From positions 1-28,642 of IMG/VR virus record IMGVR_UViG_3300035670_009554: a stretch of DNA of 28,642 bases; one strand, 5' to 3'. Source of the DNA: a virus. The notes under the pieces are model-generated. The model worked only from the letters and a program-made list of their open reading frames with translations. It had not been told where the DNA came from and ran no database searches. This document shows positions 1-28,642 of the stretch, piece by piece (position 1 is the stretch's first letter; each line of letters begins with the position of its first letter). A program made the position numbers and the translations under genes.

Positions 1-1
1 C

Positions 2-94
2 ATTTCATTGATAACTGAGGACATTGCAATCAAAGAAGAAAGTAGAAAACAGCAGCAGGCTTTGGCTGAGGCTGCTGCTAAAAGGAGATTCTAA
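2..94 (+). CDS. C-terminal end of an upstream gene (partial)
   Basis: The window opens inside an open frame that ends with TAA at 92-94, directly before the GTG start of the next gene. The 30 visible residues are charged and Ala/Gln-rich (EEESRKQQQA-like, then LAEAAAKRRF), as in a coiled-coil tail. The ribosome binding site of the next gene lies inside this tail. The protein cannot be identified; its position ahead of a virion lysin suggests a structural or tail gene of the same late operon, which is inference. Confidence 0.6.
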   Translation: MSLITEDIAIKEESRKQQQALAEAAAKRRF

Positions 95-3000
95 GTGGCA
101 AGACCCCCAAAGAGCACAGAAGGCCGAATTACAGGTGCACAACGTCTCGATCGAATGAGAGAGTCGGCGTTGTCCCGACCAGCTGGGTCTTTAAGAGAAG
201 CGATTGGTCGAGTTCCTCAACAAATGGGAAGGAATCTTGCCGATCGCGTTTCTCAAGAGTTTGGTACTCTTGGGTCTGCCACAATTGCTGCAATTCGTAC
301 TCCTGGCGCTCGTTATCAAGCATTTAAAAAAGAAGTGGCAATTGGAATAAAATCATCAATTGCATCTGCTCTTGGTACTGGTCAAGTTGGTCGTTATCTT
401 GCTGATAAGATTCGTGGAGGAATTCGTTACGACAAGGATCCTCAAAAGAACTTTGAGAGGATGCGAGGGTTGTTTCAAGCAACCAATTCTGACTTACAAC
501 AGATCAAATCTTCTTTTAATAAAACTGAAAAGAATCTGCGTGATCTTGGTTTGATGGTCAAACAAGTTGCTCAAGATGTCAATAGAATTAAACAAGAACA
601 ATCAGTTCAACAACGTCTGATTGATCAATTAAGTCAAGCGAAAGCAGAGGACATTGGTCGAAAGAGTGCGTTATTACCAAGAGCTGGAAATGATAATGTA
701 CCAAAATCACCAGCAGGATTGGAGCAAGAAGTAACATCATTGTTGTCTGGGGCTGTTGGAGGAGCCTTAACACGTCTACCCTTTTCTAGGTTTGTCAAAT
801 TTGGTGTCGGGGCACTTGGCGTCTATGCAGCTTATCAAGCGTTACGATTCATCGATGAAAAAGCAAAAAATGCAACAAAAGAAACAGAAAGACTGGCTAA
901 AGAAGCTGAAAGGAACCTAGCTTCTGGAGATTCAAATTTACAGACTAAGGGTCTTGGCGATTTAACAAGAACTCAAAACTTACCAAGAAACAGTTCGACT
1001 GACAAAGCTATTGCTAATGCAATTAAAGCTGGGGCTTCGTTGGCCAAGACTCCAGAAGAGGCAACGATTACTGGATTAGTTGGAGATTATCAACAGTCGA
1101 CTACTAACGAAGAAAAACAAGTTATTTTATCGCAACTGTCTGCATTTGATTATAAGACTGTTCAAGATGTTGTAAGTCGGTTTCAAGTGCTTGGTTTGAT
1201 GAATGATTTGGATCGTTATATTGGTAATAGAAAACGCAATTTAAGAAATCAATCAAAGTCTCTTGATCAATATCCTGATGAAAGTGTCCGTCGAAAGTCT
1301 TGGGAAAACCGATCGATGGATGATTTAGAAAAGTTGATTGGCATCAAAAAAGATAGTCGTGGCACAGTTCGAATTAAAAGCGAATCTAAAGACACAATAT
1401 ACTTAGACTCATCCAAGATTGTTGTCGAAGGCGATCTGATTGTTAAAGGTAAAATAAAACCTGAAGGGTATCCTGACTGGGCTGATCGTGCATTTAATCC
1501 TGATGATAATACTCCAAAAACACCGGGCGCAATTCGAAGGAGACAATACCCACGTGGTAGAGTTGGGGCAATCACTGCTCCTGGCGTATTTGGCAAGTCT
1601 TCTTCTGTTTCATTAAGTGAGCGTTATGCCCGTTTTGGCACTAATATGGAAAAACAGCAGTTTCTTGCTTATGGTCAATTGCCACGTGGATTTGAGAATA
1701 TTCCCGGTCATATGGGTATATTAGGATCTCCTGGAGCAGTAATGGCAAGAGGTGTTATGCCTCTTGGTCAGTATGGTGGTGGAGGCGTTGTTGGTGGTTA
1801 TGGGGGAATGCCTTCTGTTTCTGGAGGTGGTTCGCCTGACGGTGGATCTTCTGGTGGAGGTGATTCCTCACCAAGCACAAGTTCCACTACAACTGACGCT
1901 TCAAACAAAGCAGTTCCATTTAGCTGGGGGGAGATAGGAAAAAGCACAGTGTCAGCGGCATCGACTGACTATGGCAAAATGACGCCCAATTCACGAGGAT
2001 ATGTTGACGCAAGAGCTTATTATCAATCTGCGTTGAAATCATTGGAAGGATCAAAATTAGTTGGGTTTGTGCCCAAAGATGGTGCTCGATTTGGAATTGA
2101 GAAAGGAACTAAGGAAGAATGGGCTCGATTCATGACTCAATTGACGAAACAAGAGTCTGGGTTTAATGTTAATACGGTTGGAGATAGGGGCAATTCTATT
2201 GGCCTGTCTCAAATGAAAGCTGGAGAATATGGAATAAGAGATCCACGAGACCCATTGCAAGCCCAACGTGGAATGATTAAACAGTTTGAAAAATACATTG
2301 TAGGGTCAGAAAAATCACCAGGATTTGGAAGTATTACTGGACAAGGACGTGGGCCAGGAACATATGCTGGTTGGGGAGGAGCGTCTGCTTATTTTGGTCC
2401 ATTGAGAGGCAATGCTAGAATTGAAAATGAATTCATGAAGCACAATAAGTGGATGCAACAAATGCGTCCACAATTTGATAAGGCTGGTGAATCTCTGCCT
2501 TCTTTGTCTTTACCTCCAAAAGAAATGCTGAATCCCAATTCACAACCACCCCAACCGCAGATTGAATCTATGCCATCAGGACCAACGTCTCGTCCAACTT
2601 TTTTTGAAAATGGAGTTCCAAGCAGTCGACAGCGTTCTGACGTTTTCAGACGTGGAGGTGTTGTTGTCAACTTGGACACAAATTGGAGTCCGAGAAAAAA
2701 CGAACAAACCCAACCAATGATAGTAATTCCAGACAATGCAACCAAACAACAACGAGATGCTGCTCAAAAATATGTTTCTGCGATGGAACAAGCCTACAAA
2801 CAGAAGTTTGGTCAATCGCTGCGCGGTAAAGTCGTGACAAGATCGCAAAACCAAAGAGGTCGAGCTAACACAATTCACACCGAACCTTTTAGTGTCAACG
2901 ACAAAAAAGCCGTTGAATACTTCACACAAACAAAGGAGGGAAGAGATGCTTTGGCAAAGGCTACTCAACATCTCGCAAGCATTCCTGGGGCAGTAATATC

Positions 3001-4396
3001 AGAGCCTCATGATAGATTTGCAAAAAAACGAGATACAGGAGCAGTCAGTAGATATTCCATCGATCCTGAAACTGGCAAGCCAGTTGATGAAACGATGCTA
3101 GCCCGAAGGTTAATAGGTGATCTTAAAAGCATGTATGATCAACCTTCACAACCATTCAATCAACAAGCAACCGTAACTGCTCCCACATCATTTGATACTG
3201 AGAAGGCAAGGATGGCATTTCCAATGCCTGGTTCTCAGCAACAAACAAAACTGGAAAAGTCAGGAAAGTCTGCTGATCAAGTAATAGCAGACGTTGCAAT
3301 GGGAAAAATAAAACCTGGCGATTCAATTGTAGAACAAGCTTTGACGGTTAAAGGGTTACACGAAGGTAGAGATCGAAGAGAATTGATGTCGTTTTTAAAA
3401 TCAGGAGGAAAAGCCAATTCTTTAGATCCTTACACGACGCCCTGGTGTGCTGCGTTTGTCAATGCATCTTTAGCCAAGGCTGGTATAAAAGGTACAGGAA
3501 CAGCTTGGGCACCGGACTTTTTTAAATGGGGACAGAGAGTGTCTGACCCTTCCACTGTAAAAGCTGGTGACGTTGTGGTTAGTAACGGACACGTTTCAAT
3601 TGCTACTGGACCAGCAACCAAAGATAAAAGTGGAAGATGGTCTGTGCCAACTGTTGGTGGTAATGAAAGTAATATGGTCAAGTTGGGAAAGAAATTATTT
3701 TCTAATCACCAGGTCCGTCGTGCAACCGAAGAACAGTATACACCAGAACTAATTGAAAAATTAAAGCGTTCAGAAAACCCTCAAGCCGAATTGGAAAAAG
3801 CATTAAAAATGCCATCTATAGTCGCTTCTGAACAAATATCAAGTGCTATAAAACTCGAACCTCAGCAACCCCCAACAATTGGCATTTCAGGAATGCCAAT
3901 TCAACCCACAACGTTTAACATTGCAGGAACGCCAATCGAATCTAACACGTCATTGACTTCAGCCACTCAGACTATAAAAACATATCAGGAACGATTAGCT
4001 CCCCCAAGTGTAATGAAAATGTTTGAAGAGGCTCCTAAACAAGCAGCTGTTTCCCCAGAAGGAATTGAACCCTCACCTCCTCCTGAACCGATTCAGCCAA
4101 CTTTGCCAGGACCAATTCCTTCGGTAATGCAGCCAACGCCTGAACAAACACAACAAACAGAACAAGCTGCAACTCAAATGTTAGAGAGTGCCCCTGCCAC
4201 AGCAACAGTGCCAACTTCACCTCAAGCGGCAACAGATGCCTCGGCTGGTTCTGATGGAGCAACATCAGGTGGTGGAGGTGGAGGTGGTGGCGCTGGACCT
4301 CCAGACTTCCGACATGGTCCAAATCAAGCGCCATCTCCCGGAAGTCAAGGGATCGGGAGTTTTGGACGCTGTTATTTAATCTATGAATGGCGTTGA
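95..4396 (+). CDS. Large virion-associated peptidoglycan hydrolase (SLT plus CHAP-like domains)
   Basis: A 1433-residue multidomain tail or virion lysin, expected to open the peptidoglycan during DNA injection. It starts at GTG 95, with AAAGGAGA at 80-87. In order: a coiled coil (about 130-180); a hydrophobic segment (about 215-250); a Gly-rich linker (about 560-595); a lytic transglycosylase domain (about 670-775) with catalytic Glu in KQESGF and the GLSQ motif; a middle domain with an HTEPF motif (about 927), a pattern I associate with cell-wall proteins of alphaproteobacterial phages; and a TIGR02594/CHAP-like domain (about 1100-1215) with Cys in TPWCAAF and His in NGHVS. A Pro/Gln-rich tail and an eight-Gly run follow. 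The last codons after GSFGRC are not original: the neighbouring endonuclease insertion replaced the old terminus with YLIYEWR. Roles of individual domains are inferred from motifs. Confidence 0.85.
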   Translation: MARPPKSTEGRITGAQRLDRMRESALSRPAGSLREAIGRVPQQMGRNLADRVSQEFGTLGSATIAAIRTPGARYQAFKKEVAIGIKSSIASALGTGQVGRYLADKIRGGIRYDKDPQKNFERMRGLFQATNSDLQQIKSSFNKTEKNLRDLGLMVKQVAQDVNRIKQEQSVQQRLIDQLSQAKAEDIGRKSALLPRAGNDNVPKSPAGLEQEVTSLLSGAVGGALTRLPFSRFVKFGVGALGVYAAYQALRFIDEKAKNATKETERLAKEAERNLASGDSNLQTKGLGDLTRTQNLPRNSSTDKAIANAIKAGASLAKTPEEATITGLVGDYQQSTTNEEKQVILSQLSAFDYKTVQDVVSRFQVLGLMNDLDRYIGNRKRNLRNQSKSLDQYPDESVRRKSWENRSMDDLEKLIGIKKDSRGTVRIKSESKDTIYLDSSKIVVEGDLIVKGKIKPEGYPDWADRAFNPDDNTPKTPGAIRRRQYPRGRVGAITAPGVFGKSSSVSLSERYARFGTNMEKQQFLAYGQLPRGFENIPGHMGILGSPGAVMARGVMPLGQYGGGGVVGGYGGMPSVSGGGSPDGGSSGGGDSSPSTSSTTTDASNKAVPFSWGEIGKSTVSAASTDYGKMTPNSRGYVDARAYYQSALKSLEGSKLVGFVPKDGARFGIEKGTKEEWARFMTQLTKQESGFNVNTVGDRGNSIGLSQMKAGEYGIRDPRDPLQAQRGMIKQFEKYIVGSEKSPGFGSITGQGRGPGTYAGWGGASAYFGPLRGNARIENEFMKHNKWMQQMRPQFDKAGESLPSLSLPPKEMLNPNSQPPQPQIESMPSGPTSRPTFFENGVPSSRQRSDVFRRGGVVVNLDTNWSPRKNEQTQPMIVIPDNATKQQRDAAQKYVSAMEQAYKQKFGQSLRGKVVTRSQNQRGRANTIHTEPFSVNDKKAVEYFTQTKEGRDALAKATQHLASIPGAVISEPHDRFAKKRDTGAVSRYSIDPETGKPVDETMLARRLIGDLKSMYDQPSQPFNQQATVTAPTSFDTEKARMAFPMPGSQQQTKLEKSGKSADQVIADVAMGKIKPGDSIVEQALTVKGLHEGRDRRELMSFLKSGGKANSLDPYTTPWCAAFVNASLAKAGIKGTGTAWAPDFFKWGQRVSDPSTVKAGDVVVSNGHVSIATGPATKDKSGRWSVPTVGGNESNMVKLGKKLFSNHQVRRATEEQYTPELIEKLKRSENPQAELEKALKMPSIVASEQISSAIKLEPQQPPTIGISGMPIQPTTFNIAGTPIESNTSLTSATQTIKTYQERLAPPSVMKMFEEAPKQAAVSPEGIEPSPPPEPIQPTLPGPIPSVMQPTPEQTQQTEQAATQMLESAPATATVPTSPQAATDASAGSDGATSGGGGGGGGAGPPDFRHGPNQAPSPGSQGIGSFGRCYLIYEWR
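4351..4371 (+). repeat. 21-bp direct repeat, copy 1 (left edge of the HNH insertion)
   Basis: This copy begins GATCGGG and ends GGACGCTG. It matches the copy at 5221-5241 at 20 of 21 positions. It encodes IGSFGR in the lysin frame. The two copies bracket the homing endonuclease gene. The only mismatch (GGG against GGT) is synonymous for Gly. Confidence 0.9.
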
Positions 4397-5137
4397 TTTG
4401 CAATTTTTGAAATGATATCTATAAATATTTGCGCTATGCTTGCCTTCATGGCCACATTGCGGACACTTTACGTATTGTGGTCGAAGTAAATGCGTTTGAG
4501 CAGCCTTTATTTTTGCTTTGTGTTCTGGGGATTTAGGTCCTTTGAGTTTTTCAATATATTCTGGATTGTCAGATCTTTTTCGAGCAGCATCTTTTAACTT
4601 TTGGATATACTCTGGGTCTTGAGCTAAAGATAAAGTTGATTGTCGCAATTTTTCAATGAATTGAGGATCTTTAGCTTTTTTTCTATTGGCTTCTGTCAAC
4701 TTTGCTTTATGTTCATCAGTGAGTTTACGTCCCTTTAACTTCTCACTAACTTTTCTTTTATGTTCTTCTGAACGTTTTTCACCTTTTCTTGCTTTATTTC
4801 TTTCTACCATATAAGGGCGTTTAGTGCCTCGAACTGCTTCAGAAATTGCCTTTTTTGCTTGGTCATACATTCTAGCAGTAAATTGACGTTGGATTCGATC
4901 GTTAGATTGAACAAATCTACCAAACGCATGTAATAATTTTCGATTGTTGGGATATGCTTTGCATAGTAAGTGGTGAGCAACGAAATGGGCTTTGGCAGTT
5001 AATTTAACTAAATTTTCAGGTGAATTGTCTCCTCCCATACATCTAGGTAAAATATGATGGGTTTCAGTATAACCTTCAAGAGTTAGTGTTTTGTAATGAG
5101 AAATGAGTTTATTATAGCGCTGAAGATATATATTCAT
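4376..5137 (-). CDS. HNH homing endonuclease with NUMOD3-like repeats and zinc finger
   Basis: A 253-residue free-standing homing endonuclease. The HNH core is at about 20-62 (YTETHHILPRCMGG, then NLVKLTAKAHFVAHHLL), with the expected His and Asn residues. Lys-rich NUMOD3-like DNA-binding repeats (SEEHKRKVSEKLKG, LTDEHKAKL, SPEHKAKIK) fill about 120-210. A C-terminal CPQCG...H...C finger (about 225-247) probably also contacts DNA. Start ATG 5137 follows AGGGAG. The gene lies antisense at the 3' end of the virion lysin gene, between two copies of a 21-bp repeat; its stop codon (4376-4378) overlaps the new end of the lysin gene. It has its own late promoter and a leader hairpin. Such enzymes cut uninterrupted alleles of their site in co-infecting phages so that the gene spreads. 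Confidence 0.92.
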   Translation of the reverse strand: MNIYLQRYNKLISHYKTLTLEGYTETHHILPRCMGGDNSPENLVKLTAKAHFVAHHLLCKAYPNNRKLLHAFGRFVQSNDRIQRQFTARMYDQAKKAISEAVRGTKRPYMVERNKARKGEKRSEEHKRKVSEKLKGRKLTDEHKAKLTEANRKKAKDPQFIEKLRQSTLSLAQDPEYIQKLKDAARKRSDNPEYIEKLKGPKSPEHKAKIKAAQTHLLRPQYVKCPQCGHEGKHSANIYRYHFKNCKSTPFID

Positions 5138-5165
5138 TGCTGATGTCTCCCTTTTAGACGTTAGA

Positions 5166-5196
5166 ACTAGTGGGTGCTGGTAACACCGCGACTAGT
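5166..5196 (-). promoter_or_regulatory. Leader hairpin of the HNH endonuclease mRNA
   Basis: Two ACTAGT hexamers (5166-5171 and 5191-5196) form an outer stem. Inside it GGTGT pairs with GCACC (one G-U pair) around a TACCA loop. The hairpin lies between the late promoter and the start codon, so it would sit near the 5' end of the late transcript. T4 homing endonuclease genes are known to use late promoters and RNA hairpins to delay their expression; applying that here is inference. Confidence 0.5.
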
Positions 5197-5198
5197 AC

Positions 5199-5206
5199 TA
5201 TTTATA
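5199..5206 (-). promoter_or_regulatory. T4-type late promoter (TATAAATA) for the HNH endonuclease
   Basis: An exact TATAAATA on the minus strand, about 60 bp upstream of the endonuclease start at 5137. T4-like phages recognise this octamer with gp55, and gp33 couples it to the sliding clamp. Confidence 0.75.
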
Positions 5207-5220
5207 AAAGAGAGATTTTA

Positions 5221-5241
5221 GATCGGTAGTTTTGGACGCTG
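5221..5241 (+). repeat. 21-bp direct repeat, copy 2 (right edge of the HNH insertion)
   Basis: The second copy of the 4351-4371 repeat. Continued in the lysin frame it reads IGSFGRCFV and then TAA (5248-5250). This looks like the orphaned original C-terminus of the virion lysin, cut off by the insertion. Confidence 0.85.
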
Positions 5242-5257
5242 CTTCGTTTAATTAAAA

Positions 5258-5284
5258 AAATAAGGGGCTTTTGGCCCCTTATTT
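5258..5284 (-). terminator. Intrinsic terminator between convergent transcription units
   Basis: An 11-bp perfect stem (AAATAAGGGGC with GCCCCTTATTT) and a 5-nt loop. On the minus strand it runs into seven Ts, so it best serves the minus-strand genes ending at 5279. It could also stop plus-strand late transcription from the lysin gene. Confidence 0.9.
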
Positions 5285-5497
5285 CTTCTTACGTTCTTTA
5301 TTAACATAATATACCATTCGATTCATTTCTCTACGAATCTTCGGATCAAATGTAGTCGGAACCAAAACACCATCCTTATTAACACAAGAAGTATAACGCT
5401 GTACATAACATTGATCTTCAACTGAATCGAAACGAATCTGCTCATAACAAATAGCAACAGTCAACATAACAACTACGCCACTGACAAACTTAATCAT
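5279..5497 (-). CDS. Small exported or membrane protein
   Basis: A 72-residue protein of unknown function. An N-terminal hydrophobic stretch (MIKFVSGVVVMLTVAICY) looks like a signal peptide or membrane anchor. The rest is polar, with two further cysteines (DQCYVQRYTSCVN) that could form a disulfide in the periplasm, and a Lys-rich C-terminus (NKERKKK). Start ATG 5497 is preceded by GAGGAG. It is the last gene of its unit, and its stop codon lies in the terminator stem. Confidence 0.7.
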   Translation of the reverse strand: MIKFVSGVVVMLTVAICYEQIRFDSVEDQCYVQRYTSCVNKDGVLVPTTFDPKIRREMNRMVYYVNKERKKK

Positions 5498-5508
5498 ACT
5501 GTTACTCC

Positions 5509-5709
5509 TCAGTGATAGATAGAAGAACGATTGAGTCGGATGATAGCAAGTGATGAAATGAACTTGATATTTGCTTCTTTCAACTCAATCAATTGTTCTC
5601 TTGTCAACATATCAAGAAGAGCGATAATGTCCTTGTATACATCGCCATTGAGATCAATAGCTTCAACTTTAGACATCATCGACTTGAGTTCCGCGAGAAG
5701 AGGATGCAT
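5509..5709 (-). CDS. Small helical protein of unknown function
   Basis: A 66-residue protein with no recognised domain and a predominantly helical, Leu/Ile-rich composition (LLAELKSMMSKVEAIDL...ALLDMLTREQLIELKEA). Start ATG 5709 has AGGAAAGGA upstream. It follows its own consensus promoter at 5738-5766 and is transcribed together with the 72-residue exported protein, 11 bp downstream. Confidence 0.65.
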   Translation of the reverse strand: MHPLLAELKSMMSKVEAIDLNGDVYKDIIALLDMLTREQLIELKEANIKFISSLAIIRLNRSSIYH

Positions 5710-5737
5710 GATTTAGTCCTTTCCTGTTGACTGTCTG

Positions 5738-5766
5738 ACTATACTATTTTTGATAATCAGTGTCAA
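5738..5766 (-). promoter_or_regulatory. Sigma70-type early promoter for the 66-residue gene
   Basis: TTGACA at 5766-5761, a 17-nt spacer and TATAGT at 5743-5738, read on the minus strand. It lies in the short gap after the gp32 gene. Confidence 0.85.
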
Positions 5767-5778
5767 CAGGAAATTGTA

Positions 5779-6663
5779 TTATTCTTCACTCAAACTTTTT
5801 AGAAGACTATCAAAATCTTCGTCATCATCGTCCATTGATGAAGCTTTAGTTTTCATCTCTGGAGCTGGTTGTTGAGGGATATTAGATACTTTTGGTGCAG
5901 TTTGAGTTGCTGATGTGCCAAGTACGCGATCAAGTTTAGTTTTTAGTTCATCATATGATTTGAAATTCTTTGGATCGATAAATTCTTGTAGAGAATATTG
6001 TTTTTCCCAAATCTTTTCAAGCATTGCATCATCATCTGATAGTGGTGATGGTTCACTGAAATCAGACTTATCGTAATTGCGATAACCTTCAACTTGTCGA
6101 ATACGAAGACGGAAGTTAGCGCCTTCCCAGAAATCAAATGGATTTACTGGTTCTTCATCATCAAAAGCTGGATTCATTAAATCATTAAGTTTATCAAAAA
6201 TCTTTTTGCCATACTTGAATAGAAATACTTTTCCTTCATTTTCTGGATTTGCGGGATCTTTAATAACTAGAATGTTTGAGATAAAATGAAGACGACGTTT
6301 TTGTTGACGCGCGGTTTCTTTGTCAGCTTCAACACCAGAGTTCCAGAGTTTTCCATTTAGTTCTGCTACCGGATCTGATTCACCGATCGTCGTTCTTGAA
6401 TTTTCGATATACCAAGATCCAGATGGACCTTTGAACCCATGCGAAAAGATTCGAACGAATGGTACATCTTCATCTTTTGGAGCTGGAAGGAAACGAAGTA
6501 CTGCTTGACCATTTCCAAACTTATCAACAGTTGGTTGCCAGAAACGAGTATCTGGGCCAGATTGTTGAGCACCACCACTTTGCATCTTGTTTAGTTCATC
6601 ATTAAGTTTATTGAATGATGATTTGCGCGCAGACTTCATTTGTGAGAAAGTTGTATTAGCCAT
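5779..6663 (-). CDS. 32: gp32-like single-stranded DNA-binding protein
   Basis: The 294-residue homologue of T4 gp32 (301 residues), which coats single-stranded DNA at replication forks and in recombination. The core carries the diagnostic NILVIKDPANPENEGKVF and KYGKKIFDKLNDLM blocks (about 130-165), and then FWEGANFRLRI. The N-terminus (MKSARKSSFNKL) resembles the basic LAST-type cooperativity segment. The C-terminus is very acidic (DDDDEDFDSLLKSL), as in T4, where it binds partner proteins. Start ATG 6663 (MANTTF) was chosen for its GGAGA 7-8 nt upstream; the frame stays open further upstream as AT-rich leader. The protein has no cysteine, so the zinc site of T4 gp32 (one His, three Cys) is absent; the aligned region reads GSWYIENSRTTIGESDP. 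Confidence 0.93.
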   Translation of the reverse strand: MANTTFSQMKSARKSSFNKLNDELNKMQSGGAQQSGPDTRFWQPTVDKFGNGQAVLRFLPAPKDEDVPFVRIFSHGFKGPSGSWYIENSRTTIGESDPVAELNGKLWNSGVEADKETARQQKRRLHFISNILVIKDPANPENEGKVFLFKYGKKIFDKLNDLMNPAFDDEEPVNPFDFWEGANFRLRIRQVEGYRNYDKSDFSEPSPLSDDDAMLEKIWEKQYSLQEFIDPKNFKSYDELKTKLDRVLGTSATQTAPKVSNIPQQPAPEMKTKASSMDDDDEDFDSLLKSLSEE

Positions 6664-6720
6664 TTTTATATTCTCCGTATTATTAGTATTTGCTGTATTA
6701 ACTGTATTATTTGTATAAAC
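6664..6720 (-). promoter_or_regulatory. AT-rich gp32 mRNA leader, candidate translational operator
   Basis: Between the promoter and the gp32 start the transcript is almost G-free and repeats AATAC-type units (AATAATACAG, TTAATACAG, AAATACTAAT, AATACGG). T4 gp32 represses its own translation by binding such an unstructured leader. The sequence pattern is visible; the role is inference. Confidence 0.5.
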
Positions 6721-6744
6721 ACATAACAAATAATTCAGATTACC

Positions 6745-6773
6745 AATATATTACAATTGGCAATTAGTGTCAA
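6745..6773 (-). promoter_or_regulatory. Sigma70-type early promoter for gp32
   Basis: TTGACA at 6773-6768, a 17-nt spacer and TATATT at 6750-6745 (minus strand). The stop codon of the gp33 gene, TGA at 6770-6772, is part of the -35 hexamer. Confidence 0.85.
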
Positions 6774-7015
6774 CTATTAAATGATAGTCGATTCTGTTTT
6801 CGCAGAAAATTTAATTCTTCTGCTTCTTTACGAATATTTGAAACAAGACTATGATTCATTTTAATGATTTCACCAAGATAATCTTCATCAAATTGATATT
6901 TTTCGCAATAAAACAAACATGCATCAATGTAATTCAAATTTTGTTCTTTAGCAATTAATCCGATTTCATGAGAAATATTCAATAAACTTTTCATATCAAT
7001 TTTCTGAATTTCCAT
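6770..7015 (-). CDS. 33: gp33-like late-transcription coactivator
   Basis: An 81-residue protein resembling T4 gp33 and shorter gp33 proteins of marine T4-like phages. T4 gp33 bridges RNA polymerase and the sliding clamp to activate late promoters. The recognisable block is NYIDACLFYCEKYQFD, then IIKMNHSLVSNIRKEAEELNFLRK, which follows the family pattern Y-DA---YCE...EAE-LNFL-K. Start ATG 7015 was chosen (MEIQKIDM, GAGG 7 nt upstream) over longer in-frame starts. It overlaps the previous gene by 20 nt, suggesting coupled translation, and lies next to gp32. TATAAATA octamers elsewhere in the window fit a working gp33 system. Confidence 0.75.
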   Translation of the reverse strand: MEIQKIDMKSLLNISHEIGLIAKEQNLNYIDACLFYCEKYQFDEDYLGEIIKMNHSLVSNIRKEAEELNFLRKQNRLSFNS

Positions 7016-7286
7016 TATTAGACCTCGCACGTAATTTAATTTTATTTCCGCCAGTAACAGAAAAATCTCTTTCGAATAAGACTTTTCCTTTTTTATTAAG
7101 ATAAGAAATAGTAACTTCACTTGTTCCCAATGGTATTTCCCAAGTCATTGGATTAATAGCACATTTATTGTCTTGTGGTTGAATAATTGGCGCTGGATTA
7201 TTACGAATTAATGTTCTTGGCGCAGCGAGTGCAACGCCAGATACTGTTAATAAACTGATAACCAACGTTATATTCAGTAAGTTCAT
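6996..7286 (-). CDS. Small secreted protein
   Basis: A 96-residue protein with a clear signal peptide (MNLLNITLVISLLTVSGVALA, likely cut after ALA). The mature part of about 75 residues has alternating polar and hydrophobic residues (TSEVTISYLNKKGKVLFERDF), suggesting a small beta-sandwich. It contains one cysteine and no lipobox, so it is not a typical outer spanin lipoprotein. GGATG precedes ATG 7286. It lies one base after the membrane protein gene ending at 7288 and downstream of a late promoter, so a role at the cell envelope late in infection is possible. Function unknown. Confidence 0.65.
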   Translation of the reverse strand: MNLLNITLVISLLTVSGVALAAPRTLIRNNPAPIIQPQDNKCAINPMTWEIPLGTSEVTISYLNKKGKVLFERDFSVTGGNKIKLRARSNNGNSEN

Positions 7287-7287
7287 C

Positions 7288-7578
7288 TTACATCCCTGTG
7301 ATTAGTAGATAAACCAAAATTGGCAATCCTATAATCAATGCTCCAGCAATAATAGCATCAAACTTTGAAATCTTTTTATCTTCAGAAAGAACTGGTACTG
7401 TTTGAACTTCTTTAGATAAATCAACTTTATCTGTTATTTCTGTAACAGGGATAGCATTTTCTACTACTTCAGGTTTCGTCTGACCAGTAGTCTTTGATGC
7501 TTTCTTGGTTGGCAACTTTTTTGCTGCTACGTTTTCTGGTTTTTTTCGTGGCAATTTTGGTTGTTTCGGTGATTTCAT
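7288..7578 (-). CDS. Lys/Pro-rich protein with C-terminal membrane anchor
   Basis: A 96-residue protein. The first 40 residues are rich in Lys, Pro and Thr (MKSPKQPKLPRKKPENVAAKK). A single membrane helix closes the protein (FDAIIAGALIIGLPILVYLLI). Start ATG 7578 has GAGGAAG 8-9 nt upstream and lies 110 nt inside the preceding peptidoglycan-enzyme-like gene, in another frame. The two frames encode similarly basic, low-complexity sequence in the overlap. Tail-anchored topology would leave the basic part in the cytoplasm. It could be a lysis or inhibition protein, but nothing in the sequence proves that. Confidence 0.65.
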   Translation of the reverse strand: MKSPKQPKLPRKKPENVAAKKLPTKKASKTTGQTKPEVVENAIPVTEITDKVDLSKEVQTVPVLSEDKKISKFDAIIAGALIIGLPILVYLLITGM

Positions 7579-8080
7579 CAGCTACTTCCTCAGTTTCTTC
7601 TTGTTGTTGAAAATCTTCTGGATATTTAGAAACAATTCCTTCTTTATATCCTTCAAATAATCTCATACAGGCCAACATTCCTTGACGCTCATCTGGAGTC
7701 AATGATCGTAATAAACGATTAGATTGAACACCAGTCTTATTAGTTATATATCTTTGATATGACCATGGATTATTACCATCGCTTTCTGGTGCATATCTTT
7801 TCAATGCATCGATCAACGTTAGATTGCGATATCTAGAATCATTTCCAAACAGCAATTCGTTATGAGCATAATTGCCAACGTCTAGATTAGGAAATACTGC
7901 ATGACCGCCATAGTCTTTACCAATTGATCCACACGATCTAGAAAATGGACCATCTTTCAAATTTCCAGGATTATTACATCTCCAAGCAACAGTTCCTTCA
8001 TGCCTTTTTAAGACAGAACCATCTTCCATTTCACAAACAATCATTCCTTGATCAGCAATTAATACTCGTATAATATTCAT
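7469..8080 (-). CDS. Phage P5-like putative peptidoglycan hydrolase or virion protein
   Basis: A 203-residue protein. Residues 28-145 carry the pattern of phage structural protein P5 and lysozyme-like proteins: VAWRCNNPGNLKDG, GSIGKDYGGHAVFPNLDVG, LTLIDALKRYAPESDGNNPWSYQRYI, then LTPDERQGMLACMRLFEGYKEG. From about residue 150 the tail is acidic and then Lys/Thr-rich, ending WSDET. A TATAAATA late promoter lies 42 bp upstream of ATG 8080. The last 110 nt overlap the start of the membrane protein gene in another frame. Membership of the NPGN-containing family is recognised by pattern; enzyme activity is not shown. An A7 run near 7545 means that a +1 slip, natural or a sequencing error, would fuse the two proteins. 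Confidence 0.7.
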   Translation of the reverse strand: MNIIRVLIADQGMIVCEMEDGSVLKRHEGTVAWRCNNPGNLKDGPFSRSCGSIGKDYGGHAVFPNLDVGNYAHNELLFGNDSRYRNLTLIDALKRYAPESDGNNPWSYQRYITNKTGVQSNRLLRSLTPDERQGMLACMRLFEGYKEGIVSKYPEDFQQQEETEEVADEITETTKIATKKTRKRSSKKVANQESIKDYWSDET

Positions 8081-8084
8081 CGGA

Positions 8085-8525
8085 CTACCTTCTAGTGAAT
8101 GTCAAAAAGTGATTATATCCATATTTATAATAACAGCAATTGACATCATGAATTTTGCAGTATTTATTTGCTAATCGATTGATATAATATTGATAGCAAT
8201 TTGTCTTGTAATTCTTTTCAGATTCGTCCTTGCCATCAGCCTCAAATTCTAATTTAATCGTTGTATTTGAATCCAATTTGGAAACAATGTCAACAATTAG
8301 AGTTTCAATTGATTGCTGAATGTTCTTTAGAATTTGATATAGTTGAACTAATGAGAAGTCAGTAATTGATCTATGCGTAGAACCATTGACTGTAAAAATG
8401 AATTCAAAATGTTGAAGAAACTTACATTCTGTTTTTATTTTTTCAACGTATATTTGAATAACATCTTTATTAATTTTAAAAGTTGTATCGAAGATAATAG
8501 GATTAGTAGTTTTCTTTGAAATCAT
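8085..8525 (-). CDS. Protein of unknown function
   Basis: A 146-residue protein without a recognised domain. It is rich in Ile, Lys, Asn and Tyr. The N-terminal half contains a helical stretch (LVQLYQILKNIQQSIETLIVDIVSKL); the C-terminal third is Cys- and Tyr-rich (CYQYYINRLANKYCKIHDVNCCYYKYGYNHFLTF). Five cysteines and two or three histidines could bind a metal or form disulfides. The start ATG 8525 has only a weak upstream purine stretch. It lies just after a strong terminator with no visible promoter between. Its 3' end contains the late promoter of the next gene. Confidence 0.6.
   Translation of the reverse strand: MISKKTTNPIIFDTTFKINKDVIQIYVEKIKTECKFLQHFEFIFTVNGSTHRSITDFSLVQLYQILKNIQQSIETLIVDIVSKLDSNTTIKLEFEADGKDESEKNYKTNCYQYYINRLANKYCKIHDVNCCYYKYGYNHFLTFTRR
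8122..8129 (-). promoter_or_regulatory. T4-type late promoter for the P5-like gene
   Basis: Exact TATAAATA on the minus strand, 42 bp before ATG 8080, inside the 3' end of the 146-residue gene. Confidence 0.75.
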
Positions 8526-8543
8526 GCATAAGCTCTCGTTTAA

Positions 8544-8586
8544 AAAAAGTACGACGCTGAAACGAGCAAACAGCGTCGTACTTTTT
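8544..8586 (-). terminator. Strong intrinsic terminator
   Basis: A 16-bp perfect stem (AAAAAGTACGACGCTG and its complement) with an 11-nt loop, followed on the minus strand by seven Ts. It ends transcription of the coiled-coil gene 8605-8961. Confidence 0.93.
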
Positions 8587-8604
8587 GGTTTATTTGTAAT
8601 AAGA

Positions 8605-8961
8605 TTAGGGAACGTAGTAGTTGGTATTTGAGGAATAGGTTGTTGTAGGCGTTTCAGTTGCCAATACAGTTACTGGGTCAACTTCGTCTAGTTTAGCTTC
8701 CAGCATTGCGGTTGATACGGCAAGGTCGTTTGCTAGAGTAAGTACAGTTGTATCAGTTTCAGCTTTTGCTTTTTCGAGTTCAGCTTGCAGTTTTTCAATT
8801 AGATCGAGTGCTCGGGAATTGACCAGAGCAGCTCGTTCCACTTGATCTTTCAGTTTATCAATTTCTGCTGTCATTAGGTTAAGCCTTTCTGTAAACGTTT
8901 CTAGTTTAATTAGAATGATACTCAGCTTTTTTGTTGTTTTAGTAAACCAAGAAAACATCAT
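8605..8961 (-). CDS. Coiled-coil protein with N-terminal hydrophobic segment
   Basis: A 118-residue protein. A short aromatic/hydrophobic start (MMFSWFTKTTKKLSIILIKL) is followed by a long coiled coil (about 28-75: TAEIDKLKDQVERAALVNSRALDLIEKLQAELEKAKAE) and a Thr/Tyr-rich end (TTTYSSNTNYYVP). Two adjacent ATGs (8961 and 8958) are possible; GGGAG fits either. It lies in its own unit between the 75-residue gene and a strong terminator. Function unknown; a structural or envelope-associated role is only a guess. Confidence 0.65.
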   Translation of the reverse strand: MMFSWFTKTTKKLSIILIKLETFTERLNLMTAEIDKLKDQVERAALVNSRALDLIEKLQAELEKAKAETDTTVLTLANDLAVSTAMLEAKLDEVDPVTVLATETPTTTYSSNTNYYVP

Positions 8962-9047
8962 TGTCTCCCATCAAAATGGAACGGTTTTTTGTGATCGTGG
9001 ATGACCGATAACCACTAGTACAATACGGATGTACCCGACTGATATAT

Positions 9048-9077
9048 TCTGTTTCGAGGTCAACCAGTAAACCTAAC
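9048..9077. repeat. Imperfect 30-bp repeat, copy A
   Basis: Shares TCTGTTTCGAGG exactly, and further matches up to an AAACC block, with copy B at 9343-9372. It abuts the stop codon of the 75-residue gene. Confidence 0.6.
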
Positions 9078-9305
9078 TTAGCCAGAAACAAACTTATTTA
9101 ATTTGTCTGCTTCTCTCAACACATCGTCTGTTGTTACAGGAACGACCGTTGGAAATTCTGGAACTTTCCATGCTCCCGTCTTTTCAACATGAGCAAGTTG
9201 TGCTTGCCAAGTTTCCGATGCTGACTGCATCTCAATAGACTTCTCGTCTGCTAAAATACCACGAGCAAGTTTTAGTAGTTCTAATCTAATTTCATATGGA
9301 TTCAT
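9078..9305 (-). CDS. Conserved T4-like phage protein of unknown function
   Basis: A 75-residue protein opening MNPYEIRLELLKLARGIL. This N-terminal pattern, with a helix and then a Pro-rich middle (KVPEFPTVVPVTTDD) and the ending ADKLNKFV, resembles a small protein I know from many T4-like phages of marine hosts; its function is unknown to me. Start ATG 9305 was chosen because AAGGAG lies 6 nt upstream; the longer open frame to 9371 would run into the 3' hairpin of the tmRNA. It is bounded by two copies of an imperfect 30-bp repeat and is probably co-transcribed with the tmRNA from the promoter at 9673-9701. Confidence 0.8.
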   Translation of the reverse strand: MNPYEIRLELLKLARGILADEKSIEMQSASETWQAQLAHVEKTGAWKVPEFPTVVPVTTDDVLREADKLNKFVSG

Positions 9306-9342
9306 TTCATTCTCCTTGTGTGTTTGTGTGTATGGTAGTTTT

Positions 9343-9372
9343 TCTGTTTCGAGGGAAACTACCAAACCCAAT
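9343..9372. repeat. Imperfect 30-bp repeat, copy B
   Basis: The partner of 9048-9077. It overlaps the 3' hairpin of the tmRNA coding piece (stem arms 9334-9341 and 9356-9363). About 23 of 30 positions agree. Confidence 0.6.
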
Positions 9373-9376
9373 GAGA

Positions 9377-9418
9377 TTACGCTGCGAGGCGTGTCTCAAA
9401 TGGCGCATTATCGTTTGC
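9377..9418 (-). other. tmRNA tag reading frame (ANDNAPFETRLAA)
   Basis: The frame has 13 sense codons from the GCA resume codon to TAA. GTC-GCA-AAC-GA matches the junction in the E. coli tmRNA, whose tag is ANDENYALAA. With the Ala carried by the RNA the full tag would be AANDNAPFETRLAA. The LAA ending is the ClpXP/ClpAP degron form, and as I recall RLAA endings occur in rhizobial tags. There is no start codon or ribosome binding site, as expected for tmRNA. Confidence 0.9.
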
Positions 9419-9500
9419 GACATTTATAGGTTTTGGACTAATTTGCGGTCGTTCCTTACCGGTATCTCCACTCTCTCCAATACGTCTGTCGATCCTATTT

Positions 9501-9616
9501 ACCGCCCATCAACAACACACTACCCCTCCCGTACCGTTTCAACCCAGAGTGGATAGGGCGTTGGGTCATGTAATGGCTCACACGGAATTTCTTCTAGTGT
9601 GTTGATGGTGGACGGT
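9501..9616 (-). other. tmRNA precursor: acceptor stem halves and bridging hairpin
   Basis: The acceptor 3' strand (9616-9610) and 5' strand (9507-9501) are joined in the precursor by an intervening segment (9605-9508). The two ends of this segment pair again: CAACACACTA, just after CCA, with TAGTGTGTTG. The acceptor stem would therefore form in the precursor as one long helix, and removal of the spacer would leave two pieces. In permuted tmRNAs the host processing enzymes do this; that step is inferred here. Confidence 0.8.
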
Positions 9617-9672
9617 TTGGGTACTGCCCCCAAGTCCAGTCCGTTCTTTGATCGCTTCAACGATACAATCTA

Positions 9673-9701
9673 TATATACATTCAGAAGACTAGATTGTCA
9701 A
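9673..9701 (-). promoter_or_regulatory. Sigma70-type promoter of the tmRNA
   Basis: TTGACA (9701-9696), a 17-nt spacer and TATATA (9678-9673). The -35 hexamer lies in the last codons of speD (TTG ACA ATC TAG). Transcription should start near 9666, about 34 nt before the T-arm-like hairpin. Confidence 0.88.
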
Positions 9702-10079
9702 CTTGTTTTTATCCAGTATCACCAAATCTCCATCACGGTCGATCAACGTATAATCAATCATCGTCGGATCAAACTGTTTCATCTTACTGAACACGATTTC
9801 AACGTCCAATTCAGAACAAGTATATACATCCAGTTGGATCGTTGCTGGACTATCTTCATCCCAGGTATGGATTGCAATATGGCTTGTTTCAATAACACAA
9901 ACACCAGTATATCCTCGATTACCAATAACTGGACAATATACTGTATGAGGCCCCGAAAGAATCTTCATTCCAATCGATTCGATTAGATCTTGAAACCAGA
10001 AATTCATTTTATCCAGATCATCAGCAGATGGTGGATTATTGATTTCTGCTCGAACAATTAGGTGTTTATGCTTCAACAT
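9690..10079 (-). CDS. speD: S-adenosylmethionine decarboxylase-like protein
   Basis: A 129-residue SpeD-family protein. Bacterial SpeD makes decarboxylated S-adenosylmethionine for spermidine synthesis, using a pyruvoyl group formed by self-cleavage before a serine. The core motif SHIAIHTWDE (66-75) gives Ser66, His67 and His71; Cys88 in VYTCSE matches the catalytic Cys. The residue before the cleaved Ser is Thr (IETSH), where the usual bacterial motif has Glu-Ser, so the cleavage site is shifted or altered. Some SpeD homologues, including viral ones, decarboxylate ornithine or arginine instead, so the substrate is uncertain. ATG 10079 has AAAGGA about 10 nt upstream. The tmRNA promoter sits in the gene's last codons, and a 21-codon ORF precedes it. 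Confidence 0.85.
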   Translation of the reverse strand: MLKHKHLIVRAEINNPPSADDLDKMNFWFQDLIESIGMKILSGPHTVYCPVIGNRGYTGVCVIETSHIAIHTWDEDSPATIQLDVYTCSELDVEIVFSKMKQFDPTMIDYTLIDRDGDLVILDKNKLTI

Positions 10080-10099
10080 TTATTTGAATTCCTTTCAAG

Positions 10100-10165
10100 C
10101 TAATCGCAAACGCGAACTTTTTTTCTGATATACTTTGCTTGGGCGATTGAAAATCGTTTCAGCAT
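10100..10165 (-). CDS. 21-residue small ORF upstream of speD
   Basis: It encodes a basic peptide that opens MLKRFSIAQAKYIRKK and ends with VRVCD. ATG 10165 shares its A with the stop codon of the preceding gene (TAATG), and AAGGA lies 7 nt upstream, so coupled translation is plausible. It ends 20 nt before the speD start. It may be a real micropeptide or a leader that tunes speD translation; no homologue is known to me. Confidence 0.4.
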   Translation of the reverse strand: MLKRFSIAQAKYIRKKVRVCD

Positions 10166-10677
10166 TACTTGTTCCTTTTTTCTAACTCCGTAACGTGTCT
10201 CATAATCTTATCATGAGATATCGGTCTTCCTTTACTGTCTCTGTGCATCTTATAAGTTGGACCAGACGAAGCATCTCCATGAATCAAAACTCTTACACCA
10301 GTCTGTGGTATCTCGTCCAATCTCGTTACTTTATAATATGGTCCAACAGCAATAAATCTATTTGGTCTGAACTTATGATACAGAATCAAATCTCTTGCTG
10401 GTTGAACTCCCCACGAATATCCATAAAAAGAATATGGTCTATCCTGTCTAAAACGTTTTTTAAACTCTGAAATCGCTGGTTTTGTTTTCCAAGATTTCAT
10501 AATAACTGGCACTGTATTCGTTACTTCTGCATACTCAATAAAAGCTTTCTTGTCAAAAATATAATTCATTCCAATGAACGCATATAATACCTCTTGAGGC
10601 TTTAATTCTCTAATTCCTGCAAAGGCATTTGTTATACTGAAAACAAAAACCAACGAACAAATGATTAGTTTGTTCAT
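10165..10677 (-). CDS. Exported alpha/beta-hydrolase-like protein
   Basis: A 170-residue protein with a signal peptide (MNKLIICSLVFVFSITNAFA, likely cut before GIRE). The mature part contains GYSWG (about 85-89), a GXSXG nucleophile elbow followed by a helix (VQPARDLILYHK). A later VLIHGD, then SHDKIMRHV near the end, could give the Asp and His of a Ser-Asp-His triad. The protein is short for a full alpha/beta hydrolase. Start ATG 10677 (GAAGGA upstream) was preferred over a longer in-frame start because it puts the signal peptide at the N-terminus. A lipase or esterase acting on the outer membrane or wall lipids is possible; that is inference. Confidence 0.55.
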   Translation of the reverse strand: MNKLIICSLVFVFSITNAFAGIRELKPQEVLYAFIGMNYIFDKKAFIEYAEVTNTVPVIMKSWKTKPAISEFKKRFRQDRPYSFYGYSWGVQPARDLILYHKFRPNRFIAVGPYYKVTRLDEIPQTGVRVLIHGDASSGPTYKMHRDSKGRPISHDKIMRHVTELEKRNK

Positions 10678-10690
10678 TGTTATTATCCTT

Positions 10691-11155
10691 CTAGGCAATC
10701 TTCAATAACTTATCCGCAACTGAAGATGCTACCCATGAATTGGGCTTAATTAATGGAACGATGTTACAAGTTCCTTTGATATAACCAATTGCCTGCTCGA
10801 CAATTTGATTAGAGATATATTTATGTGATGGATTTAAGTCCAAATGAACTTCTACTTCTTTGTTACCAATGCAATCGTGAATGTTCAAATATACTTCTGA
10901 AGCCTTATAAACTTCTTGCATCAATCGATATAATGGACGACGTTTATCTGGACTATAATCTTTTTCTGTTTCTCTGCAACCAAATATCTTACATCCATTC
11001 GATCCATTAATATGAACAACAATCACTTTATAATAATCAGCATATCGAATATCGTTTTTCATATACGAATCAGAATCGCATCCAATGTATATTTTTGATT
11101 GGTCGGATTGTTGTAAAATGAATTGTTTAACTTGATTATAATCAATTGAATTCAT
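10691..11155 (-). CDS. YkuK/DUF458-like ribonuclease H-fold protein
   Basis: A 154-residue protein with the pattern of the YkuK (DUF458) family, which is predicted to have an RNase H fold. Matching blocks are KIYIGCDSDSY (first strand with Asp), YYKVIVVHI, VYLNIHDCIG, EVHLDLNPSHKYISNQIVEQAIGYIKG and IKPNSWVASSVADKLLK. Acidic residues in CDSDS and HLDLNP are candidate metal ligands. GGAG lies 6 nt before ATG 11155. It is 13 nt from the exported hydrolase gene and probably co-transcribed with it. The cellular role of this family is not established. Confidence 0.75.
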   Translation of the reverse strand: MNSIDYNQVKQFILQQSDQSKIYIGCDSDSYMKNDIRYADYYKVIVVHINGSNGCKIFGCRETEKDYSPDKRRPLYRLMQEVYKASEVYLNIHDCIGNKEVEVHLDLNPSHKYISNQIVEQAIGYIKGTCNIVPLIKPNSWVASSVADKLLKIA

Positions 11156-11181
11156 AATTGACTCCAGTATTTGATATTAAA

Positions 11182-11205
11182 ATAGCAGCAATTTCTTGCT
11201 GCTAT
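11182..11205 (-). terminator. Intrinsic terminator
   Basis: A 10-bp stem (ATAGCAGCAA with its complement) and a 4-nt loop, followed on the minus strand by TTTTAATAT. It closes the unit that starts at the promoter 11741-11769. Transcripts of the YkuK-like gene would need read-through or another promoter. Confidence 0.8.
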
Positions 11206-11216
11206 CATTGTTCTAT

Positions 11217-11306
11217 TTATTTCTTTCGGGCAGCTCGTGCTTTACGCTTCTTACTCCCGATCTTCCTTCGTCCAGTCCGAGGACGATTCTTGTGCGGGTG
11301 TGCTAT
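11217..11306 (-). CDS. Possible 29-residue Arg/Lys-rich peptide with non-standard start
   Basis: An open frame of 29 sense codons reads (ATA) AHPHKNRPRTGRRKIGSKK... and ends RARAARKK before TAA. AAAGGAG lies 6 nt before the ATA codon, normal spacing for a ribosome binding site. There is no ATG, GTG or TTG in the frame after its upstream stop. It overlaps the end of the WYL_2/Sm-like gene. More than a third of its residues are basic, as in nucleic-acid-binding peptides. Either ATA is used, or the base is a sequencing error for ATG, or the frame is not translated. Confidence 0.35.
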   Translation of the reverse strand: MAHPHKNRPRTGRRKIGSKKRKARAARKK

Positions 11307-11568
11307 TGTGTTCTCCTTTCATTGTGTTACCAAAACTGATTACTGAATCAACTCGAAACGAACGCCAACCATGATTATCTAAATCCCATACCGAAATCGT
11401 ACTTGTCGATCGTCTATGTGATGGCTTCTGAGCTGTCATTTCATATTCGGGAAGCAGAGATTCCATCAAAGTGCATCTCATTGATCGTTCGGTACCATCT
11501 TTTTTCTCAAAGACGACGATCGTGTCCTCGTTAGTTTTTAGATGGTTAATCATCTGTTCACGTGTCAT
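11251..11568 (-). CDS. WYL_2/Sm-like SH3-fold phage protein (DUF2693-type)
   Basis: A 105-residue small protein common in T4-like phages. The pattern TIVVFEKKDGTERSMRCTLMESLLP and then ISVWDLDNHGWRSFRVDSVISF matches the family annotated as WYL_2 or DUF2693, with a predicted Sm- or SH3-like barrel. The role is unknown, possibly nucleic-acid binding. The C-terminal 20 residues (GEHNSTPAQESSSDWTKEDRE) are an acidic, disordered tail. AAGGAG lies about 8 nt before ATG 11568, directly after the stop of the 37-residue membrane protein gene. Confidence 0.75.
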   Translation of the reverse strand: MTREQMINHLKTNEDTIVVFEKKDGTERSMRCTLMESLLPEYEMTAQKPSHRRSTSTISVWDLDNHGWRSFRVDSVISFGNTMKGEHNSTPAQESSSDWTKEDRE

Positions 11569-11578
11569 AACCGACTCC

Positions 11579-11692
11579 TTATAAGTACATTAGGATCAGA
11601 GTGAGTTGTACTACATTACACAACGCGATTACACCAACAAAAAACAGTAGAATATGATATCTATTCACGTTAAAAGCTAATTTCACAAGCAT
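11579..11692 (-). CDS. 37-residue single-span membrane protein
   Basis: ATG 11692 follows AGAGGA with a 5-nt gap. The peptide opens MLVKLAFNVNRYHILLFF and continues VGVIALCNVVQLTLILMYL, so most of its length is one membrane helix. Its TAA (11579-11581) overlaps the ribosome binding region of the next gene. It is the first gene after the promoter at 11741-11769. It is shorter than usual gene-calling limits but well supported by spacing and composition. Function unknown; such phage peptides often act on the host membrane. Confidence 0.65.
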   Translation of the reverse strand: MLVKLAFNVNRYHILLFFVGVIALCNVVQLTLILMYL

Positions 11693-11712
11693 GATATCCT
11701 CTTTGTTGATGA

Positions 11713-11731
11713 TCGACTGACTATCAGTCGA
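11713..11731 (-). promoter_or_regulatory. 5'-end hairpin of an early transcript
   Basis: An 8-bp perfect inverted repeat (TCGACTGA and TCAGTCGA around 3 nt) lies right after the expected transcription start near 11734. A terminal hairpin of this kind can protect mRNA from decay. A similar hairpin follows the promoter at 14675-14703. Confidence 0.55.
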
Positions 11732-11740
11732 ATTAATGAC

Positions 11741-11769
11741 ACTATACTAACTTCCTGCATGGTTGTCAA
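11741..11769 (-). promoter_or_regulatory. Sigma70-type early promoter (leftward)
   Basis: TTGACA (11769-11764), a 17-nt spacer and TATAGT (11746-11741). It drives the 37-residue membrane protein and the WYL_2-like gene. Confidence 0.87.
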
Positions 11770-11773
11770 CAGA

Positions 11774-11781
11774 TATAAATA
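11774..11781 (+). promoter_or_regulatory. T4-type late promoter (rightward) for the endolysin-like gene
   Basis: Exact TATAAATA on the plus strand, 26 bp before the chosen start at 11808 and only 4 bp from the -35 hexamer of the divergent early promoter. Confidence 0.82.
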
Positions 11782-11807
11782 GAAATAAACTCTACATGGA
11801 GGTAATC

Positions 11808-12317
11808 ATGTCTGTACGAGAATTTAATTTACCATGGATTGTTACAGCACAGAATTTGATTGGAACAAAAGAAATCCCTGGTAGTAAATCAAATTCTGTG
11901 ATTATCAGTTGGGCGAAAGACCTTGGTGGTTGGATCAAAAATTTTTATAAGAATGATGATATCCCATGGTGTGGTTTGTTTGTTGCGCATTGTATGCAAG
12001 CGAATGGTATTCCTATAACCATCGAGAATCCATTATCAGCACGCGCTTGGAATGAATTTGGCGAAAAAACGACACCACGATATGGTTGTATTATGGTATT
12101 TTCAAGAAACGGAGGCGGACACGTCGGATTTTATGTTTCAGAAGACAACACATCATACCATATCCTTGGAGGTAATCAATCAAATACTGTTAATATTACC
12201 AGAGTATCAAAACAAAGATACCTTGGAGCTAGATGGCCAACTGGTTATGAACAATTGGCTAATACTAAAAGATACATTAAAAAGTTCGATGGTAAAATGA
12301 GTGTTGATGAAGCTTAA
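11808..12317 (+). CDS. Endolysin-like CHAP/NlpC-P60 family protein (TIGR02594 type)
   Basis: A 169-residue single-domain enzyme of the TIGR02594 type, related to CHAP/NlpC-P60 amidases or peptidases that cut peptidoglycan peptides. IPWCGLFVAHCMQ (about 46-58) supplies the catalytic Cys and GGGHVGFYVS (about 101-110) the His. It opens WIVTAQNLIGTKEIPGSKSN, a typical start of this family. ATG 11808 was chosen for GGAGG at 11798-11802. No signal peptide is present, so it would need a holin or other export. It is the only plus-strand gene after the virion lysin and is driven by its own late promoter. The same domain type occurs in the virion lysin. Confidence 0.85.
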   Translation: MSVREFNLPWIVTAQNLIGTKEIPGSKSNSVIISWAKDLGGWIKNFYKNDDIPWCGLFVAHCMQANGIPITIENPLSARAWNEFGEKTTPRYGCIMVFSRNGGGHVGFYVSEDNTSYHILGGNQSNTVNITRVSKQRYLGARWPTGYEQLANTKRYIKKFDGKMSVDEA

Positions 12318-12493
12318 TCAAGCATATCAATTAATCGACCATCCTTATCAACAACACGAACTCTTGAATTAGGATAAACTTTTTTTACTTGTTCCATTTC
12401 TGAAAACATAGTTTGCGTATTGTAAGGAATGATATATCGAATTGTCATCCAATTCTTAGATGGTTGTTGAATTTCAATAGAATAACGATCCAT
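12314..12493 (-). CDS. Small protein of unknown function
   Basis: A 59-residue protein (MDRYSIEIQQPSKNWMTIRYIIPYN, and then a helix and RVRVVDKDGRLIDML). The alternation suggests a compact beta-alpha-beta fold. ATG 12493 was chosen for GAGG 8 nt upstream; the frame is open further upstream without a better start. Its stop codon overlaps the stop codon of the convergent endolysin-like gene by 3-4 nt. It follows the 158-residue gene directly. Confidence 0.6.
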   Translation of the reverse strand: MDRYSIEIQQPSKNWMTIRYIIPYNTQTMFSEMEQVKKVYPNSRVRVVDKDGRLIDMLD

Positions 12494-12494
12494 G

Positions 12495-12971
12495 TTAATA
12501 CCTCGAATTTTCTCGATATTGATCGAATTTTGATTGTAAGTCATTATATTGCTTGACCAGAGAAGAAACTTGATCTTGAAGATCTAAAATTCTTTGATCG
12601 ACAATAAGATCTTTGTGTTTTTCAAGTATTTTTCTCCTTAGAGCAATGTACTCTTCTTCGTGCATTTTACCATGAATAATTGGATGCAAATCTGTGTTTA
12701 CAAAAGTAAAACCATCAGATCGACCATTATAACTATTAGTATCGCATTTCAATTGTCTGATCATTTCATGGTAATCGCCATCAAGTATCCTGTTGATTAT
12801 TCTATTGACTTCATATTGAATATATGAGTTCAAATTATAAGCAAGATTATCACGAATAGTGTATTCGATATCTTCTATCATCGAATCGCTGATTTTTAAC
12901 ATATCTTTTTTGAATTTATCAAAATTGATGTTATCAATAGAATTTTGTAATTCATGTTTGAAATCATTCAT
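12495..12971 (-). CDS. Helical protein of unknown function
   Basis: A 158-residue mainly helical protein. It opens MNDFKHELQNSIDNINFDKFKKDM and ends in a coiled coil (ILDLQDQVSSLVKQYNDLQSKFDQYRENS). A central segment (GRSDGFTFVNTDLHPIIHGKM) is less regular. GGAG lies upstream of ATG 12971. It is next to the terminator of the DUF932 gene and has no visible promoter of its own, so it may depend on read-through. Confidence 0.6.
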   Translation of the reverse strand: MNDFKHELQNSIDNINFDKFKKDMLKISDSMIEDIEYTIRDNLAYNLNSYIQYEVNRIINRILDGDYHEMIRQLKCDTNSYNGRSDGFTFVNTDLHPIIHGKMHEEEYIALRRKILEKHKDLIVDQRILDLQDQVSSLVKQYNDLQSKFDQYRENSRY

Positions 12972-12988
12972 GTTAATATCTCCAAATA

Positions 12989-13015
12989 AGAGGGAGTCTT
13001 TTCCAGACTCCCTCT
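12989..13015 (-). terminator. Intrinsic terminator after the DUF932 gene
   Basis: An 11-bp stem (AGAGGGAGTCT with its complement) and a 5-nt loop, followed on the minus strand by TTATTT. Confidence 0.85.
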
Positions 13016-13022
13016 ATTACAT

Positions 13023-13997
13023 TTATGCGGCTTCAGCGAATTCAACTGCTTTCTTCAGAGCTTCGACCTTCTTCTGTCGATTACCACCATACCAAGCAGA
13101 AGTTAGACGCGTATCAATAGACCTACCAAGAAGATGATCGATGGCAAATGTAGCGCTATTGTATACCTGCCACCAGCTACCATTACCATATTCTGCTCCG
13201 GGCTGTGTTTCGAGAGCCTCATATGCCACCTTACCCGGACGTGAAAGTTTTGTCAAATCATGATTGTCATTGTTCGACATCAGAGGAAATACTTCCTGAT
13301 AATACTGAATCATCTTTTCAGTACTAAACTTCTTGTTTGCAATAAATTGAGCCATTTCCTTATAAGAATCCATGTTATTCTTTGCAAGTCCGAGTGTGTT
13401 CTTGACCATCTCTGGATCAAACTTACGACGATGATTAAGTCGTACCATAAGATCAGACTTCGCATTAAGAGCAAGCGTGAGTGTGTTATTACACACTACA
13501 CGAATGGCAGTGAATCGAATGTCGATAGACTTACCATATTCATGCGGGTTTGAAAAAAGAAGATAACCTTCTACTTTATCATCATTGAAAAGAGTGAAGC
13601 CATCGTCCTTGATCTTTGCGAGTGCCCAGACCATATTGCCACCCTTCAGACTTCCGGCTGTATTCATTTCCATGTCACCAGAATGGACGAAATCAGTAAA
13701 GAAATCGAAAGCTTCTTTGTTTTGTACTGGTTCCCAATCTTCAGAGATATGTGTCAGAATCTTCTTATCAGAAGATCGAACTAGTACATCCTTACCAGTA
13801 GAAACTTTCTGACCATCAATTTCAACAAATTGAGAATATCGATCGACTGACCAGTCAAGACCGGCCTGAACAAGCATCTCTTGAGGAGAGAGATCGTTCA
13901 TCACTGGAGTTCCAAGACCATGCCATGGAACTTGATAACCTTCGACGTTAGAGCCAACCTTGTGAGCGTAAGCGATCGTTTCGATTTCATGCGACAT
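13023..13997 (-). CDS. DUF932 family protein (phage/plasmid-like, TIGR03299)
   Basis: A 324-residue member of the DUF932/TIGR03299 family carried by many phages and plasmids. Family blocks are VPWHGLGTPV, AGLDWSVDRYSQFV, LVRSSDKKILTHISEDWEPVQNKEAFDFF, DIRFTAIRVVCNNTL and TRLTSAWYGGNRQKK. The length is normal for the family. The molecular role is not established; DNA- or replication-related functions have been suggested for relatives. It has its own early promoter and a terminator on the other side, so it forms a single-gene unit. Its promoter-leader is a near copy of that of the neighbouring 73-residue gene. Confidence 0.88.
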   Translation of the reverse strand: MSHEIETIAYAHKVGSNVEGYQVPWHGLGTPVMNDLSPQEMLVQAGLDWSVDRYSQFVEIDGQKVSTGKDVLVRSSDKKILTHISEDWEPVQNKEAFDFFTDFVHSGDMEMNTAGSLKGGNMVWALAKIKDDGFTLFNDDKVEGYLLFSNPHEYGKSIDIRFTAIRVVCNNTLTLALNAKSDLMVRLNHRRKFDPEMVKNTLGLAKNNMDSYKEMAQFIANKKFSTEKMIQYYQEVFPLMSNNDNHDLTKLSRPGKVAYEALETQPGAEYGNGSWWQVYNSATFAIDHLLGRSIDTRLTSAWYGGNRQKKVEALKKAVEFAEAA

Positions 13998-14059
13998 TTG
14001 TTAGTCTCCTTAGTTGCTGACTATGTGATATTATCATAACTAGAAGAGAGTGTCAACCT
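13995..14059 (-). repeat. Duplicated promoter-leader cassette, copy 1
   Basis: From the start codon through the ribosome binding site, -10 and -35 boxes this stretch closely resembles 14285-14349 (I estimate over 80% identity). It drives the DUF932 gene. Confidence 0.8.
14028..14056 (-). promoter_or_regulatory. Sigma70-type early promoter for the DUF932 gene
   Basis: TTGACA (14056-14051), a 17-nt spacer and TAATAT (14033-14028). Confidence 0.82.
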
Positions 14060-14065
14060 CTTTTT

Positions 14066-14287
14066 TTAAATTTCAAACTCTTTTTTCATGGAAGAAGGAA
14101 GATCAAGCAGATAGCAGATGTACTTAGAATCGCCCATAAGATCTTGGTTTGTTTCGTATTCAAGATTCTGAACAAACCACTTGATAGCTTGTTTGCGGTT
14201 AGATGCACCAAGATCATAGAAGTATTGAAGTTCTTTTTCAAACTCACGGATTGCTTTTGCTTCAACGACAAGCTTAGCACCATTCAT
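14066..14287 (-). CDS. Small conserved-looking protein of unknown function
   Basis: A 73-residue helical protein (MNGAKLVVEAKAIREFEKELQYFYDLGASNRKQAIKW, and then YICYLLDLPSSMKKEF). It is preceded by AAGGAG within the shared promoter-leader cassette. A frame of similar length on the same strand (14086-14283) is a shadow without its own ribosome binding site. Function unknown; the paired regulation suggests expression together with DUF932. Confidence 0.7.
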   Translation of the reverse strand: MNGAKLVVEAKAIREFEKELQYFYDLGASNRKQAIKWFVQNLEYETNQDLMGDSKYICYLLDLPSSMKKEFEI

Positions 14288-14349
14288 TTGTTAGTCTCCT
14301 TGGTTGTTGACTATGTGATATTACTAAAAATAGAGGAGAGTGTCAACAT
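14285..14349 (-). repeat. Duplicated promoter-leader cassette, copy 2
   Basis: The partner of 13995-14059. It drives the 73-residue gene. Differences cluster in the spacer between the -10 and -35 boxes. Confidence 0.8.
14318..14346 (-). promoter_or_regulatory. Sigma70-type early promoter for the 73-residue gene
   Basis: TTGACA (14346-14341), a 17-nt spacer and TAATAT (14323-14318). Confidence 0.82.
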
Positions 14350-14364
14350 CTTTTTGAAATAAAA

Positions 14365-14386
14365 AAGGGAGGATTTCTCCTCCCTT
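14365..14386 (-). terminator. Intrinsic terminator after the helix-turn-helix gene
   Basis: A 9-bp stem (AAGGGAGGA and TCCTCCCTT) with a 4-nt loop, followed on the minus strand by a run of Ts. Confidence 0.88.
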
Positions 14387-14409
14387 AGTACTCTAATATT
14401 TGAGTTACT

Positions 14410-14625
14410 TTACGCTGCTCGAACGATCTGATACTTTACCATTCGCTTGCCTTCAGTAACAAATGGAACGCGATTGAAGTTCATGCCAGTTTCTTCGAGA
14501 TCAAGAATACGACGAGAAAGAGATTGAATTCCGTACATGTCACGCGCTTCAGTAGAAGTAATAGTCTTCTTACGACGGAAGTGCTTCGCAAGTGTTTCAA
14601 GCTGTGTCATTGTCTTGTCTGTCAT
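14410..14625 (-). CDS. Small winged-helix/helix-turn-helix protein
   Basis: A 71-residue predicted DNA-binding protein. After a short N-terminal helix (QLETLAKHFRRKK), TITSTEARDMYGIQSLSRRILDLEETG forms the helix-turn-helix, with the wing in FNRVPFVTEGKRMVKYQIV. This pattern recurs in small HTH proteins of T4-like phages and in winged helices used in recombination or transcription control. It has its own promoter with a 5' hairpin and its own terminator. Targets unknown; it may regulate phage or host genes. Confidence 0.75.
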   Translation of the reverse strand: MTDKTMTQLETLAKHFRRKKTITSTEARDMYGIQSLSRRILDLEETGMNFNRVPFVTEGKRMVKYQIVRAA

Positions 14626-14648
14626 ATTTTAGTTTCCTTTCTCTATCA

Positions 14649-14668
14649 GTGATTCACTATCGAATCAC
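14649..14668 (-). promoter_or_regulatory. 5'-end hairpin of the helix-turn-helix transcript
   Basis: A 7-bp stem (GTGATTC and GAATCAC) with a 6-nt loop at the expected transcript start, just downstream of TATAGT. It may stabilise the mRNA. Confidence 0.55.
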
Positions 14669-14674
14669 TCTCAG

Positions 14675-14703
14675 ACTATATAACTATCTTACTTACCTGT
14701 CAA
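14675..14703 (-). promoter_or_regulatory. Sigma70-type early promoter for the helix-turn-helix gene
   Basis: TTGACA (14703-14698), a 17-nt spacer and TATAGT (14680-14675). The -35 hexamer is inside the last codons of the metalloprotease gene (TTG ACA = Leu-Thr). Confidence 0.87.
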
Positions 14704-15159
14704 CAGGATTGTTCGATTTCTTTCTATCAGTGCTTCGTTATACATCATCACCAGTCCACCTTCACGACCAAACGCTTCAATCTCCCATGGTTGCTCCCAA
14801 TAGCTAACTTTGTTATCATCAATAAATTCATTCTTCCATTTAACCAATGATCCATGAACAATTACACCGAGTTCCTTTTTGGCAAATTGTTTGACATGTA
14901 CAATCTCATGTGCTAACGTTCTAAGTTGGTTCATTCTTGACATTCTTGGTCTGATGGTGAGAAGAAATTCTCGTGGTTTGTAAGGGCAATCAAGAACGTC
15001 AGTTAACCCTTTATGGTTTGGAAGATTTTTGAATCTAACTATGATAGATAAATGTCTGATGAGTTGCGGGCTCATCAGTTTTCCCGCAAAAAACTTAGTC
15101 GCAAATTCTGCCTCTTGCATTGACAGATTTTTGCTGGTGCCTTCGATTAAGAATTGCAT
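14689..15159 (-). CDS. Putative zinc metalloprotease (HEXXH)
   Basis: A 156-residue protein with LRTLAHEIVHVKQFAKKE (about 81-98), an HEXXH zinc site inside a helix. EQPWEIEAFGRE (about 123-134) is a candidate for the third, glutamate ligand, in the manner of SprT-like or minigluzincin peptidases. The N-terminal part (KLMSPQLIRHLSIIVRF) would form the sheet before the active site. No signal peptide, so it acts in the cytoplasm, perhaps on host or phage proteins. GAGGTC precedes ATG 15159. The promoter at 15188-15216 serves it. Confidence 0.78.
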   Translation of the reverse strand: MQFLIEGTSKNLSMQEAEFATKFFAGKLMSPQLIRHLSIIVRFKNLPNHKGLTDVLDCPYKPREFLLTIRPRMSRMNQLRTLAHEIVHVKQFAKKELGVIVHGSLVKWKNEFIDDNKVSYWEQPWEIEAFGREGGLVMMYNEALIERNRTILLTGK

Positions 15160-15187
15160 CTGACCTCATCTTGCTGTCGAATTTGCT

Positions 15188-15216
15188 ATTCTAATTGGAA
15201 GTTTGGTTGATGTCAA
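15188..15216 (-). promoter_or_regulatory. Sigma70-type early promoter for the metalloprotease
   Basis: TTGACA (15216-15211), a 17-nt spacer and TAGAAT (15193-15188). It starts immediately after the stop codon of the 107-residue gene. Confidence 0.75.
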
Positions 15217-15540
15217 CTAAATTTTTTCTCTTGGCTTAAATTTATCAAAATCAATAATTCCTTCAGCATCGTCAAATGCAACTAGCATGCATGTATTTTC
15301 ATCTTTTAGAGATGAAATTGATACAACAATCATTCTTTTTGAATTTCCAAGAATCATATAAAGTACGTCTTTTTCTGTATTGTAACTCATTATAACTGGT
15401 GTTAATTTATTCTTTTCAATAATATTTTTACTAAAGTCTGTAGTTGACATACAAATTGCTGGAAATTGCAATGTAGTTTGAGAATAGGAAGGAATATAAG
15501 TGGAAATTAAAAGAATTGCTGAGAGTAATATTTTTTGCAT
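15217..15540 (-). CDS. Small exported protein
   Basis: A 107-residue protein with a signal peptide (MQKILLSAILLISTYIPSYS, likely cut before QTTLQF). The mature part has two cysteines (PAICMST, ENTCMLV) that may pair in the periplasm. Its strands (TPVIMSYNTEKDVLYMILGN, KRMIVVSISSL) suggest a small beta-rich fold. It lies 4 nt after the RecB-like nuclease gene and ends the operon. Function unknown. Similar small signal-peptide proteins occur several times in this window. Confidence 0.65.
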   Translation of the reverse strand: MQKILLSAILLISTYIPSYSQTTLQFPAICMSTTDFSKNIIEKNKLTPVIMSYNTEKDVLYMILGNSKRMIVVSISSLKDENTCMLVAFDDAEGIIDFDKFKPREKI

Positions 15541-15544
15541 TTGT

Positions 15545-16189
15545 TTATCCGGTATTAAAAATGGTTTCTAATTGATCGTGATAATCTATAGATTTCTTGT
15601 GAAAAATAAGTGGATCTTCATGATCTACCATCATAATAATAACGATATCTGGAACTTCTATATTATATATTTCTTTTACCATATTAGCATAAACAGAAGT
15701 TTGAATAAAATAATTAGTAATCATATCTTCTGTTTTTACTTTTTTTGATGTTTTGAAATCAACAATTGCAGTATTATTTTTCCATTTGCATATAAGATCT
15801 GATGTACCAGCGCATTTATATTTGCGAGAGTACATCATATGTTCAATACCATAAATTGTATCTATATTATTGTCTAATATAGATTTGATTTTGTTGAATT
15901 CACTTAGATTAAATGGCATTGCTTTATGTTTGTATTTTGAATCATTCAATAAATATTTTTCGCAGATATTATGAACAGCAGAGCCACGTATTCTTGCTTG
16001 TGTAGAAATTTTGTTGGCTTGTTCTTCTCCAACACGTTTTCTCCATTTTTCTAATGATTCTTTTCCATGCTCACCAAGAATACTAGTTACAGACTTGAAT
16101 CTTTCGCCTGTTTCAATTTCATAAAATCTGCCATTGTCTGTATCAATTCTAGTAATATCAATTTTTTCAAGAAACTCATGCTTAAACAT
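15545..16189 (-). CDS. PD-(D/E)XK (RecB-family) nuclease
   Basis: A 214-residue nuclease of the RecB/Cas4-like superfamily, probably an exonuclease for recombination or DNA turnover. Motifs in order: RGSAVHNICEKYL (GXXXH, about 68-80), YKCAGTSDLI with the catalytic Asp (about 125-135), AIVDFKTSKK with the D...K pair (about 141-150) and QTSVYANMV (QXXXY, about 163-171). The start of the protein (ETGERFKSVTSILG) matches the substrate-loading region of relatives. It is 2 nt from phoH in a compact replication operon. No cysteine cluster is visible, so the Cas4-type iron-sulfur site is lacking. Confidence 0.85.
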   Translation of the reverse strand: MFKHEFLEKIDITRIDTDNGRFYEIETGERFKSVTSILGEHGKESLEKWRKRVGEEQANKISTQARIRGSAVHNICEKYLLNDSKYKHKAMPFNLSEFNKIKSILDNNIDTIYGIEHMMYSRKYKCAGTSDLICKWKNNTAIVDFKTSKKVKTEDMITNYFIQTSVYANMVKEIYNIEVPDIVIIMMVDHEDPLIFHKKSIDYHDQLETIFNTG

Positions 16190-16190
16190 T

Positions 16191-16910
16191 TTAATATCCT
16201 AAGTTTTCACATTCGATAATAAATTCACGAACAAATCCAGAACGGACAATATCATTTCTAGACATTTGAATGAATTCAAATGAACCAATATTTTGACATA
16301 CTCTAATCAATTTAAGTAAATCGCCTTTACCATTTCTTTCATTTAAATCAGTTTGTTTAGTATCACCGCAGATGATCACTTTACAATTTTCTCCAATTCT
16401 AGTAAGAATTGTTGAAAGCTCCGGCCAAGTCATATTCTGACATTCATCAATTATTACTACAGAATCAGAAATAGTAACACCACGAATGAATGATGTAGAA
16501 ATGAATTCTACTTTTTGTTTTGCTTTTAATAATTCGTAAGCATCAGCTCTTCCAAATAATTCAGAGCAAATCTGAATGTATGGCAATTCATATACTTTAA
16601 TTTTTTCTTCTTGACTACCAGGTAGAAAACCAATATCACGCGATGGAACGATAGAACGGACGAGTACTACTTTTTGGTACTCGTCCGTAAAAACGTCTTT
16701 CATTCCAAGATAGATTGCTGAGAATGTTTTACCTGTTCCCGCAGTGCCATGGAGCATTAAATTTTTGCCATCTTTATAGCTATCAAAGGCTAACTGTTGA
16801 TTTTGGGTTAATGGTAGTATTCTTTTTAATTGAAATTTATTCTCGACTGTTTGAGACTGTTGTCTGAGCAATCGTCTTTGTCTTTTAGTTAGCCTTTTTT
16901 CGGATTGCAT
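16191..16910 (-). CDS. phoH: PhoH-like P-loop ATPase
   Basis: A 239-residue PhoH-family ATPase. Walker A is GTAGTGKT (55-62), Walker B VVIIDECQN (151-159), and the later GDTKQTD and FIQMSRNDIVR complete the family pattern. PhoH proteins are widespread in phages; helicase- or RNA-related roles have been proposed, but the exact job in phages is unsettled. ATG 16910 was chosen (AAGAGG upstream) rather than an upstream TTG at 16928. A perfect 12-bp inverted repeat lies within the coding region at 16656-16688. It is translated as part of the operon running from the tRNA-Leu-like gene to 15217. Confidence 0.92.
   Translation of the reverse strand: MQSEKRLTKRQRRLLRQQSQTVENKFQLKRILPLTQNQQLAFDSYKDGKNLMLHGTAGTGKTFSAIYLGMKDVFTDEYQKVVLVRSIVPSRDIGFLPGSQEEKIKVYELPYIQICSELFGRADAYELLKAKQKVEFISTSFIRGVTISDSVVIIDECQNMTWPELSTILTRIGENCKVIICGDTKQTDLNERNGKGDLLKLIRVCQNIGSFEFIQMSRNDIVRSGFVREFIIECENLGY
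16656..16688 (-). repeat. Perfect 12-bp inverted repeat inside phoH
   Basis: ACGGACGAGTAC and GTACTCGTCCGT around a 9-nt loop. It is more GC-rich than its surroundings, and the codons read TDEYQKVVLVR. No T run follows, so it is not an intrinsic terminator. It may be an RNA structure affecting translation or processing. Confidence 0.7.
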
Positions 16911-16921
16911 TAAACCTCTTT

Positions 16922-17158
16922 TTACCAAGTGTTAATATTACTTTTTCGGTGTTTTGATTTAATTGTCTTCAATACATCACGAAAACTATCATCTGGTTTA
17001 TGCAGACCCAAACGAGTTGGGTCTGCCATTCCAGGGAATCCATGAACCATTTGTTCCATGTGTTTATTATCTTCAAGGAATTTATCTCTTTCAGAGATTG
17101 TCATGAATTCAACAATCTCTTCATTTGTTTCTTTATTCAAAAACTTATAATATGGCAT
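16922..17158 (-). CDS. Small T4-like phage protein, FmdB-like N-terminus
   Basis: A 78-residue protein opening MPYYKFLNKETNEEIVEFMTISERDKFLEDN. This resembles the start of FmdB-type small regulatory proteins and of short conserved T4-like phage proteins, but the cysteine pairs of FmdB are missing. The rest (GFPGMADPTRLGLHKPDDSFRDVLKTIK) is polar. ATG 17158 follows GAGG with an 8-nt gap; a TTG codon sits directly upstream. A perfect 10-bp inverted repeat (17002-17026) lies within the gene. Function unknown. Confidence 0.68.
   Translation of the reverse strand: MPYYKFLNKETNEEIVEFMTISERDKFLEDNKHMEQMVHGFPGMADPTRLGLHKPDDSFRDVLKTIKSKHRKSNINTW
17002..17026 (-). repeat. Perfect 10-bp inverted repeat inside the 78-residue gene
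   Basis: GCAGACCCAA and TTGGGTCTGC around a 5-nt loop, in codons for ADPTRLGLH. It is the second strong intragenic hairpin of this operon. Confidence 0.7.
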
Positions 17159-17161
17159 CAA

Positions 17162-17332
17162 TTAATCCTCATATTCATCACTAAAAGATTTCCAATTCTT
17201 GCTTCGCAGATCATTTTTCATTCTTTTCATTTTTCGTCGATCTACATTCTCTTTTACTTTTCTTTTATCATTCTGTTCAAAATCGTAGTCATCATTCCAG
17301 CTGTAGTTATCTCGACGATATGATTTACCCAT
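17162..17332 (-). CDS. Small highly charged protein
   Basis: A 56-residue protein rich in Lys, Arg, Asp and Asn (MGKSYRRDNYSWNDDYDFEQN, then KRKVKENVDRRKMKRMKNDLR). Likely disordered or nucleic-acid binding. ATG 17332 was chosen because GGAG lies 6 nt upstream; an upstream TTG is possible. The start overlaps the stop of the preceding gene by 8 nt (ATGGGTAA), and the end abuts the next start, so translation is probably coupled. Function unknown. Confidence 0.65.
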   Translation of the reverse strand: MGKSYRRDNYSWNDDYDFEQNDKRKVKENVDRRKMKRMKNDLRSKNWKSFSDEYED

Positions 17333-17738
17333 TGTAGTCTCCAAATGCCTCCTGAATTAGATCTTTAGTGATATTCTTATATGGTAGCTTCTTATTCTTT
17401 ACTGATAGTAATAACTTAGCATCTTTTGGATCAACACTTTCCAAAAGTGTAATAAACAATGATTCTCTCCTCATCTGATTTAGTGTAGGATGACCACCCT
17501 CGACGAATAGATACATCTTCCTAGCTTCACTATAAAGCATTCCATGACCTTCTCCAGTTGGCATCGGTGTGTATGGTGGATCTGACTCTGGTAGGAGAAA
17601 TTTTACATTCGGATTGAATACATGTTCAAGAATAAAATGCAATTGTTTTGAATAATTTTGTCTCAAAAAATTGATTTTTTCATTTTTTGATTTTAATTTA
17701 GATGCTTGCTCAAGAATCTCAGAAATCATTAACCTCAT
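17325..17738 (-). CDS. DUF6433-like conserved T4-like phage protein
   Basis: A 137-residue protein I recognise as resembling a conserved family of T4-like phages (annotated DUF6433). Typical blocks are LHFILEHVFNPNVKFLLPESDPPYTP, GMLYSEARKMYLFVEGG and RRESLFITLLESVDPKDAKLLLSVKNKKLPYKNIT, with ITKDLIQEAFGD at the end. GAGG is upstream of ATG 17738. It lies beside RNase H, as relatives often lie near replication genes. Its role is not known; the family label rests on memory of the pattern. Confidence 0.72.
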   Translation of the reverse strand: MRLMISEILEQASKLKSKNEKINFLRQNYSKQLHFILEHVFNPNVKFLLPESDPPYTPMPTGEGHGMLYSEARKMYLFVEGGHPTLNQMRRESLFITLLESVDPKDAKLLLSVKNKKLPYKNITKDLIQEAFGDYNG

Positions 17739-17747
17739 ATAAACCTC

Positions 17748-18584
17748 TTAGAAATCATTTATCTGTTCAACTAATTGCTTAAGTCTATTCTTAGAAAAAT
17801 AATCCAACAAACCAGATTTATCCTTTTCATCAATTACATTATATTGTTGCATGATATTACATCTAATATTTTCCGGGATTTCTGATAAATCGATTAGCGT
17901 TTTATTTCTAATATAGTTACGATAGTATTTATTGTTTTCATCAATTTGATTGATTGAAAGTTCATCGATCAGCTTTTTTGTCATATTCTTTTGTCTTTGA
18001 TTGATTACAAAACAATTATCAGGTGAAGCGATATTTGGAACACCATCACTTGTATCACCTTTCAGAATATGAAGAAAAAGATATCGCTTTGGGTCTTGCT
18101 CATCGATGTATTTACTATTAACTGGATCATATTGTTTCACGCCTTCACGATGAAGTTGACGATAATCTTTATCTCCAGATACAATTAGAATAGGTTCTGT
18201 TCTAACTTCTGAACAGATAGTACCAATAATATCATCAGCTTCTGCCATATCCACTTCAATAAACTTATATGGAAAAACTGTTTTTAGTTCAGTTTTGATG
18301 TTATTCATTGATGCGAAAATCGCAGTCCAATCGAGTTCTGATTGTTCACGAGATTTCTTTCTTGATGCTTTATAAAAAGGAAAGAAATTCTTTCTCCAGT
18401 TTCTAGCTGAATCATTGCAAATAATTAGTTTACCATACTGATTACGAAATCTAACATTAATGTTTCTAATCATATTAAGAGTCATATGACGAATCAATGC
18501 TTCTTCAATTTTAATATTGGTATGTTTACCAATACTAGCAAAAAACGTCGCATAGATTGCCTGATTAACATCCAGCAGAATCAT
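17748..18584 (-). CDS. rnh: T4-type RNase H (FEN-1-like 5' nuclease)
   Basis: A 278-residue homologue of T4 RNase H (305 residues), which removes RNA primers and 5' flaps from lagging-strand fragments. Acidic metal-binding positions appear in order: MILLDVNQAIY, DSARNWRKNFFPFYKASRKK, VDMAEADDIIGTI, LIVSGDKDYRQL and KGDTSDGVPNI. ATG 18584 was chosen (GAGAG upstream, starts directly with the MILLD strand) over an upstream in-frame GTG at 18593. It overlaps the preceding gene by 20 nt. Together with gp32 it forms part of the phage replication machinery. Confidence 0.92.
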   Translation of the reverse strand: MILLDVNQAIYATFFASIGKHTNIKIEEALIRHMTLNMIRNINVRFRNQYGKLIICNDSARNWRKNFFPFYKASRKKSREQSELDWTAIFASMNNIKTELKTVFPYKFIEVDMAEADDIIGTICSEVRTEPILIVSGDKDYRQLHREGVKQYDPVNSKYIDEQDPKRYLFLHILKGDTSDGVPNIASPDNCFVINQRQKNMTKKLIDELSINQIDENNKYYRNYIRNKTLIDLSEIPENIRCNIMQQYNVIDEKDKSGLLDYFSKNRLKQLVEQINDF

Positions 18585-18957
18585 CAGATTCACTCTCTTC
18601 TGTTTTTAGTTTAACTGTTGGCGGGATAAAAGTGTACCCACTTTCTTCTTCATCGTCAATAATCAAAATGCTATGATTAGCTAAAATTTGCAGTTCATGC
18701 TCTTCATCATGGTATTTAGCAATCATAGACTTGATAGATTCGAAGACAAAGAAAAAGTCTTTTTCCATTCGTGTACCAATTGGAAAATCATATCCCAACT
18801 GACCTAAATCTTCAACAATACTATCAAATAATGAACTACTTACTTCCATAATCTGATAAAATTTCTTGAATTCTAAATTCTCCTGTACTTCTTCATAATC
18901 CGGTACTGGAGTACTATTTTTAAAAGATTTAGGAAATTTGATTATATTATCACTCAT
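18565..18957 (-). CDS. Acidic protein of unknown function in the replication operon
   Basis: A 130-residue protein beginning MSDNIIKFPKSFKNSTPVPDYEE, with helices in the middle (KKFYQIMEVSSSLFDSIVEDLGQLGYDF, DFFFVFESIKSMIAKYHDEEHELQ) and an acidic end (EEESGYTF, TEESESDDSAGC). The N-terminal IIKFP pattern is common in phage and plasmid small proteins. Its ATG overlaps the preceding stop (ATGA) and its end overlaps rnh by 20 nt, so all three are probably coupled. Position beside rnh suggests a replication-associated role, which is inference. Confidence 0.65.
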   Translation of the reverse strand: MSDNIIKFPKSFKNSTPVPDYEEVQENLEFKKFYQIMEVSSSLFDSIVEDLGQLGYDFPIGTRMEKDFFFVFESIKSMIAKYHDEEHELQILANHSILIIDDEEESGYTFIPPTVKLKTEESESDDSAGC

Positions 18958-20003
18958 TTGAATGTCCTCAACAACAATGTTTGATCATTGATCCTACCAG
19001 TTGGCACTTCAATCTTTGTTTTTAAAGAACCAATATCCTTTTCAATTTTCTTGCGAGGATCAGTCAAAATTGAAGGAATAACCTTTTCTGGTTTACGAAT
19101 TCTTTTGCTAAATGATTTGCTTTCATCGTAATTTTGAATAGTCGAACCTTTAACAATGAAAGCTTCACCATTCTTAGTACAATAAAAAGTCAACTTCTTA
19201 TACTTTTCATTATATACCCAAAGTGTACTACTCTCAGTAATCTGAATTGGTTTAATTGAACTAATATTAAGTTCTTTTGAATGCATCATATACTTCATCT
19301 TAGATACTAATTGTTCACCAGATTTAACCTTTTTCTTTCTTGGTTTACGAACAATCTGTCTCTTAGTATTTATTACTTTCATCTGCAATGAATCAACAAT
19401 ACCCTGAACAAACGAAATATATCTTTTCAACTTAATACCTTTAAGATGACGATATCCTTCTTTTAAAGAATCGTCATCAGGAATAGACTTGATTTCAGAA
19501 AGCAAATCACTATAATACTTAATGCTCTGACTGATATCAGAACGACTATACTTAGTTAAATCTAAATCAAATTTATTATTTTTATACTTTTCATAAAAAA
19601 TGTCAAGCTGATCATCAATATCAGCAATTAATTGATTTGGAATATCTTTTGGGTATGACTTTGTTTGAACTACTTCTTCTTTAGTTTCATCCTTTGAATT
19701 GATAATTGACTTGATATGGTCATCAAGATTATTTTCAAAAATGGCACCACGTGTAAGCATACGCGCTACAGAGCAATGATTCTGACTAATAATAGAATCA
19801 TTTGCGCTAGAGTATTTTTTGATTTGTTCAGGAGTGTATTTTTTAGATTTCATGTAATCAAGGATCCACTTTCGAGAATCCTTGACCGTATGAAAATAAT
19901 TATACCAATTGAGAGCTTTAATTAATTCAATTCTAGAAATTTCGCCTTTATGATCTGGTTCATCACCATAGACTGTGTATTCAATATTTGGACGACGTGT
20001 CAT
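18954..20003 (-). CDS. 349-residue conserved-looking phage protein, function unknown
   Basis: The first protein gene after the tRNA-Leu-like gene. The N-terminal third is helical (ELIKALNWYNYFHTVKDSRKWILDYMKSKK, then SSANDSIISQNHCSVARML) and contains a YTPEQIKKYS segment. The middle has long helices (DISQSIKYYSDLLSEIKSI) and a very basic stretch (KRQIVRKPRKKKVKSG, about 215-230). The C-terminal part is beta-rich (STLWVYNEKYKKLTFYCT, EAFIVKGSTIQNYDE) and basic. This suggests nucleic-acid binding, but no family is recognised with confidence; similar large unknowns lie beside rnh in other T4-like phages. Confidence 0.7.
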   Translation of the reverse strand: MTRRPNIEYTVYGDEPDHKGEISRIELIKALNWYNYFHTVKDSRKWILDYMKSKKYTPEQIKKYSSANDSIISQNHCSVARMLTRGAIFENNLDDHIKSIINSKDETKEEVVQTKSYPKDIPNQLIADIDDQLDIFYEKYKNNKFDLDLTKYSRSDISQSIKYYSDLLSEIKSIPDDDSLKEGYRHLKGIKLKRYISFVQGIVDSLQMKVINTKRQIVRKPRKKKVKSGEQLVSKMKYMMHSKELNISSIKPIQITESSTLWVYNEKYKKLTFYCTKNGEAFIVKGSTIQNYDESKSFSKRIRKPEKVIPSILTDPRKKIEKDIGSLKTKIEVPTGRINDQTLLLRTFK

Positions 20004-20022
20004 GTTTCACCGAAATGTTTGC

Positions 20023-20098
20023 TGGTACGGGTAATCGGATTCGAACCGATACTGAATTGATTTTAAGTCAATTGCCTCTACCATTGGGCTATACCCGC
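20023..20098 (-). tRNA. tRNA-Leu(UAA)-like with short variable loop
   Basis: A full cloverleaf of 76 nt including encoded CCA. Acceptor GCGGGTA pairs with TACCCGT (first pair G-U). D-arm GCC...GGC with loop containing GGTAGA; anticodon arm ATTGA/TCAAT with loop CTTAAAA, giving anticodon TAA (Leu, UUA); 5-nt variable loop TCAGT; T-arm ATCGG/CCGAT with loop TTCGAAT; discriminator A. Bacterial leucine tRNAs normally carry a long variable arm, which is missing. The anticodon stem is close to that of tRNA-Lys. The amino acid actually attached is therefore uncertain. A promoter ends about 10 bp upstream. Confidence 0.92.
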
Positions 20099-20108
20099 TT
20101 TCAGATCT

Positions 20109-20137
20109 ACCATACTACACTAAGTAGAAGTTGTCAA
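20109..20137 (-). promoter_or_regulatory. Sigma70-type promoter for tRNA-Leu and the replication operon
   Basis: TTGACA (20137-20132), a 17-nt spacer and TATGGT (20114-20109). The expected start near 20102 is only a few nt before the tRNA 5' end. Confidence 0.8.
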
Positions 20138-20140
20138 CCA

Positions 20141-21157
20141 TCAAAGAGACTTATATGAAAAGTATTCAGTTGTTGGTTGTTCAATTTCAGTTGGTAAACT
20201 ACGAATAGAATCAAGAAAATCTGACCATTCTCCAATTCTATGTTCCCAGTTATAATATCCATCAACAAAACTTTTTTGATTAATGATATTATTTTTAAAT
20301 TGCTCTGTATTATTAATTACAACATTAATAACACCATCAAGGTAATTATAGAAGAATTGAGCATGTTGATTTGGGGATTCAATCCAATTATACATAAACG
20401 TCCAATTTGAAGATGTTTCGTATAATGCTCCAAGATTTGGATGCACACAAGCCATTCCAGCTGACATTGCTTCCATTAAAGAAATACAAGATGTTTCTTT
20501 CCAAATCGATGGATAAGCAAAGATATCCATTTGTTTCAAATGATCTCTCAATTTCTTATTTGGAACATAACCATAATATGTCATTTGTTTATGGTTATTG
20601 ATTCGATGGAATAGTTGTTCGTATGGTTTATCTCTTTGTCCCCAACCATAAATTTCAAAAGAAGAGAAAACATGCAAATGGATATTGTCATACTTTTCAG
20701 CAAGTTTCTCAAAAACTGGAACTAGTAATTCTAAACCTCTATGTGGAGTAGTATGATAAACTAAATTAATTTTATTTGATTGACGATCAAATTTCTTTGA
20801 AAGATCTACATCAATTGGATCAATAGCATTTTTTAGAACAATTGTACGGGACCAAGGAATGTTGTATCGTTCAATGTATTGTTGTTGTTGCCAATGTGAG
20901 CAGAAAACGATTCTATGATATTGTTTCCAACCTTCATTTTGAAGATGATGAGATTCTGGATCTTCGGGAAGGTCGTGTGCGTAAAAGATTCTAATTCGAT
21001 CGTCTCTTAATGGTGATTTGAGACGGGAAACTACAATTTGAAATCCAATCAGCTTTTGCCCAAGATGTTCGACTAGTTTTTCAGAAACGTATTCTGATCC
21101 CCCTTTTGCATTTTTTGTAATATCACTTCTCTCAAGTAGTCCATCGATAATTTGCAT
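20141..21157 (-). CDS. Glycosyltransferase (GT4-like, GT-B fold)
   Basis: A 338-residue retaining-type glycosyltransferase. The C-terminal nucleotide-sugar-binding domain shows KINLVYHTTPHRGLELL, MTYYGYVPNKKLRDHLKQMDIFAYPS and KETSCISLMEAMSAGMACV (about 225-250), the EX7E-like signature of GT1/GT4 enzymes. The N-terminal acceptor domain has RIRIFYAHDLPEDPESH and VFCSHWQQQQYIERYNIP. Length is on the short side for GT4. GAGGAG precedes ATG 21157, and a late promoter octamer lies about 53 bp upstream. Next to an FkbM methyltransferase it may modify a surface glycan, virion protein or DNA base; the acceptor is unknown. Confidence 0.88.
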   Translation of the reverse strand: MQIIDGLLERSDITKNAKGGSEYVSEKLVEHLGQKLIGFQIVVSRLKSPLRDDRIRIFYAHDLPEDPESHHLQNEGWKQYHRIVFCSHWQQQQYIERYNIPWSRTIVLKNAIDPIDVDLSKKFDRQSNKINLVYHTTPHRGLELLVPVFEKLAEKYDNIHLHVFSSFEIYGWGQRDKPYEQLFHRINNHKQMTYYGYVPNKKLRDHLKQMDIFAYPSIWKETSCISLMEAMSAGMACVHPNLGALYETSSNWTFMYNWIESPNQHAQFFYNYLDGVINVVINNTEQFKNNIINQKSFVDGYYNWEHRIGEWSDFLDSIRSLPTEIEQPTTEYFSYKSL

Positions 21158-21166
21158 TGTATCTCC

Positions 21167-21811
21167 TCAAATTGGAATGAATATATGATCACTATAAGAT
21201 TGTTTGTGGTATTTATACCCAAGCGCTTGCATGAATTGTTCGTCTTTAAATTTTTCTGTAATAATAACAGGCTTGAATCTCGCAATTGTTTCAAGAGCTC
21301 CATTAATACATGGTAACTCATAACCTTCAACGTCTAATTGAATGCAACTGCAATTTTCAAGGTTCAAACTGTCAATTGTTAGCATCTGGATGTATAGTTT
21401 TGAATCAATTGTATTATTAATCGAATGTGTACCAACATTACCAGTACTTGAGTTATTCAAGCCAACAGTACCATTTTTATCACCAAGAGCACAATTGAAC
21501 TTGATCACATTATCATATTGATTGTTATTTACCATACAATGAAAGTTTAATGGATCTGGTTCAAATGCATAGACATGTTTAAACAGTTGACTATAGAATC
21601 TAGTATACATTCCACAATTTGCACCAGCTGTAACAATAGTATCAAAGTCTTTTATTGTTTCAAAATAAGCTTGTTTATGACCTTTAAGCCAATCCCGCAT
21701 TGGTCCATCATTTTCAGAACCAAATGCTCCTTTATCAGACTTTGGCCATACCCATTCGGAAACGCCATCAACATTAATGTTTCTTGTTTCAATTAATAAT
21801 TGGTAACTCAT
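21167..21811 (-). CDS. FkbM-family methyltransferase
   Basis: A 214-residue SAM-dependent methyltransferase of the FkbM type. Motif I is TIVTAGANCGMYTRFYSQL (about 58-77), then YAFEPDPLNFHCM with the acidic ribose-binding residue, KFNCALGD and SCIQLDVEGYE (about 155-165), a diagnostic FkbM block. FkbM enzymes usually O-methylate sugars or small molecules. The start overlaps the stop of glutaredoxin by one base (TGATG), and the glycosyltransferase follows after 9 nt. Together they suggest synthesis of a methylated glycan. Confidence 0.88.
   Translation of the reverse strand: MSYQLLIETRNINVDGVSEWVWPKSDKGAFGSENDGPMRDWLKGHKQAYFETIKDFDTIVTAGANCGMYTRFYSQLFKHVYAFEPDPLNFHCMVNNNQYDNVIKFNCALGDKNGTVGLNNSSTGNVGTHSINNTIDSKLYIQMLTIDSLNLENCSCIQLDVEGYELPCINGALETIARFKPVIITEKFKDEQFMQALGYKYHKQSYSDHIFIPI
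21210..21217 (-). promoter_or_regulatory. T4-type late promoter octamer before the glycosyltransferase
   Basis: Exact TATAAATA on the minus strand, within the 3' end of the FkbM gene and 53 bp before ATG 21157. It is intragenic, so it could be chance. Confidence 0.5.
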
Positions 21812-22029
21812 CAGAGTACCTCAAGTAATTCTTGATATCCACCAATGTACTTACCATCTATTGAAATGATTGGCAATGTTTTAACACCAGGAAATGTTTC
21901 AATTACCATATCTCTAGTAACATCTACACCAATCTCATATACACGAAAGTTAATATTTTTCATTGTTAAATAATTTTTTGCCTGATCGCAATAACCGCAA
22001 CCTTTTCGTGTATACATTTCAACGTTCAT
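21811..22029 (-). CDS. Glutaredoxin
   Basis: A 72-residue glutaredoxin, a thiol-disulfide carrier that typically supplies electrons to ribonucleotide reductase. CGYC (Cys11-Cys14) is the redox site, TLP (51-53) the cis-proline loop and GGYQELL the C-terminal glutathione-binding part. The size matches NrdH and phage glutaredoxins. No ribonucleotide reductase gene is in the window. It overlaps the preceding gene by 11 nt and the FkbM start by one base. Confidence 0.9.
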   Translation of the reverse strand: MNVEMYTRKGCGYCDQAKNYLTMKNINFRVYEIGVDVTRDMVIETFPGVKTLPIISIDGKYIGGYQELLEVL

Positions 22030-22348
22030 TGTTGTTACCTTTCTTCATTTGCTTCTTCTTTTGAAATCTTTTTTCATGATAAATTTCATCCCATGTTTTA
22101 TCATCTCTTTCTCTAATAATTGTTATGCCATATTCAGTTTTTCCGTATTCATATTCAAGAAAGTGAGCATAATTAACAGCCTGAATATATTCTTCAAATA
22201 CTGGCGAATTCTTGAAATAAGATTTCATATGACGATCACTTAAATAGCAATTTTCAATAGCCATAGCCCATGTAACACGATATTCTAGTGCTTCAGAGTC
22301 TGGATAAATTTTTGTTGCTAGAATAGCAATACAATCGTCAGAACTCAT
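22019..22348 (-). CDS. Conserved-looking T4-like phage protein of unknown function
   Basis: A 109-residue protein. MSSDDCIAILATKIYPDSEALEYRVTWAMAIENCY opens it, then FEEYIQAVNYAHFLEYEYGKTEYGITIIRERDDKTWDEI, and a basic Lys-rich tail (KRFQKKKQMKKG). The pattern resembles small proteins I have seen beside glutaredoxin or nucleotide-metabolism genes in marine T4-like phages. Start ATG 22348 has a purine-rich GGAGAT upstream. Overlapping the glutaredoxin start, it is probably translated together with it. No function is assigned. Confidence 0.68.
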   Translation of the reverse strand: MSSDDCIAILATKIYPDSEALEYRVTWAMAIENCYLSDRHMKSYFKNSPVFEEYIQAVNYAHFLEYEYGKTEYGITIIRERDDKTWDEIYHEKRFQKKKQMKKGNNNER

Positions 22349-22358
22349 CTATATCTCC

Positions 22359-22646
22359 TTATAGCTTTCTACCAGCACCATTTTTTAGATCTTCTAAACT
22401 CACAACTTGAATCGGACCTTTGTTATAAGATGGTACCAAAGCATAGTTATCTGTACAAAATTTAGCCTTTGATACATCAACTTCCTTGGTACCATTTTCT
22501 GGTATTTTATTTGATAACTCGTATTTACTCTTCTTGATATTTTCTTCTATCTGAACAGGATTACCTAAGAGCTTTTTCTTAACCTTAATTTGATCAGGAT
22601 TCAAACCTTTTTTAGTCAACCATTTCATATACTGATCTTTATTCAT
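22359..22646 (-). CDS. Small protein of unknown function
   Basis: A 95-residue basic protein (MNKDQYMKWLTKKGLNPDQIKVKKKLLGNP, then YALVPSYNKGPIQVVSLEDLKNGAGRKL). ATG 22646 was chosen: AGGATA lies about 7 nt upstream. A longer start at 22670 would lie within about 5 nt of the transcription start. It is the first gene of the operon leading into glutaredoxin, FkbM and glycosyltransferase. The YALVPSYNKG segment is a recurring ending in small phage proteins; no domain is recognised. Confidence 0.65.
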   Translation of the reverse strand: MNKDQYMKWLTKKGLNPDQIKVKKKLLGNPVQIEENIKKSKYELSNKIPENGTKEVDVSKAKFCTDNYALVPSYNKGPIQVVSLEDLKNGAGRKL

Positions 22647-22681
22647 GATATATCCTATACTGTTTTTCATCGGATAACTCT

Positions 22682-22709
22682 ATTATACACACTCTAAAAA
22701 AGCTGTCAA
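22682..22709 (-). promoter_or_regulatory. Perfect-consensus sigma70 promoter
   Basis: TTGACA (22709-22704), a 16-nt spacer and TATAAT (22687-22682). It heads the operon ending with the glycosyltransferase. Confidence 0.88.
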
Positions 22710-22725
22710 CTACTTTGTGATGTAA

Positions 22726-23682
22726 TTAAAAAACTTTGTTCAATTCAAGAGGACCATTGACTCCAAGGAAATTATTTTCATCAATCCTTTTCTTAGCAAT
22801 ATCCCATTTAGTACCAGTAACAAATTCAATTACAAGGACTGTCTTGTTTTTCATGGCAAATGATTTAAGTACGTCAATATCCTTTTCAACATTTTTATTC
22901 TGGACACCAAATAGATTATATGAAAGACCTTGTTTCAAAACACCATCAATCATATCAAACAAATCTTTTGAAAAATAATCTTGAACATATACTTTGAACT
23001 TATCATTATCCTTTTTAACAAATTCACTTACTCTAGTAATATAAAGATCTTCTTGACCCGTTTTACCTGATAATCCACCAATTAGAATTCCATCAAATCC
23101 TAGATCTTTAGTTTTTCTAAGAATGGATTTAGAAATGTCAGTCCACTCTTTTGACATTAGCTCTTTTACTTGAAAATTACCTTTCCAGAGTGAACTTTCA
23201 TTGCCAAGCCAAGTTGGTTTCTTTGTTTTCCATTCATCATTCCAGTATTCTCTATAATTTTCAGCTTCACCGAGAGACAAATAAGCAATCACTACTTTAT
23301 CAGAATCTTTTATTTTTTGCACTTGCTCTTTAGTTATATTCTTATCATCAATCGCCAGATCAATAATTACCATATCTGTTTTAGTTTTAATAAGAACATC
23401 TAAATCTATATCTTTAAGATAGTATACCCATGATGTAATCGGCTTATCTATTTTGATCTGCTCAATTGGTTTTCTGATATCTATTTTAATCTTTTCTTTT
23501 AATTCTTCTTTAACTTTTTCTTTGAGTTTTTCTGTAACTTCTTCTTTCTTTTTCTCTATTTCAGAACTAATGACTTTAATAGCTATATCTTTTTTGCTTG
23601 GTAATATTAACCAAACAATTCCGAGTGTTGCATACAAAAACGCCATTACTATCAAAAATAGTTTGAACATTGACTGTTTCAT
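22726..23682 (-). CDS. Membrane-anchored GH114-like protein
   Basis: A 318-residue protein. A single N-terminal membrane segment (LFLIVMAFLYATLGIVWLIL) is followed by a Glu/Lys-rich coiled coil (about 40-80). A TIM-barrel domain of the GH114 / TM1410 type follows: SWVYYLKDIDLDVLIKTKTDMVIIDLAIDD, VVIAYLSLGEAENYREYW, WLGNESSLWKGNFQV, SKEWTDI and GFDGILIGGLSG. GH114 members include endo-alpha-1,4-polygalactosaminidases. In family members an Asp usually follows GFDG (GFDGVFLD-like); here the position is Gly, so activity may be lost or changed. AAGGAG precedes ATG 23682. The gene follows the M15-type peptidase by 12 nt and probably shares its late promoter. Confidence 0.75.
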   Translation of the reverse strand: MKQSMFKLFLIVMAFLYATLGIVWLILPSKKDIAIKVISSEIEKKKEEVTEKLKEKVKEELKEKIKIDIRKPIEQIKIDKPITSWVYYLKDIDLDVLIKTKTDMVIIDLAIDDKNITKEQVQKIKDSDKVVIAYLSLGEAENYREYWNDEWKTKKPTWLGNESSLWKGNFQVKELMSKEWTDISKSILRKTKDLGFDGILIGGLSGKTGQEDLYITRVSEFVKKDNDKFKVYVQDYFSKDLFDMIDGVLKQGLSYNLFGVQNKNVEKDIDVLKSFAMKNKTVLVIEFVTGTKWDIAKKRIDENNFLGVNGPLELNKVF

Positions 23683-23693
23683 CTAATTCTCCT

Positions 23694-24215
23694 TCAATTA
23701 TGCCATCTGCCTCTATTATCATCAATATGTATATGATTGAATCTACCTGAATATGTCCCAACACCACCAGACCATGTTCTTTTCAAGAAAGAAGCAACCG
23801 CTTGATATGTACCTCTTGCTGGATTGAAATCAATAGCTCTGCAATAACTATGCATAGATGGCCTTCCAGTATTCTTTACGGTAGCGCCTGGTCTGCATGC
23901 AGAAATGATGATAATAGGTCCATAAAGTCTTTCGACTTCCATCAACTTCTCTGCAACTAGAGCAGGCATGCGATGACCTTTCCAGCGAATCAAATGACTA
24001 CGGCCACCAGATTTACTAGAACTAAATTTTTCAATTTTTCTGGAAATTGATTTCTTTGTTTGGCGGGATTTCTTATATTTTCTAACTGGTTTATCTTCTT
24101 TCGATTCAGAAACAACCAATCTATTTGAAGTTCCATCAAAATATACTTCTGAATCAGCTTTAGCTAAAGAACTAAAACTGATCAGAAGAACAATAACTAA
24201 AAGTTTGTATAACAC
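23694..24215 (-). CDS. Exported M15/DUF882-type murein peptidase
   Basis: A 173-residue protein with a signal peptide (opening MLYKLLVIVLLISFSSL, cut near AKA). A basic linker (YKKSRQTKKSISRKIEK) follows, then a peptidase M15A/YcbK (DUF882) domain: IIISACRPGATVKNTGRPSMHSYCRAIDFNP (about 98-128) with the His and Asp zinc ligands, and RFNHIHIDDNRGRWHN with the HxH pair. Such enzymes cut peptidoglycan peptides. Start is GTG 24215, with AGGAG 7 nt upstream. The TATAAATA late promoter at 24271-24278 fits a lysis role. With its own signal peptide it would not need a holin for export. Confidence 0.85.
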   Translation of the reverse strand: MLYKLLVIVLLISFSSLAKADSEVYFDGTSNRLVVSESKEDKPVRKYKKSRQTKKSISRKIEKFSSSKSGGRSHLIRWKGHRMPALVAEKLMEVERLYGPIIIISACRPGATVKNTGRPSMHSYCRAIDFNPARGTYQAVASFLKRTWSGGVGTYSGRFNHIHIDDNRGRWHN

Positions 24216-24270
24216 GATTTTCTCCTATTGATTTTTGTTGGTCATTAACCAAACTACGATCAATAGAAGT

Positions 24271-24278
24271 ATTTATAT
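24271..24278 (-). promoter_or_regulatory. T4-type late promoter for the M15 peptidase and GH114-like pair
   Basis: Exact TATAAATA on the minus strand, about 56 bp before GTG 24215. Its last base is the first base of the stop of the upstream gene. Confidence 0.78.
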
Positions 24279-24484
24279 CATAACCACTTTGGAATACCAT
24301 GATCATCAAGAAAATCTAAATCTTTATCATTTAGTTCATTCTTAACAATCTTGTTTTTAAGATGCTGATTCAAATTTCTTAATCTCTTAATTTCTTTAAT
24401 CGCTTCTTCTAATGTTTTAAAAGTTGGTGTAATATTATCATCAATGGAATTTTGTAACAATGTTACAATATCTCTTTGTTTCAT
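24278..24484 (-). CDS. Small coiled-coil protein
   Basis: A 68-residue protein (MKQRDIVTLLQNSIDDNITPTFKTLEEAIKEIKRLRNLNQHLKNK, then LDFLDDHGIPKWL). The EIKRLRNLNQHLKNK stretch is a short coiled coil like those of the tandem gene family at 25904-27146. ATG 24484 was chosen because AAAGGA lies 6 nt upstream; ATG 24490 overlaps the preceding stop. Function unknown. Confidence 0.65.
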   Translation of the reverse strand: MKQRDIVTLLQNSIDDNITPTFKTLEEAIKEIKRLRNLNQHLKNKIVKNELNDKDLDFLDDHGIPKWL

Positions 24485-24486
24485 TA

Positions 24487-24915
24487 TCATTCCTTTTCTA
24501 GATGATGCTTTATTTTTTTCATAGATGCTGATGGATACATTTTTTTAATCTTTCGCAATGATAATTCTTTATCTTTCAAACCACTCTTTAAAGATTTGTA
24601 TTCTGACTTAGAAGCAAAATCTGTTATATTCTTTTTTGGTCTACCAGCACCAAATCGCATTTCTACTGGTACAAAAGAAGAATTTTTACTCTTAATGCGA
24701 TCAACTATACGATTATAGTTACCACGAGTAAAAATTCTTCTTCTTAAAGTTTGATGATTATATCCAATTTCATCTGATAATTCTGGAAAACCAAATTTTT
24801 CACCCGATTTTTCTGTTTCTCTTATCCTATTTGTATAATGATGAACTATCTGCTCTTCTTCATCTGGACTTATAATAACCTTTTTTTCATACAAAAATGA
24901 TAGTAAAGTTAACAT
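24487..24915 (-). CDS. Basic protein, possible DNA-binding
   Basis: A 142-residue Lys/Arg-rich protein. EEQIVHHYTNRIRETEKSG, then FPELSDEIGYNHQTLRRRIFTRG reads like a helix-turn-helix (about 43-66). A GAGRPKKN motif resembles an AT-hook, and a repeat-like basic tail follows (LKDKELSLRKIKKMYPSASMKKIKHHLEKE), which may be a second helix-turn-helix. Start ATG 24915 has only a weak GAG upstream. It lies between tRNA-Gly and the coiled-coil gene. DNA binding is inferred from composition and motif shape only. Confidence 0.62.
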   Translation of the reverse strand: MLTLLSFLYEKKVIISPDEEEQIVHHYTNRIRETEKSGEKFGFPELSDEIGYNHQTLRRRIFTRGNYNRIVDRIKSKNSSFVPVEMRFGAGRPKKNITDFASKSEYKSLKSGLKDKELSLRKIKKMYPSASMKKIKHHLEKE

Positions 24916-24949
24916 TACTCGTCTCTCTAAATAAAATGATTTGTATAAT

Positions 24950-25023
24950 TGGAGCAGGGTACGGGAATCAAACCCGTATCATTGGCTTGGAAGGCCAAGG
25001 CACTATCAATATACCAACCCTGC
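24950..25023 (-). tRNA. tRNA-Gly(UCC)
   Basis: A 74-nt cloverleaf with encoded CCA. Acceptor GCAGGGT/ACCCTGC, anticodon arm TTGGC/GCCAA with loop CTTCCAA (anticodon TCC, codon GGA), T-arm ACGGG/CCCGT with loop TTTGATT, discriminator T as in bacterial tRNA-Gly(UCC). The body closely resembles E. coli glyT. It lies 7 nt after the SpoU methyltransferase gene and would be part of the same transcript. Confidence 0.95.
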
Positions 25024-25030
25024 GTGTTTG

Positions 25031-25624
25031 TTATTTAGGCAATACTTTCAAGTCCATTGCCACTTTATTCATTACAATTGATGCTGCCGAAGCAACATTG
25101 AGAGAACGGAGAACTCCTACTTGTGGAATAGAAAAGATTTCGCCACCATACAAATAATTATGGGACATCATCGAACGAGGAACGCCAACTGCTTCTTCAC
25201 CAAAGATAAGACATTGTTTCGGTGAATAGTAGAAGTTGGCACAATTTATGTCATAGCCCCCCTGTTCGACAAACGAAGGGGTATACCCGTCACAAAAGAT
25301 TTCGTCAAGTATCTTTGTCTGCTGTGTCTCGTCATTAACATCTTTCTGAATGAACTTCAAATCGATATAGTTTTGAGCACCGACACAACTACGACGATCA
25401 AACCTTTTTCTACCAATAATATACACTCGTTCGGCACCAAATATTACTGCTGTGCGAATGATATTTCCGATGTTCAATCCACCTTTTAGATTGAGAAGTG
25501 CAATTGAATATGGCAGACAATTTTTCTTTTGAAACTGTTGGACTTCTGAAAGTGACAGAGACTTAAATTCGTCTGCCACATTAAAGTCCATACAGGTATT
25601 CAGTTGGTTTTCAGTAATGTTCAT
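25031..25624 (-). CDS. SpoU/TrmH-family RNA 2'-O-methyltransferase
   Basis: A 197-residue SpoU-class (SPOUT) methyltransferase that would methylate a ribose in tRNA or rRNA. Motif 1 is NIGNIIRTAVIFGAERVYIIG, motif 2 CLIFGEEAVGVPRSM and motif 3 FSIPQVGVLRSLNVASAASIVM, with the catalytic Arg in NIIRTA. The enzyme lacks the usual RNA-binding extension; it has a 40-residue N-terminal segment. Its stop lies 7 nt from the 5' end of tRNA-Gly. The target could be a phage or host tRNA. It overlaps the next upstream gene by one base (TAATG-type). Confidence 0.9.
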   Translation of the reverse strand: MNITENQLNTCMDFNVADEFKSLSLSEVQQFQKKNCLPYSIALLNLKGGLNIGNIIRTAVIFGAERVYIIGRKRFDRRSCVGAQNYIDLKFIQKDVNDETQQTKILDEIFCDGYTPSFVEQGGYDINCANFYYSPKQCLIFGEEAVGVPRSMMSHNYLYGGEIFSIPQVGVLRSLNVASAASIVMNKVAMDLKVLPK

Positions 25625-25893
25625 TATGAAGTTCCCGTGCTAGTTACTACACATCTAATGCCAGTTGGGCAATTGATGTTGTTGCAAACATAACCCATAG
25701 GCATATTGTTAAACACCATTCCACACACAGTACACTTGTATTCAATTCCAATTATAGGACTGATTGGAATTGGTGTTGATAGAAGATTTGAAATTCTATC
25801 CAACTTTTCAGAGATTTCAATCATATCCTTTTGCATATTGATAATAACAGTCTTCAAATTATTTACAGATTCAACGAGTTCATCGTGTGTCAT
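25624..25893 (-). CDS. Coiled-coil protein with zinc ribbon
   Basis: An 89-residue protein. The first half is a coiled coil (VESVNNLKTVIINMQKDMIEISEKLDRISNLL). The second half has CTVCG and CNNINC pairs about 20 residues apart, a zinc-ribbon arrangement (YKCTVCGMVFNNMPMGYVCNNINCPTGIRC). It ends with a Thr/Ser-rich tail. Similar small zinc proteins are common in phages. Function unknown; coupled translation with the SpoU gene is likely (stop and start overlap by one base). Confidence 0.68.
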   Translation of the reverse strand: MTHDELVESVNNLKTVIINMQKDMIEISEKLDRISNLLSTPIPISPIIGIEYKCTVCGMVFNNMPMGYVCNNINCPTGIRCVVTSTGTS

Positions 25894-25903
25894 GGTTATA
25901 ACC

Positions 25904-26179
25904 TCAAAAATTATCGTCTAATGGTGAATCGGAAGGTTTGTCTGTATCTGGTGGAAATGACTTTTGATAAGCATCACGAGCAATCTGCATATGTTCCAGA
26001 TACAGATGCTGAACCTTTTCATGTGAAAATTCTACATAGTCAAACCCTATCTTTTTTAGAGCAGCACGAAGCCTTTGGATTTCTTCAATTGCATCATATA
26101 CACAATTAGCCTCTATGTAAAGTCCACATGCATCATTTGCAACAGCATATGCTTGGAGTCTATCAACAATGTCACTCAT
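25904..26179 (-). CDS. Tandem coiled-coil family protein, member 4
   Basis: A 91-residue member of a local family of four related genes. It opens MSDIVDRLQAYAVANDACGLYIEANCVYDAIEEIQRLRAALKKIG, sharing the M-DIVDRL start and the AIEEIQRLR coiled-coil core with its neighbours. The C-terminal part (HLYLEHMQIARDAYQKSFPP) differs. Its ATG overlaps the stop of member 3 (ATGA). Its short zinc-ribbon neighbour lies 10 nt downstream. Confidence 0.7.
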   Translation of the reverse strand: MSDIVDRLQAYAVANDACGLYIEANCVYDAIEEIQRLRAALKKIGFDYVEFSHEKVQHLYLEHMQIARDAYQKSFPPDTDKPSDSPLDDNF

Positions 26180-26526
26180 TGTCCCATCCTTTCAGGCGAT
26201 GCAATCCAACCAAGTTCAGTAATTCGTTCTTTTAGTTTTCGGTTTTCTTCACGAAGTCTTTCAATCTCATGTGCGGCCTCCATCTTCATATCACAATCTG
26301 CGTGCCACCATTGAGTCGATGACTTTAATTTTTCTATAATGTCAGTCATATTCTCATCCTTAACTGGTTCTTTTAGTTTTCGGTTTTCTTCACGGAGCCT
26401 TTCAATTTCAACAACAGCCTCCTTAATGTCTTCGACCGTGCAATGTGCAAATACACCAGGAAATAGTGGTTCATTGGTTTCTATGTCAATGATCGATTCG
26501 TTAAGTCTATCAACAATATCAGTCAT
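26176..26526 (-). CDS. Tandem coiled-coil family protein, member 3 (internally duplicated)
   Basis: A 116-residue protein containing two copies of the family unit: MTDIVDRLNES...EIERLREENRKLKE (about 1-58) and MTDIIEKLKSS...EIERLREENRKLKE (about 60-105). The duplication is visible in the DNA as a 40-bp repeat (26226-26265 and 26367-26406, 38 of 40 identical). A second start at the internal Met (about 26349), with AAGGATGAG upstream, could produce the second unit alone. ATG 26526 was chosen (GGAG upstream, right after the stop of member 2). Coiled coils suggest oligomers; function unknown. Confidence 0.72.
   Translation of the reverse strand: MTDIVDRLNESIIDIETNEPLFPGVFAHCTVEDIKEAVVEIERLREENRKLKEPVKDENMTDIIEKLKSSTQWWHADCDMKMEAAHEIERLREENRKLKERITELGWIASPERMGQ
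26226..26265 (-). repeat. 40-bp repeat, copy 1 (EIERLREENRKLKE coding unit)
   Basis: Matches 26367-26406 at 38 of 40 positions. It encodes the coiled-coil core of the second unit of member 3. Confidence 0.85.
26367..26406 (-). repeat. 40-bp repeat, copy 2 (EIERLREENRKLKE coding unit)
   Basis: The partner of 26226-26265, 141 bp away. It lies in the first unit of the same gene. Confidence 0.85.
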
Positions 26527-26527
26527 A

Positions 26528-26857
26528 TCACCACTCCGTTCCAACAGTTTTTTCGGTTCGTTCATACATATACGAAAAATCTACACCATAAGATGGAACA
26601 ACAAGTAATTTTTCTGGCATGTTGTTCCTGTCACGAGAACCCATCTCAGCATGGATGAAGATTGTACCTGGATATTTGTCTGGTGTCAACTGCCGAAGTA
26701 TCTTGGCTTGCATGTTACACTTCTCACGGAGTCTTTCAATTTCAGCAACAGCTTCTTTAGACACTTCAATGGCATGTGCTAGTAAATCATCTTTTGGAGG
26801 ATACCCGACAGAATTGGCCCATCCAATGCCATTAAGTTTTTCTGTAATATCAACCAT
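26528..26857 (-). CDS. Tandem coiled-coil family protein, member 2
   Basis: A 109-residue protein opening MVDITEKLNGIGWANSVGYPPKDD and sharing IEVSKEAVAEIERLREKC (about 31-48) with member 1. The C-terminal half (TIFIHAEMGSRDRNNMPEKLLVVPSYG, FSYMYERTEKTVGTEW) is unrelated to the others and beta-rich. Its ATG overlaps the stop of member 1 by 8 nt (ATGGTTGA). It may bind a common partner through the helix while the C-terminal parts diverge; that is inference. Confidence 0.7.
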   Translation of the reverse strand: MVDITEKLNGIGWANSVGYPPKDDLLAHAIEVSKEAVAEIERLREKCNMQAKILRQLTPDKYPGTIFIHAEMGSRDRNNMPEKLLVVPSYGVDFSYMYERTEKTVGTEW

Positions 26858-27146
26858 TCGTCAAAGCCTCTTTTGCTGTATATGTTGCATTATTAGCACA
26901 TTTTTTGAAATAATCGAATGCATTTTTATAAAATTCTAATTCGTCATGCCCGTAATCTTCAACTATTCCTTGATATCCATAATTTGACCGGCTAATTTTT
27001 AATAGAGCACTTTCGTATAATGCACACTTCTCCCGAAGTCTTTCAATTTCAGCAACGGCTTCTTTAGACACTTCAATAGAATAACCAATAGAATTAGACC
27101 AACCAACACGATTAAGTTTGTCGATAATGTCTACATCGTCAGCCAT
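26850..27146 (-). CDS. Tandem coiled-coil family protein, member 1
   Basis: A 98-residue protein opening MADDVDIIDKLNRVGWSNSIGYSIEVSKEAVAEIERLREKC. The WSNSIGY and EVSKEAVAEIERLREKC blocks match member 2 closely. The C-terminal part (LEFYKNAFDYFKKCANNATYTAKEAL) is helical and distinct. ATG 27146 follows the stop of the radical SAM gene after 3 nt (27147-27149). Tandem duplication with end divergence is evident. Function unknown. Confidence 0.7.
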   Translation of the reverse strand: MADDVDIIDKLNRVGWSNSIGYSIEVSKEAVAEIERLREKCALYESALLKISRSNYGYQGIVEDYGHDELEFYKNAFDYFKKCANNATYTAKEALTNG

Positions 27147-27149
27147 TTG

Positions 27150-28178
27150 TCACAGTCCTTCAATTTTGATTACATCAGTTGTATTTTTTAATTTAGATCC
27201 CCCAAGAACCGCATTACCACAAGTTACAAGACCGTCTTCTTCATCAATTGAAGGCACGAATACCAATACATCAAAACCTACTTTCTTTAATGCTTCTTCG
27301 ACCTCTTGATATGGAGCATAACTATCATATCCTCCAACAGTCTTGATGTCATTTTCTCTACAAGCATTGTTGTTGTGGATAGGAGTAATTTTACACATAA
27401 ACATTTCTGGATCAAACAACGATACTAGATACTCTGCATCAATTTTATAATCTGTAGAATATGCAAAATTCAAACAATATTTACGAGAGAGAGGTGGTGG
27501 CAAATACTTACAAATATGTGAAAAATCTTTCAAATGAAGTTGTTGATCTCCAAACATAACCGATCTTTGAGCTTCATCTGTAGAATTGATGGAAAACTGC
27601 AATCCTGCTTGACCGTAATAGTACTCGTTTTTGATCACGCACCACTGCCTGATTCTTTCTTCTAGTTTCTTAAACTTCTTAGGCAATGAAGTTGTTAGTA
27701 CAGGATGGATAACTTCGACTCTTAGATTATGGGTATCCTTCAAATATCTCTTTCCATCATCACGAGATATTAATCTAGAAAATACAAAAACATCATCATT
27801 GAAGATTGGATCGCCCATTCGAGCAAAATGAATGTTCATTCTCTCCGTATATCTAACTGAGGGAAACAGAGAAATTGCATTGTCCAATTGCTTGAACAAA
27901 TCTTTGTGTGTGGCATTGCCTCGAAATTTGACGTTCGGAACATCACAAAAATTGCATTTCATCGGACAACCATACTGAGTGGATAAAGTGATTACCCATT
28001 TCTCTGAAAGAGGCATACAGTAAGTATTTGGAACTCCTTCAATTGGTTTTGTATATCCCAAGAAATCTGCCTTGACATTATACTTTTTTCCATAATCTCC
28101 AATAGAAAGAGTTTCTAGTTTTCCTTTACTGTAATCATCAGTAAACAGATAGCCAGTAGGAATTGGAAATTTATTCAT
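27150..28178 (-). CDS. RlmN-like radical SAM enzyme
   Basis: A 342-residue radical SAM protein. CPMKCNFC (Cys71, Cys75, Cys78) binds the 4Fe-4S cluster that cleaves SAM. STQYGC before it, ARMGDPIFNDD (RlmN: MGEPL-like), the KITPIHNN block and GLVTCGNAVLGG at the C-terminus resemble the RlmN/Cfr family, which methylates C2 or C8 of adenosine in 23S rRNA and tRNA. The terminal Cys would correspond to the Cys methylated in RlmN, but the partner Cys before the cluster appears replaced by Thr (VITLSTQYGC). The target is uncertain. ATG 28178 has GGGAG upstream; the start overlaps the previous stop by 8 nt. Confidence 0.82.
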   Translation of the reverse strand: MNKFPIPTGYLFTDDYSKGKLETLSIGDYGKKYNVKADFLGYTKPIEGVPNTYCMPLSEKWVITLSTQYGCPMKCNFCDVPNVKFRGNATHKDLFKQLDNAISLFPSVRYTERMNIHFARMGDPIFNDDVFVFSRLISRDDGKRYLKDTHNLRVEVIHPVLTTSLPKKFKKLEERIRQWCVIKNEYYYGQAGLQFSINSTDEAQRSVMFGDQQLHLKDFSHICKYLPPPLSRKYCLNFAYSTDYKIDAEYLVSLFDPEMFMCKITPIHNNNACRENDIKTVGGYDSYAPYQEVEEALKKVGFDVLVFVPSIDEEDGLVTCGNAVLGGSKLKNTTDVIKIEGL

Positions 28179-28446
28179 CTTTCTTCTCCCAATGAGCACA
28201 GAAAAATTCTGCTCTTGTATATAGAGATGCTGCATAACTTGAGCCATCTTGAGTAAACATCAACTGGTCTTTATATTCAGGAATGATTTCTAATTGAGTT
28301 TCGCCATCAATTTCAACCCAATCTTCGGCATCAAATAACTGAACTGCTTTGTCACACCGACGAACTGCTCGGTTACTATTATATCGAGGATTTAAAGTGT
28401 TCCAATGTTTGCAAGTCTTACATTTCTTACATTTCTTATATTTCAT
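28171..28446 (-). CDS. Cys-rich, probably zinc-binding protein
   Basis: A 91-residue protein. The N-terminus has a dense Cys/Lys cluster (MKYKKCKKCKTCKHW), then RRCDKAVQLF, and near the end EFFCAHWEKKDE. This CxxCxxC...C...C spacing suggests a metal site; similar short phage proteins of the form CKTCKHW...C...FGCVHWE are widespread. The middle is acidic (AEDWVEIDGETQLEIIPEYKD). Its start overlaps the preceding gene by 11 nt. Function unknown. Confidence 0.7.
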   Translation of the reverse strand: MKYKKCKKCKTCKHWNTLNPRYNSNRAVRRCDKAVQLFDAEDWVEIDGETQLEIIPEYKDQLMFTQDGSSYAASLYTRAEFFCAHWEKKDE

Positions 28447-28627
28447 TTAACAATCCTTTTTCTTTAAGGAGTTTAATTCTCTTTTCTCGGATTAATTCAG
28501 ATTTGCTTTTCTTACTTTCTGCTTGTTTTTGTGACATTTCTTGATATGTTAACCGTCCATTAGATTTCCAATATTCTCGGAGTTTTTGTTTGTCATCATC
28601 TTTAATAGTATTGTAAATCATCATCAC
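28436..28627 (-). CDS. Small basic helical protein
   Basis: A 63-residue protein (MMMIYNTIKDDDKQKLREYWKSNGRLTYQEMSQKQAESKKSKSELIREKRIKLLKEKGLLNEI). KLREYWKSNGRLTYQEMSQK reads like a DNA-binding or homing-type helix. No clear ribosome binding site is visible in the 15 nt that remain upstream, so the start (28627, or the next Met codons at 28624/28621) is uncertain. Function unknown. Confidence 0.6.
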   Translation of the reverse strand: MMMIYNTIKDDDKQKLREYWKSNGRLTYQEMSQKQAESKKSKSELIREKRIKLLKEKGLLNEI

Positions 28628-28642
28628 ACAACTACAGTATGG

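Follow-up and report, generated by a model that had tools for sequence, protein, structure and literature searches.

A permuted tmRNA gene of a T4-like phage and its place among phage tmRNAs with exchanged intervening segments

A 2022 paper described the permuted tmRNA of Melnitz, a T4-like phage infecting OM43 bacteria, and in a survey of public phage genomes counted 53 two-piece tmRNAs (PMC9004378); 79 bacteriophage sequences are listed in the tmRNA database (PMC11915505). Here we analyzed a further locus, found in a 28,642-base IMG/VR virus record whose whole length we refer to as the window. A sequence-only reading of this DNA had proposed that a T4-like phage here encodes its own permuted tmRNA and knew of no earlier description of such a gene. 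The first proposal was borne out by two Rfam models scoring over their cut-offs and by T4-type genes on the same contig, whereas the claim to novelty fell to the earlier Melnitz report. The window gene is a further member of an already known kind, with a private acceptor stem and a private intervening segment (ITS). We consider it very likely that the phage has here a working gene for a permuted tmRNA of alphaproteobacterial type, serving host-assisted ribosome rescue, and that phage ITSs form an exchangeable, often cargo-carrying slot. Gene anatomy, covariation, the conserved tag frame, synteny and the lack of any SmpB in the phage records examined were observed directly, while transcription, processing, charging, tagging and cargo function are inferred.

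The permuted tmRNA gene next to speD

The window is the entire virus record and probably a fragment of a larger genome. By its gene content this genome is that of a T4-like phage, the criterion for membership being T4-type core genes on the same contig: a gp32-type SSB (E 1e-116), a T4-type exonuclease/RNase H, PhoH and a baseplate hub lysozyme. Using cmscan with Rfam 15, we found RF04321 (tmRNA_permuted) at 9377-9666 on the minus strand with 90.6 bits against a gathering cut-off of 47 (E 1.7e-16) and RF01849 (alpha_tmRNA) at 9332-9705 on the same strand with 85.3 bits against a cut-off of 50 (E 5e-22). Both matches span the whole length of their models, and the tmRNA match at this locus is far beyond chance. 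The sequence-only reading had named two programs for checking 9300-9720; Infernal with the alpha-tmRNA model supported it at the score above, and ARAGORN, with the settings as run, missed the permuted tmRNA, two tRNAs being its only calls in the window. Genes for tRNA-Leu(taa) and tRNA-Gly(tcc) lie at 20023-20098 and 24950-25023 (minus strand), the latter adjoined by a gene for a SpoU/TrmH-type RNA 2'-O-methyltransferase-like protein (25031-25624, minus strand) that scores under curated cut-offs. A radical-SAM protein with weak RlmN/Cfr-like similarity (TIGR00048, 24.6 bits versus a cut-off of 290; E 1.1e-5) is encoded at 27150-28247 on the minus strand and appears to be a divergent, RNA-methyltransferase-like phage protein.

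All parts that had been listed for the gene were found in the order claimed, on the minus strand from 9701 to 9334. From 5' to 3', the features of the locus are as follows.

9690-10079, minus strand: speD, an S-adenosylmethionine decarboxylase-like gene upstream of the tmRNA (PF02675, E 2.3e-15; phrog_3125; syntenic in L124 and L382)
9673-9701, minus strand: probable promoter TTGACA-17-TATATA, read by eye, overlapping the speD-like stop codon
9617-9633, minus strand: T-arm of the tRNA-like domain, TTGGG GGCAGTA CCCAA, with a T-loop of alphaproteobacterial type (Rfam alignments)
9606-9616, minus strand: acceptor 3' strand ACCGTCC (9616-9610), then discriminator A73 and encoded CCA (9609-9606), the end of the acceptor (tRNA-like) piece
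9508-9605, minus strand: ITS of 98 nt, expected to be discarded in processing
9501-9507, minus strand: acceptor 5' strand GGGCGGT (Rfam alignment)
9482-9500, minus strand: conserved D-loop region AAATAGGATCGACAGACGT of the mRNA-like piece (sequence reading and Rfam alignment)
9377-9418, minus strand: tag reading frame with resume codon GCA and stop TAA, product ANDNAPFETRLAA
9334-9363, minus strand: 3' hairpin GGTAGTTT...AAACTACC of the mRNA-like piece (RF01849 alignment)
9317-9298: Shine-Dalgarno sequence and ATG of the next gene, just downstream of the tmRNA

The "consensus promoter" of the sequence-only reading was upheld only in part, since TTGACA-17-TATATA can be seen by eye but a sigma-70 pattern scan made no call there. 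The sequence recurs with the same spacing in the related L124, and L382 has a variant with TTGACC. In the window, all seven acceptor pairs can form between 9610-9616 and 9501-9507, including G3-U70; a G-U at the third acceptor pair is the identity pair for alanine. The strand GGGCGGT (9507-9501) is followed by the D-loop AAATAGGATCGAC, and the tag is read from the codons GCA AAC GAT AAT GCG CCA TTT GAG ACA CGC CTC GCA GCG TAA, so that the peptide has the hydrophobic AA end of tmRNA tags. The two ends of the ITS pair over 10 bp, and this helix stacks on the acceptor stem. Based on the UGAU|G1 junction, which is common to most phage ITSs (UGAU adjoins G1 in 81/118), RNase P cleavage is predicted between 9508 and 9507. 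The RF01849 alignment is full-length, yet several consensus pairs outside the acceptor stem and T-arm are non-standard, and the D-stem and pseudoknots of the window were outside our covariation analysis.

Conservation in related phages

The nearest relatives of the window are L124, whose gp32 is 76% identical, and L360. The order speD, tmRNA, downstream gene is common to the window and L124, and the speD-tmRNA locus is also present in L382. The tag peptide is identical in the window, L124 and L360, although the 42-nt frame differs at 5 (L124) and 3 (L360) nucleotides, all synonymous. Outside the acceptor start, the window and L124 share 95% identity in the mRNA piece as far as the tag, and 72-78% in the flanking genes, whereas identity falls to 42% in the acceptor start and 39% in the ITS. 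Acceptor pairing is nevertheless preserved by three double changes (GGGCGGT/ACCGTCC in the window versus GGGGGTG/CACCTCC in L124), and the 3' hairpin of L124 has the compensatory form GACAGTTT...AAACTGTC. The acceptor pairing and the tag frame, whose loss in related phages would have counted against the sequence-only reading, are thus both maintained, the former through compensatory change. The tmRNA of L223/L124 has what looks like a 6-nt T-loop (TTCAAT), and its D-loop segment is shorter than in the window; this may be real or an assembly error.

Beyond these relatives, 27 of the 50 viral contigs matched by gp32 had an RF04321 score over the cut-off; in T4-like viral contigs, permuted tmRNAs are common and no mere oddity. 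No RF04321 match was obtained in the marine virus AG-345-L05 or in the Sinorhizobium T4-like phages phiM12 and phiN3, and some T4-like contigs (L204, L205 and L209) carry beta-type, not alpha-type, tmRNAs. At least 120 loci in IMG/VR carry a 15-base signature of the gene, and in 109 of the 118 listed loci with enough upstream DNA we found a full 7-bp acceptor stem, a 5-bp T-stem and ACCA upstream (null rate 0). These frequencies are rough, since the viral scans used exact signatures and covered only the matches listed. One locus, L227, has a manA RNA motif (RF01745, 61.8 bits; 1208-1440, minus strand) directly adjoining its permuted tmRNA.

Our parsed set comprised 118 distinct phage and 97 bacterial permuted tmRNAs. 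Acceptor and T-stem cells were paired in 1091 of 1092 cases, with many compensatory types, and in 52-56% when the strands were slid. The parser required near-complete pairing, which makes this statistic partly circular; the variety of pair types is not circular. The T-arm stem covaries across 91 non-redundant phage tmRNAs, and G3-U70 was present in all 118 phage sequences parsed.

Intervening segments of phage tmRNAs

The ITS is the most unusual part of the gene, and the sequence-only reading had not remarked on it. Its median length is 86 nt in phages (quartiles 62-122) versus 30 nt (23-35) in bacteria. The window ITS contains no Shine-Dalgarno-led ORF beyond 3 codons and so does not qualify as a coding slot; its only long ATG frame (24 aa, MTQRPIHSGLKRYGRGSVLLMGGK) lacks a Shine-Dalgarno sequence and runs into the D-loop stop, and was rejected as coding. 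Nor does it qualify as a recurrent cassette, with no relative found in phages, in IMG/VR (searched with one 18-mer) or among 99 other ITSs. Its folding is only modestly better than that of shuffles (z -1.73), and any function for it is inferred. On this evidence, and because bacterial ITSs are short and seem to need no more, it is quite possible that the window ITS is an unconstrained spacer, a hairpin that unites the two halves for RNase P and yields no product of its own. What keeps us from preferring this is the behavior of phage ITSs at large: they are about three times the bacterial length, a contiguous helix of at least 8 bp joins their ends in 92 of 96 cases (null 8.6%), they are replaced wholesale rather than drifting, and in other phages their content is under selection or the same RNA recurs in unlike tmRNAs.

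Replacement is seen most clearly between L062 and L128, where the flanks are 97% and 99% identical and the tmRNA bodies 100%, but the ITSs only 45%, a value expected of a gapped alignment of unrelated sequences that share only their closing-helix ends. L057 and L072 follow the same pattern with flanks of 87-89% identity. Comparison of the ITS cores gave 15 families, several of them common to tmRNA bodies that are just 56-85% identical. The phage ITS is best read as an exchangeable slot whose content is replaced; the exchange itself is observed, and recombination between the conserved tmRNA halves is plausibly its route.

Some of the exchanged content is RNA. The K1 family (GTCGGAACAAATRTGGTSTAAT), sought in all of IMG/VR, lay before the G1 strand of a permuted tmRNA at 19 of 19 loci with several unlike bodies, the CCA side being visible too except in L378, which is cut at its left end. 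The K1 pairs form without exception (100%) across eight distinct sequences, and at five of these pairs both partners have changed (0/500 shuffles); the proposed pseudoknot stem is invariant, so there is no covariation evidence for it. A second family, K2, lies inside the ITS at five loci. In L382, which has the speD locus as in the window, K2 is a free-standing element between the promoter and a tmRNA whose own ITS is different; that ITS bears a suggestive resemblance, below threshold, to the ITS of L129. In L113 the 294-nt ITS carries two items in tandem, first an RNA cassette with relatives in L116/L162 and then an ORF for a transmembrane protein with relatives in L074/L105. We also considered ITSs as degenerate tRNAs and dropped this as a general explanation: T-arm-like motifs occur in some (L062, L167 and L205), but no tRNA was found inside an ITS in a 20-locus Rfam scan. 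That scan hides same-clan overlaps, so the tRNA negative is not clean.

Other ITSs are coding. Among the 90 phage ITSs that reach 60 nt or more, 22 are filled to at least 60% by a Shine-Dalgarno-led ORF, versus 5.1 expected from dinucleotide shuffles; none of seven bacterial ITSs of that length is so filled. Many of these ORFs use as stop codon either the UGA within the UGAU junction or the UAG within the D-loop sequence AAAUAG. For ORF pairs from four families dN/dS was 0.08-0.24 with synonymous sites unsaturated, which establishes coding selection; a cargo function is an inference. For instance, the 499-nt ITS of L034 holds two ORFs of 34 and 120 aa, the longer product being membrane-protein-like, and the annotated SsrA gene of Melnitz contains within its ITS an unannotated Shine-Dalgarno-led ORF (MFKWLSKTRLVVITRDYFRERNRKADAKIPKYLSG...). 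By eye, a PKYLxG motif is common to the first L034 ORF and the ITS ORFs of Melnitz and L092. Several families are also found away from tmRNAs. Members of the MGGMDNKTS family are ordinary genes in L356-L359, the gene that directly precedes the Melnitz tmRNA belongs to the MEIIWH family, and a stand-alone homologue of the 120-aa L034 protein is encoded elsewhere in Melnitz. Comparison of ten ITS proteins with Pfam and PHROGs yielded no functional assignment. By analogy, the ITS cargo may resemble phage accessory or counter-defence loci, as it is likewise small, quick to turn over and outside known families.

We lean, with moderate confidence, toward the ITS as a cargo slot for small protein genes, with the Shine-Dalgarno in or beside the closing helix, and for compact, partly pseudoknotted RNAs, swapped between near-identical phages, transcribed from the tmRNA promoter and freed by tRNA-processing enzymes. 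The window would be a private, non-coding member, perhaps one that acts on the host or counters its defences. It appears that phages have turned the spacer discarded from a near-universal bacterial quality-control RNA into a slot for expressing rapidly changing genes and RNAs of their own. If true, this is a new kind of nested gene, and it points to unannotated small proteins and RNAs, one of them in the published Melnitz genome.

Proposed function and comparison with known systems

In the mechanism we propose, one transcript would start just after speD, and host tRNA-processing enzymes (RNase P at G9507 and 3' trimming to CCA) would remove the 98-nt ITS, leaving two RNAs that stay joined through the acceptor stem. 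Host alanyl-tRNA synthetase could charge this molecule via G3-U70, and with host SmpB it would rescue stalled ribosomes during infection, adding (A)ANDNAPFETRLAA for proteolysis. In many phages, the ITS would supply a small gene or structured RNA transcribed along with the tmRNA. A search of phages for SmpB, also suggested by the sequence-only reading, came back empty in all 48 phage records while the controls rang; host SmpB is presumably used because of this absence. For the same reason the RNA could equally titrate host SmpB, and a phage tmRNA acting mainly as a competitor, one that titrates SmpB or AlaRS or replaces the host tag and so dampens host trans-translation, must be weighed. The truncated phage tmRNA of DS6A resembles a tmRNA-inhibiting molecule, perhaps acting via SmpB titration (PMC4131195). 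We nevertheless regard this as unlikely, since the tag frame, resume codon and LAA ending are under purifying selection and a pure decoy would not need them.

Two artifactual or degenerate origins fare worse. IMG/VR contigs are metagenome assemblies in which the tmRNA body is a repeat shared between phages, so the ITS swaps might be assembly chimeras; we find this highly improbable because one chimera would swap a whole flank rather than ~100 nt between 97-99% identical flanks, identical ITS/body combinations recur in several contigs, and isolates have long ITSs too (Melnitz 142 nt, Cp1R7A-A1 93 nt and Phosso 410 nt). Least credible is a functionless, decaying copy of host ssrA acquired through faulty excision or recombination. 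Integration often targets host ssrA genes, and fragments of them travel in prophages (PMC9004378), but every part is intact, relatives have the locus beside speD too, tag changes are synonymous only, acceptor changes are compensatory, and the nearest mRNA pieces in the parsed set are from phages (0.75), not bacteria (0.69).

Among isolates, the public genome of Mesorhizobium phage Cp1R7A-A1 (MT188704) has an unannotated permuted tmRNA at 5825-6234 with tag ANDNHFEARALAA and its 93-nt ITS. Sinorhizobium phage Phosso (PV764938) has another at 349596-350198, also unannotated, with an apparently non-coding ITS; this 469-kb jumbo phage of S. meliloti is a convenient laboratory system. Among the open-access PMC papers searched, we met none that described genes within a tmRNA ITS.

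Among the known systems closest to the window gene is that of Melnitz (MZ577097; PMC9004378), likewise a T4-like phage with a permuted alpha-type tmRNA of the RF04321 family (113 bits in Melnitz), lying as in the window near PhoH, exonuclease and gp32-region genes. The two differ in tag (ANDNYVPVDYALAA in Melnitz versus ANDNAPFETRLAA) and in ITS, that of Melnitz having 142 nt with its unannotated Shine-Dalgarno-led ORF (MFKWLSKTRLVV...) and that of the window 98 nt without coding content. A glutamine riboswitch was reported at the 3' part of the Melnitz tmRNA (PMC9004378), whereas the Rfam scan of the window found none. One-piece phage tmRNAs (mycobacteriophages Bxz1, Wildcat and others, and Bacillus phage G; PMC4131195) are likewise phage-borne but, unlike the window gene, are standard unpermuted genes without an excised internal segment. 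With the alphaproteobacterial two-piece tmRNA (RF01849; Caulobacter type), the window shares part order, T-loop type GGCRGTA, D-loop AAATAGGATCGAC, an AND...LAA tag and the 3' hairpin. The sampled bacteria with this type have an ITS of ~30 nt, with 0/7 of those of at least 60 nt coding, whereas phage ITSs are long, can be exchanged and frequently have coding content.
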